This document shows, in pieces, positions 1 to 64,000 of a stretch of 64,000 nt of DNA (within the stretch, counting starts at the first letter, position 1; every line of letters begins with the position of its first letter). The stretch spans positions 99,740,010-99,804,009 of the forward strand of contig OY294067.1 of the NCBI GenBank assembly GCA_958510875.1, read 5' to 3'. A model generated the notes under the pieces. The model was given only the letters and a program-made list of their open reading frames with translations. It did not search any database and was not told the origin of the DNA. The translations under genes and the position numbers were made by a program. The DNA is from Endomychus coccineus (taxonomy: Eukaryota; Arthropoda; Insecta; Coleoptera; Endomychidae).

Positions 1-429
1 TTCGGCGACCTAGCGATCTACCATCTGACATACATTTCAGTATTGACAGCTACACGCGAATTTCCCTGACTTTCAATGGTCCATCATGGCCAAATGACAT
101 AACTTTTTCAATAGTCGGCTACGCTATCAATATATAGATTTAGATATAATAGAATAAAACACTTTCACTTTGTTTTTTATTATATCAATGAAGCTAATGG
201 CTTCCACCATTGAATATAGATTTAGCTTCGTCGCTATAGAATACTTATTGTGGGAAAATTGAACGGCGACACATTTGGATAATTAAAACAGTTTGAAAAC
301 TCTATACTGGAAAATCTCTGGACTCTAATACTTGTACTCTGGTGAAATTGTACGTATTGAAATACTTTCTTTACATACAGTAGAATTGTATGATGATGAC
401 CTTTCAGAAATATTATATAATATTTTACA

Positions 430-1140
430 GGGTCGATCATAAAATCCTTTTTGCAAAATTGAAGAGTCAGAGCTTTTATGGAAAGTGATTTAGAATGTAG
501 AACGCAGAGAGTGAAAATTTCGGAGGCTGGACTAAATCTCATATCTGGGGTATTGTCACTACAAATGGGAGATCCTCAAGGCTACATAATTAGCCTATTT
601 TCGTTTCTAATCTATATTAATGATCTACCACGAGCTGATGATAATAAGCTACTTATCAATTATGCAGATGATAGTAACATTGAAGTATCTGCAAATGACC
701 TTTGCCTTCCCGAAACAGAAATTGCCTCTGCGCTCTCAAGTATTGAACATTGGTGTATAAATGACAAACTCACATTGAACAAAAGTAAGACAAACTGCAT
801 CATCTTTACGTCAAGCCATAGTAGACTGCAAATTCCAGAAACATTAAATTTAAATAATTACATTTTGGAAATGAAGGATTATTTAAAATGTCTTGGAATA
901 AATGTAGATGAAAATTTCAACTGGTGTAAAGAAATCGAATAACGAAGTAAAATGCTGAGTTCCATCATTTATAGTTTACGTGTCATGAAACCACAACTTG
1001 AGGAAAATACATTAAAAGTTGTTTATTATGCCAACTTTCAATCTCTGTTGAGTTTTGGGGTAACAGCTACCAGGTTGATATGATATTCAGGCAGCAAAGA
1101 AGAGCAATACGAATAATCTTTGGATTAGGGTATAAGCTTA
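430..1140 (+). pseudogene. Non-LTR (LINE) reverse transcriptase remnant
   Basis: The translation gives VDHKILFAKL (fingers/palm motif A region, here without the catalytic Asp context being intact), then a broken GDPQG motif followed by LIYINDLP, then YADD with its downstream ASALSSIEHWCINDKLTLNKSKT, which is the classic Jockey/CR1-type thumb approach. After a stop at 940 the frame continues as a degraded ...KVVYYANF...LSFGV segment. Stops and frameshifts interrupt it, and the 5' end and endonuclease are absent. It is a dead, 5'-truncated copy in the first visible intron of the Ras-like gene. Confidence 0.75.
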
Positions 1141-1851
1141 GTTGCTGAGTTTTTTTCGAAAATAACAACTTGCTAACTGTTATTGGAATATAAATTTGTC
1201 AATCCTTTTTTTTTTATTCTCAAACATCGAAGATTCTTTACAGATTTCAAAAAATCTCCCAATTACAATACACGTAATATTCCATATATACAGGATGGTC
1301 CAGTTTCGAAAGCGGAAACTTCACAGGTAGACAGATAACTACAAAATAATATCAGTTTGTGCGATAAACTATATTCGAAAAATGCTTCATTACATAGATA
1401 CAGGGTGTCAAAATTTTTATAAAAATATCCAGATTTAATAATATTTTTAAAAGTACTTTAGATATTTAAAGGAAATTTGCCATATTATTTTACTTCCACC
1501 AGTGGCGTGCTTACAGATACATCTTCGATTATTTTTCATAAGAAATATGGTACGCCACTGATTTTTTTAGAAGTAAAAATTAAATCCTTGTTCAATTTAC
1601 AACAAAAAAGAGCTCCTTACTTTTTTTCGTTTGACACATCGTTTGCCAGTAAAAAATTAAAATTCTTTATGCAACTGGAATTCAGACAAATTTCAATCTG
1701 TCGTAGTAGGCCATTAAAAAACAACTACTACTGTAAATGTTCTTTCATTCTATTATGACAGTTGATTGAATTGTGTCATGTAATTTAATTTCGAGTTATT
1801 GTTAATATTGTTATTAGTGTTGCGCAAGTATTAATCTGAAAAATACTTTTT

Positions 1852-2484
1852 TCTAACAACGAATACGCAGATATTCATTTTTGCTAAGGATTTTGTGATG
1901 GAAATCCAGAAGCAGCAGTTCGTGAATATCGTAGACGCTATCCAAATAGAAAAGGTCTAGATGGTCGCGTTTTCATCAGAACACATCAGAATTTTCGTAA
2001 CTTTGGCCTGCATGTTGATAACGAACGGAACAGAAGCCGTCGATATAATATTCAGAATAATCATATACTCCGTACTTTTGATAACAATCCGAGGCTGAGC
2101 TCTCGGAAGGCAGCTCAGAACCTTCACATACCGAAGTCTATAATATTACAAACACTACACGATGACCACAGACATGCATATCACCTACAGCCTGTTCAGG
2201 ATTTGCATCCTGGTGATGCTGAAAAGAGAATAAGATTTTGCCAGTGGCTTTTAAACTCAATGGAAGAAAATCCTGAGTTTTTCCATAAGATTCTTTGGGC
2301 GGATGAATCCTCTTTCACCAGACGTGGGGTAACAAATTACCATAATACCCATATTTGGGCTAATCGGAATCCTCGAGAAATTCGGCCAAGATCATTTCAA
2401 AATGAATTTTCCGTAAATTGGTTGGGCGTTATTGATGTTAATGTTTGTGGTCCACATTTCCTATCCCCAAGGATGAACCTTTGA
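1852..2484 (+). pseudogene. Tc1/mariner-superfamily transposase (DUF4817-type helix-turn-helix plus DDE), truncated
   Basis: Reading from 1852, NEYADIHF, a stop codon (TAA at 1885), then GFCDGNPEAAVREYRRRYP is the N-terminal helix-turn-helix typical of a mariner lineage widespread in arthropods (Pfam DUF4817). It continues without a break through a second HTH (NPRLSSRKAAQNLHIP) to the catalytic core ILWADESSF (first Asp) and GVTNYHNTHIWA. It ends abruptly after GPHFLSPRMNL, so the second and third catalytic acidic residues are missing. Upstream (1499-1560) an inverted pair CAGTGGCGT / ACGCCACTG sits in what is probably the element's leader, and acagggtg-type motifs at 1290 and 1400 may be relics of termini. 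Confidence 0.8.
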
Positions 2485-2665
2485 GTATTTATTAATTATT
2501 AGTTCAAAATAGTATTCAAACACATAGTTTTATTCGTTTTCTAATATAGATGATGATGGCTACTTGGTAGCTGGAAGGTTCTTAGTAATTTAATGGTATT
2601 TTTAGTGGTTGAGGGTGATCATTTTGTACTTATTAGTATTATTCGTGGAGTCAGTTCTACTTGGG
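2485..2665 (+). repeat. Interspersed repeat, second copy near 63.85 kb
   Basis: The stretch with aaggttcttagtaatttaa and ttttgtacttattagtatta recurs with about 80% identity by eye at 63835-63970 in the same orientation. It follows the truncated transposase and holds no reading frame. A short imperfect hairpin (ACCACTGAG / CTCAGTGGT) follows at about 2665-2737. Confidence 0.5.
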
Positions 2666-2739
2666 GACCACTGAGAAACCACAGTAGTATATTAAAGCTA
2701 TGGAAATCGGTACTGTGCTTGCTCAGTGGTTCCTAGTAC

Positions 2740-4430
2740 TGAACTAATAAAGCTATTGGCTACTTAACTCCACTTCAATCTGATATTCACTAGAAAATTT
2801 TCATAAACGTAAATTTTCATATTTTATTCTATTCTTACACACCGTTTATCAGAATACTTATGATGTGTTTTAATAATCGATGTCCTTTCAAAATTGACCA
2901 TAGACAATTAGTGCAAAATTGTATTGTTTTATTCAGTTATTTAGATTCGTGTTCTTCATTCATTGCTGACAGTTGACAGTTTGCCAGTGGATGCAATCAC
3001 TGTCACGACGTTTTTGACTCATATTGGGTTATTTGAAAAAAATTCGATAGATTTATAATTTTGCACATACGTGTATTTAAATTTGTCAGGAATGTGATGC
3101 GCATAAGAGCAATAAGATAAAATTTCATCGCCAGTATTACACAACTTGAAAAAACCACGGTTTAGTTGGATGAAACAACAACAGAGAACAATTACAAATT
3201 TATAACAATCTTTCTAGATGAAAATGCAAGCATAGTAATTATTATTTCAATAAATAGTTATCTAGACCTAGATAAACTTTCAGAATGTAACAATCAGATA
3301 ATTAGCTAGTTAATAACTAATTTCCATTGCTCCTCTTGTTGGTACACTTTTTCGCGGGTTAAATGAATTTCCGAAGAAAGTGTAACTGTCAGCGTCAAAT
3401 AGAAATTATCGCTAATTTTCATATGAGATCATGATAGCTCTAGTAAGTACTATAAGGTGAAGCTTGCATTGGAACAAGAATTTATAATTACTGAAACCAA
3501 TGTTGAAGTAAATCGTTTATCCGAGATGAATTTCGGCGTTTCTAATTAACTTTACTCCATGAAAAACGTTATTTCCCAAAATTAATTAACTTCTCTCTCA
3601 TCTCTTATGATACTCTGCAAATAGCATGTGAACCAATTATTATTACAGAAATACTGAATTAGCGAAAGATCGCAAAATAATCTACGAGGCACGCAACCAA
3701 CCATCTCAAACTTGTTTAATTTTATGTTGAGGTTAATTTTCTGGGGTTAAGGACCTTTGAAGCATAATTATTTACTTCCTTTGAACTTCATTAAAATTGA
3801 CTGCAAAAGTGGCGCGCACGACGAACTTTTCCTATAACGGTATAATGTTTCAGGGGTTTTGTTAGACCTTTTAACCCCAAAACAACTGAAGAACTTGTGT
3901 GTTGACAATGTTTATGTACCCAAATATCAACTACTGTAAGTTAAATATCATCCGCTTATTTCTTGTTCTAGAACTTCGTGAATCTAATCTGCTAATCATT
4001 TCAGATGTCTACTGAACATCATAGGAAGATATAGATTTGTATCTAATTCATTTTTTATTATTCTGGAGAGATAATTTCATGACTATCCAACTGAACAATA
4101 ACTGCAATTGGTGTAGGTTGAATTGCTATTTCTTCTCAAACTTGCGGAAACTGAACACTCCACGAAGCAGAGAAACTATTGAAATTTGGGGAACAGACTT
4201 TCCGAACAAGATATTTAAAAAAGGATCTTTCATTTATACTTATACAATATGCCGCGTTTAGTACCAGCCTGTCGGTTTTCACCTTATGTCGTTATGTAAT
4301 AATAAATATTCAGGATTAGAGTGTGATGGAATGAAACAAAATGTTAAAACTCAGTGAGAAGAGATCAGATTCAAAGTATTTTTTATTTTCAATTCTGACA
4401 GACAGTCAATATAATAATTAAATTACAAAT
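2740..4430. other. No recognisable feature
   Basis: AT-rich presumed intronic DNA with only short incidental reading frames. I see no protein motif, no tandem array and no clear transposon terminus here. Confidence 0.5.
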
Positions 4431-4449
4431 AACGTTAGTCATAAACATG

Positions 4450-4712
4450 GATTACATGATCAAACTATTTGAAAATATATCCCGATGTAGACTTCCGATC
4501 TTGCAGATCATTCATCATTCCAATTCTTCATTCATCGCCGACTCCCACTGTTTCCGACATGAATGACTTTTCACTTCATCATAAGACAATGGTACATTAT
4601 TAACGAATTCTTCAGCTGAAAGTGCAAATATTACTGGATCTCCAGAAAATGGAAGATCATTTTCACGCGATGGAACTAAATGTGAGTTCATTTCAAAATC
4701 TTTATGCCACAA
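4450..4712 (-). pseudogene. Copia RT start fused by deletion to RNase H
   Basis: The segment VNNVPLSYDEV followed by WESAMNEELE is the beginning of the RVT_2 domain. Two stops follow, and then DLQDRKSTSGYIF, a hallmark of copia RNase H that normally lies about 300 residues later. The simplest reading is an internal deletion of nearly the whole reverse transcriptase. Confidence 0.7.
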
Positions 4713-4727
4713 AGGAGATTTTCCAAT

Positions 4728-5450
4728 TCAGGATATGTGTTCTGATGATCCAGAATGATTGTCGCCTTCTTTAAAGTCCTTATCACCTTGATTTACTGAA
4801 GATTTTCTGCAAATATTCTCATCGCTCTGAATGTCACACATAGTCATTTCTTCGGATTCAGTTTTGCCTGCATTACTCACCGGATGAAACTCATTTTCTT
4901 TATTTTCAACAACAACCAGAGGACATGTTTTAAAATTTTTCATGCATTCCATTGATTCATAAAATATCACATCTCTTCCAATCTTCACACATTCATTCTC
5001 ACAATCCCACAATCTGTATACATTTGGAACATAATCAATCATAATACATTTCAAACTCTTCTTATCAAATTTGCTATTTCGAAACTGTTTAGGTTTGTGA
5101 AGATATGCCTTAAAACCAAATATACGTAAATTTGATAGATTTGGTTTCTTACCATTCCATATTTCAAATGATGTTTGACATTTCATAGCTGTTGTGGGAG
5201 ATCTATTCAACAAATATGCTGATGTTCTGACTGCTTCACCCCAAAAATATCCATATTTGCACCAATAATCATAGAACGTGCCTTTTCAACTGAAGACCTA
5301 TTCAGTCTTTCAGCACGACCATTTTGCTCTGAAGAATATGGTACAGTATAATCAATAATGATTCCATTCGAATCAAAAAATCTCTAAACTCGTTAGAAAT
5401 ATATTCTCCACCATTATCACATTTCAATTTCAAACTTGATTATGCTGTTG
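4728..5450 (-). pseudogene. Copia integrase C-terminal half
   Basis: Beyond the nested LINE, the minus strand reads KCDNGGEYISNEF (second catalytic Asp), YSSEQNGRAER (catalytic Glu region), a frameshift near 5250, then LLNRSPTTAMKCQTSFEIWNG and LRIFGFKAYLHKP, the conserved copia region after the integrase core. An in-frame stop in the core and the frameshift mark it as dead. Confidence 0.8.
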
Positions 5451-5457
5451 TCATAGA

Positions 5458-6792
5458 TATATAGATAGATATTTTTTGGCGAAAATCATTATAACTTACA
5501 TTATAATTATTTACATAGTCAAAGAAATGTTTTAAATATTAAGAACAATTAAAAATAAATGGTTGTGACAATTAAGCAAATAAAAATAGAGTCAATACTT
5601 TCTCCACAGCACATTCAAGGACACATTAAAAAACATAGAGTGATCGCAGCTTTTTGTCTAATCTAAGCTGAGTTTAGCAAAATATTCACTAATGGAGTAT
5701 GGTTCAATATTAATCAATAGTTTTTTCAATTCCTTTTTGAATGCATTTATGCCTTTTATACGCGACAGATGTTCTGGCGGTGCGTTGTAGAATTTGATGG
5801 CACTATATTCTGGACCCTTTTCGCTTATTGTGAGGCGGTGTTTAGGCAGGGCGTACATGTGGTTGGGTCGGGTAGCGTATGTGCAGGGATTTTTGCTGAA
5901 TAAACTTTGATGTTTTCTCAAAAACATTATGCACTCCATAATGTAGATTCCATAGGTCGTAAGAAAGACGTATTTCTTGAAGATTCCTCTGCAGGACTGA
6001 CGCCTCTTTAGGCCATATGTAATACGCAATACAGATTTCTGTAACCGAAATACTCTCGTTACGTTCGGGCTATGACCCCAAATAATGATTCCATATTTTA
6101 TAATTGAAAATATATACACTGTTTTAATGGCCTCCCTGTTTAAGTATTTTGCAACTACTCGTATTGTATAGCAAGCCTGACTTAGTTTTTCACATATTTT
6201 ATTTATTTGCGATGCAAAAGATAGGTGTTCGTTGAAGTTAAACTCAACCCAGCCTCCATCTAGGATTATTTGCTTCGGGCATATGAAGTTATTATTATGT
6301 GTTTTGAAGAGAATACAACAGGTTTTGTTTTTATTTAGTATTAGTTTGTTAGGTATAAGGTAATTGTTTACGATTTTCAGAATTGTCAATGCTATATGTT
6401 CTGGAGATCGATCTTTTAGTACAGGTACCACTGCATTTGGGTCATCGGCATAGCTAACAAGTTGTTCACTAGTGTTCTGTATACTTTGAGGTAGGTCGTT
6501 TATGAAGATAATGAATAATATGGGACCCAGAATGCTGCCTTGTGGAATGCCGTTATTAATTTGGATTTCGTTGGATAAGCTGAGGGTTTGATTGTTAGAT
6601 ATCTTGACTTTTTGTATCCGGTTAAATAGATATGATTTGATTAGGGCGAGTGCAATTCCACGAACACCATAACGCTCAAGTTTTCCATACAAAATTTCGT
6701 GGTTCAGGCAGTCAAAAGCCTTAGTTAAGTCCATAAAGATTCCACAGGCTGCACCGTCACTCTCTAGGGCATTTAATACTTTTTTCAAAAAA
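5458..6792 (-). mobile_element. LINE (Jockey/CR1-like) inserted in the copia integrase
   Basis: A 376-codon open frame (6788-5658) encodes most of a non-LTR reverse transcriptase: CGIFMDLTKAFDCLNHEIL (motif A, catalytic Asp), NGIPQGSILGPILFIIFIND (motif B), a YADD box (here SYADDPNAV), LNKNKTCCILF, and a thumb/C-terminal region with IIKYGIIIWG and a final PEHLSRIKGINAFKKELKKLL. It is the most intact retroelement frame in the window, but it lacks the endonuclease and ORF1, so it is 5'-truncated, as LINE insertions usually are. The 3' UTR is AT-rich and ends near ATATCTATCTATATATCTAT at about 5460. It interrupts copia in the same orientation and is therefore younger than it. Confidence 0.85.
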
Positions 6793-7305
6793 TCAAATCA
6801 TATTTTTGAATGATTTAAAATATCCAAATACCTCAGACTTTGAAGACAATAAATATGTCATGCAGAAATCAGAAAAATAATCAAGAAATGTCAAAAAATA
6901 TCGTTTATTATCCCATGTAGATGGCGTTATTGAACCACATACATCTGCAGTTCTATGACCTTCATATGACAATTTATGTTGTTTAGCATTCACACAACTC
7001 TCACAAAATTTTCTTTCAGTCAAATCATTCAGTTTGAAACCTTCTATCATGTTTTCCAATTTTCTGATATACTGTTCATTCAAATGACCAAGCCGTTGAT
7101 GCCATATATCATAACTATTATTTTCAGCAATATAAACTTCATTCAAATCTATATCAACATGAAAGATTACTTCATATAGAGTGTTGTATTTGAAGCCACT
7201 TACCACAACTACATTATCTTTCGAAATGCCGACTACATTATTATTGAATACTACCTTGAAACAATTTTCTTCAATTCTACGCACGGACAAGAGATTTTTT
7301 CTCAA
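6793..7305 (-). pseudogene. Copia GAG-pre-integrase and integrase N-terminal half
   Basis: The translation shows the HHCC zinc finger of copia integrases: WHQRLGHLNEQ with His-x3-His, then KFCESCVNAKQ with Cys-x2-Cys. The start of the catalytic core follows (YFLTFLDYFSDF, first Asp). It is cut at 6793 by insertion of a LINE, and the core resumes at about 5450 on the other side. Confidence 0.85.
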
Positions 7306-7397
7306 ACTAGGTACATAAATTACATTATTGATGGTACAAATATATTTACACCTCTAACATTATTTGATACTCTCAAATATACGACATGTGTACCTTC

Positions 7398-7676
7398 TTA
7401 ATCTTGGTCAACTTTAGCTACACCTATTTTCAAAGAAGTTATCAATTTCCGTACTCCCTTCAGTAAATCCATATCATTTACAAGATGATCGGATGCTCCC
7501 GAGTCTACACACCATGATGACTTCCTTGAATCATTCGTTAAACATCCTTCGTTCGTCATGAATGCTATAGCTTCTATATCCTCTTCTGATTCAGCATCTT
7601 TGGACACATGAGCTTGCTTCTTTCTTTGCCGAGGTTGTTTTTCCAAAAAACGATTCTTTAGTCTATTAGGAAATTC
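7398..7676 (-). pseudogene. Copia protease segment
   Basis: The frame that follows the gag stop codon contains a basic linker (EKQPRQRKKQAH) and then SSWCVDSGASDHLV, the aspartic protease active-site loop (DSG) of copia polyproteins. It stops at 7398. The next part of pol resumes in another frame at 7305, so there is a frameshift in between. Confidence 0.8.
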
Positions 7677-7679
7677 ATT

Positions 7680-8282
7680 TCAAAAATGGCCTACTTCATT
7701 GCATCCAAAACAACGTACTTCATTTCTTCTATTTTGTAGCTTCGAGCCAAATGCACTACCATGATTGTCACCATGAACAATCACATGTCGTCTTTCAGCT
7801 TCCTTATCCAAAAGCCGTCCCTTCAGAGAATTAGTAGTAATATTGTCATTTGATAGAGTTTCAATAGCAGTGACAACAATATTATATGATTCTGGTAGTG
7901 TTAGTAGTAAAATACAAGCTATCATTTCTTCCTCCAATTTTCCTCCAGCTGATTTAATTTGACGCACAATATCATCAAATTTCAACAAATGAGTTTCCAT
8001 TGACATCCCTTCTTCATATTTCATTCTCAGTAAATTTCTCAAAAAATAAAGTCTATTAGAAACCACTTTTCTTTCAAATATATGCACAAACTTATCCCAT
8101 TTTTCTTTTGCTGTAGATCCCTCTCGAACGTACTCTAAATGTGTACCAGTAACACACTGGACTATTACTGACTTTGCTTTACTGTATTTTCTATCAAATA
8201 CCTTCTTATCATCTTCTTGTTCTGGCCGAAGTTCGGTAAGACATTTCAAAACATCATTCTCGATAAATGTCATAAATAGCAA
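7680..8282 (-). pseudogene. Copia gag with CCHC zinc knuckle
   Basis: A 200-codon reading frame with the UBN2/gag architecture of copia elements: VREGSTAKEKWDKFVHIFERK, then LRNLLRMKYEEGMSMETHLLKF and LLTLPESYNIVVTAIET, ending in a zinc knuckle CFGCNEVGHF. A TGA interrupts the knuckle before its final Cys, at 7677-7679. The same frame then continues through 7646-7398 into the protease, so gag and pol were one polyprotein. Gag packages the element RNA in virus-like particles. The start ATG at 8282 is internal: the usual N-terminal W-x-x-K segment is not in frame upstream. Confidence 0.85.
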
Positions 8283-8555
8283 AAGGCGGTGATATTCAGT
8301 AGGCCAGATAACATCTTACCGTGCCCTCCTCCAGGTGGAAAGTAGAGCTACAGGTCCTATATGTTGTACGATGTTACTGCATGTTTAAGATCCCCATCTG
8401 CCCTTGGAAATAGTCAGGATTCGGCAAAAAAAGTTTCCTCGTTAGGGTGAACTTGCCTCATGGCGTCGGTGCTAAGCCACATGATATAATACGTGATAAA
8501 ATGGAAATAATAATGATAATTAGACAATTCCATCACTTCAACAAATGTTAAAAAT
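8283..8555. other. Unassigned stretch 5' of the copia gag
   Basis: No protein motif is visible. It may include degraded copia leader or LTR sequence on the minus strand, but I could not match it to another copy in the window. Confidence 0.3.
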
Positions 8556-8559
8556 GGTT

Positions 8560-8710
8560 ATTCTCTAAATAATAGTAGAGTCGACATTAATATTCCTAAC
8601 GAACATTCCGTAATGTTTCCGTTGAGATGGCACGGCATTCCTGTGTGATCCTTCGTCTTAGTTGCTCTATGTTTTCTGGTTGGTTTTGTACATAACAGAT
8701 TTCAAAAGAT
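8560..8710 (-). pseudogene. Mariner-type transposase C-terminal fragment
   Basis: The minus strand reads QPENIEQLRRRITQECRAI then ETLRNVR, the conserved C-terminus of DUF4817-type mariner transposases, degenerating toward a HFEHL-like end. It is an inverted partner of the fragment at 9515-9680, with closely similar nucleotide sequence (gagcaactaagac / gagcaactaagat). Confidence 0.7.
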
Positions 8711-8769
8711 CCCACAAAAAGACATCTAATCATGTTAGGTCTGATCAAAATAAGATTAACATGGATATC

Positions 8770-9120
8770 TGTTTGGTATGCAGTGGGCTATAATCACAGA
8801 ACTAGAAGAGAAATTGCAGAACCTGTCCTAAAATTAAAGAGGGAGTATTTGAATGTACTTTTCGAAGAAGAGCAATAATACCTCATGCTTCCATAACCAT
8901 CTCGATAGGAATTCAAAATAAATGGAAAGGTAGGTGGAGAGATAACTTGTTTAAAATGTTTTTTAAATGCAAGCAAGCGTTCTAGGGTAATGCCAATTTG
9001 AACCTTCTGATTGTGTTTATGTCTTATCGTATTTTCTTATGAATCGGCAAGAACACAAGCGTTTATCTAGATGCTAATAACAAAACAGCCATGATTAATT
9101 GATCACGTGACTTCCCTCAC
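8770..9120. other. No recognisable feature apart from repeat pieces
   Basis: No coding motif. The end of it, agcaaactagcttccggaca at about 9129, belongs to the interspersed repeat family seen at 45.9, 46.4 and 24.6 kb. Confidence 0.4.
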
Positions 9121-9221
9121 TTTTGTTAGCAAACTAGCTTCCGGACACTATATCGGAAAATAAAATTGAAAGTGAAAACTTTTTTAAAGACAAGCTTTCA
9201 TTTAAAAAGTGTACTGAAAAG

Positions 9222-9415
9222 AAATATGAAATCATGATCTCCGACCGCAAAAATCACGTATACCAATTTTGAAAAGAATCGAACCATAATCACCTAACTC
9301 ATCCGCCATCTTGAATTTTTTTATTTTGACTGAAATATCATGATCTCCGACCCCAAAGACCCCATATACCAATTTTAAATAGAATCGGACCATAATCCAT
9401 CTTGTTTTTTCCTCT
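9222..9415 (+). repeat. Two-copy tandem repeat of about 110 bp
   Basis: The unit beginning gaaat(at)catgatctccgacc and containing tataccaatttt(g/a)aa(a/t)agaatcg(g/a)accataat occurs at about 9225-9300 and again at about 9333-9400. A CA-rich microsatellite follows directly. Confidence 0.7.
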
Positions 9416-9417
9416 TA

Positions 9418-9455
9418 GAATACACACACACGCGCACACACACACACACACTCAC
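9418..9455 (+). repeat. (CA)n microsatellite
   Basis: An imperfect CA dinucleotide run (acacacacacgcgcacacac and continuing) immediately after the tandem repeat. It is likely polymorphic in length. Confidence 0.9.
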
Positions 9456-9509
9456 GCCCCCACATTGCCAGAACCCAGCCACCCACCCCAATTGAAATAT
9501 GTCTAGTAC

Positions 9510-9690
9510 GAAACCAAACCAGAAAACATTGAGCAACTAAGATATAGGATCACACAGGAATATCGGGCCTAATCAGCGGAAATATTGCAGAATGTTCGTC
9601 AGGAATTCGAAAGTCAACTCTACTATTGGTTAGATGATAACGGAAACCATTTTGAACATTTGTCGAAGTTATTTTTTCCATTTCATCAAA
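9510..9690 (+). pseudogene. Mariner-type transposase C-terminal fragment
   Basis: The plus strand reads PENIEQLRYRITQEYRA, a stop, SAEILQNVRQEFESQLYYWL and DNGNHFEHL, the end of a DUF4817-type mariner transposase. It carries on into about 200 bp of probable 3' UTR ending near gccacctgtataatg (about 9900). With the inverted copy at 8560-8710 it forms a tail-out pair around 800 bp of other repeat DNA. Confidence 0.75.
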
Positions 9691-10463
9691 ATTCAAAGAT
9701 TTGAATAGGCATTACTTTGGAACGCCTGCCTGAGTTTAAAAAAATTAACAAATTCCACGGGGGTGACTATGTGAGTCTAGGAGATTTTCCAACCCTCTTG
9801 AAAAGTACATCAGAATACGTCCCTTTCGCATTTTGAAATATCTCTTCTTGTTCTGGAGCTTATAGCCTATTGCTCCTTTTCAAATTGCCACCTGTATAAT
9901 GACTCTACACCGCTACTATTGTAACTAAAATTTTTGTAATTTCTAAATTATGGTGGAATAGATATATTATTATTCTCCTCCAAGTTCTGTTAAGTACCTT
10001 TGAAAATTTCATCAATTGTTGTTGAAAAGGAAGTGGTTCATAGAATTCATGAATCACCTCATGCACTGATTCTTAGGTAAGTGAGTTGAAATAAAATGTT
10101 CTTATGGGTACGAGATGACGTAATTCGCATTTTCCATCATGCTCAATAGTGCGCAGACATTATAATCTGATTACAAAGTGGGTGAAAACGTTACGGAATT
10201 CAGCTCATAATTGAGTGAATATGAAGAAATATTCTGTCAGTTTTACATTTATATCTGCTCAAACGTCTCGTTTGTAATACAAGTGCATTGTTGATTATTC
10301 CATAACAAATGGAACAATAAGATATTTTCATGGTTTCGCATATATACATGTCGATAACGCAATATGATACGTGTTTAATATTGTATAATGATACAATTAT
10401 CAAGTAATGCATATACTTAATTTCAGAAAATCAGCTGATTGTCATAAAATTTTTGTTACATAT

Positions 10464-11510
10464 ACAGGGTGCTGCATTGGTGTGTCCAAGTTCGATATAT
10501 TTGTTATTATAGAAGATATCAAATAAAGTTATTTACGAAAATTGTACAGATTTGTAAACTTCACATTTGAAAATTGTTTTGTACAGGATGTTCCATTATG
10601 TTAAACCATATATTTTCAATGAGTGGCCACCTATAAATTATTTCAAATTCAGATCATGATCATCTTTCTCATACTTGCAATATAAGGTTTCATATAATGA
10701 TATGAGGTATTTCAGAACTCATGACCAATTGTATATTAAAATCATTGCAAGTTCAATGCCCTATAGCCTATATACTCCAAACAAATCAACTTGACATTGA
10801 TTTTTTGCAAGTATAAGTTTTCGACATTGCAGTTTTATAAGGAGTAGCAACTTTTTAATATGGCAACAACTGAATACAGGGGAAGTCAAAAGTCGAGCAC
10901 CGGAGTTTCTCAATTTTTTTAATGAATGACAGTTAAAGAGTTACCTATGCCTAAAATTATTAATTTCTGAGATATTTTTAATTTAATAACCGAAAGAGTT
11001 TTCTAGAAATTATTTCATTATAAATAATTAGCCGTGGAAAAATGATAGTGTACCTGAATAATTATTTTATGTTTCATTATTTTTGTATGACAATTTGTCT
11101 TACTATACTTTTCCCAAGGCTATCTAGTGAATAATAGAACAATATTTTAGTATCTCTTTTTTTTATTAAATTGGGAATATCTCAGCAATCAATGATTTAA
11201 GGTATAGAGAACGCTTGATAAAAATTGTAGCACATGCACTTATGCCTGCATAAAATTTATGTCAGGTTGTTTTGTTTGGAGTATACGTTGAACTAAAATA
11301 CATTGAAATACCACATTTAATCTAAAATCGCAACAACATATAGCCTGTCCCATTTAAGAAAATGCACGTTTGGTTCACCTTTGTAATATGAACATTTCAA
11401 AATGTGGAGTTTCACAATTTTCATGAATAACATTACTTGATATCTTCGAGAATAACGGATATATTTATGTTCGACACGCTAATTTCACATTCTGAACATA
11501 ATAAAAATTC
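10464..11510. mobile_element. Foldback/long inverted repeat element
   Basis: The left arm (from acagggtgctgcattggtg through gaagatatca, about 10480-10910) is repeated in inverted orientation on the right (about 11130-11505). Paired blocks are: the outer block with gaagatatca(a/g)(a/g)taa, the block with ttgatttgtttggagtatat against ttgttttgtttggagtatac, and an inner block around ttaatttctgagatattt against attgggaatatctcagcaat. Identity is about 70-75% by eye. No coding capacity is visible. It looks like an old non-autonomous element with long arms, possibly a mariner relative given the acagggtg end. Confidence 0.6.
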
Positions 11511-11975
11511 ACATTTTCTTGTTTTTTCAGTATCTGAAACATTATGTGTTTTAGCAACTTTCTCGGTATGTTCTAGCATTTTGCCCACGTTTTGAGATGA
11601 TAAAACTACATAATACTGTAAACACCCGATGCGGAATCGACAATAATACCGTATATATCGGCAATGGCCTGCGAATTCCCCTTATTTTCTTGACACAGGT
11701 CTAACTATTTGACAAAATAATGATTTGCAACCCGTTGTGAGTTGTTATCGTTTTTATTCCCGAAAAAAAATCCGACCAAACGACGGGAATATAACGTTGT
11801 CAAAGAGGGTGACAGATGTCGTTTAGTAACCCAATGGTAGACGAGTGTACTTAGATAAGTCCTCACTCATATCTACGTGCAGATTTCGATAGAGTTTTTT
11901 AATTAGTTTATTTTTATCATACTCTGTTTCTCCTTTAATTCGGTATGTATTCATCTGCTTATTGTTATTTTTCAG

Positions 11976-12112
11976 CGATGGTTGTGAGATTCATAACCAG
12001 AAGATATATTGGTGAATACGATCCCACACTTGAGAAAGTATATACGTTTCATACAGTTATCGACAACGAAATGGTGTATTTCGATATATTGGATACAGCT
12101 GGTCAACCACAT
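11976..12112 (+). CDS. Ras-like small GTPase (RERG/RasL12 type), internal exon with switch I and G3 box
   Basis: This is the first visible exon of a Ras-superfamily GTPase. It opens after a pyrimidine-rich acceptor (ttatttttcag) with CG completing a split codon (phase 1), then reads [17 protein letters not shown], the helix alpha1/switch I region with the effector Thr. It ends DTAGQPH just before a gtgagt donor, phase 0. DTAGQ is the G3 box and keeps the Ras Gln61 equivalent. In RERG and RasL12 the region is VVRFLTKRFI(W/S)EYDP followed by DTA, so the family call rests on a good match. The P-loop GxxxxGKS exon should precede it. I did not find one between 1 and 11900, so it is probably left of the window. 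The 45 full codons join in frame to the exon at 54149. Confidence 0.88.
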
Positions 12113-12242
12113 GTGAGTAGTACCTGGTAGCTATATGACTTAATTCTAATACACTATTACAGTTATCAGTGGTCAATTTATTAAGTGGAATTAATATCTA
12201 TATTATGAAGACGATCGAGTTAATTTACTTGGATTCTACTAA

Positions 12243-13488
12243 TAGTCTAGGAGCCGGAGCGATATTGATGGTCTGAACATTAACCCGATGGCACTATGGT
12301 TTATCGTCAGAGGACGGTTCAATGACCAATTCATCTCGCAGACCGAATTTTCGCTGACTCCTAGATCTCGAGATACAGCCTCCGCAAATTGTTTATTTTT
12401 TGACTGGAGGTTAACCCTTTTCGAGTTGAGGTTACATCACAATCATGCCATTCTTATACACTTCCACTATGTGCCATCATTTTTTATCGTGTTTGCTTAT
12501 CAGACTGACCTGTTAAAATTGGACCGAAAATGGACTGCAAGCTAACCCTCCCAAACCTGGTGGAAAATGTTCATTGGTGTTGGCGATTGTTGTCCCTATG
12601 CCATCAAAAGTTATCGTTCCATTTCCGAGTAATTGGCCATTATTTGGACCAACAATGTTTTTTTTTCTTATTTTGTGGCTAAACCTTGCGGATAACAAGG
12701 TAGCATGATGGCACCATGTTAAATACCTTATTGGAAGTCAGATAAAGAATTATAATCATCGCCATCACTTCTTGCCTATTTCAACCGCCCAAAATCCTCT
12801 AAAACCACCCCCAAATATGAATAATATGGATAATATGACCAATTTCATGATAAATTAGTCAATTATTGAGATTCTGGCTGGGTTTGAAATGGAAACGGGG
12901 CGTTTGCTGTTGTTTTTTGTTTTGTAGGGTGGTCTTAGGGGATTTTGGGGGGTTGCAATAGGCAAGTAGTGATGGCAATAATTTTAGATCTTCACTTGAC
13001 TTATTTAACATGGTGCCATCATGTTACCTTATAATTCGCAAGGTTTAGTCACAAAATGAGGAAAAAAAAACATTTTTGGTCCAAATACTGGCCAATTACT
13101 CTGATATGGACCGATAACTTTTGATGACATAGGGTATGTTAACAATTGCCAATACCAATGAACATTTTCCACTAGGTTTGGGGGGTTAACTTGCAGTTCA
13201 TTTTCGGTCCAATTTTAACTGGTCAGCCTGATAAACGGACACGATAAAAAATGATGGCACATGGTGGAAGTGTATAAGAATGGCATGCTTTTCAAGTAAC
13301 CGCAACTTGAAAAGGGTTAATCTCCAGTCAAAAATTAAACAATTTGCGTAGGCTGTATCTCTAGATCTAGCAGCCGGCGAAAATTCGGTCTGTGAGATGA
13401 ATTGGTCATTGAACCGTCCTCTAACGATAGACCATAGTGCCATCGGGTTAATGTTCAGACCATCAATATCGCTCTGGCTCCTAGACTA
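12243..13488. mobile_element. Foldback element family FB-A, copy 1 (complete)
   Basis: A 1,246-bp element that begins TAGTCTAGGAGCC and ends GGCTCCTAGACTA. The two halves are inverted copies over nearly their whole length (about 550 bp each, roughly 90% identical), with a loop of about 100-150 bp near 12830-12900. It lies 130 bp after the Ras switch I exon. The flanking trinucleotides are TAA on the left and GAA on the right, an imperfect target duplication. Short open frames in it are incidental: they pair with each other on the two arms. Other copies are at 39917-40435 and 40774-41729. Confidence 0.85.
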
Positions 13489-14990
13489 GAATCTGTCCTG
13501 GGATAGAAACTACATGATTTTTACATGAATTGAGAAACATGTTGCAAATATTGATAAGTACAACTCGAATCATAAAATAATATGAACAAAGATGCTGAGA
13601 GTTCACATCTGTTTCTATTTGCTGTATACATTATTCAGAGTCTGTGCATGAACCTTATAGTTTGATAATTACAGTGAGTGAGTCACAAAAGCCCCCTTCC
13701 GTTTTAATGGTACCTGTGCCACCGAATTTACATATTATTATCTTCAGATTACTGCGTGGAATTATTAACGTATGTTACTTTATCTCTAATATGTTTCTTA
13801 GCATATGAACTAATTATGTTTTGTCGGAGAGGTAGTTGTTTGAGAATTACTCACGGTTCCTTTATCAGGACAATTTGTTAGAATTCAACTGAATTAACAA
13901 GTATGTGTATAGTGTAAATATGTCCATAACGAGCATTTGTTATTTATATAAGTTCTTTCGACTCTGAACATCATAATGATGTTTATCGGAAACGAACAAA
14001 AGCTACTTCAACTGCTTTCTCTCAAATATCATGATTATGTAGTGGGAACATACAAATTGTCGTTGCAGATTTTATTGAAGTTTTACAATCCTCTACTTGT
14101 AGAATAATCAACAAGGTGCTTGTTACATAACATAAACTGTTACAAACAAAATTGGGTTGTTCACTTATTATATCTGTAGACCGCATTTGTCACTTTTTCT
14201 AGAAAAAAATTAATAACTCTAAATCTTCATTCCAGGTATAGAGAATGATACACAAATTCGAATCAGAATCATGAGAGGAATCTAAAAATTTTGTGAAATA
14301 CAGGGTATACCATTAAGAATAACGAAGGCGACATCATTTCCGTGCATACCGGCGTTGTCACAATAACGAAAATATTTTGATTAGATTCTCAATATCTCAT
14401 TTACCGTCACTAGACATTTTTGGAATCGTGCTTATTTTGGCTAGCATCCGGAGAAGAACATTTATGATTTGAAATGGTCTGTATAAATCCGTCCATTTAA
14501 ATAAGCTTCTACTTTGCTCTTAGACATTCACCAACACACCAGTGTATTTAGGTTTTGATTTCGTGGATTGCTCCAAGGTAGAGGAATAGTATGGAATGAT
14601 AACCTTTAAGTAACTAGAATTAATCTAATTACAGTTAAAAAAATATACACTTGTAATAAATTTTTATTGAAACTATAGATAATCTAATTACTTGTCTGGG
14701 TCATTTTTTGATAATTTAATTGTACATTTTTTATTTCCACGACATTATAATTATGTGTCTAGAAATGTTATTTTGTGATGAATGTTCAGTTAATATCAAT
14801 TTAGAAGGAGAACCAGTGACATTCCGTTCTACCGAAGTCCTTTGCACTCAATATCACCTAGTAGAGCGGTTCTCATTAATGCGAGTTCACCAATCCCCCA
14901 AAGTGCCATCTATCCAATACCCTCTTCAGACCAGGTGACCGGATAGGTAGTTAAGTATCAAGTTGCTGAATTTCCTCAGAGGCGCATAGC
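13489..14990. other. No recognisable feature
   Basis: AT-rich intronic DNA. Acaggg-type motifs occur at about 14300, but I see no protein match or clear repeat structure. Confidence 0.4.
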
Positions 14991-15605
14991 TCTACGGAGA
15001 GCGATCGAAGTCTTGAGGGATCAGTGTTACGTATATACACAAAATGTGCATCGAACTTTCATGGTCAAATTTGCACTACCTCTAAAGGGATGGCTTGCTT
15101 AGATTCATTTGTGGAGGTAGTAGTTAAACGGTCCATGCCTCGTTTCGAATTCTTGCCAACTGTTTGGCATCGGCTTAACCATCATCTTCCCTTGCAGAGA
15201 CCAGCGTTCCCTAATATGCGGTCCAATCAATGCTTCAAACTGTCTGCAACCGTTCACTTGTTGCCACTCTTTCGAGTGTTGTGTTCTAACCCAGCAGTGA
15301 ACCGTCTTTTCGATGTTACTCTTCGAAGCGCCTATTAAGCGTTCCTTGGCCCATAGTGTTGCAAGCTCATCGGCTATTTCATTTCTTCTTATTTCAGAGT
15401 GACTGGGGACTCAGAATGGGATGAGGCTGCTTCCGTATCTGCTGAGATTGTTTAGAGTGCTGATGCAATCCCACACGAGAACACGAGCTTTGATGATATT
15501 TTCATGCTTTTCAGCGCAGCAAGAGATGTGGTTTTGCGTTCTCTCTTCATGCGCTGTTTGAGCACAGCGCATTATGGCCAGTATTTCCGCTTGCAAGATA
15601 GCTCT
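14990..15605 (-). pseudogene. LINE RNase H domain remnant (I/R1-like)
   Basis: The minus strand reads MQAEILAIMRCAQ (the (F/V)QAE start of the LINE RNase H domain with its catalytic Glu), then VPSHSEIRRNEIADELA (the final His and Asp motif, 'VPGHSGIxGNExAD'), then a degraded C-terminal region through about 15000. Stops interrupt it. It abuts a DNA transposase fragment at 15610. Confidence 0.75.
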
Positions 15606-15639
15606 AATGCTCCCAACGCTTGTCGCGAACCAGGATGGC

Positions 15640-16150
15640 GTGTAAATGTTAGGTCCTTCATTCTTCCCCGAAGGTGAAAATCAAATGGCTTAAGATCGGA
15701 GGATCTTGCCGGTCAATGAACAAAGTTCCGGTTGCCAAGCCAATTGTCCCCAAATTGTTGGTTCAAAAACGTCGTTATAATATGTGCGTTATCATATGGT
15801 GCCCCGTTTTGTTGGAAGTATACATTTTCAATTTGGCAAGCCATCCATAAGTGGTTCAACAAATTTTCGTAATATCAGATATCGCGCTGCTGTAAGGCTA
15901 CCCTCAAAGATATGGGGACAGATAAGCCTTCATCTAAAAATATCGACCCAAATATTAAAACTGTATCGGCCTGGATTTTGTTTCTCTACTGTGAATTCTC
16001 CAAAGTTCAATTGTAAGAACTATATCTATTAAAAATACCAGCGCCGCTAATGCACGCTTCATCAGCTCATATGATGTTCTGGGCACAGATTTAGTTTCCA
16101 CACATTTTCTCAAATACCATTGGCAAAAGTCCTAAATTGTTGGTAATTTT
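15640..16150 (-). pseudogene. Tc1/mariner-superfamily transposase fragment, catalytic core
   Basis: The minus strand reads DEACISGAGIFNRYSSYNW (first-Asp region), a stop, then IENVYFQQNGAPYDNAHI, where the second catalytic Asp has become Asn (QQDGAP is normal in the family), and PARSSDLKPFDFHLRG (third acidic position). Frame breaks and the D-to-N change mean it is inactive. Confidence 0.75.
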
Positions 16151-16159
16151 GTATCCACT

Positions 16160-17885
16160 TGTGAGCTATTTTTTTGAATTCACAAAACACTAGTTTTTGG
16201 AATACCTGTATTTAAGTGCATTTTACGTAAAAAAAGATTGGTTTTGAATTTCCCCCAAAACAGGTATTTCTCCTAATTCTCTTTCTCTATTTCTGGCTTC
16301 ATATATTCTTAGTTTTGGTTTTTTAAACCAACCGTAGGTAAGTAGGTTTTGCTGCAATCTAGAAAACATATCCCGAAAGAGTTGTCTCCTTTCAGGGTGT
16401 CAGTTGAAGTAAAGATTTCTGGCGGCCTGAGCATCTTCATTTGATTCCCAGTAACACTGTAACATGTCAAACTGTTCGTAATTACATAAATATTAAATGA
16501 ACAGGAAAATCTTCTTATAACTCCAAAACTCGGTTCAAACAATCAAACTTCATTTGAATAAAATATGAAAAAATTGTTTGACAGTAGTTGCGAAGGTATT
16601 ATATTTCAAAAAGGCACGCTAGATTTTGTTAATTACCTAATCTTAATACATACAAAATTCACCTATAGTATTTAGTTTAAAAAGAAAAGTAGCGAGTATG
16701 ACACATATTTGGAAGAAAAATTTATTTCATAAACGAATATGCAAAAATATACAGGTTGGTCTATAAGAAAAAATAAAAGCTTATGTAATAGATTCAAAAC
16801 CATTTTTTTATGATACCATTGGATTTCTTTTCAAAAAAGTGCCTAAAGAAAGTTTTTACAGAAACAAAAAATATACATAAATAAATAAGATAAGGAGATG
16901 AGTCAAAAATGCACAAAATTGAAAATCACCCTGCATCTTTTAAGCAGTTCAACATATCGATATGCGAATTTCGGCATTTACTTTTTCATTGAAATCGAGC
17001 TCGTAATATGTAGATTAGTTTTATTCTAGCTCCTCTAGAAATTTGTGTTTCCTATCAAAAGTGTCCAATTCAGAACACTCTGTAAACTTGAAAAAAAATT
17101 GTTATGTTTTGATTCAATTTCCTTTTAAAAAGTTAAAGATTATCACGGTCGAAACGTATGATCGTTTCTGATGAATCTTCGTTTCATGAGAGATAATGAA
17201 ATCTGCAGTGATGTTATATAGTTTGAAAAGAATTGTTCAAAACAAAATATCACCCATATTTCAATAATTCCCATTCCCTCATTTTAAGTTTGAACAACTA
17301 CGCAGCTAATTTAGAAATCAGATTTCCTATGTTCGTTTACTGTCGATCGATAGAGAAAGATGACGTATAACTGAGATTCCGAGAATATTTATACTAAATT
17401 TAATTGCGAATGTTCCGAATTGTTTTGGAAGTGAATCATATTTATGGACAGTTACTTTATAATTTGAAATTGTGAAACTTTATTGCCTAAATCAATTGCT
17501 TTGAAACTAATTTCATTAGCAGACATATACGAATGTTATTTATCAAACGAGCTAATTTTAACCGCATAAAAATGGTATCGTTAATAGTATAGTAAAAAAG
17601 TATTCACCAAGATCTTTTATTTTACGAATCACATTCAGTCCGATCAACGTTTATAATAAAACATTACATCAACAATTAATCGTAATCATTGTGATATTTA
17701 GCACCATAATTCACTTCTTGAAACCTACATTCAAATGAAATAAATAATACTCCAACGTTTATTCTATCAAACTGGTTATTGTGGAAACTCAAATACAATT
17801 GAATAAGTTCAAAACATGTTGAATATACAGGTATACCATTTGAACACTAAACCTAACTGCTATGCTCCATGGTAAGCTTTCGTTA
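16160..17885. other. No recognisable feature
   Basis: AT-rich intronic DNA with no protein motif I recognise. A 77-codon minus-strand frame at 16542-16309 has no family resemblance. Confidence 0.4.
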
Positions 17886-17889
17886 GTCC

Positions 17890-17962
17890 GGATCGATCAA
17901 TAACATTACAAACTAGTACTGGGCAGTTGTTTCTCGTTCTCTCGATCTCATCTGCGGAACAA
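17890..17962 (-). repeat. Short hairpin repeat family, partial copy
   Basis: atcaataacattacaaac followed by gggcagttgtttctcgttct and atctgcggaac matches, in inverted orientation, the fuller copy at 18153-18245. It is truncated at its right end. Confidence 0.5.
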
Positions 17963-18152
17963 AAAAACCACTGTACGATCATTATGTCAAGGATAAAAGT
18001 AACCAGATTAACATAATGCTATAGGGAACCACAATATCTAACGCCAATGCGTCATCTATCATTGTTATCCGGCAGAAGCCTCAAGAAATATTTATTTATT
18101 ATATTATATATTTCTTGATTGTTAAATTGGTTCGTTGTCTATATCTGAATGA

Positions 18153-18245
18153 TAGTTCAGTGACATTACAAACTTTCTCGTTCCGCTGTTGAACTCGAGA
18201 GGGCGACACAGCTGTCCGGAACAATCAATTTGTAATGTTACTGAT
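18153..18245 (+). repeat. Short hairpin (MITE-like) repeat, full copy
   Basis: A 93-bp unit whose ends are inverted repeats: cagtgacattacaaa on the left and tttgtaatgttactg on the right. The middle holds ttccgctgttgaactcgaga and acagctgtccggaac. Other copies are at 17890 and 63225. There is no coding capacity. The short conserved termini suggest a miniature mobile element, but I could not fix a target duplication. Confidence 0.55.
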
Positions 18246-18259
18246 CAATTTAGAGTGGA

Positions 18260-19960
18260 GAAACTTTCCATTTGGTATCTGGCAAAAGCCAACGACACAT
18301 ATTCATTCATTACTCATTCCTATAGTAGGACTGAGAGTAGTGAGCAAGACCTGATCATCAGCTATCTTCTTGACTGTTACACAAACATCGCCTTTCTTTC
18401 AGCTAGATTTAACGAACTTCATCCATGTCAACCCACGAAACACGGACTTCATTCTAATACTTACTTACCGAAACTTGGCTCAAAAGATATATCCCTGATT
18501 CAATACTTGCAATCTCTGGTTACTCTATCTAAAAAGTCTTCAGAACTATCAATAAAAGGGGAGGACGTGTTCGCATATATTTGAAATAGGCAACATTTCA
18601 ACTTTTCAAGATAAAACAGTGCTCTCATAAGGTACGAAGCATAGAAAACTTGTAATTGCACCTATCCAGCCCTCAACTCTTTCAGACCACTGCACCATTC
18701 ACCTCCAATTCCAAATCATCTCAAAGAAACAGGTCAAAAACACATGGAAAATTATCAGCCTGGAAATTTCTTAACCTATCTCCATCAAAACTGAGAATGT
18801 CTGACATAAATGATATGTGAAACCTTTTCAAGTCTACTCTTGAAGCGTTGAGTCTCCCTCATCATACATTATGTTTTCAGAGAACGACAGGAAAATCCCT
18901 CGGATCACCAACAATTTTCTAAAGCTCTCACTATAGGAGAAAACTTTGGTAAAGGTACAAAATTACCGAAAATATTCAGGACTATCTTCCAAACTTAAAG
19001 CTGCTAAACATAGTAATCATGAATTCAAGCTCATCCTAAAATGCTCCGAATCAGAATGCAAACACACAGAAGCAAATTATCCTTCACAGTTTATATGCCA
19101 GCCATACGAGACCTCGCTGGCCACATCTGCGACTCTCAGGCGACATCCACCAATTTTTTTACTCTGCGATAGTTTTTCACTGTTTTTTTTCCGACGAGAC
19201 AACGTACAATTACCACTCCTACACGATTCATGTAATCTAGTGTATCTCGAAGAAATCTTTATCACTGATGACATTGCCATGAAGCAACTTCCAAAATTTC
19301 AAACTACTCCATTTATCAAGCTTACTGCTGAAAGTATCTGTCACATCCATATGTTTATATTTTTAACTGGACCTTCAGTAATGGTTCCCTACCCATCGAC
19401 TGACTGGATGCCAATGTTACATCCATCTTTGACTAAGGTGACAAATATGGTCTGGCCTAGTAGTTTAGTGTACATATGTTCGAAAATCATAGAAAGAATA
19501 ATCTCTGATCAACTTATTGAATTTTCAGAAATCAATAAACATCCTCCCAAACAAATCAGCATGGTTTAATACCTGGGTGCTTCACGGTGACAAATTTGCT
19601 CGAGTGTTTATATTCCTGAATGATATCACTCGTTATAACTGAACCTGTAGATATTATTTACTTCGATTACCCAGACCAGTTGACAGTCTCTCACCACTGA
19701 CTTAGAACTGAGATCGACCACATCGGAATCCGCGGAAAGCTGCTCAACTGCTTCTCTATCTAACAGACACTTCAGAGTCAGAGTCGGCTCCTACTTTTCA
19801 TACGAATTAATCGGCTTCTCGGTATTATTGGAACACATCCTATTCATCGTATTTATCTCCTCGCTCGAATACCACCTCAAATCAAGACAACAAACTTTGG
19901 GGGAATGAAATTAGTAATCACAAACAATTACTAGCTGAAAAAATTGTATCGTTTCACCCT
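18260..19960 (+). pseudogene. LINE endonuclease-RT remnant (Jockey/CR1-like)
   Basis: The translation gives LSDHCTIHLQF, the SDH motif that ends the apurinic-like endonuclease domain of LINEs, at about 18675. Further on, ICSKIIERIISDQLIEF (about 19475) is the motif-0 start of reverse transcriptase ('SKIxErii..rL'). A badly decayed RT core follows (DYxRPVDSLS, then RKAAQLL). Multiple stops and frameshifts interrupt it. The 207-codon frame 18946-19569 spans the linker between the domains. Confidence 0.7.
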
Positions 19961-20809
19961 TCACTACGCGATATGAAATTTTATCCATATTGTGAAATTA
20001 AAGACTACTATGTTGATATCACTTTTACTTGTAACTTCTATTACTCGAGTTTCAGCATTATTACACCATCTTCAGAAGGTACATAATACAATTATAATAC
20101 ATTACACTATAAATATACTTATCGGTAGAGCAGAGTATACAAACTAATCAGGACTAGGATTCGTAGAATAAATACATTACATCAAGAACTAGGGTACTGT
20201 TTTTGTGTTTGTAAATTTCAGAAGATTCTAAATTTCGAAAGATTCCAGCAAGCCTAGAGCATTTATCAGTTGATTTGTGAAAGTTAAACATGTTCTTGAA
20301 AGTCTCAGCATCTTTGATGTTCATTATACCTGATAGAAAATGATCGTCCTGTTTGGTCTAAATAAAAGAAATCGCATTCCTGATAAGATAGCTCATAAAC
20401 CCCAGATTTATCAATTGTCTTTATTTTGTCTTCAGTATTGAATAAGATATGTCCTAATTTGGGAATGGGGCAAATGGAATATTCAAGTCATGATGTTTCG
20501 AAATGTTTTAGATTTCTTCAGTGTTTTTTCCAAAATAAGTAAGACGAACTTCTCTTCTTGGATTTTTGGGTATAAAAAAATTGGTTTTACACCGATTTTA
20601 CACACGTTTCTCATATTTGAATGTTCTTATGCAACATTCAGTTTTTGCCATTTTATAAATATCTACGTAACTTCTGGAATATTAAAAAATGTGTAACATG
20701 CTACTGACTTTCAATTATCGACAAATTAATAATGATTCTTGACCCAGGTATGAATTATATATAAAATTCTCGCGAAATAGGTCACACTAACACATATGCT
20801 TATTATTTT

Positions 20810-20853
20810 CGTCTTTACATACGTTTCGGTAGCGCGACCATCATCAGAAGACG
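20810..20853 (-). ncRNA. Hammerhead ribozyme motif (type I), copy 1
   Basis: Read on the minus strand the parts are: stem I strand CGTCTT, core CTGATGA, a stem-II hairpin TGGTCGCGCTACC, core GAAA, a tiny stem III CGTATG, the TA at the cleavage position, then AAGACG, which is exactly complementary to CGTCTT. All invariant hammerhead core bases are present in the right order. Hammerheads with a minimal stem III are known in Penelope-like elements, and the surrounding element is one. Stem II has a mismatch, so activity may be weak. Confidence 0.75.
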
Positions 20854-20874
20854 TATAGTACCTATACAGCTATA

Positions 20875-20912
20875 CGTCTTCGGGTCGTGGAACCGAAACG
20901 TACGTAAAGACG
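20875..20912 (+). ncRNA. Hammerhead ribozyme motif, core deleted
   Basis: In inverted orientation to copy 1: CGTCTT, then directly a stem-II-like GGGTCGTGGAACC, GAAA, CGTACG, TA, AAGACG. The TGATGA part of the core is missing, so this copy should not cleave. A similar core-less copy lies on the minus strand at about 21085-21108. Confidence 0.6.
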
Positions 20913-21123
20913 AAAATATTAAGCATATGTGTTAGTGTGACCTATTTCCCGAGAATTTTATATATAATTCATACCTGGGTCAAGAATCATTATTAATTTG
21001 TCGATAATTGAAAGTCAGTAGCATGTTACACATTTTTTAATATTCCAGAAGTTACGTAGATATTTATAAAATGGCAAATGGCGGTTCCACGACCAGAAGA
21101 CGTATAGCTGTATAGATACTATA

Positions 21124-21167
21124 CGTCTTCTGATGATGGTCGCGCGACCGAAATGTATGTAAAGACG
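21124..21167 (+). ncRNA. Hammerhead ribozyme motif (type I), copy 3, intact core
   Basis: On the plus strand: CGTCTT, CTGATGA, TGGTCGCGCGACC (a 4-bp stem II GGTC/GACC closed by GCGC), GAAA, TGTATG, TA, AAGACG. Stem I is a perfect 6-bp pair and the core is complete, with a GTA cleavage triplet. This is the best candidate for activity of the four related motifs in the 20.7-21.2 kb palindrome. Confidence 0.75.
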
Positions 21168-22189
21168 AAAATAATAAGCATATGTTTTAGTGTGACCTAT
21201 TTCCCGAAAATTTTATACATGATTATAGACAAAATATGTTTTACTTTAGAAAATGAGAAAACGGCGGCAAATTTCTATTAGGTATGTTTGATATTAATAA
21301 TAATGTTTTTCCACTGAATCTTCATTCCTGGTTTTCATTGTAGTAGAAGTGAAGTTAAAACATTATCAATTGTATCTTTCGTTACAGTTATAGAATTGAC
21401 TAAATTAATAGGTTAACCATTGTTTACTAAAGTTTCTTTTGTCTTATTGATTGATATTGCTCTTAGTTCAGGAGAACTTAGTTCAATAGCTTGATTTATC
21501 AAATTTATAATAACAGTCTACTTGTATTTTTTAGATATATCAGAATTGAAATTCTTATATCTCCCTGACCAAGGTTTGGTGTACCAATTAGTTAGTATTC
21601 TGTCATCATCTGGTGTTCGTACTAATGTTAAATCCAAAAAATTAATTTCATTGTTATTTCCAATTCCATGGCCCAGATTGACAAGAAATTCCTTGAAGTT
21701 GGAATAATATCTCGATTAGATTACAGCATAATATTTTTCAAAAGATATGTTGTTCATTGTATCGCTGCTTTCCCATTTCCGCTATAAATTATACACCATT
21801 GAAATTGGAGCCGACATTTCACATTTATCAACCAACATTTCACAAAGTTTTCAAAAAAAACCATCATTTCCGCTATCGCATATTATAAATTCAATCATAT
21901 CAATAGGCATTTTTTGTACAGAGCTCAAAATATCTATAGTTCCACCGATATTCTCGTTCAATATGAGTTGAATATTTCACGAACATCCTCAAAGCTAAAT
22001 TAATGTAATTTATGGAAAGTATAATATTCTGATATCTAGACACCAATATCGATTTAGAGGCAAGGCAACACAAGTGCTGGAAACGCAGTATTTGAATTAA
22101 TATAATTAAATTAAATTAAAATGTATCGATGGAGGCGCATTAATGATGATCCATCCAAATCATACCACAGATTGAAGTGGAAAACTCAT

Positions 22190-22330
22190 ACAGCTCATAC
22201 TCATACAATTTTTTCCAAATTTATATTAACAATCTCTTGTTCTTCATCATTTCTTATGCTGACGATACAGTTATTTTTTTCAAAAGTATAAGAACTGGAG
22301 CAATATAGAAGGTTCTGAAACGCGAATGAA
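22190..22330 (+). pseudogene. LINE reverse transcriptase scrap (YADD motif)
   Basis: The plus strand reads FFQIYINNLLFFIISYADDTVIFF, in which the IYIN(D/N) and YADD motifs of non-LTR reverse transcriptase are recognisable at the expected spacing. Decay sets in at once on both sides. Confidence 0.55.
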
Positions 22331-22339
22331 GTTTTTCGG

Positions 22340-24450
22340 AAAATTTGCTGATGTTTCCTTCAGCCATTATATCGAATTCTCTGTAAACACATAAGATTTC
22401 AAAAAAAAGTACGCGTTCATTAAAAGTGTCTCCATACAAAAATTCAACACATCGATTAACTTGTTAAGGGATTTTTTTTGTTTTGATCCAACGTGGCCTC
22501 CAGAATAAAACTTATTTCTTGATAGCGAATATATGTGAGCTCCTGAGAGAGTTATTTATTCTATTTATTCAAGCATTTTTCATGAGATTTCTTAGATTTA
22601 AGACTGGTGAGCGTCAGAGTTGATTATATTGACAATCAACAGATCATAATGAGGATATAACCTTTTATTATGTTGAATTAAGAAATGAATACCATCAAAT
22701 ATTATTACACAGTAATTTTGAGATGTCGGTATACTTGAAGTGAATATTAAATAAGCTTGCTCCTTTTCAATTATAAAATTACAAAGTACTCCGATTTATA
22801 AAGTTGAATTAATGGATCCAACTTGGTACATCGGCTTATTCGAAGGTACTTCTACACCACCACAACCGAGCTTTCCTAATAAATACAACGATTTTCAGGC
22901 ATAAAGGGTACAATTGTCTACTAGACTCATCTTACAACTTTTCTAACCAGCTAACATTCTTTCACTAAATATAAATATGAACATATCTAGTGATGTGTGA
23001 TTGTATATTCTGATTTTGATGAGAAATATAAGAAACTTTGTATTTACTTCTCTCACTATACGTAGTATCTAATGTAAGCGAAGTATTGTAATAGGCCTAA
23101 AAAGTTCTAATTTTCGCTGATATCAGATAGAGAGCAATTCTGAGTCTATCTATTTTTCACATGCTGTCTGTTTGTGTAGGTGCGTGCGTGCGTAACCCAC
23201 TCTGGAGACGTTGCGCCGTTCCTATTGGTCGTATCGATTTTAAATTTTGCACATCGTTTGAAAGTGGTAAAAATAGGAACTTTATTGTTTTAGGGCGGTG
23301 TAGCCCCGTCTAAAGTGGTATTTCTGAAATCCATCTTTAGTTTTCCGAATTAAATTATTAATATATCATATTGAACTATAAGGACAACCGTGTTTTTCTG
23401 GTTATAAATATATCTCAAATGTTTATATTTAACCCGCAGAGAAGTGTCCGAAATTCACATTTTGAGTTCCAAGAGACGTCAGCGAAGTGTAAAGATTCAG
23501 TTTATTTTCTGTGTTCACTGTGTTGTGTAATGGTATAAATAATTGCCCTTGTCTATGAATAGTTGGACTGTGAGAATGAATGAAGGTTATGATAACTTCG
23601 ATACAATAACAATAATCTACTAATGATTTTTAGGGATCCTTTAAGAAATGCTGCATCAACGAAGAAATAGATGGAGATTGAGCGACGTTGAAACATTATT
23701 CCATCTTGTAGTAACCGTTTTAGTATTAAAAATTTTACAAATGATGATGATTCATGTCATGCTCTGGAAATATGTAAAATATAAAATAGCTTAGATCTGA
23801 TGCTGTGACTAGGTGATCATCAAAAGTACAATTCTGCAGGCCAAGTTACTGTATCATGAACTTCGCATTCACATCATAATGATTATATCTCAGCTTCAAG
23901 CGATCATTGAATCCTTTCAATGATATGTAAGAAACTGAATATTGTTTCATAATTTTGTTTTCGAAAAATAATTTTACTGAAAATCACAATGAAAATAGAA
24001 GTATGAATGAATCTTTTACATGTTACAATGTGAATGATTTCACATAACACTGCACTTCAGTTCCAGCTTCATAGAGTATATCACGAACTGGACATCCAAT
24101 GTTCTTTTTTCTTATTTTAAATAATTACATAGTTACTTTTTTCATCGAGCATTTGATAAACCCTACAACTGTTTGCTAATTACATTCAAGATTAAAAATA
24201 GCACTGTTCATTATTCTGTAAGCAGAGGATGGTAAAACTCTGATAAAATCAGCAATGATAATTTCCCAGCGTTGAAACAGTGGGAGAAAATGTAGAAAGT
24301 AACTTCTTTTAAGAGCAATCGGATATTATTTGATATATATCATGTAATCAGATAAGTGATACCATACCGTATCATATCAGATTGTTGTTAATTTGATTTC
24401 CAAAAAAGCAAGAACATACATTTCTATATTTATTTTCCATTGATTTTTCA
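22340..24450. other. No coding feature; repeat-like DNA
   Basis: AT-rich with no protein motif. The phrase agaagtgtccgaaa at about 23440 recurs at 24772, each time with related flanks, so an old interspersed repeat is present. Confidence 0.4.
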
Positions 24451-24454
24451 TATA

Positions 24455-24760
24455 GTGTAAGGGAGGAATTGAAATCAGTCCAAAAAAATGTGAAATCACA
24501 ATCTATTTTATTCGAAAATTTTGATAGTTCATGTGACAGTAGGTGTCTGGGTCAGTCTAAAACAAGGTTATACTATAGTGTGAATAATGCGACAGTCAAC
24601 CTGGCAACAGGTGACAATATGAAACACAAAGTAGTAAAATACATTATATAGAAATGTAGACTATTTGAATAAATTTTCAACGTAACATAAAGTTTATCTA
24701 AAATTCCTTCATTAGCGGTTTATGAATCATTTACAATATATTTTCTATTCATACATTGGA
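24455..24760 (-). repeat. Interspersed repeat family R-46, inverted copy
   Basis: The reverse complement reads aaccgctaatgaa and tataaccttgttttagac, followed by tactgtcacatgaactatca, matching the repeat copies at 46330-46573 and 50467-50640. It confirms that those two segments are halves of one repeat that was later split by the pogo composite. Confidence 0.7.
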
Positions 24761-24764
24761 CCCA

Positions 24765-26040
24765 CAGAAGTGTCCGAAACCTATTTTGCTTACAAAAGTC
24801 TAGAATGTCACTTAGTCAATTGAACACAGTTCATTTAGCAAAACATTCAAATTTTCACACGCTCCCGGAAAAGCGTCGATATATCGGAAAATACGCGTTT
24901 TGGAAAAAACTGTAATATACATTATCTTTATACAACATTCGTTTACTCACTTCAGTTTTTTCAGATTGTTCACATATCCAGACATTCTCCATTTCTAACA
25001 AACCACCATTTGTTTGATCTTTTTGGAAAATACATTTTTCACAAGAAAGTTTTGCATTTCTTAATATTTTTAAATATTAGGTATTCCAAAGTCGATCGAA
25101 TACTGGTAGTTCTCTTCGATATGGAAAATTCCAAACAGCTATTGCAGGGAAAATGATGTGCATTTTCTGGAAACTATGTTGAGAAAATAAATTGTAGATG
25201 CTGGTTTCGTTTTCAAAAAATTTTGAGAAAATTGACAAATTAGTTTTTTGCTTATTGTTTATAATAAACTGTCTAATGGACCAAACTAATTTATTTTTAC
25301 CTTCTGTGGTTTGATCACAAAGAATAAATTGGCACAACTTTTGACTCAATTCAAGTTTCTTATCGAATTTCGCTATATATTCCTTTTCTGGAGCTTATTT
25401 TCCTGTACTGTAGTGGACATTTTTATGATATTGATGTCGGTTTAAGCGGACGTCATGAATTTGTATGAAATATGTATATTACTATACTGAGCAAGGCATT
25501 TTAAATCTATTTTCCCGTGCTACCACCGATTTAGTAAGTTCATAATATGAAGTTTGAAGGACGTGAGTTGAGTTCACTCAAATCTTGGTTATCAACGTAA
25601 TAGTTGGGTAATAATTATTATTGGTCTAGTGCTCACGTTGATTCTACAAATGAAGTGTCCGAGTAGTTTAATAAAGCACTTGACGAAAACTGCCAGAACT
25701 CTCGAACAACATTATTGGGACTTGTTTTTGCTCGCTCACCACCACATTCAATTCAATTTAGTAATACTCACATAACGGAACAACTTCCAAGAGCCGAGGA
25801 CTACAGACAAAACAAATACAGACAGTTATTTAACAAATATGAATAAATAGCTTGTTTCATATTCACTTCATTGAAATACATCAACCATAGCAGGTACAAA
25901 TTCTCATATGTACAAATCTGGATGAAAGGTGAATATATGAATGGATTTTTTTTACAGCTACACAGATAAAACGTCATAGTTGTGGCAATGATAATTATTC
26001 ATTAATAATGAAACAAAACTATTCTATTTGGTAGTATTGT
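24765..26040. other. No recognisable feature
   Basis: AT-rich presumed intronic DNA. A 90-codon minus-strand frame at 25349-25077 has no recognisable motif. Confidence 0.4.
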
Positions 26041-26044
26041 CATA

Positions 26045-26400
26045 TACGAGGGCAAGGTGAAAACTCCTTGGAAAATAAAACAGATGGCGCCAAAATCAAA
26101 AATTCCATGTGACATTTGTAATGTACCATCTTGAGCAAGAATGTTCTAGTCGTCTAATTGAGGTTACAACGCCAGAAATTGTCGATGAAATCTATGGTAT
26201 GATATTGAATGATCGGCGAGTTAAAGTGCACGAGATTACTGAGCCTATGGGCATCTTAACCGAATTGGTACGGAACATTTTGCACAATTTTTTGAATATG
26301 AGAATGTGCATTTGCTTTCTGTTGACAACGATCACAGGCATATATTACGCAAGCTGTATTATCATAGTATTCCGCAGAAAATTCAAGCTCATATATTTCT
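26045..26400 (+). pseudogene. mariner transposase fragment with 5' terminus
   Basis: The sequence starts TA-CGAGGGCAAGGTGAAAA, the same terminus as the mariner at 37829, and reads RLIEVTTPEIVDEIYGMILN, then DRRVKVHEITEPMGI and NILHNFLNMRM, the first helix-turn-helix of mariner transposases. An internal deletion then joins to ITGIYYA from the C-terminal half. No right terminus was found. It is dead. Confidence 0.75.
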
Positions 26401-26929
26401 TCTTACTTTGTGTACATTTGTATTCGAATAATATTTCTTCATACGTTCGAAGCGTACACTTTGTATAATTTTGGAAATTGAAATGACAGTATTGACTAGT
26501 ATAGAGTTACACGAAAGGGAAAGCTATTATGTTTATAGAAGATCATCTGATGTGGAGTGTTGGCAGAGGATGTAGGCATTGACATTTTTCTTGAAAGTGT
26601 GGAGGTTATAGGCATAAGGAAAGTCTTCGCTAGGCAAAGTGTTCCACAGCTGCGCCATTTCATTGATAAATTACGTCTGGTAGATTACTGCTGTAACGAA
26701 GCTTAAATTTTGAAAGATTATTTAATTTAGATCAGGCAATAAATATGGATGTTACATGTAATTTCAGTTTGAACATTTCATTATTTCAATAGATATGAAT
26801 GAATTCCGAATGTGTATTCCGTGATTGTTACTTGTATAAATCTCCGTAAATCTCGTATAATTATTCAAATAGATGAATCAAATTCATGTCCGTTCAAAAT
26901 TGCATTTCATTCCGATAAAATATGTTGCA

Positions 26930-28740
26930 AAAACAGGGGCCAGGAGAGCTAACGCATCAAACTTTGTGCTGCCTTATGTATAAAAAGGGCAAACAACCTA
27001 AAAACTCCGATAACACTTGTTTAGTCCGCCGAGAGAAACTACCGGAGCGTCATGTGCGCGAATTTTAGATCTAAAAAGTAGCGTCACTTTTATACATTGT
27101 TCGGGGCATAAGTGAAAAAACCCTGGGCACAAAATAAGGAATTGGAGGAGCAGACCTGTCCAGAACCTCGGGAAACATATAAAAGCCGTGACAGTCAAAA
27201 GATCGCTCTCTTGTGTTTTTGAATTTTGATCAGTGAAGTAGCTCTCTTTGTGTTTTTGAATTTCAATCAGTGCAGTTACTCTCTTGTGTTTTTTTGAATT
27301 TCAAGTATAAATAGTACCGCTGAAGTGTGATCATATAAGAATCAAAGTGAATTAATTACCCGAGTTTGAGTCAGGTTTAAAACTGTGGATTAATAATAGT
27401 TTTCCGTGCAAGTGAATTGTTTCAGAAGGTAAATGAGCAAATAGTTTATATTTTTGGGCATTACGATATATTGATTTCCGTAATTTATGATTGTTATTGT
27501 AATAGGTGAACGTTTGTAAGATACCTGAGTTCCGTAGCAGTCAGTAATTTGAATTGAAATAATTGAGTTTATCCCGTTGTAGGTCAGATCGCGCACGATT
27601 TGGATTTACGCGCGAATTGAAATATTCCAGTAATTGTATAGTGTGTATAGAGTGTGTATGTTTGAACGACAGGGGCGTCTTTGGTATATTTGTACACGCC
27701 GTGCTGATACCGGAAGTATAAGTATATCATAGACGACCAAACCGCCAACAGTTTGTGCACGCCGTGCTGATACCGGAAGTATAAGCTGAGGGTGATTGTG
27801 TGATTGTGTTACGATTGAGAATTGTAATAATTCCCTTAATACTATGAGAAGTCCTCGGCCGTGGATATAGGGGTTATTGCAGATAAGATAATTAGGGTTT
27901 GTGCACACTGTGTTGATACCGGAAGTATAAGCCCTAATTGCTTAGGTTCCGAATCTGTAAAGTGTATGAAGACTAACACTGTCATACTATTACCGGGAAT
28001 TACGTTGAAAGTTAGTACAAGGATGGGTGAGGTGACAGAATAAACTCAATTAGAGTAATTAACCGAAAAATAGTAAAATCTGATATCGCACAATCGGAAA
28101 ACTAGTGAAAAACAATATTTTCCGAACCAACCGAATTTATAACCGAATATATTTTAGTGTGATTTGAACATTTCAGTCATTAGTGCTGCTATCTAAAAAT
28201 TTACCGAATACCGCTCATTACGCTGGGACCTGTTTGATTCGTACTTTTCCGCAAATTGATCATTCTGAATCATTTATCAACCAATCCCGTACCGCTGAAT
28301 TGAATTTAGTTACCGAACTTATCGTAGAATAGATAGGTTGAAAGAGATTTCATTTACCGTTTGAGCTTCATCACATTTTTCCGTCTGGGTGTAATTTTGT
28401 GAAATAATACCGTTCAATTGCATTTAAATTGATTATTCCGAAAGTGTACTTGTTATATTTATTATATATTTTAATATTTAAAATTCCCCGTTTCATTGAA
28501 TTATTTCTGTTCCATCTTTAACGAGCTAAGTTTTAACCAGGTATCAATTGTAATTAAAGCCTACAATTCTGATACTGTTTTCTGCCCATTGGACTCTGGT
28601 TATACTTCACTGTAGCTACCCTAGGGACAAGGCTATCTTTAGATGGCATAGTGACAAGCCTTGTGGAGAGGACCCTAGCAGAAGTCCTCAAAAGGAGTTA
28701 ACCTTTAGAAAATCTGGCGCCCGAGGATTTGAAATCAGCA
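26930..28740 (+). repeat. LTR and leader of an LTR retrotransposon
   Basis: A TATA box (acatataaaagccg, about 27177) is followed by three tandem units of about 45 bp (tctcttgtgtttttgaattt, 27206-27305). Then come three spaced copies of gctgataccggaagtataag (about 27698, 27762 and a variant at 27910). It closes at about 28725 with aatctggcgcccgagga, where TGGCGCC fits a tRNA primer-binding site. The same ends recur inverted at 39845-39916 (ctcgggcgccagattt) and 40560-40760 (tacttccgggtaaca), showing it is a repeated LTR. No internal coding region follows, so it is solo or truncated. The exact left edge is unknown. Confidence 0.6.
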
Positions 28741-28933
28741 CTTTACCGAAAAGTCGCAAGGTACTCGTTATACTGCCTACCAGGAATTTCTTGTGGCGGT
28801 ATAACATACGAGATTTCCAATGAGAATCGACCATATTCATAGAAAAGTGATAGATCGCCTACCTTTCTCAGACGTTCTAGACCGGCACTGTTTTAATGGG
28901 TGCAAGATCACAAACGAGATGACCAGCTCTCTT

Positions 28934-29230
28934 CTAAAAAGAATCTATTAGCCTCAGTGCATGTTCGACTGACATGAACAATGAACTCCAAAGTATGAAT
29001 AGTACTCCATTACAGGTCGAATCTGTGCTTTGTGTATCATGAGGGATAGCTGATTGTAAAATAGCTCTTGGCATGGAATAGAAAACCGAGTTTCTGTGGA
29101 ACAGTTCTGTGATGGACCTCATACGATCGTCCCATGAGAGGGTCCTGTTATTGGTGATACCGAGCATAAATGTTGAGAACCTAATAGGAACAGTCGTACC
29201 TTACATCATCATATAGATATTGTGGTATCC
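28934..29230 (-). pseudogene. LINE RT C-terminal fragment
   Basis: MLGITNNRTLSWDDRMRSIT resembles the 'LGi.iD..LtW..Hi..i' motif after the RT palm of Jockey-like LINEs. The following YGILFWG-type motif is decayed. Confidence 0.6.
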
Positions 29231-29779
29231 ACCTTCTAAATACAAGCTTTAGATCAAAACTTTTCATGATAAATATGGATTTGAGGGGTTCACATAATTA
29301 TTTATTTATGGATATGTATTGTTACCAATATATGAATGGTCGAATGTTCTTATTATTTCCTTCCATATTAACGGAGATTTCTACAGTTTCTGAAGAATAT
29401 TGATTAGATCATGAGAAGTAGATGAACACATTACATACACAAATAATATATACACTGGTTCGTCAGGTTAAAATGTTGATATCAATTGATCCTGAAGAAG
29501 TTGCTGGCGGAAATAAGGTACTGTATCATATCTGATGAGTTTTTATCAAATGTATGTATATTTGTTGAATCTATAATTGAAATTGGTATGTAATTATGAA
29601 ACATTTTAGCAAAATATATTAGATTCTTTGCTAAAGTGATAAGTCCATGATGAGTATACTGATTTTTCTTTCAATTTCTTGTATCAAGTTCGTGCATGAA
29701 AATTTCATAATAAATTTTGTTTATTTTTCGAGAGGAATACCAAACATTCAATGATGAAGATACCATGAAAAGTAAGAAG

Positions 29780-30345
29780 GTAGTTAGTTCTGAAAAACGC
29801 GACAATATTGCATCTGTTTCATCTTGCTCATTATCCTCAAAGACTGCTTTAGGATAACCAAAACTTTGTTAGCATTAGAAGCACTGCCCCAGAACATTAC
29901 CCTATACTCAAGAGTTGGGTAAATATTTCTAAAATTAACAGTGTTTAGTACACTGAGACACATTTTTCTCTTCAATGTGTTATCCAGATATATATCAATG
30001 ATTATGATGGAATCATGGGATTGTACTTCCCAGTCAGTCGTACATACCACGTAAGGCCCTGTTGAAGTAGAATTAGTTGTTATAAATAGCGTGCAACATG
30101 TTTTTCAGAAATTTAAAATTAACTTGGTTTCATGTAGGTAATCATGAATATTTAAGATCACAGAATTCAGATTGAGTACTGCTTGAAACAAAAACATTGA
30201 TATCATCTGCATAATTTACTAGAAAGTTTAAATTATAAATCAACTTTCAGGGCATTTAAGGAAATTACAGAAAGGAGTGAACACAGGATTTCCTTGAGGT
30301 TCACCAGTAGTCTCAGCTATGCCAGATTCCAATATGTTATGGTTT
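29780..30345 (-). pseudogene. LINE reverse transcriptase fragment
   Basis: The minus strand reads ESGIAETTGEPQGNPVFTP (decayed motif B, PQG) at about 30330-30275, then stops, then YPTLEYRVMFWGSASNANKV (the 'sxl.YgiifWG' motif) at about 29930-29850. Domain order and spacing fit one badly decayed Jockey-like LINE separate from the one at 28934. Confidence 0.65.
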
Positions 30346-30976
30346 TCTTTTAAAACAAGTTTTTGATTTATTGAATGTGATCTCAAGTTCTTGGGGTGGT
30401 GAAGAATTAACCCTTTGAAGTTACTATCATGATCTCCATTGAACTGTATTAACTTAGTTCAGGTATATGAATGATTGTTGACTTACTATGCCAATAGAAG
30501 CAATGCATGTTACTATTTGTCAATTTTTGACTTGACTTATTTGTTGAACTTTCATTATTATTATATACCATATAGTTTTTGGTTTGTTATCACTATTTGA
30601 TATTTTTGTTCCAAACTAATTTATTATTGTTTGCAGTATTTATTTCATCATGAAAAGCCTTTTCATATTAATTATAAAGTTTTTTGTAACATTCGGTCAC
30701 TCTGAAAGGTTGTGTAATATGCTAATCTGAGAACTTTCATATAGTGACAAAATTTGATCACAATGATCCGATATGCCCAAACGAATAGAATTAGATTCAG
30801 ATACCTCCTTACTTACTTTAATAAATCATAAAAATACCCATTATGTTTTTTTTTTCTAAAATATCTCCATTTATAATACATTCAGAATGCTAGGAATGCG
30901 TTGTCTAAAATTATTTTGGAATTCTGAAAAAAATACTTAAGTCGCTAGTTCTGTTTACAGATACCACTACATATTT

Positions 30977-31285
30977 TTACTCAATGATCAGTTCAACCGC
31001 AGTGCATTCCACATTGAAACATTCTGAATGTGCAAAAGTTATCTCGAGGAAGCCATCGTAGCTCGGAAGTTCGATAGATAGCCGAACCACCATATTTCTA
31101 GCTCCATAACAGTAACCAGAAACGAGTTGAAAATTATTCAATTTTAAAGTTATTTGTTTGTTATCTTGACAACTTGAAGAGGCTAGTTGTATTTCACACT
31201 CAACAATCAAGCGAAAGTTTTTCAACTCAAGCGAATACTCAATCTCAAATCTTAATAAACAATCACCATGAGTTTCAAACTTCAA
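30977..31285 (-). CDS. Unrecognised 102-codon open frame
   Basis: An ATG-to-stop frame with a protein-like composition (regular hydrophobic alternation, several Cys, SCQDNKQITLKLNNF and YDGFLEITFAHSECFN), unlike the low-complexity shadow frames around it. I recognise no family. It could be an eroded element ORF or chance. No splice or promoter context supports expression. Confidence 0.2.
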   Translation of the reverse strand: MKFETHGDCLLRFEIEYSLELKNFRLIVECEIQLASSSCQDNKQITLKLNNFQLVSGYCYGARNMVVRLSIELPSYDGFLEITFAHSECFNVECTAVELIIE

Positions 31286-31567
31286 AGATGGATTTGTGAA
31301 TTATTACGAATACTACATGTATCTGGATGTAGATTCTTTAGATATTTGAGAAGAGTGTCGTCTGAGGGAGAAGATACTCTTCATTTTGTACAGGTTGATA
31401 AACTGAACAGTATTCAATTCATTATGTACATTATACATCAAACAGGCAGAAAAATATTGTTAAATACATTTAGAAAGTTGATAAGTAAAATAGGATTCAG
31501 GAGCAGTATTCATTATTTCTATTTCCACTATTGTGAATATAACAGGCAGTAAAAATTAATAAGATGT

Positions 31568-31735
31568 CAGTATTTATTTATTTATTTATTTATTTCAATT
31601 TTACATATCCACAGGATAAATCTCAAATGATATAATAATACATTTAAGTGAACTTACAATAATAATAAAAAACAAAGTAAAAAATGTTCTTTAAATAAGT
31701 AATATAAAAAAGTATATATATATATATATATAACA
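31568..31735 (+). repeat. (TATT)n and (TA)n microsatellites
   Basis: A TTTA/TATT tetranucleotide run at about 31571-31595 and a TA dinucleotide run at about 31711-31732, separated by A-rich DNA. Confidence 0.9.
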
Positions 31736-31954
31736 AAATTAATTAACTATTAAGTAGACTAGAGTGGCGAAGCTTAGATTTTGGTTGTTGATCGGACATA
31801 TTAAAAATATCGAAGTTAGCACAAAATTCATTAACTGATCCACAAATATTGTTGACAGTGGTGTTCGAACCATACCTGGTGCGATGGGTTTCAATGTGTA
31901 ACAATGCATGAGTACGGGTGTTATAACTTGGAACTCTAACATTAGTCGGTAATG

Positions 31955-32310
31955 AAGTTAGAAAAACAAATAACCTACTAACTTAGTATTCCCAAAAAGA
32001 TATAAAAAATTACCAAACTAACCTGCGATAACGTTGCCGCTTGGAGTTTCCTGTAGGTCTAGAAGGACTATTAATCAATTACGGAAACAAAATTCCAAAT
32101 AATCTGCTAACCTAGTATTCCTAAAAGTGAATAAAAATTTAACAAACTGACCTGCGTTAACTGTGCCGTTTGGAATTCCAGCACGTGTACAAGGTCAACG
32201 AAAATCAATCAATTACAAAAACAAACTTTCAAATAACCTGTTAATCTAGTATTCTCAAATTAAAACTTACCTGGGATAACGTGGCAGCTTGGAGTTTCGA
32301 AACGCCATTA
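31955..32310 (+). repeat. Tandem array, about 2.7 units of ~130 bp
   Basis: The phrase aa(c/t)ctgctaa(c/t)ctagtattc recurs at about 31967, 32097 and 32231, each followed by aac(t/c)(a/g)acctgcg(a/t)taac(g/t)(t/g)gccg-type sequence and a ttggagtttc-like segment. The period is 130-134 bp and divergence is about 15-20%. Confidence 0.7.
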
Positions 32311-32319
32311 AAAGCAAAA

Positions 32320-33530
32320 GTATAATATTGAGCCGGAGTTTTAACGTCTTGGCTATACTCGCTGATGCAGTTACAACATTGAATTCGGTTTATTAATTCG
32401 CACTGGCCGATTATTACTTTCCCCGACCATTTATCAATCAAACTGACTTGTTGTTTTATCTTATTGACCGTTTATTATTTTTACCGACGATATGTTATCA
32501 TACGGACTATTTGAAATAAAATACTGGGAAAGTGTCCTGTCCATAAAATTGAAATACTGGTAATTTTATTTGTACCGAATTTGAATACAATTTGGATGTA
32601 CAACATAAATAGAATATTCAATTAAATGATCCAAAATGATATTTATAGCTTGCTGTTTCAGAAAATTATGCAGATTGTGGTATTGCTCTGTGTAATAGAT
32701 AATGTAACATTTCTCTAGTTTGAAAATGATTTTATTTCACTGAGTTACACCCGATTCATCCCGTTTAGCGTATCACTTTAGACGTACACATGTTTATTGA
32801 TCATTCAGAACTCCACAGTTTTTGCAGTAAGCCTCAAGTAAAATTCGGAATGTTATAATGTTTTGTCTGATCTTTTGGAATATGTATTTCGAATAAGGTA
32901 TCAGAAAAATCAAAACAGTATAGCAAATGTTGTTGTGAATGCAAATCAGTAGATGGACTATATTTTCACCTAAGACTTTCAAACATTGTCGCTTAACCAA
33001 ATATGTATTTTATGTGAAGCTGGTGCATAGGAAATATCTCAAGGACAATTTTATCCGTGCAGTGAACACATAACTTTTGTTTACATACAGAAATAAACGA
33101 ATATTCGAATTCCAATTCCATTCCATAATCCGATAGATGTTAGGTTCATGAATAAATAAACTACTTTTATAATATAAACAATTCGGAATTAGTTTGACAT
33201 GCCTATTAACGAGGTGGTTGACACGTAAACTTATAATGATGTAACAAATTTGAATACTCCATGAGATCAAGTTGAGGCAACATTAGTAAAGTCAGGATAG
33301 TATTAGTGAGTACCACATAGTAGACATCCCAGGAGGATCTATATTTGACCATTTTTGCGTTTTGAAGAAAAACGATTATTTTAATTGTAGAAAATCTCAT
33401 TAATTAATGTTTTTCAGAAAATAGGTTAATGAAAAATACAATCCTTAATTATTAGTCCCCAAGGGAATACAAGGAACCTCAATAACATAGCAATTCACAG
33501 TGAATAGCAAACACATTAGATTATTCAATT
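32320..33530. other. No recognisable feature
   Basis: AT-rich DNA with only incidental short frames. Confidence 0.4.
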
Positions 33531-33544
33531 AGATAAAACCAGGT

Positions 33545-33960
33545 CGAACAGTGACAACATGTCTAGCAGTTTTGGAGGGCTGTTTCGCTTGTTCATATAC
33601 TATCTGCGAAACCATAAAACGATGAAGTCACTATTCGACCATCTCCGCCAGAGGTATAGAAACCCGATTAAAAAATGTTTGGAGAAGCTAGATGTCCCAA
33701 CACCATCTACCGGATAGTAGATGTCTCACTGTAAGAATCATTCACAATGCTATGCATTGATATAAAGATCTCAAGCGTTTCAAATGAACGTAGGTGCTAA
33801 GGTTCTCCAGGCCGAACAATGGCAAGTCATCTGATAGCTTCTGGCAGCTGTTTTGCTTTGTCATAAGCTGATCAACGAAGAGAGTAAGATGTTGAAGTCA
33901 CTATTCCACCATCTCCCCCGGAGTCCTGCAGAACCTGAACCTAGTCTAATTAAATAATCT
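33545..33960 (+). repeat. Diverged direct repeat, two units of ~270 bp
   Basis: aggtcgaacagtgacaaca ... gaagtcactattcgaccatc (33540-33650) is echoed by aggccgaacaatggcaagtc ... gaagtcactattccaccatc (33806-33915). The inter-unit part (acaccatctaccgga ... atgtctcac) also resembles 52970-53040, so this is an interspersed repeat. Confidence 0.55.
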
Positions 33961-34129
33961 AACACGAAATGTGTTAACAATTCACTATGCATTGTTATGG
34001 TACTTGGCGGATATTTCTCCAATATTATCCCGTTGTTTCTTTTTGAATGAATCTTACAGCAACTTTTCGGCAGACCAAATGTTTTATTTGTTACCACAAA
34101 CTCTTTCTAGGCACTTCGAAATAAGGATA

Positions 34130-35130
34130 TGTAACCTCTGATAATTTGTTACGTTGGGCACTTATCTTAAGTGCATATGATCAGCAGTTTGTCGATAGGG
34201 AAGGTCGACAACATGGAAACGGAGATGCTTTCTGTAGTTTACCTTGAACACAGAAACCTTGCGATGAATTTCCGGAGCCTGCTGGTACGTACTTTCTAGG
34301 AATCAAGCAAACTTCAGTTAGCTGATTTGAAGTTACTTATGCTACATTGAACGATGGTATACTTGTCAAACTTCTGGATTTGATAGTCAATGGGTGGCCA
34401 AATTCTGTAGATCATCATGGTATTGTTCGACCGAAAATTGCTGCACGCTCTTATCTTTGGTGACCTGGGTTGAGCAAGGATGTCAGGAGCACTGTCAAGC
34501 AATGCAAAGTTTGTCAATAAAACTCAGATAATCCTCTTATTGCTCCTCCACTGCCTCGCTCGACAGCAGCTCAATCTAGGGAACGAGCGATTATGCTGGA
34601 CCAGTCGATAATCAAGTATTCCTGATAATGATCCAAGGTTTCCAGTGATCAAGATCGTTTCTTCGATGTCTGCGTCAGTGCTTGTTCAAGTTCCCCGAGG
34701 TGTTTTTTTTCAGATTATGGGGTACCATCGGGGATTCCAGATAATGAGAATTTTATGACTTTTTGGAAAAAAAAATGATTCCTGTTTCTCAATTCACCAC
34801 CATTTCATCCATTCTATAATGGACTCGTAGAACATACAGTTTGTTCATTAAAGAATCTTTGGCAAAAATTTCGCGAGGAGGACAGTGTTTATAATGTTCA
34901 TATAAGATTTCCTCGAGTACTCTTTGTCACCCTTACTGTGGTTTGTACCGTAATCAAGTGTACACCAGCTGATCTTTTTTATGCAAATTTGAAGGTTCGT
35001 TGCTCAATCGACATGCTTCGTTCTAACCCGAAAAACAACTTCATCGATGGATTCTTTTGAGCGTCATTTTGAAGTAGGATATTTCATACAATTCGTGATT
35101 ATCGTTCATCAAAACCAAAATGATCGGAAC
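34130..35130 (+). pseudogene. gypsy (Ty3-type) pol fragment: RNase H end plus integrase
   Basis: The plus strand reads LLRWALILSAYDQQFV and GRQHGNGDAFCSLP (end of gypsy RNase H and tether, the 'kHaNADaLSRLP' motif), then HHGIVRPKIAARSYLW and KQCKVCQ (the HHCC finger of integrase), then a decayed core with FHPFYNGLVEHTVCSLK (the catalytic Glu block, normally N-G-x-A-E-R). Frameshifts and stops are frequent. This half of pol lies in opposite orientation to the gag at 35550-36290. Confidence 0.75.
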
Positions 35131-35549
35131 GAATCATTTCTGTAAAACAATGATCACATGTTTATTCTAAAATAGGCGAAGAAGGTGTTTCACATAACCG
35201 AATCTCTAGAATCTACTTCCATTCAAAGAATCTTGTAATCGACTTGAACAGGAACTGTGATAGGTGGTGGAGCGGTAATTGTAGAGTTCTTCACATATTC
35301 ATCTGGACCTGTTTTGAAAGTTCCCTCTTATGAGTTAAACAACCCAATATCGAATTGAAGGTGTAAAAATAGCCGCGTTCGAATTTTCCACCGAAGAATG
35401 TTCACTTGCAGACAACGATTCTGGTTAAATTACTGAAAGTTCATGAGTTGACGCCGATGAAGCTGATTCCTTTGTTCTCGTTCTTGAGAACTTGATCTCT
35501 CTTATGTTCTTGATTTTCATTTTTAGTTCCACTGTTTCTTAAATCTATT

Positions 35550-36290
35550 CTTACGCTGACAAACTTTTGCAACATGTACACTCTTTTTACAATCAGTGCA
35601 GATCAAAGATGCTGGATCCATCGGGCATTCAGATACACGATGATTGCCGGCGCACCTTAAACACGTATCCTTACTTTGTATAAGCTTGATCCTGTTCAGA
35701 TGAGTCCATATGCTGATTGTTACTTTCTTGATGAAGATTTAGTGAGTCACTCGAAATTGTCAATCCAGCCAATTGATATACTTAATCATCACTTGCTGAC
35801 ATTTATCGAACGTGCAGTTTCAGCCCTCGAAGCAATTGCCAATCTGTAGTGTTGTCTGCTCGTTGTGACATTACGAATCATATTATCTAGCATATTTCCC
35901 AAACCCACAATCTGAAGCAAATCGACAAAGTTCAGCAACGAATTCAGGTATTGTTAGTTCTACCTTCAGTACACAATGATGGAACCTATAATGTACTGAC
36001 ACTTGGTTCACTTGTGGCCGGAAATGACTCGATAAAGTTTTAAAAATGTCATCGTAATGAACTTAATTTAGTTGCCTCGAATGCATAATATTACAAGCTA
36101 AATTGTAAAGATCATCTCCACACAATGTAAAAAAGTGAGCCCTTTTCATCTCTAGATCCTGAATTGCTGGAGCCACTTGGAAAGATGCTTCCGCCGCTAA
36201 CTGATTTGTCTGATTCGCCTGTTGATCTTACTGATTCGCTCCATCCTAGTGAATTCCGTTCAGAGCCATTTTGTTACTAGAAAGACGTAA
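35550..36290 (-). pseudogene. gypsy gag with two zinc knuckles
   Basis: The minus strand reads a capsid-like stretch (TIPEFVAELCRFASDCGFG) and then two CCHC knuckles: CLRCAGNHRVSEC and CTDCKKSVHVAKVC, both Cys-x2-Cys-x4-His-x4-Cys. Stops interrupt it. Gag on minus facing pol on plus means the element was inverted or two copies collided. The intervening 400 bp (35130-35550) shows no motif. Confidence 0.75.
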
Positions 36291-36299
36291 TCGTAGAAG

Positions 36300-37300
36300 T
36301 TTTATAAAGTTAGTCCTAGTCGTCAATAAAGTAATCCGAGAATATTAATAATACTTGAATGAAGAACAACTTTATGTTTTAATTTATTGTCAAAGTTACA
36401 TCAATTAATTATATTTACGTTGTCATGACTATAAAACAAAGTTCATAGCATATACAATATTTTAATAGGATATAACAATAATAGTAATGATTATAATACT
36501 TTATTGTAGTGAATCTATATCTAGACAATAGCAATGAAAATAAATACATTCAATTACAATAAAATACAACATATAAATCACTAATGACAATGGACCGAAC
36601 ACATAATAAGATCAATATGGAATCAGAAATTTGTGATTTATTTATAAATAACCCGGTCTATCAGAAATTATATTATACGTAGTTAACGCAAGTTATAGAT
36701 AAATCAGTCGAGAAGTAATAACATTTAATTTTATAGTTACCGCATGTAAATAGTTAAAATATTCTGTGTATCAACATACATCGCAGTCTTGCTATGATTT
36801 TGTTTAAATTATCAATTTATCTCACGCTAGTAGGCAGTTCATTACATAGTTTAATACTTGGGTAATGAGGAGAATTTCATAATATGATCAATGTTGAGCA
36901 GGAGTGCTTGAATCAGAAGTATTAAACCTATTGTTTTCAGGTTGCTACCGCCTTGTGTTTCAAAATCTAATTAAAACTGCAGAAAACAATGAATCGTTAG
37001 TGTGTAAAAGAGCATCATAAGAAAAGTTCATGAAATGTATATCAAAATAATGTGCGTGAATAAGATTGACATTCGCTAATCAAATGCCTGAGATGGGTAC
37101 TATTCTATTACTTTTACATACCTAAATAAGTATGATAATTCTACGTAATTAGCTACTCTGAGTTTTATACTTCAGAAGTTGCTACGTATCACTAAATACA
37201 AGATAATTTTATGGTAGTTAATTTGAAAGCTTTGTCAGGAATATTCACAATGTCAGATAATATCTTTTAAGGTTGAAATAAATAGACAAGAGAAAGTGAT
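36300..37300. other. No recognisable feature
   Basis: Very AT-rich with many simple short repeats. No coding motif or element terminus was found. Confidence 0.4.
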
Positions 37301-37309
37301 AATTCAAAA

Positions 37310-37530
37310 TATCTGAATTTGGTTATCTATGAATCCGATTATTATGAAGCCGTGAAAGATTTGAATCAATTTCATCATAACACAATTGTTTTTCTTATTT
37401 TGGTTACTTTCTACTATTAAACGTTCATCATTATTCTTTTCACTATTCAAAATTTTTAAATTGTCGTACTCAAATGAATGGTTTGTATCCTTCATATATT
37501 TATTAAGAGCAGTGGATGAATTCCTTGTAT
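37310..37530 (-). pseudogene. Penelope-like GIY-YIG C-terminal fragment
   Basis: STALNKYMKDTNHSFEY then DNLKILNSEKNNDERLIVES matches the end of Penelope-like GIY-YIG domains ('SalaqH...tgH.f...n.kIL..e.n...R..lEs'). The catalytic GIY and YIG halves are absent. The surrounding DNA has short repeats of aaatgtacac(t/a). Confidence 0.6.
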
Positions 37531-37828
37531 ATTTATATCTGTTACGGTAAATGTACACTCTTGGGAAATGTACACTTTTCCCAAAAAGATAGGTATATGT
37601 GAACTGAATATAATGTATATGTACATTTCCCGGCAAATGTGTACTCTTACCTTCATGTTTTAAGAAAAGTTGGAATACAAATAAATTAAAATGTTGTTAC
37701 AGTGAAAAAATATCCATTCAATCTTTCATCGATGTATTGGGAATATTGGCCGATGTATACTTTCTTGCAATTTTTACAAGAGATGGAATATACAAATTAG
37801 AATATAGTATTGGCACCTGCTGAACTTA

Positions 37829-38699
37829 CGAGGGCAAGGTGAAAAGTTCCTAAAAATATTTCTGATGCCGCAACAATCGAAAAAATGTGATATTTGTGAT
37901 GAACCATTTTTAACTAGAACGCATTAGAGTTTTCAGACTGATATGTCATTTAGTTCTGTTTTGACACCCATCGGAAGCAAGCTATCTTGTAGATTCACGT
38001 AAACATGGAAAAATGTGAATTTTGTGTCTTGAGTAAAACATTATTCCTTGCGTGGAAAAAATAAGCAAACCAAAGCATCGCTTTGATATTGGATGATCGG
38101 CGATTTAAAATGCACGAGATTGCTGAGGCTATGGACATCACAACCGAACGGGTACATATTACATAGTTTTGAATATGAGGAAGCTATCTGCCAGATGGGT
38201 GCCGCATTTGCTCTCTGTTGACAACAAGCGCGACCATGTGACAACTTCAAAAGAGTGTTTGCCAATGTTCAAGGGCGATGAGAAGGACTTTTTTGCGCGA
38301 TTCGTAATCGTGGACGAAACATGGATCCATCACAACACACCAGAGACTAAAGAACAGTCGAAACAGTGGACTTGTTCTGACGAATCGAAGCCGAAGAGGG
38401 TCAAAGTGGGTTTATCGGGCAACAAAGTCGTGGTTTTTTGGGATATACACGGTATCGTATATCGATTACTTTGAAGAGTGCAAAACGATCATCGGCGTAT
38501 ATTATGCAGAGGTGTTGGATCGATTCGATACCGATTAGAAGCGAGAGCGGCCACATTTAAAAAGAAAAAAGTGAACTTTTATCAGGAAAACGCACTGGCG
38601 CTCAGTCCATAGTCGCAATGGCAAAATTGCATGAATTTCGAGTTTTGACCAAATAAATCATTTCTTGTTCCGTTTTTCAGGGTTTTTTCACCTTTCCCT
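37829..38699 (+). mobile_element. mariner transposon, degenerate, with both termini
   Basis: The 871-bp element starts CGAGGGCAAGGTGAAAAG and ends ttcacctttccct, flanked by TA on both sides, the mariner target duplication. Decayed transposase on the plus strand shows DDRRFKMHEIAEAMDI (HTH), KLSARWVPHLLSV (the mariner WVPHLL motif), FVIVDETWIHH (first catalytic Asp intact) and NFYQENALA, where the second catalytic Asp has become Glu. Frameshifts and stops make it inactive. It is shorter than the usual ~1.3 kb because of deletions. Confidence 0.85.
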
Positions 38700-38701
38700 T
38701 A

Positions 38702-39840
38702 CTTAGCGCTACGATTTTCCGAGACTTTTGTAAAATTTGATACAAGTTTCAATTTTGTTTTTATTAATTCTGCTAATATATATGCTAATATGTATATTTA
38801 TTGATACCAAAAATTGATTAATTAATAAATGGCAAATAGAATTTATTTGCTTACTCACTTATTATACATATTAAATGATAGACAGTTCCATAGATTAATG
38901 GATCATTATCAGAGTTCGAACTGTCTATGAGAGACAACACATAACCCATCAACAATGTAGATAACGCTTACATGACAGACAGCTGATATATTGAAACTCA
39001 CATAATGTCCGTGTCAGATCTTTCCATAACATAGATTTCCCACTCAATTCAAATAAACTTCCACATGACATATTGTATAACTTTACTTCTTTCCACACAT
39101 TTATGTGTTTTTCTTCATTTTTGGGTAATAAAATCGCGACAGCGGAGCTGACATCTTCTTCTACGGTTATAAGCTGTTTCTGCTGGCATAGCTCATGGAC
39201 AACAGCTATTACTTATAACCGAAAAACGCCTAATATTAATCTCAAGTCTTCTCATTAGTTAATCACTTGGCGCTTATATCACTCTGTAATTCCTACCAAT
39301 TGTCTATTGCACAGCAGTATGTTTCAGTGACGATACAATTGACTCGAACACAAAAACGTACCAACATGCTTTTTTAATTAACCAGCGAGAGGAGAAGCCG
39401 TCAGCTAAACGTGATATTCGATAGATAATAGTCAGGAGCTTAATGACTGAAATCTGCAAATAAATGTCAAAAGAGAATCCGACTACCGAGAAGCAATTTG
39501 TTTAAGTAGTGCATTTACGTTGTTCCTAAATACTATGAATCGGATTCATAATGTGCAATAATCTAATACAAAAAAATACAAAATACACAGGGATATATCG
39601 GCAAATGATTAACTGATGATAGGACTTGAAATTAATATTTTGGCGTTTTCGGGTCATGTGGGACTCATTCCATAGGACATGGAACGAGCTGTCAAATGTT
39701 ATTACATACCATAAAATTCCTTTTAAAATCATTTTCAAAATTCGCGTCCGACCGTCATTTGACTACTATCAAGAAAGTTTTGTATCATGACGTATTTTGT
39801 CACTTTTGCGCTAAATACTTAGTACGGAATAAACTTTTAT
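38702..39840. other. No coding feature; one small palindrome
   Basis: An inverted repeat cggttataagctgttt ... aacagct(attactt)ataaccg lies at about 39163-39225, and GACAGTTC ... GAACTGTC at 38881-38932. I recognise nothing else. Confidence 0.4.
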
Positions 39841-39844
39841 TTCT

Positions 39845-39916
39845 CGGGCGCCAGATTTTTGATAAGGTTTACTACTCTTCCAGAACTTCTGCTAGGGTCC
39901 TCACCACAAAGCGTGT
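39845..39916 (-). repeat. LTR end fragment, same family as 26.9-28.7 kb
   Basis: ctcgggcgccagatttttga and aacttctgctagggtcct are the reverse complement of the 28660-28735 LTR end and primer-binding region. It is cut at 39916 by a foldback element copy. Confidence 0.65.
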
Positions 39917-40435
39917 CACGATTGGGGTTGAAATAGGCAAGAAGTGATGGCAATAGTTTTAAATCTTCATTTGACCTCCAATAAAGTTATCTAACATGGT
40001 GCCATCATCGCAAGTTTCATCCACAAAATGAAAGAAAGAAATATTTTTGGTCCAAATAATGTCGAATTACTCGGAAATGGACCGATAACTTTTGATGGCA
40101 TAGAGTATGTTAACAATTGCCAATACCAACGAACATTTTCCACCAGGTTTGGGGGGGTTAACTTGCAGTCCATTTTCGGTTCAATTTCAACTAAATTAAA
40201 ACGGACACGATAAAAAAAGATGGCACATGGTGGAAGTGTATAAGAATGACATGCTTCCGCAACTTTGAAAGAGTAAAAAAAAAAGAAAAAATGCGGATGC
40301 TGTATCTCGAGATCTAGCAGCTAGGGAAAATTCGGTCTGTGAGAAGAATTGATCATTGAACCGTCCTGTAACGATAAACCATAGTGCCATCGGGTTAATG
40401 TTCAAACCATCAATATCGCTCTGGCTCCTAGACTA
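39917..40435. mobile_element. Foldback family FB-A, copy 2 (one arm only)
   Basis: It matches the right arm of copy 1 from the tagaaataggcaag(a/t)ag-tgatggcaat block through tggtccaaataatg, gataacttttgatg and ggcacatggtgg to the terminus GGCTCCTAGACTA. The left arm and loop are missing, so it is either truncated or has lost one arm by recombination. Confidence 0.75.
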
Positions 40436-40439
40436 TATT

Positions 40440-40770
40440 CACTATACACGCAGAGCATATGATCAGTGTATTAACACGGTTTCTAATCCGCTCCAGATAT
40501 CCGATACCAACCCCGCGGTATACCAGAAGTCAACTTCTTAGCGGTATAACATACAATTCGATTTGTCCCACTCTGTCTATACTAATACGCGGTTTCTTTG
40601 AAATGAGATAATTGTAGCCTGTCAGCTCACACTACATACAGAGTACTTTCATACTTCATTCAGCCCCAGTTCCTACTTCCGGGTAACAACATAGTGTTTA
40701 GAAACCGAAGCTAAATTATTAGAAATACTTCCACCTACTTCCGGGTAACAGCAACGTGTGCAGATGAGGA
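40440..40770 (-). repeat. LTR fragment between two foldback copies
   Basis: Two copies of cctacttccgggtaaca in this interval are inverted matches to the gataccggaagta motif repeated at 27.7-27.9 kb. A ttagcggtataacatac phrase also recurs at 28795. The fragment is bounded left by FB-A copy 2 and right by FB-A copy 3, which implies that foldbacks inserted into an LTR. Confidence 0.55.
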
Positions 40771-40773
40771 TTA

Positions 40774-41729
40774 TAGTCTAGCAGCCAGAGCGATATTGAT
40801 GGTCTAATGGCACTACGGTTCAATGACCAATTCGTCTGACAGACCGAATTTCTGCCGGCTGCTAAATTGACCATTATTTGGACCAAACATGTTTCTATTT
40901 TTCATTTTGTGGCTGAAACTTGCGGGTTACAAGATAGCATGATGGCACCATGTTGAGCAATTTTATTGGAAGTCAGATAAAGATTTAAAATTATTGTCAT
41001 CACTCCTTGCCTATTTCAACCCCCCAAAACCCCCTAAAACCACCCCCAAAACAAAACAAAAACAAAAAAACTGTCTTTTCAATTTTAAACTCAGTCAGGA
41101 TCTCAAAAATTGACTAATTTATCATAAAATTGGTCATATCATCCATATTATCTATGGTTTTTCTGGGGGTGGTTTTAGGGGATTCTGGGGTGTTGAAATA
41201 AGCAAGGAGTGATGGCAATAATATTAAATCTTTATTTGACCGCCAATAAAGTTATTTAACATGGTGCCATCATGTTACCTTGTATTCCACAAGGTTTAGC
41301 CACAAAATGAAAAAAAAATATTTTTGGTCCAAATAATGGCCAATTGCTTGGAAATGACCCGATAATGTCTGATGGCATAGGGTATCTTGACAATTGCCAA
41401 CACCAATGAACATTTTCACCACGTTTGGAAGGGTTAACTTGCAGTCCATTTTCCGTCCAATTTTAACTGGTCGGCCTGATAAACGAACACGATAAAAATG
41501 ATGGCCCATAGTGGAAGTGTATAAGAATGGCATGCTTTCCGAATAAACGCAACTTGGAAAGGGTGAACCTTCAGTCAAAAAAAAATGCAGATGCTATATT
41601 TCGAGATCTAGCAGCCGGCGAAAATTGGGTCTGTGAGATGAATTGGTCATTGAACCGTCCTCTAACAATAAATCATAGTGCCATCGGGTTAATGTTCAGA
41701 CCATCAATATCGCTCTGGCTCCTAGACTA
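40774..41729. mobile_element. Foldback family FB-A, copy 3, with TTA target duplication
   Basis: The 956-bp copy starts TAGTCTAGCAGCCAGAG and ends GGCTCCTAGACTA, and is flanked by TTA on both sides (40771-40773 and 41730-41732). The arms are inverted copies around a loop near 41050-41150. A three-base TTA duplication fits PIF/Harbinger-type insertion, though no transposase is present to confirm the class. Confidence 0.8.
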
Positions 41730-41732
41730 TTA

Positions 41733-42520
41733 TGATACAGAATTTTACAATACATGTATACCTTACCATTATTCACTATAAAATTCCGATATATTTACAG
41801 TTTACGGAATAGACAGAGCTAGGAAGAATGTACTTTACCAAATATGACAATTCAATTACTGACCTCTGATTACACCTCGACGCAGGCACAAACAACCAAA
41901 ACAGACTGGTTTTGCTACACAATTAATTCAAAAGATAATTAATTAATTAATTAATACTGATAATTCTCAACTTACTTTCGGTTCCGATATTCTTGAAATG
42001 GTTCGATTCACTTTCGGAGTTATACATTTCACTGCCAGATCGAATTCACACTCTAGTAAGATAAGCAAGATAAGCAAGATTTGACAGGTTTTCAAGATTT
42101 TTCAAGATGCTTGAGAGATCCTATGTTCATCTTCTATATGTTTTCAGTCGGCGGTCTGGCCACTTCACCAATTCCTTGAGCTGCCCTTTCCAATATAACC
42201 CGCTCAATAGTTTTCAATAACGCTACTTTTTCTATCAATAAATCGCGGGAATGATCCTCCGGTAATTCCTTTTGGCGAGGCAGAAACTGCTATCAGCTTC
42301 TTGTATTTAGTTTTTACACATAATAGTGCTAAATGAAACGTTAACGTCGAATGATTCTCGTTTTTTTACGACTAAGTTTATCGAAACGAGTGCATATTTC
42401 TCTATACTACATACTTATTTGAATGAAAAGCAACTCTATTTCTTCAAAAGTACCTACCTATTTTAAGTAAACAGAGGAAGGTACCTTATAGAAAACCGTT
42501 TATTTATCCAAAATTAACTA
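41733..42520. other. No coding feature; (TAAT)n run
   Basis: A short (TTAA)n-like run is at 41936-41955, and agataagca units are tandem at 42060-42080. I recognise nothing else. Confidence 0.4.
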
Positions 42521-42924
42521 TTTCAAAACAGTTTTCGACCCGGTTTGTGGCTATCACCACCTTCTAAAAGGTTCAAAGTTAACATTTCGACCATTTTGTT
42601 CGTGCTCCGTGCGGCCGGCGCCAGTCGTAATAAAGTCTTTTTTTTAAAACCGGCCAGAAATTAGTACTTTCCGGTTTATTTTTAGGTCAGAAAATCTCAT
42701 TTTGTCGGACCGAGCCAGAAAATTATTGTGATAGTCCTGTAAAAGCTTTTACCGGACTCATTTTTATTTACTTTCCGGCCTATCTAATGAAAAAAATAAT
42801 AAAATAGTTAGTCTAAGATAGCGGTCAATTGGTTTCTATAGTAACCGAGTTTTGTATTATTTAAAACTATAAAATAACTTGACATATTTTGACGTTTAGT
42901 TGAAAACGTGACATTTATTATAAA

Positions 42925-43093
42925 ATGGATATTCAAAATGATTGTGAATTAATGGAAGATGAAATTATACCAGATGAATTGTTAAGGCGGCCACCCAAGC
43001 AACGTTTGATTTATTACCGTCGAAGTCCCGGATACGATATGAACAAACATACCAAATTTTTGAAAATTTAATTAATGAAGAGTTCTTGTTATA
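42925..43093 (+). pseudogene. Tyrosine-recombinase-like N-terminal fragment
   Basis: From ATG 42925 an acidic leader (DCELMEDEIIPDE) is followed, after a +1 frame change near 42985, by LLPSKSRIRYEQTYQIFENL and then a stop at 43091. This closely resembles the start of the core-binding domain of the recombinase at 48895 (LLPEKSRKKYELQYGKF). No catalytic part follows; palindromic DNA begins at 43156 instead. It may be the 5' end of a related, deleted recombinase gene or an element that carried one. The short length limits confidence. Confidence 0.5.
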
Positions 43094-43155
43094 AAAATAT
43101 AAACTGAATAATATGAAGTTTATGGTACAACAATGTCTGTTTTAAAAAAAATATT

Positions 43156-43278
43156 GTACGTAATACGTCCCAAAAGTGCTTTTACTGGACTCGCAGGCTT
43201 GCAGGACTCGCCTGCGGCTCGCCCTGCAATTTGCCCACTCGTCCAGTAAAAGACCACTTTCGGGACTTGTTACGTAAA
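43156..43278. repeat. Inverted repeat of about 120 bp
   Basis: acgtaatacgtccc(a)aaag and cttttactggac on the left are mirrored by gtccagtaaaag and ctttcgggacttgttacgta on the right, with a GC-rich loop (caggcttgcaggactcgcct). Confidence 0.75.
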
Positions 43279-44124
43279 CTACTATTTTGCTATGGGCCGC
43301 TAGCTTTTACCCGCTTCGGGTATATTTCAGTAGCTAGAAAATTCCCTTTGGTACGTAGCACGTTAGACGTGCATGGCTGCGATCTGACAATACCTCAAAC
43401 TATTTTAATTGAATTTTCCTATTTAATGGACATTTATCGGAAAAAGAAGGGCCGTCGGGCACGGTCCGATACCAAATCTAACTACATGGAGCGAAAACGG
43501 CACGAGAAAAGTCGTCGTAAAGCCGTATTAGGTACAACCAATTTGCACTTTTCTAACTCGCGAGCTACGGGCTCCTCACGTGAACGTCATTCGATTTACG
43601 GAAAATTTCAAAACAGTTTTTGACCTGGTTTGTGGCTATGACGACCTTTTAAAAGGTTCAAAGTTTACTTTTTGACAAAGTTAACTTTGAACTTTTTAAA
43701 AGGTCGACACAGCCCCAAACGGGGTCGAAAACTGTTTTAAATTGGTCAATTTTCCGTAAATCGAATGACGTTCACGTGAGGAGCGCGTAGCTGGCGAGTT
43801 GGAAAAGTGCAAATCTTCGGAACATAGAACGTCTTTACGAGGACTTTTCGCGTGCCGTTTTCGCTCCATTTCGTTAGTTTATGAACGGGGCCAACTAAAT
43901 AGCATAGTCTCGGGCCCCAAAAATGTCGTTTAAATACGAAAATTTAATTCAAATAGAAACAGGCACTCTCAGGTCTCAGCTATGCACGTCTAACGTGCCA
44001 CGTACCAAAGGGAATTTTCTAGCTACCGAAATATACCCGAAGCGGGTAAAAGCTAGTGGCCCATAGCAAAAAAGACTTTATTACGACTGGCGCCAGCCGC
44101 ACGGGGCACTACACGGCCCCAAAT

Positions 44125-44925
44125 TAACAAGACCGAGGTAAAACGTATAAACTCTAACTGAAGCGTAGCGATCTCCTCGAGCCATTTGTCAAATTGTGTT
44201 TGTTTGTAGCTAATTACATAGGACGTCTGGCGTTCATGCAATTGTGTTTTTATACAATTCGAACCTTCTTATTTCAATGGGCCACGTGAAAATCCCGGAA
44301 ATAATTATAATTATACGGAATTATTGAGCATTTTGAAACACTTGTCCGGAATTGCGTAGTTATAATTCTTTATGCGCGATTCCAAATTATAAATAAATAA
44401 AATAAATTATTGCTATGAAAATTTGACTAGAATTATTAGGTTCTTTGCAATGGGTGTCAATGTTATCTATACTATTAACACCCCAAATAATGAAGTAATT
44501 TATAATGAAGTAATTAATAATATAAAAAGATAATACTATCTAAACTTGGAACCCCAAGTAAGGTATAAAAGAGAATCCTTTTTGTACAAAAAAATAAGTA
44601 AATTGAGGAACACATAAAATATAATCATAACAATATAACAATGTTTACGACAGCATGAACTTTCTGTAATTAGTCTTTCAATTCAATATTATAATGAATA
44701 TAATGTCGAGATTATATTGTTCCTCACATATGTTGTGGTTTTGATAATGTACTCCACATTTAATTAATTCTCGTTCGACCTTCAATTCACTCCTGTACAT
44801 TGAAAAATCTTTCCGTATGGGTTCAATTAGTTGAAAATAACCGATTAAGTGAAAAGTTAATTATAATATGTAAATCTGGATACAAGATACTATATTGGAA
44901 GATAATTGACGAGTGCTTATCGGCC
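44125..44925. other. No recognisable feature
   Basis: AT-rich DNA without coding motif or repeat structure that I could detect. Confidence 0.4.
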
Positions 44926-44929
44926 TAGC

Positions 44930-45337
44930 AACCTTTTCGTTAACGAATGGAAAGTTGTTATTTCCATGAAAAAATCGATTGCAAGATTTTAATTGCGTGG
45001 AAACCAAGTTCTGAAATTGTGGATTCTACATTGTTAACATTATTCTACCTCTACACTTGCTCGAATAATTCTTATCTAGAAAAAGTCGATAGTTTGAAGT
45101 AGATTTCTTCAAATAGCTCCCAAAATAATGACAAGCTTTTCGTTAACGAATGGACATTTTTTGTTCCTATGAGAACATCGGTTGTAAGATTCTGATTGCG
45201 TGGAAACGAAGTCCTGAAATTACGGAATCTACATCATTATCATTATTCTACCTCTACACTTGCTAGAATAATTCTCATCAAGAAAACGTTGATAGCTTGA
45301 AGTGGATTTCTCCAAATTGCTCCCAAAATAATGACTA
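44930..45337 (+). repeat. Tandem duplication, two units of 203 bp
   Basis: cttttcgttaacgaatgga starts at about 44933 and again at 45136. The two units stay in register through attattctacctctacactt to gctcccaaaataatgac, with about 85-88% identity by eye. A clean two-unit duplication with no neighbours. Confidence 0.85.
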
Positions 45338-45865
45338 ATATAGACAATCAAACCGTTCTCTCAATTAGAAATACAAAAAAAATTACGTACAGGAGATGAA
45401 AACGGTATTCGGTACATGAAAAACTGTTTCTGTAAACATTGTAAAGCGGCTGGGATGATTCAATTTATTTATAAATAGGAGCTTTTAAACGTGAAAAACC
45501 ATTAAAAACCCCAAAATTCTTCTATTATTGTTGTATTTTTAGTTACGACTGCTAATTTCTGTTCACGAAAACTTTGTTATAAATATACCGGCTAACTCAT
45601 TTTGAATCAACTCCAGGAATATGTTGAAAAATATGCACCGAACAGAAAAATATTATCAACAAAACTATCGTGGCTTAGAGAGGGCTGTTCAATTTCCAAA
45701 CATTTTCCATCCACACTCCCCTTGGGGTAGGTATGACGTTGAAATATCGAATAAGAAATCCCCTACTTTTTAGTGCAGATTCTTATAAATCGTCAGAAAT
45801 TAAGTAGTGCTGAATAGAAGAATTCTTTCTCTGATGGTGGTAAAATAGACATAATATAACTGTGA
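45338..45865. other. No recognisable feature
   Basis: AT-rich spacer, no motif seen. Confidence 0.35.
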
Positions 45866-45869
45866 TCAA

Positions 45870-46330
45870 TCGGTCACTTTTGTTAGCAAAATAGCTTTCG
45901 GAAACTTCTGCGGGTCAAATGTATGATTGTAGAAATAAAAAATATATTGTAAATTATTTAGAAACCTTTAATGAAGGAAATTAAATTTTACTATACATTG
46001 AAATTCTATTCTAATGTCTACATAATGTAATCCACCAATCTATGCTGTCAGGTTTACTTAATTAATTCACCCTCGTTTGATACTGACATCAGCTGGAATG
46101 GGACTTCACATAGATGACGTCACTTCTTGATGTTAAATATATGCGCGTGATTGTCACTTTAAACCAGAAAACACATTATGTTTCGTTAAAATACTATAAT
46201 TTCATTTGGGAAAAGTGAAGATGGTTATCAAAAATACCACCTGAATCGAGACTACCGAGCCCAATACAAATATAGTTCCTGTTTTCACCAATTTGAAGCG
46301 ATCTGCAATATTTCAGATTCAGATAACCAA
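45870..46330 (+). repeat. Interspersed repeat R-46, uninterrupted copy (empty-site reference)
   Basis: It contains ttgttagcaaaatagctttc, tctacataatgtaatccacc, atggttatcaaaaatacca and ttgaagcgatctgcaa in the same order as the following copy at 46331-46573 plus 50465-50940. At 46028-46029 it has a single TA exactly where the neighbouring copy holds the 3.9-kb composite transposon, so it serves as an empty-site control. Confidence 0.75.
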
Positions 46331-46573
46331 TAGGAAATGTGCAATCGTTTCCACATACGCAGGCACTGACATCATGTAAGAAAACGCTGTTAGCTATCGA
46401 TCATGTGAGTTTCCTCACTATTGTTAGCAAACTAGCTTCCGGACACTCATGCGCGTTAAATGTAAATCATTGTAGGAACAGAAAATGTATTCGATATGAT
46501 TTAGAAACCGCTAATGAAAGAATTATACTTATTATGTTACATTGAAATTTTATTCAAATATCTACGTCATGTA
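46331..46573 (+). repeat. Interspersed repeat R-46, left half of the interrupted copy
   Basis: gttagcaaactagcttccgg and aaaccgctaatgaaag are R-46 sequence running to tctacgtcatgTA, where the composite transposon begins. The repeat resumes at 50465. Confidence 0.75.
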
Positions 46574-46588
46574 GGGGAGGGTCCCGTA
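46574..46588 (+). repeat. Left terminal inverted repeat of the composite transposon
   Basis: GGGGAGGGTCCCGTA, followed by subterminal units ccttaagcc and gtacctcgagcc. It is identical to the reverse complement of 50450-50464 over all 15 bases. Confidence 0.9.
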
Positions 46589-46931
46589 CCTTAAGCCGTC
46601 CTGTACCTCGAGCCAGCCGAATAACTGTTGACATTTCTTCCTATAAGAGTTGGCAACACCCTCGACTGTCGCGAGTGTGACTACGATTGGTATCATCCAG
46701 TCAGTTATAGTTAAATGCAGTCGACACGTGTTATTGGTGAAAACTTCGATTTTGCGTCTTCAAACTAAGTTTTTAATTTCTTAATATTCATCGTTTTTTT
46801 AGGTCTTAATGTAGATATAATTTCGAACTATTTACGGCATGTAATAGTGAGTTAATACTTAACATATTCACACACTTTTCCTAAATTTAAGTTTCACGTT
46901 TTTTTCTTTTGCAAAATCGAATAAGAAAAAC
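46589..46931 (+). other. Leader of the composite transposon
   Basis: No helix-turn-helix coding sequence is visible here although pogo transposases need about 150 N-terminal residues of DNA-binding domain. Either an upstream exon was deleted or it has decayed beyond recognition. Two gtacct(t/c)(a/g)agcc units lie at its left edge. Confidence 0.6.
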
Positions 46932-48537
46932 ATGCCCCAGTCCTGGATAGTCAATGAAAAAGCTGGAAAACAGTGGTTTCGAGAATTTATGAAGAGGCAT
47001 CGTGAACTAAGTCTTAGAAAACCTGAGGCTACTAGTATAGCACGCGCCACCAGTTTTAACAGACATAATATTGGCATGTTTTTCACTAAACTGGAGGAAA
47101 GTATTGCAAAATATCAGTTTACTGCCTCAGATATTTACAGTATGGACGAAACCGGAAACTGCACTGTGCAAAATACGACCAAGATAATTGCGGCCAAAGG
47201 ACAAAAACAGAGCTGCGACATCTGGAGAAAGGGGATCAAATATTACCATGATAGCCTGCATCAATGCTCTCGGAAATAGCGTACCGCCTATGTTTATATT
47301 CTCCAGAGTTACTTTTAGGCAAATTATGCTGAATGGTGCCCCAGCGGATTCAATTGGATCTGCTCATAAATCTGGATGGTCAAATTCGGAAACATTTCTT
47401 ATATGACTGCAACATTTTATTGATAAGGAAAGGCCAAGTCCGGAGCATAAAAAATTATTAATAATGGACAACCATGAAAGCCATTGCTCTCTTGAAGCTG
47501 TTACATTATCAAAAGATAATGGAATAATTTTACTGACTTTACCACCCCATACTAGTCACAAGCTCCAGCCCCTTGACCGTGCAGTTTTTGGTCCATACAA
47601 GCAATATTACAATAATGCATGTGACGAATGGCTTTTGAAGCATCCAGGACAACCAATCACTTTACATTATGTCGCAGAACTAGCGGGAAAAGCATATCCA
47701 CTGGCGTTCACCCCAAAAAATATTCAGTCTGGATTTAGAGTCTCGGGAATTTGACCCCCGAATGAAAATATTTTCGGCGATGAAGAATATCTTTCTTCAT
47801 CAGATACCGATCGTGAAGAGCCTACCGGCTCTACAAATGATCCCAAACCGTCTACAAGTCATCATTTGGTTCCTCTCAATGACGGTGATGATAATAATGC
47901 ACTTGCAATGGAACGAACTGGCCCGGAGTTCACAATTCCTGAACAATTGCGGCCATATCCAAAAGCAAAGACTCGAACTATGAAAGCCAGTAATCGTAAG
48001 AAAACAAAAAGTAGAGTTCTGACTGACACCCCCGAAAAAGACGAAATCGAACGAATTTTCAATGAAAGGCAAAGAAAAGAAGAGCTGAAAAAAAGCAAGC
48101 AAGTCGTCCGAAATATTACAGCCAGAAAAAATAAAGTCCCAGTGGAAGTGGAATCATCTGAAGACGAAGAGACATATTCGCCGGACTCGGACAGTTCAGA
48201 AATATCAAATGAAATTTGTGAGCCTGAGAAACAAGCATTTGTATGCACATCATTAAAACATGGTGATTATGTGCTGACGAAAATTTTTGGGAAAAAATCA
48301 ATTCATTTTTTTGTGGCCGAGATTATTAACATTGTTACTAATGTTGAATTTCAAGAAAAATACTTGAAGAGGTTTGGTTCTACAACCAAGTTTGTGAGAG
48401 AAAATGAGGAAATATTCACGATTGACATGGAGAGCATCGTTTTATCCCTGCCACAGCCTATACGTGGAGGATTATCAGAAAGACAAAAAAACATGTTGAC
48501 TTTTGGGATTGACTTTGCATCATATAACGTTGAATAG
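46932..48537 (+). pseudogene. pogo/Tigger-type DDE transposase, decayed, lacking its N-terminus
   Basis: The reading begins MPQSWIVNEKAGKQWFREFM, the segment after the CENP-B-like HTH, and continues ATSFNRHNIGMFF. The DDE_1 domain follows: DIYSMDETGN (first Asp), a frameshift near 47215, SGERGSNITMIACINALGN, GAPADSIGSAHKSGW, a stop at 47404, LIMDNHESH (second Asp), PPHTSHKLQPLDRAVFGPYK (third Asp), a stop at 47752, then a long charged C-terminal region (KAKTRTMKASNRKKTKSR; SSEDEETYSPDSDSSE) and a closing HGDYVLTKIFGKKSIHFFVAE segment. Both stops are TGA at positions where Trp is usual, so simple G-to-A changes explain them. All three catalytic acids are still present, but the protein cannot be made from this copy. 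Confidence 0.88.
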
Positions 48538-48625
48538 ACTTCAGTCGTTGATTTCTCATGTTTTTGTAATTACATTTTGTGAAATACATGCTCCAACTCA
48601 TATCAGTATTAACTTATTTGTGAAT

Positions 48626-48681
48626 GGCTCAAGGTACATTACACATGGCACAAGGTACAAGACTTTATTGTACCTTGAGCC
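48626..48681 (+). repeat. Internal hairpin of subterminal-type repeats
   Basis: GGCTCAAGGTAC (48626-48637), a variant GGCACAAGGTAC (48647-48658) and the inverted GTACCTTGAGCC (48670-48681) form a hairpin. The same 12-mer, in slightly diverged form (GTACCTTAAGCC and GTACCTCGAGCC), lies beside the left terminal repeat. These may be transposase-binding sites, and their position between the two genes looks like a relic internal terminus. Confidence 0.75.
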
Positions 48682-48894
48682 ATTATACCTTTTGAAAAGA
48701 AACAAAAATATTTAATTTATTGTGAAATATTTTCCACAAATACTTTTTTCTACAAACGCTTAACAAAGTAGCCTTTGACGCTTTCAGATTTCAACGCAAA
48801 GTTGACGTTTTCCGTGAAATGTCATTTTGTGACAGCATTTGCGCTCTAAAGCGGAAATATTTCGAAAACGCTCGCTTCTCTAACGTATTTCTGC

Positions 48895-50111
48895 ATGATG
48901 ATTGATGATAGTGACAGTGAATTATCAAACACTCCTCCTGATGTAGCAGAAAGTGCAAAAATTGTTACTTTGAATCTCCTACCAGAGAAATCAAGGAAGA
49001 AATATGAATTACAATACGGTAAATTCATGACGTGGTGCCAGTCGAAGAAGGTGAATAAGTATTCAGAAAACGTATTACTGGCTTATTTTGGAGAAAAATC
49101 ATTGATTTGTAAGTCATCAACTCTTTGGTCTACGTATTCGATGATACGGACATGCTTGAATGTTAAAAATAACATCGAAATCAATAAGTATCCTAAACTT
49201 ATCGCATTTCTGAAGAAACAGTCTGTTGGATATAAAGCGAAAAAATCCAAAACATTCACCACTGAAGATATTCACAAATTTTTACAAGAAGCGCCCGATG
49301 AAGAATATCTACTAAAAAAGGTAAATTTTAATATTTCATGCTCTTAGTAGTTTGAGAAGCGGTTAGTATTTTTTTGAATTTAGTGCAATTTGGTTAGCAT
49401 AGACATTTGGAATAGCTATTAATTGCAGTTTTTTTATAGGTTATTCTAATTATGGGTATTGCTGGTGCCTGCAGGCGCGATGAGTTGGTCAAAATGGAGA
49501 TTGGTGACATAGAAGATAAGGATTCTATTTTAATAGTCCCGATTCAAAAACGAGAATAAGCCGTGTTTTTACGATTGTTGGTCATAATGAAGAGAATTCA
49601 GTTGATTATCTTTCAATTTGTAAAAAATATATTGCACTCAGAAAACATTGTCTGAATAACAATACTGTCCAACGTCTATTTTTACGTTATGAAAAAGGTA
49701 GATGTATGAAACAAGTTGTGTGTATGAATACAATCGGCAAGACTCCCAGTGACATTGCTGAATATTTGAAATTGCCCGAGCATAATTTATATACTGGACA
49801 CTGTCTCCGACGAACCTCTGCACTTTATTGGTGAATGGTGGAGGTGACCTAATACAACTGAAAAAACATGGTGGATGGAAAAGTAACAATGTAGCAGAAG
49901 GCTACATAGATGATTCAATCAACAATAAGATTGAAACTACCAAGAGAATATTCTCAAGACCATCTACATCTCGTTCTGTAGATTTCCAATATTCGGGGGA
50001 ATTAATGTTAGATAAATCTACTGATCGTCCATCAGGTTCGGGAATAATAATTAAAGTTACAATTGTACATTCAATTTTAGTATAGTCAATGATAAATTAA
50101 ATCAACATTAA
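48895..50111 (+). pseudogene. Tyrosine recombinase (phage-integrase fold, Crypton-like) inside the pogo-type element
   Basis: Exon 1 (48895-49320) encodes an acidic leader and a core-binding domain: LLPEKSRKKYELQYGKFMTW, STLWSTYSMIRTCLN, then KSKTFTTEDIHKFLQEAPDE. An intron (49321-49439, gtaaat...ttttatag, phase 0) follows. Exon 2 carries the catalytic domain: GACRRDELVKM (first Arg), RVFTI, YTGHCLRRTSA (HxxR), LKKHGGWKSNNVAEGYIDDS (His/Trp and nucleophile Tyr). So the R-HxxR-H/W-Y set is complete and in order. Frameshifts lie near 49548, 49825 and 50055. After the last one the frame ends SYNCTFNFSIVNDKLNQH with TAA at 50109. Recombinases of this fold cut and rejoin DNA through a Tyr-DNA bond, and in animals they are known from Cryptons, DIRS elements and host genes derived from them. 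Confidence 0.85.
49321..49439 (+). other. Intron of the tyrosine recombinase gene
   Basis: AAG/gtaaat donor and tttttttatag/GTT acceptor, phase 0, 119 bp. Removing it joins PDEEYLLKK to VILIMGIAGACRRDEL, a coherent recombinase sequence. Two in-frame stops inside it support splicing. Confidence 0.8.
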
Positions 50112-50224
50112 TCAGGAATTTATAAACTGTACTTGATGTACTTTTGTTGAATAAAGCATCTGGTGTTTTTTCTTTTTTTTTTTTCTGAAAACTGCGTTTG
50201 TAGAAAAAATCCTGTGTGTATTTC

Positions 50225-50324
50225 GAGCACAAAGTGTCATTGTCGCTCTCCAAAGATTACCGCGCTCCGCTTTGCGTCGCGCGGTAACTCTCTTTGTCGA
50301 GCGACAATATATCACTTTGCGCTC
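50225..50324. repeat. 100-bp hairpin near the right end of the composite transposon
   Basis: gagcacaaagtgtcattgtc, a ctctccaaaga spacer and ttaccgcg on the left are mirrored by cgcggtaa, ctctctttg and gagcgacaatatatcacttt with gcgctc on the right. The loop is ctccgctttgcgtcg. It may be a recombinase or transposase target, or a small foldback inserted in the element. Confidence 0.75.
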
Positions 50325-50449
50325 TTAATACACAAATAGCTATTGCCATATGATAGGGCACATATGAAACTCAATGTCACATTATTGAAAGATCGACCTT
50401 TTGTTTTTTGCTGCATTTTGTAAGGATTTGAAAATACCTGGCGTCAAGC

Positions 50450-50464
50450 TACGGGACCCTCCCC
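50450..50464 (-). repeat. Right terminal inverted repeat of the composite transposon
   Basis: tacgggaccctcccc, the exact reverse complement of the left end, followed by the TA duplication at 50465-50466. The inner flank (cgtcaagc) is a diverged form of the subterminal ccttaagcc unit. Confidence 0.9.
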
Positions 50465-50960
50465 TATTTCACAACTCCATGATTCATACTGACACTTGCT
50501 GTCAGGTTGGCTTTCGCAATTATTCATACTACAATATAACCTTGTTTTATACCGACACTTGCTGTAACATGAACTATCAAAATGTCCCACAAAATCAAGA
50601 ATTCTTCTTGCACAGAATAAGGACATGAAATAGATCTTGACGTCACATTGATGACGTTACTTGAATCATAAAATGTGAATTTCGGTTTCTTCTGCTGGTT
50701 AAATGTATACGTGTGATATATATTTATAACCAGAAAAACATGCTTGTTCTTATGGTTCAATAAATTACCATGAGCAGATTCGAAAAAATTATGATGGTTA
50801 TCAAAAATATCACTGTAATCGAGGCTACAATTCCCATTTACAATAACTGTATTGTAAATGGGAACTGTCCTATTTTCACCATTTCAAAGCGATTTGCAAG
50901 TTCAAATCCATACAACCAATAGGATCATTAAAAAAATATATTGTCGTTTATCTGATTGAA
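50465..50960 (+). repeat. Interspersed repeat R-46, right half of the interrupted copy
   Basis: Resumes with tttcacaactccatga and runs through tataaccttgttttatacc, atggttatcaaaaatatcac and tttcaaagcgatttgcaag, matching R-46 at 46030-46320 and the inverted copy at 24455. A perfect 19-base inverted pair (tcccatttacaataac / tattgtaaatggga) lies at about 50831-50862. Confidence 0.7.
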
Positions 50961-51056
50961 AAAATAGATCGATTCAGAAATGTTCAAAGCGATTAGGTCT
51001 GCGAAAATCCGTAAACATATATGTTGTGCCGATTACAATGCTTCTCTTACACTATA

Positions 51057-52762
51057 CTGGGTGTCCTATTTTAATCCGCCAGTAGCGATAATTCTGAAAC
51101 ATTGCATTGAATCAAAAAGTGTTCCAAATGAAAAGTTAATGGTTCTGAGGGGGACATCTGATGCCGTAGACTTTGCCCCCCCCAGCCCCCCAAGGGGGGC
51201 GGGAACAGGGGGCAACTTTAAAATCTTAAATGGAAACCCCTATTTTTTATTGCAGATTCTGATAGAGGATTAAAAAGTATGTAAGTTTTATCCAAAACTT
51301 TTTTTTTATTGGTCGAGAGATGGCGCTGCAAATGTAAAAATTAGGTTTTTTGTCAATTAAATTGCGAAAATCGTCACGTAATTAACTGTTATTATTACTT
51401 AAGACTTACTCACAACCTTACAAGGTTGTTTTTTTCTCAGCCTGCCCAAATACTACCCCCGCCCCCCCTACAAAGACGTAAAGTACTCAAAAATAGCGAT
51501 TGAGTACTTATTTTTCAAATTAAATAATGGTATGCACGTCCGAGCGTTGTGTTTACTTCACGCAGCCCAGTATTCTGCGAAACGAAATTCTCCTAATTTG
51601 TTAAAACTTCACTCGGTAAAATAAAGGACGCGTAAAAATATCTTCGACTCAATCGACAAATCGGAAATTTTAGATTCTGCGATAACTTGGCGCGAAGTAA
51701 TGATTTTTTAAATGTAAATTGTTTTTAATGAGGAGGCAGAAACAATTTGTGTTTTTTGTGAATTTGGTATCGCGTTAACGTGCACTCGTTACCGGAAAAT
51801 TGTGTAAATTGTCAAGAGTCAAAGATTCATCCGAGTTACCAACCAATTAAAAAGTGTGCATTTTTGTGGATTTTCCGAGGGCGCCTATTTGATTTTACCG
51901 AGTGCAAGTTTAATTGCGTAACGCTAATGCCGGCGGTTTCAATTGAGTTATTTCAATTTAATTATGCCATGAAAAATACTGTTGCCGTTTTCAAAAATAG
52001 TAATCTTCTAAATAAGAAATTCGTTTACTGTGTGATAGAGAAATTCTTTTAATTTTTTCTCAAGTTTGCAGCGCCATCTATCAACAACTTTAAAAAATAC
52101 CCCGACTAAAATTGACCTACATTTTAAATCCGAGCCTGAGGTACAAAATAGGGGTTTCCATTTAAGATTCTAAAGTTGTCACCAGATCCCCCCCCCCGGG
52201 GGGGGCGGATGGGTGGTGGGGCTATGTGGGGGGCCCGGTCAAACACTGTTTGAAGAAAGAATGACATTCTTTTTTGAATTATTTTACCATTATTTAATTT
52301 GAAAAATAAGTACTCAATCGCTATTTTTAAATACTTTACGTCTTTGTAGGGGGGGGGGCGGGGGTAGTATTTGGGCAGGCTGAGAAAAAAACAACCTTGT
52401 AAGGTTGTGAGTAAGTCTTAAGTAATAATAACAGTTAATTACGTGACGATTTTCGCAATTTAATTGACAAAAAACCTAATTTTTACATTTGCAGCGCCAT
52501 CTCTCGACCAATAAAAAAAATGTTTCGGATAAAACTTACATACTTTTTAACCCTATATCAGAATCTGCAATAAAAAATAGGGGTTTCCATTTAAGATTTT
52601 AAAGTTGCCCCCTGTTCCCGCCCCCCTTGGGGGGCTGGGGGGGCAAAGTCTACGGAATCAGATGTCCCCCTTAGAACCATTAACTTTTCATTCGGAACAC
52701 TTTTTGATTCAATGCAATGTTTCAGAATTATCGCTACTGGCGGATTAAAATGGGACACCCTG
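51057..52762. mobile_element. Long-arm foldback element of 1.7 kb with TA target duplication
   Basis: Terminal arms of about 480-500 bp (51057-51535 and 52266-52762) are inverted copies at more than 95% identity by eye. They start C(T/A)GGGTGTCC(T/C)ATTTTAATCCGCC and are flanked by TA at 51055-51056 and 52763-52764. The internal 730 bp contain a further diverged copy of the same arm tip (52063-52250, agcgccatctatc ... atttaagattctaaagttg), so an older element is nested or duplicated inside. The arms hold G/C homopolymer runs (cccccccagccccccaaggg). A 90-codon GTG-initiated frame in the middle (51780-52052) shows no family. TA duplication and ends suggest a non-autonomous Tc1/mariner relative. 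Confidence 0.85.
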
Positions 52763-52769
52763 TATACTA

Positions 52770-53210
52770 AGTATAGGAAAGGAAGTGGAAATGATGGAGA
52801 AAATCGGTAAATAATTTTGAGGGGACATTCAACTATGGCAAAATGAAACCACCACTGTTCAACTCAATTTTGAGAAAATAATCTGAAAATTCACATTTTT
52901 TGTTGTTCCGGTTGAAGAAATTTCGTTCTTCTGTTCAAGGGAGATACATTTCGAAAAGCTATTGATGATTTGACACCATCTGCCGGAAAGCATATGTCCC
53001 ACTAAGAATGATATTCATAATGTCACGAATTGATAAAACAGGTCTCGCGATTCAAGGAATCCACAAAGAAACAGTTGGAAATACAACCGCCAGGTGCTCA
53101 AAACGGATCTATCTGCGAAAATCCGTAGACATATTTATGCCCTGATTACAATATTTCCCTTATAATACGTTTACAGTGAATGGAGTAAGGAGTGCAAGAA
53201 CTTCTTGCTG
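52770..53210 (+). repeat. Interspersed repeat related to 50.97 and 33.7 kb
   Basis: tctgcgaaaatccgtagaca with attacaatatttcccttat (53108-53170) parallels tctgcgaaaatccgtaaaca and attacaatgcttctcttac next to the left end of the long-arm foldback at 50998-51050. tgccggaaagcatatgtccc at 52980 resembles 33705. The foldback thus inserted in one copy of this repeat. Confidence 0.5.
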
Positions 53211-53214
53211 AAAA

Positions 53215-54140
53215 CAATTCAGTATGATAAAAAATCTATAAATTTAAGACAAAATTTTTTCTTGAGCGCGTTGATTGGACTATTGTAAATATAATAACTA
53301 ACCGAGGCTGATTCAATGAATGCTTGATCTGATACACAATCTACCTCATTGTATCGTATTAAAATCAGTAGCCATGTTCTGAAGAGCTATTATATGACAT
53401 TTCATCATTTTGATCTAGTCAATATGATTGTTTCATATTTTATTATAAATCAATTCTTATCGCTCATTCGCATTTTCTCTATTCCTCATACTCTAGTATC
53501 TTTCACAAGAAACACCTCCTCAGTAATTATTATTGCTTACCTCCGCATTAGCTTATTTGATAAATAATAATAGACAAATCCAAAGTGACGTGAATACATC
53601 ATTCACATCTGAATTACGCTTCCTCTTCAAAATATTTGTTCCATATGCTTGGGTTGTTCGATAGTTATGATTTATAATTATTTACTTGGGTGTATCGTTC
53701 AAGGTATGTATCCATACTTTGGATCTAACAGTTCTGCTTAGCTGGAAAAATAGATTAATGAACACCTTAAGCAGAATTTTATGATGTCCAATTCCTATCC
53801 AGGACATTTGTTTGTATTCATTGAAAATAGGAATATCAATTATTCAGCTACAAAAACTTATTTGATACAAGGAATTCGTTAGGGTGGATTTTCTTCAGCT
53901 CACTGGACTAAAAATTCACATTATGTAAATATTCACAAAACTCGCAATGGGAGTATACATTATCATAAATCAGTGACTTTTTATATCCAATAGTAGGTGA
54001 CAAATGTACGTTTTAGTTTGTTTAGTGGTTCACATTATCTCAAGTTCTACTCGTTTCTTAAATGTGACGATTCATGTTCGAATTGCCTCACTAAGTGTCA
54101 TATAGTTTTCTATAGAAACTTGAGTGTGACAATTTGTTTT
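53215..54140. other. No recognisable feature
   Basis: AT-rich last part of the 42-kb intron; no coding motif before the 54149 exon. Confidence 0.5.
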
Positions 54141-54148
54141 ATTTGCAG

Positions 54149-54460
54149 GAGAATGAGTGTCTCGCTTTGGAAGCGAATATTCGTTGGGCGGAAGCTTTCA
54201 TCCTAATGTATTCCGTTACAGACAAATGTTCCTTCGACGAATGTTACAGATTGAAGTTCCTTATAAACTACAACAAAAGACGACGCAAGTTGGGGAGCGT
54301 CACGAAAGACGGTTTGGGAGATGTGCCAGTTGTGCTTATTGGTAACAAGATAGATCAGGCTGAGGATAGGATGGTTTCATCCGAAGAAGGCCAGAGAAGA
54401 AGTAAAGAAATTGGTTGTGTGTGCTTTCATGAAATATCAGTGCGAGAAAGTATAGAACAG
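54149..54460 (+). CDS. Ras-like small GTPase (RERG/RasL12 type), internal exon with G4 and G5 boxes
   Basis: This 104-codon exon has clean splice sites: acceptor ttatttgcag before GAG and donor CAG/gtagtt, both phase 0. It starts ENECLALEANIRWAEAF, matching the RERG segment that ends in MRWGEGF. It continues with LMYSVTDKCSF (the beta4 'VYDITD' region), VVLIGNKID (G4, NKxD specificity motif), a VSSEEG stretch and CFHEISVRE (degenerate G5, in the position of the SA(K/R) loop). There are about 13 extra residues, rich in Lys and Arg (YNKRRRKLGS...), before the G4 strand. RERG-family proteins bind and hydrolyse GTP, and family members lack C-terminal prenylation. The upstream intron is 42,036 bp and the downstream intron 3,227 bp. 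Confidence 0.9.
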
Positions 54461-55989
54461 GTAGTTTACATTAGACCCATTGTATTCACTTCCTTTATTT
54501 GTTGTACCGATTAACTTAGGTATACATAATATTATTATATTATATAACTCCGCTTACACGAAAAACTGTAAATGAACAGCTCAGATCCGCCGGTTATATT
54601 AATGATGGTTATTTGGCTATTATTATTCCAATTTCCTTAGCTTTAGCAGGCATATACCACATGCTTTAGTTTTGAAGATTAAGAAATTCAGTGAGGGTGG
54701 AATAAGTCGTGATATTCGAAATCGTCTGGGAAGCGGATATTTGTCTCGTACTAAATTTTGGCTTTTCAGCAACTTATGTGCAAGAGAATCCAGATGAACT
54801 CATATTTATGAAAAAGACAATTTTGCGTAAACGTTATATCTGAATTCATCTTACATGCTTTCAATGTAGTCTAAGCACCTGCTGCTGAAAAGAGAATAAA
54901 ACTATGGTGGTCGTCTGAAATGAACAGGAAGCTTGATTTCAAAGCTGCAATTGAGAATATTCCTGACTTTCTCTTTGCATACATTAAAGTGAGAAAGCAC
55001 GTTATGATCAGTACCATCAGACTGGACAGAACGAGTTAATGCGAGACAGAAAATTTAACTGGTCATCCTGTAAATTCTACAGATCATTTGGACATGTTAA
55101 GGGATAATTTTTCATCGTGTCGTATATTCAGCTAAGGATGCAACAAGTGGGAGCTGTGGAATTCTGATCATTTCTCAACAAAATATTGGGTATCACAAGG
55201 TCTAGAACTTGGAAGGACCTAACAAAATTGGGTGACAATAGTTACAATAGTGCCATCAATTTAATAGTCTCTCCCCTCTGTTCTTTTTTCAGTTTTCATT
55301 GGTTTCATGCCAAGTTTCATAGGATATTGTCACCAACCTTATAGAATAACTGCAAGTCGAATTATATAGTTTAGTAACTACAAGAATATTACAGTGTTTT
55401 GGTTGCTACAAACGTATTTGTCTTCTCTATACACAACTATAGCTCTAACGTTTTGAATGTTTAACACTCCAATCTGATGGATCTTCCTTGAATCAATTAG
55501 AAAGCTAAACGTAAAGCACCTTCCAATAATGTATCAGCCGATTAAATCTCTAATTACCTTCTAGTATCTCATTCGAATACAGTAAAATTTTAGAATAAGC
55601 TGGTATCCGGAATCACTACCATTATTTGCCAAATGAATAACATTTTCCCTATTTCTTACGTGATGTCCAGATGTGGCTAATGAACCAGAAATCAGTTCAT
55701 CACATCTGAGAATTTGCTGACGAACACAGCATATTAAGCAAATTTCAGTTATTCTTCATAAATTCGTCCCAACATTGTTAAAAAATACAAAAGATCGCTA
55801 CATTTAGGTTACCTGTATCCGGTTAAATATAGCATAAATGATCTTTCTATCTCTGACTTTACCGCCGTTTTCTGATACAAATCACAGAGTTTAATTCTGT
55901 CACAAATAGTGCCTTGAACCAAGGATCCCTGTTTTTATGATTATCCTAACAAGTAGGACTTTTAAAGTAGCGTAAGCAGCCTGGGAAAT

Positions 55990-56122
55990 TTTTTTAAATC
56001 CTGGATTTTTACGATCTCTAACCATATTTTAACAAGCTCAGGGTCTTTATTCACATTTAAATCCTGGATTTTTACGATGTCCAACCATATTTTAACAAGC
56101 TCAGGGTTTTATTCACATATAG
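55990..56122 (+). repeat. Tandem duplication, two units of ~66 bp
   Basis: aaatcctggatttttacgat, then aaccatattttaacaagctc and agggt(c)tttattcacat, occurs at 56004-56056 and again at 56059-56118 with very few differences, which implies a recent duplication. Confidence 0.85.
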
Positions 56123-56299
56123 CAACTACCAAGACATCCTTATTGTTGATCGTAACAATTCCTCATCGCTTACTACACTCCCCATCGAGTGAATTGTATT
56201 GGTTTCCGCTACCACGCCCTGCACGCATCCACACGCCTGTGATACCAAGCCAAAACATCTCTGTATTCAGTCCAGCTGAATTAAATTGGCACATTGCCG

Positions 56300-56590
56300 A
56301 AATAGCAGATACAGAGAATTCGTTCATAGAGTTATAGACGGCGTTACATCAGAAATGTAAAATGACTTTCAGACACTAGTTGTGGTATAGGCACAGAGTA
56401 GGGAATATAGTTCCCTACTCTGTGGTATAGGCTCATAGGTAGTGAGAAACAGAGAATTCCTCCATAGATTTATAGATGGGTTCTCCATAGAATTATAGAT
56501 GGCGTAACAAGAAGTCTAAAATTAGATCTCTAATTTCATACACTAGTTATCATATAGGTTCATAGATGGTGTACCATAACAAATACAGAC
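56300..56590 (+). repeat. Diverged tandem repeat with a 33-bp palindrome
   Basis: Units containing acagagaattc(g/c)(t/c)tcatag and atagatggcgt(t/a)ac-caga recur at about 56310, 56447 and 56480, each followed by an acactagtt(g/a)t-type phrase and ataggttcatag. Between the first two lies a perfect palindrome: CACAGAGTAGGGAA, loop tatag, TTCCCTACTCTGTG (56392-56424). Confidence 0.65.
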
Positions 56591-57687
56591 ACTTGATATA
56601 AGTGTAGGGATCAACCAATGAGAGACGAAGACGAAAAGGGTTGGTTAACCAGTAAGGACAATGTAGAAACTCACACTTAGTAAAGATTAGCCAAAAATAA
56701 CAAGTACCTACACCAAGAGGGGGGAACCTCAGGGTCGGGTTATCTTAGGCGGGAAAGGGACGGGGCCTGAATGTTGAGTGGAAGGGGGGTGTTCGAAGTG
56801 GCCCACTACCTACTAGCGTTAATGACTATCTGGAATATTTTTGGCCAAAAAGTATCTGTATTAGTTTCATTCCTTCATTGGAAACAGACTAACAGCCGCT
56901 ATAATACTGGTTTCAATATATCCTTCCACTAATTGGACCCTTCACGTATTTTGTATGGTTGAGTAATCTTCGTTTTGAATATAGTTTACATGAACATGTC
57001 TTTGATAATGGCTGCAGCTCAGCTAAAAAGTGCTTTTGATGAGTTATAATTTAAGTCTAAAAAGGGTGATGGTGTACACTAAATCATATTTATATCACAT
57101 CCCACAGTTGCAGATCATAAATCCGTATTTTGTATTCATTATTATTCCGCAGATAGATTAATCATGGTTATTTATCTCACTATGATCATCCGTGCTCATA
57201 TTCATGAGGATGAAAAGCGGTACACTCATATTTTTTCAGGTTTCTAACCAACGTTTTACTCCCTTCAAGATGTTACTCCATAAGTATCCCTCTGATATAT
57301 ATAATTTCGAATCCGATATGAATAAGTAGATGAAACTTATCAGCCAACCTAGGTTTCAGGTGTTTTCTCAATCGGATAAAATTTGGTTCAAAAATTCTCA
57401 TTCCGTTATTAACGATTTTTTTCAAGGATTATTCTTCAGAATTAGATTTCTTGTGTGACTCGCTATCTCTTTTGACGGTTTCATCATGCAGTAACTTTGG
57501 CTGCAAATTTTGTGCATTTGTCAGTTGAAAACTATTATTTTCTTCAAAAAGGATAGTATACGAATCATTCGCCTTCTGTCCACCCTGAAACCTAAAGTAT
57601 GATGATACAGGTGTTTCTGTACTTGTTAGTTCATTAAGTTGTATATTAGAAATGACTAATCTACATCAATCTGTACTTACTCAACAG

Positions 57688-58128
57688 GTAGTAGCTGTAT
57701 TCCGGGATGTTTGCAGATTCTGGCGGGTTCATAGCAAAAATCCGAGTAAATTGAAAAGGAGTGGCAGCGATAAGGAACCTATGTCTCCAGATACCACACG
57801 TTTATTGTGTTCAGCTGCCATTTCTCCAGGTAGTATATTACCATCTTCATGTAGACCTGGTGGTATCATAGGGAGACGATGGACTGAAGTGGAATTAGAA
57901 GAGCAAGATGAAACCCTTAGTAAAGAAAGCAGTGCTTCAAGTTCAGGCGAAAACACCAATCCTTTCAGAGGGAGAGCATCTACAGAGGGTCATTTGCAGC
58001 ATAAGCCCTGGAGATGGAGGCACCCGCCACCTAGCTCGTCAGCTAGCGCGTTTCCTGGCGAATTCAATGGTTCCAGGGCTGAAAGAAGAATGAGTATCTC
58101 CATGAGGGGGAACAATGCTAGTTACTAA
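57688..58128 (+). CDS. Ras-like small GTPase (RERG/RasL12 type), terminal exon and stop
   Basis: The exon begins after a ttactcaacag acceptor in phase 0 with VVAVFRDVCRFWR, the last helix (alpha5) of a Ras fold. In frame with the exon ending at 54460 it gives ...RESIEQ-VVAVF.... About 125 residues of low-complexity tail follow, rich in Ser, Pro, Arg and Glu (RSGSDKEP, EEQDETLSKESSASSSGE, PPPSSSASAFPG), and it stops at TAA 58126-58128 after SMRGNNASY. There is no CAAX box, so the protein is not expected to be prenylated, as in RERG. The tail is longer than in vertebrate RERG. It has the codon usage and coherence of real coding sequence, and its conservation in related species would be easy to test. 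Confidence 0.85.
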   Translation, partial: VVAVFRDVCRFWRVHSKNPSKLKRSGSDKEPMSPDTTRLLCSAAISPGSILPSSCRPGGIIGRRWTEVELEEQDETLSKESSASSSGENTNPFRGRASTEGHLQHKPWRWRHPPPSSSASAFPGEFNGSRAERRMSISMRGNNASY

Positions 58129-58419
58129 TTCGTGATCATTCCTTCGTTATTCATTCATTACTATTACCAGTTTTTATAACGGTTTTCTCGTGAGAATAGA
58201 AAATCAACATTTTTTTTAAGACAATTATTGCCAATATATTGTTATTTCAGTACGAATTGGCGCTACATCCATGATTCATCATCTTAATTTACACCTTACG
58301 GAACTTTACAATCTAGGAAATATGCAGCGTGTGTAAAAAATATTGCAACATTTTTTTTTACTTCCTATCTCCCACGTCTATCAACTTCCTTATTTTGATC
58401 GAATAATAAGAGGTAATCT

Positions 58420-58425
58420 AATAAA
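58420..58425 (+). terminator. Candidate polyadenylation signal of the Ras-like gene
   Basis: A canonical AATAAA lies about 290 bp after the stop codon of the Ras-like gene, in AT-rich DNA. It is the first canonical hexamer I noticed downstream of the stop. Whether it is used is unknown. Confidence 0.35.
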
Positions 58426-58633
58426 CCACTCAATGGAGGGAATGAAACTTATCAAAGATGAAAGATTTCATTCTGATGTGAAAAAATAGCAATTTGATAT
58501 ATTAAGTGTTCAAATTGAGTTCCATGTACTGTCTGGCAGTAAGCAAGCCGCTACTAGAAACCTCTCAAACGATTACTGAATGTGGCTTCAGGTATCCGTT
58601 CAAGTTATTGAAATGAGTAAGATATCTCTGAAC

Positions 58634-59955
58634 TAGTGATGAGCGAGATTGGTCTTGGTCTTGCGGTTTTGTTGTTGCATAAAAAGCAAAACCGAGACCA
58701 AAACTCTATAAATGAGAAGAAGACCATATCCTGCAAGACTGAGACTTCTGCAACAGTCTTGTGAGGCAAATCCCGCACAAATACAAAATCAATGGACTGT
58801 TTCTAATAATATGTATGATATTTCTGTTATCTGAAAATTTATAAAATAATTATAAAATATAAAATTATTTATCTGCGGAAGTTGCCGAAAGCGCCTTGCA
58901 GTTGCTTTGTCGGAAACAGCACATTGCTCGCTTAGCTTTGGCGGCGCGTGTGCTTTAAAGTTCTTTCTTCTTTGTAATGTCCGCACTCGCAGGTGTTTTT
59001 GTTTCATATATTGTGAGTCATATAATATGTGTTGGAACGGTGAAAAAATATTTACAGTTTAACTTTCCTGACGTGTGTTCATTGCTGTTTAGGTGAATGC
59101 GGGAAACATGTGAATGCATGCTGAGTTCCATAAATTGTTGGTTGTTTTTTTTATTATAAATTTTTAGATTCACTTGCAAAATTTGTGTAAGCTCGGATGG
59201 TTTTTTGCATTTATTTCGAAATCGGTGCATTTCTTGAAAAATCATACAAAACAAAAAGTGTCAAAATTAAACATAACGTCCTAATTTTCGGATACTGGAG
59301 AGCAGGGACGGTGAACAAAAAAGTTTGAGGGTATACGTTATTACGATCACCAAAAGTGTATGAACCTTTATAGTGTAAGTAAATATTGACTAAGTTTAAA
59401 TTGCTCTAAATGTTGGCTTTCTGATCTTTAATAAGCGTACTATTTCAATTTGCTACTTTTTAAATTCTAGGACATAATTTAAAAAAACACGAAAAATAAT
59501 AAAGTTTGACACCTCATATCTCGGAACTAAAAAACAATTTTGGACACATGCTTGTCTTATTTTTTTACTGACGTCGTTTCTCGTCTTATAGTTTTATTGT
59601 TCATTCCATTTGGTCTATGTCTATGAACTTTCAATTATTTTATTATATAAAGTAAGGCATTATCCATAAACTTCTGTCGAGAAATATATATGTCATAGCG
59701 TCCTCACCGGCCACTGTAGGCTCTCCTTCACGGAGAGTCCATCCTGTCTTAATTGCGGTACAGGAGAGGAGACTTTCTTCCAACTTATAGGAGAGTGCAC
59801 CAAGTGGTGTTGCAGTCGCACCGAGATACTTCTAAGTGTGGCTACACCAGGTCTGTTTGTTCGTTGTGAAAAAGCAAGACTTGCAAGACTCTTGTTGCAA
59901 GATCAAGACCAAGACCTTACAAGTTCTTGTCTTGGTCTTGCTTGACTTATCACTA
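58634..59955. mobile_element. hAT-like transposon, non-autonomous
   Basis: The 1,322-bp element begins TAGTGATGAGCGAG and ends CTTGACTTATCACTA, imperfect terminal inverted repeats of hAT type. Its flanks, ctctgaac on the left and cttttaac on the right, agree at 6 of 8 positions, the length of a hAT target duplication. Both ends hold many ggtcttg/caagacc units (58651-58780 and 59876-59945) that could pair with each other. No hAT transposase is visible. A LINE 3' scrap (59690-59860) sits inside. Confidence 0.65.
59690..59860 (+). pseudogene. LINE C-terminal zinc-finger scrap inside the hAT-like element
   Basis: LTGHCRLSFTESPSCLNCG, TGEETFFQLIGECTKW matches the C-terminal region after the RNase H of I/R1-like LINEs ('LTGHCxL...C.C...EE(T/S)..H.l..C'). 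The coding frame opens and closes without context, and sits between the repeats of the hAT-like ends. Confidence 0.65.
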
Positions 59956-62900
59956 CTTTTAACCAAAAGCAAGATATCTAATGCTTTGTCGCGCCACTAG
60001 TCGCTGGTGGACGTGTATCCTATTTTGGAAGATTACCACTCACCTGAAACTTTTTATTTTCTGGACTGACTAACAATGCTTATACTAATAGTATTTCTAT
60101 CTAAACAGCGTTAATGAGAAATGATAATATTATACATTTTTCTTATCATTTTTAGATTTTGGTTTGTGAAACGAACTGCAACTTTTGCTTTACAGAACAA
60201 AACATTTGTCACGATGCCATCCAGGCGCAATTCCTGGTTTTGAGTACGCCATGACGGCTGCAAGAAAGTTAGGAAGTTCAATTCAAACATTTAATACTTT
60301 AAATTGTTGCTTTTTGACTTCAGAATGAAACGTTAAATTGATTGTGAGATTAATTTATTTTTTCGCAATAGTTACCAACCGATTTTAGAAGCTAACCGTT
60401 GCATTGCTGTTCAAATCACCTTTCATTTGAGGTATTACAAGGAGTAGACTTCAGATGGAAATGAGGAAGTTGTTGGAAATGGGGGATAGGGGGTGAATGA
60501 TTTGAACTTCAATTTTAAGATTGAAAATCTACTGGGTTTGGGGATTTTCTCAAAGAGTACTGTTTTCAAAAGATATGACAATCTGTATAATACTTATATT
60601 ACTCTGGATGGATTATTATAGGTTTCATTATTTGATGCGTTGAAAGTGAAATTAATATTGTTATGAGATACTTAATATGTTCGACCAGATTAATTAAATA
60701 TGATATGGTTTTTCTTATGGACTTTTGCAATATTGAGAAGGATACACATAAAAAAGGGATTTGTAATTTTATTCTTTTCTTGCTATTTTTATTTACAAAT
60801 TTATTAGTGTCTTTGAAACATACTCTACTTTATTCTTTCATGAAATAACATACTCATCGAATGAGAAATGGTAGAATGTAATAACTTGTAAAATACGATA
60901 CAAAAGAGCATACTAATAATTGAAGAATAATAAATATATTCTCGAATAAAAGATAAATTGATAGTATTATATAACAAAATAGTCTAAAATTTGTCAATCT
61001 CTTCATGTTCATCGATTGCTTCAAGTGGATCATTATCTTTTATATTGTTATCCGCTAACAATTTGTTGAAAAGGGGTTGATAAACTTTATTCTCTTGTTT
61101 GCATATTTCCACACTAAACCAAAAGACCTAGCATTAGGGAAAAATGAATGGCCTGACGCGAAAAATGGATAGTCTATCCTTTCGACTTCCAGATTTTTTC
61201 CTGAAACTAATTTCGACCGGGGCAAGGCGGTTTTGAAATTTCCGCCACATGCATAGATGTGATAACTCGAAGCGGATAATATTCACAGGCAGTTTCTGAG
61301 AAAGGTTCGTCTGAATTTGCTTCATCCATTTCCTACTGCTACACTTTACACAATTACAATTTGAACCATTCTTGGAAAGGGGGTAACCGTTATTCTATGA
61401 CAGCGGCGTATGTGAGACTTACCACTTTGCTTACCAGCTTGTTGCACAATCTGTTGAAAGCTCAAGTATCATGCTTCCATCTAGCGGTGAATAACTTCTT
61501 TAATTTTGAAATAGAGTTAAAATGAATAGGATTAGGAATCAATATCACACATCGATTTCAGTATGTAATTCAAAATATAACATGTGACTTACTTACTTAC
61601 TTTCACTTTTAACGCCTCATTTATATCGATTTCTTATAATATTGTTATTGATTGACGTTTGTCGTGGAATAATACTCTGATTCTAGTATAGATATAATTA
61701 AACATATTTTCTCTCCGGGAATATTTCTGATACTTCCTTTAATTCATTACAAATCTGACTATACCTTAAACAGTAAGCTCTCTACAACGAAACTCAAGGA
61801 ACCCAATATTTTGTGAAGGTTTTGTTATATAGAAGATAAAGAAAACCACAAAATTTCATGAATGAAAATAAGTAAAATACGTAAAGACAACTGTAATTAT
61901 GTAGATGTCACAATGAGTGTCTCATTAATTCGTATACTTTGTTACAGAGATTACCCTTTTCGTTAAAAATAGTCAATCAATGTGAGACAAGCCAATCAAG
62001 CAATGTAATGTTTAAATCATAGTGAGTTATTCAGCAAGAAGGGTCTCGTTTGTAGAGAGTTTATACTGTAGTTTCATTCAGAGTACCTACTAATATTGGC
62101 AGTACAATATCGTAAATCGTGTTCTTTTCATCATAACTGAAAATAAACAAACAAAAACTTCTGATATTACTTACACAATTTTTTTGAACGAACCCCATCT
62201 TCACGGAAAGGGTTGTATTAGAAGGTGAAAATAATAAAAGCAAAGATCAATTAATAGTAGAGAACTTACAGAATATTGAGAATGAAAATCTTTGAAATTT
62301 ATAAAAAGTCTGAATATGATGAAACACTATAATGGCAATTTTTGTGTCAAACATGTATGAGAATGTATGTAATTGCATACTTAAATATGCATAGGTATGT
62401 ACGTATGAAATTATTCATCATGTTTCTCTTTTTTTGTATGACCTGAAATTTTAATTTCCTTATTCCAGAGGGGCATTCCCGTAAGAATATTTACGTATTT
62501 AGAAAGCGATTCCTATTTGGATGTGAAATTTATTTACGTACATTAGCACTCCCCATATGTCATGGAATTGTATCAATAAGTTTATTTAAGATTATTCTCT
62601 TGTTTTATATTTGTCATTGCTGAATATATTACATACTTTATAACCAAGTTGAACTGCTATCTATCAACAATGTTCAGACAATAATACATTCATATCTTAT
62701 TCAGGATATAGTGAACCTGATACCTAATAACTGTAATTTTAGAACTGTATACATATTAACCGAAACTCATGCCTAATGAGATTTATAGCTGCAAGAGTCA
62801 AAATACACATCTAAGCATTACACATTATTTCCATTGTATAACCAACCATATCTCTGTTGTCTTCTATGGACTCTTATAACTGGGTTTGTGTATCAGCTTC

Positions 62901-63220
62901 AGATTTTTTCCTACCTGGGAATACGAAATATTAATTATGATGATGGACTATTTCTTGTGATTTTGGAGGCAAGTATCCACTGGTATATGCGTAGGTTGAA
63001 TACAATTTTTTTCAAAATGATTCTTAACTATAATACTAACAATTACGAAACTCATTCACTAAAACTACTGTCAAATTACTGAGCGCCTTCCAACTACCTA
63101 CTAGTCATCATCAGAGTAAACTTAATCAGAAAACAAAATGTATTCCAATAATATTCAGCATTAGTGATGCGAATTTTCCGCAGCTGGAGATGAGTCTGAA
63201 TTTAATGAATTGCTTTTTCA
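59956..63220. other. Intergenic, no recognisable feature
   Basis: AT-rich DNA beyond the Ras-like gene. Reading frames here (for example 60663-60848 plus and 61325-61134 minus) show no family motif, and no repeat structure stands out. Confidence 0.45.
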
Positions 63221-63224
63221 AATT

Positions 63225-63325
63225 TCAATTTCGATCAGTAACATCACCAACCTATAGTTCCAGACAGCTGTTTCTCTCTTTCCATAAAGCTCATCAGTGC
63301 AGGTTTGCAACGTTACTGAAGGAGT
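63225..63325 (-). repeat. Short hairpin (MITE-like) repeat, third copy
   Basis: gatcagtaacatcaccaacc, ttccagacagctgtttctct and gtttgcaacgttactg parallel the units at 18153-18245 and 17890-17962, with matching inverted ends. Confidence 0.5.
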
Positions 63326-63559
63326 CTACTGAAAGTAGTCGCAACCAGCCTTCCACGAGGTAAAAAGACCAAAATATCTTACGCAATCTATGAACAGATG
63401 TCCCACGAAGGATCGATCTGGACTAGAAAGACCTTATCATTCTTATCTGACAAAAGCCGACATATGAGAAATGAGTATATTTCCTATATTCATTTGTTCA
63501 TGATTCTCTTACATTAATTGGTTTTTCGCTTATACCTACATTTCCATCCACTCTAAATT

Positions 63560-63790
63560 ACCTAGTCATTTGTCCGTACTGTGTTTTAAAAGTGATAAAC
63601 TTCCTTAAGAAATCTGTATTCAAAATATGTTCTGCTTATGCAGATATTCCTCTATTATTCTTAATTTTTTGTCCAAAATGTTCTTCATAACGAGTTAGAA
63701 TATTTCTTCTAGTTTGGCCTACACGCGAGCAACAATATAGTTTGCAAATTCCCGATTAGTCAAAATCAGAAACTTCACGAAAAACATTGA
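63560..63790 (-). pseudogene. Penelope-like GIY-YIG endonuclease fragment
   Basis: The minus strand reads SGICKLYCCSRVGQTRRNIL then TRYEEHFGQK, a decayed GIY-YIG domain (SGIYKLxC...yiGQTgR.f..R..EH) of the Penelope type, with AEHILNTDFL downstream. Stops flank it. The RT part is not seen; it would lie to the right. Confidence 0.7.
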
Positions 63791-63834
63791 CTAAACGGGT
63801 TTTTTGCAAATTTAGAAAACTAATTATGGAATTT

Positions 63835-63975
63835 ATTAATTATTGAAGGAAAGGTTCTTGGTAATTCAATAGTATCTACCTATTTCTAGTGAATACTGGT
63901 GATTAGTTTGTACTTATTAGTATTATAGTGTATCCTCAGTGTTGTGAACTCTTTAATTTCCTTCAGAACTAGAAT
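63835..63975 (+). repeat. Interspersed repeat, second copy of the 2.5-kb repeat
   Basis: aaggttcttggtaattcaat and gtttgtacttattagtatta parallel 2575-2645 in the same orientation. The window ends shortly after. Confidence 0.5.
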
Positions 63976-64000
63976 GGTAGAAATAAATATGAATTAACGA

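Follow-up and report, generated by a model that had tools for sequence, protein, structure and literature searches.

Among the closest described systems is MarCry-1_FO of Fusarium oxysporum, a fused Mariner-type/Crypton element with 16-bp terminal inverted repeats (TIRs), TA duplications and four copies that are more than 97% identical (PMC3212892). Because these four copies are so similar, MarCry-1_FO is taken to move as a unit. It was placed in CryptonF in the same source (PMC3212892), and the MarCry name recurs in PMC4511438 and PMC4920403. The consulted sections of Kojima and Jurka (2011; PMC3212892) report no terminal repeats for animal Cryptons, and describe CryptonI-1N1_RPro as a non-autonomous Crypton derivative keeping both ends. 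A literature search for insect elements with two enzymes, or for Cryptons with a terminal palindrome, turned up only the Fusarium MarCry among the titles, abstract openings and passages that it covered.

The window, which is the whole 64-kb stretch of Endomychus coccineus DNA that was analysed, contains an outer unit of 3,891 bp (46574-50464) with GGGGAGGGTCCCGTA ends and TA duplications. Its perfect 15-bp TIRs are inverted identical 15-mers at 46574-46588 and 50450-50464; counted with the TA, the arms reach 21 nt at 95%. The TA duplications lie at 46572-46573 and 50465-50466. Two paralogues in the window, at 24518-24799 on the minus strand (region of about 24.4-24.9 kb) and 45874-46060 on the plus strand, read across the outer insertion site with a single TA and confirmed both outer junctions. 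At up to 3 mismatches, the TIR 15-mer matched the window three times, twice at the unit ends, compared with a mean expectation of 0.18 and a largest value of 2 in 100 shuffles. The third candidate (54292-54306, 3 mismatches) was dropped, as visual inspection suggests that it falls in a coding exon. Short TIRs and a TA duplication are features of pogo/Tigger elements (IS630-Tc1-mariner). The unit encloses DDE and tyrosine recombinase (YR) genes within one TIR pair with TA duplications, as in the MarCry type. The preliminary description had reported identical 15-bp TIRs, TA duplications and two DNA-cutting enzymes in the same orientation between them. The ends were borne out by the 15-mer comparison and the two paralogous empty sites, and the gene arrangement by the reading frames.

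The first gene (46932-48537, plus strand) is a broken pogo-type DDE transposase. Its longer piece matched Pfam DDE_1 (E=4.9e-19), the catalytic domain type of pogo/Tigger elements, and 35 residues separate the second and third Asp. This spacing is typical of pogo-like DDxD transposases, and domain and spacing together confirm the earlier assignment to pogo/Tigger. The gene has one frameshift near 47.2 kb and two in-frame TGA codons (47404-47406 and 47752-47754), at which two longer relatives, P0122 and P0125, have W. The N-terminal part of about 100 residues is missing, and tblastn matches start at residue 104 of P0122 and residue 98 of P0125. Of an N-terminal HTH_psq/CENP-B-like DNA-binding part, the Pfam search showed only a tail of HTH_Tnp_Tc5, below the cutoff. 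Since P0122 and P0125 (74% and 53% identity) have the HTH part, its absence was read as a loss in this copy; P0124 (57% identity, 509 aa) was also listed without it. Two Gonioctena quinquepunctata proteins among the listed relatives have 91-92% identity over 43-47% of the query.

The YR gene follows on the plus strand. A probable 119-nt GT-AG intron (49321-49439) separates exon 1 (48895-49320) from exon 2 (49440-50085), which has two frameshifts and the catalytic residues. The stitched product matched Phage_integrase (PF00589, E=7.8e-9), and the R, K, HxxR, H/W and Y residues of Crypton tyrosine recombinases are all present in it. In a 31-row alignment, conservation was 90% or higher in the columns matching its R, K, H, R and Y, and complete for the W. 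PF00589 was the sole Pfam domain above the cutoff in the stitched YR and four relatives, with no further C-terminal domain; P0061 alone among the 120 listed YR relatives carries a further Pfam domain (PF10545). The domain match and alignment agree with the earlier identification of a tyrosine recombinase with R, HxxR, H/W and Y, and the probable intron agrees with its description as spliced. To that description it can be added that neither enzyme gene of the unit is intact. Counted by hand, the DDE gene has 3 lesions in about 1.6 kb and the YR gene 2 in about 1.05 kb, and this similar decay does not demonstrate that the YR arrived later.

A second YR element, decayed and internally deleted, lies in a T run at 42644-43286 (plus strand, limits uncertain by a few bases). 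It is about 4 kb upstream and away from the pogo ends. YR N-terminal similarity was found at 42978-43061, and 86 of the 120 listed YR relatives matched this element at E<=0.1 (best 1e-5), although these queries are not independent. Its empty site lies at 43982-44109 (minus strand), in the opposite arm of the inverted repeat that hosts the element, and places a palindrome of about 145 bp (43145-43288) at the 3' terminus of the element. The best repeat common to its two ends is 46 nt at 72%, with none long, and the palindrome stands at one end. The window is thereby shown to contain a separate YR element that ends in a palindrome.

A palindrome was also found 3' of the YR gene inside the unit, at 50215-50334 within a homologous stretch of 50198-50344. 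Only four hairpins with a span below 400 bp and E<1e-5 occur in the 64 kb, and two of them lie directly 3' of the two YR sequences. The two palindromes align without gaps over 147 nt with a common dyad centre and 84/147 identical positions. The highest score was 68 in 80,000 dyad-preserving shuffles and 67 in 80,000 plain block shuffles, and shifting the register by up to 40 nt gave at most 50/147. By this alignment, the two palindromes are homologous. Both palindromes are paired at 27 of the 72 symmetric pairs, and at 7 of these 27 the two sides have both changed; 12 pair in the nested copy only, 10 in element 2 only and 23 in neither. The raw dyad counts of 39 and 37 are not unique, with counts of 36-38 at four further sites of the window (GC 14-37%). 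The 5' ends of the two elements showed no homology above chance (205 of 1,000 shuffles reached the score). This comparison of palindromes and ends covers two YR elements, both in the 64-kb window.

The hairpin at 10936-11216 had no match nearby from the 242 YR and DDE queries at E<=0.1. Outside the unit, these queries also gave 8 matches at 6-7 kb, the best with E 0.004, and single matches at 50 kb and at 54 kb.

The motif GTACCTTGAGCCA was found in two left subterminal copies on the plus strand (46586-46615), at 46586-46598 with 2 mismatches and 46603-46615 with 1 mismatch. Three internal copies (48625-48682) lie at 48625-48637 and 48646-48658 on the minus strand and 48670-48682 on the plus strand. 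At up to 2 mismatches, five of the six matches in the window are in the unit, two at its left end and three just 5' of the YR. The control gave 0.65 expected matches and a largest value of 3 in 100 shuffles, but these statistics are post hoc because the motif was chosen from the same unit. The left copies are possible transposase sites, and the internal cluster may represent the pogo 3' subterminal region.

Therefore, the locus very probably consists of two nested, decayed elements, with a Crypton-like YR element of about 1.65 kb inserted in the 3' non-coding part of a pogo-type element. This is the most likely explanation because YR element 2 has its own empty site, the palindromes are homologous, and the pogo motif cluster lies just 5' of the YR. 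The nested element would span 48690-50344 (1,655 bp, plus strand); its 3' end was set by homology to YR element 2, and its 5' end probably falls at about 48685-48740. The homologous palindromic stretch stops 120 bp short of the pogo end, so that the pogo 3' end, including the right TIR, presumably occupies 50345-50464 on the plus strand. In the proposed order of events, a pogo/Tigger-type cut-and-paste element would have entered a TA, its DDE transposase acting on the 15-bp TIRs, presumably aided by the subterminal motifs. The separate YR element would then have entered between the motif cluster and the 3' end. Judging from YR element 2, such elements may insert in a T run and generate at most a small duplication, and the 3' palindrome probably holds inverted binding sites where the recombinase acts. 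Both enzymes have decayed.

The preliminary description preferred a lineage with two recombinases, for which nothing positive was found beyond the single unit. Its alternative, a Crypton in a pogo copy, fits the YR element's own terminal palindrome, YR element 2 and the internal motif copies. A related YR without pogo ends, which it had named as one half of what would refute its preference, lies about 4 kb away. A composite lineage like the fungal MarCry, in which a pogo element captured a Crypton-like YR as passenger or helper and a pogo DDE enzyme mobilised the 3.9-kb pair as one, is improbable. It would account for the clean TIRs and TA duplications around the outer unit and the similar decay of both genes, it has a precedent in the fused Mariner-type/Crypton element of F. 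oxysporum in the consulted part of PMC3212892, and a nested insertion is compatible with later joint movement. However, the related YR in the same window is without pogo ends, and the DDE of the window is without its DNA-binding half. Contig sizes, as weak evidence, point the same way and towards nesting: the 83 YR-bearing metagenome contigs counted have a median of 1,687 bp, against 1,655 bp for the proposed YR element, and 82 of them fall short of the 3,891 bp of the pair, leaving one as long. This count used 83 of 120 listed rows (of 706 matches), the 37 that name ncbi, uniref or nr as a source being left out.

It is very unlikely that the YR has long belonged to this pogo family as an integral second gene and that the palindrome is a pogo feature. 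The same orientation and the position of both genes inside the TIRs would suit this reading, but YR element 2 lacks pogo ends and has both a homologous palindrome and an empty site of its own. The contigs of the pogo relatives, also weak evidence, had a median of 2,888 bp, and 100/106 of those counted were shorter than the pair; the 106 come from 120 listed rows (of 2,288 matches), after removal of 10 ncbi/uniref/nr rows and of 4 from ena whose contigs exceed 100 kb, and with the mixed row P0227 kept. Flanked loci encoding YR or DDE were sought in viral and genome contig collections, and none was confirmed by tblastn. An assembly join or chimera of two unrelated elements can be almost wholly discounted. 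The frameshifts could be sequencing errors, but at both outer junctions the flanks on either side match one repeat family, whose paralogous copies have a single TA; a single insertion would be expected to leave this pattern.

A two-recombinase element would be striking in an animal, but the simplest reading is a transposon nested in a transposon, and a MarCry-like mobile pair in an animal is improbable here. What was less expected is that two copies of an insect YR element share a long, conserved terminal palindrome. One copy has its 3' end defined by an empty site, the other by homology. Tentatively, and at somewhat less than an even chance, insect YR transposons of this family terminate in a palindrome of about 145 bp that serves as the recombinase excision/integration site, with length and dyad centre kept while the sequence drifts with partner changes. 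If so, it would give landmarks for elements whose ends were hard to define. Since animal Crypton ends were reported without terminal repeats in the consulted part of PMC3212892, the palindrome may offer a testable recombination site and a handle on non-autonomous copies.

Compared with known systems, the outer element resembles the insect pogo/Tigger transposases among the 120 listed matches in DDE_1, the 35-residue Asp spacing, the TA duplication and short TIRs. P0122 and P0125 keep the N-terminal HTH part that the copy in the window lost. Eulor repeats fold into hairpins. Eulor5/Eulor6 and the salmon non-autonomous Cryptons, by description in the consulted part of PMC5753468 only, are alike in that relatives were recognised by their ends; they are vertebrate CryptonA-type elements, unlike the insect element here. 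MarCry-1_FO, as far as its consulted description goes, is alike in having Mariner-type DDE and Crypton YR genes in one short TIR set with TA duplications. It differs from this locus, of which the only known copy is broken and in which the YR is bounded by an end of its own. Within the consulted accounts, CryptonI and the animal Cryptons resemble the YR element here in an insect YR-only protein without a further C-terminal domain. They also share non-autonomous derivatives that keep both ends (CryptonI-1N1_RPro there, YR element 2 here), and no cut-and-paste-type TIRs were seen on YR element 2. In contrast to the animal Cryptons in the consulted part of PMC3212892, both copies here carry the 3' palindrome.

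The pogo unit (46574-50464) is bounded by terminal inverted repeats of 15 bp that match perfectly (21 nt at 95% when TA is counted), and TA flanks the unit on either side. At up to 3 mismatches, the 15-mer has three matches in the window (0.18 expected), two of which are the unit's ends. The flanking DNA is part of a repeat family, more copies of which lie elsewhere in the window. Two paralogous empty sites, at 24.9-24.4 kb (minus strand) and 45.87-46.06 kb, carry a single TA, and their alignment runs across the junction. Therefore, the outer boundaries and TA duplication are real, as the preliminary description had stated. The landing repeat family covers 45001-46573 and 23203-24799, with left copies about 541 bp apart and inverted copies at 23-25 kb.

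The DDE transposase part (46932-48537) matched Pfam DDE_1 (E=4.9e-19), and 35 residues separate its second catalytic Asp from the third, which confirmed the pogo-type enzyme described within the TIRs. The gene is broken by one frameshift near 47.2 kb and two in-frame stops (47404-47406 and 47752-47754), both TGA, where the longer relatives P0122 and P0125 have W. It is without its N-terminal HTH part, and matches to these relatives begin at their residues 104 and 98. Among the best 120 of 2,288 homologues found, two Gonioctena quinquepunctata proteins aligned with 43-47% of the query, at 91-92% identity. Another DDE relative, P0210, is a 509-aa pogo-type transposase filed under Blattabacterium cuenoti in a 635-kb record, either as host DNA inside an endosymbiont record or as contamination.

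The tyrosine recombinase (YR) part (48895-50085) carries two frameshifts and a probable 119-nt intron (49321-49439). The stitched product matched Phage_integrase in Pfam (E=7.8e-9) and retained the catalytic positions of 30 aligned relatives. The recombinase and its active-site residues were thus upheld, with splicing only probable. Among the best 120 of 706 homologues, the closest showed 66% identity. Organism names in these 120 were insects in all but one, a bacterial MAG; Gonioctena was not named in any of them, most being without an organism. The YR relative P0061 has a second Pfam domain, PF10545, C-terminal to the recombinase.

A second YR remnant was detected at 42978-43061 by tblastn with YR relatives, 86 of 120 of which matched at E<=0.1 (best about 1e-5), although these are related queries and not 86 independent matches. 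A palindrome (43145-43288) directly follows it. This decayed element, YR element 2, sits in one foldback arm, and the opposite arm (minus strand, 44109-43982) is uninterrupted over the site. The empty site sets its limits at about 42644 and 43286, within a T run, so the palindrome lies at its 3' end. The large foldback host (42502-44109) carries YR element 2 in only one arm; it is self-palindromic at 80% over 43282-44074, with more arm pairs at 42502-42643.

The YR in the pogo unit likewise has a palindrome downstream of it (50215-50334). Both fold well beyond shuffles (z -10.77 and -7.05; 0/200 shuffles each). Their ungapped alignment gave 84 identities over 147 nt, compared to a maximum of 68 in 160,000 shuffles (80,000 dyad-preserving) and 50 in the next-best register within 40 nt, and the dyad centres coincide. 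Among 72 symmetric pairs, 27 are paired in both (20 identical, 7 altered on both sides); pairing is confined to the nested copy in 12 and to YR element 2 in 10, and is absent from both in 23. The raw dyad counts are 39 and 37, with 36-38 reached at four other window places. The palindrome claim is based on two copies.

Two copies of the motif GTACCTTGAGCCA are located at the pogo left end and three more at 48625-48682, a stretch that separates the DDE stop codon from the YR. With no more than 2 mismatches allowed, five of its six window occurrences are these copies (0.65 expected; a post hoc figure, the motif being picked from the unit), and 10 additional places elsewhere have 3 mismatches. 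The cluster at 48625-48682 is read as the pogo 3' subterminal region. We infer the 5' limit of the nested YR element (48690-50344); towards their 5' ends, the two YR elements gave no significant alignment (score reached by 205 of 1,000 shuffles). Without 48690-50344, the pogo element would be 2,236 bp, with the lost N-terminal part to add.

The preliminary description weighed a two-recombinase lineage against a Crypton that landed in a pogo copy. Because of YR element 2 with its empty site, the homologous palindromes, and the GTACCTTGAGCCA copies 5' of the YR, the second reading was preferred and the lineage rated unlikely: in outline, the DDE and YR genes are most likely a nested pair of already known kinds. 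Among the matches listed, metagenome contigs with YR had a median of 1,687 bp (1 of 83 at least 3,891 bp) and those with DDE 2,888 bp (6 of 106). These lengths agree with separate elements, but the contigs might just be short. No relatives were found in two contig collections (viral and genome).

Elsewhere in the window, copia-like pieces (4728-8315, minus strand; Retrotran_gag_2 at 7683-8315, pol pieces identified by eye) are split by a reverse transcriptase ORF (5661-6797; RVT_1, E=2.9e-21), which looks like another nested pair. The stretch at 54250-54420 resembles, by eye, a Ras-family GTPase exon.

The YR element's terminal palindrome is the part that deserves follow-up. In the accessible portions of the open-licence literature, including PMC5753468, neither an animal counterpart of MarCry nor a terminal palindrome report was found. 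According to a 2011 paper, animal Cryptons showed no terminal repeats, and both ends are retained in a non-autonomous CryptonI family (PMC3212892), as in YR element 2. The paper also describes MarCry-1_FO of Fusarium oxysporum, with four copies of over 97% identity (PMC3212892); the name recurs in F. graminearum and F. virguliforme papers (PMC4511438, PMC4920403). The pogo unit resembles MarCry-1_FO, whose DDE/YR pair lies inside 16-bp TIRs and TA duplications (PMC3212892), in enclosing both genes within TIRs and TA duplications.
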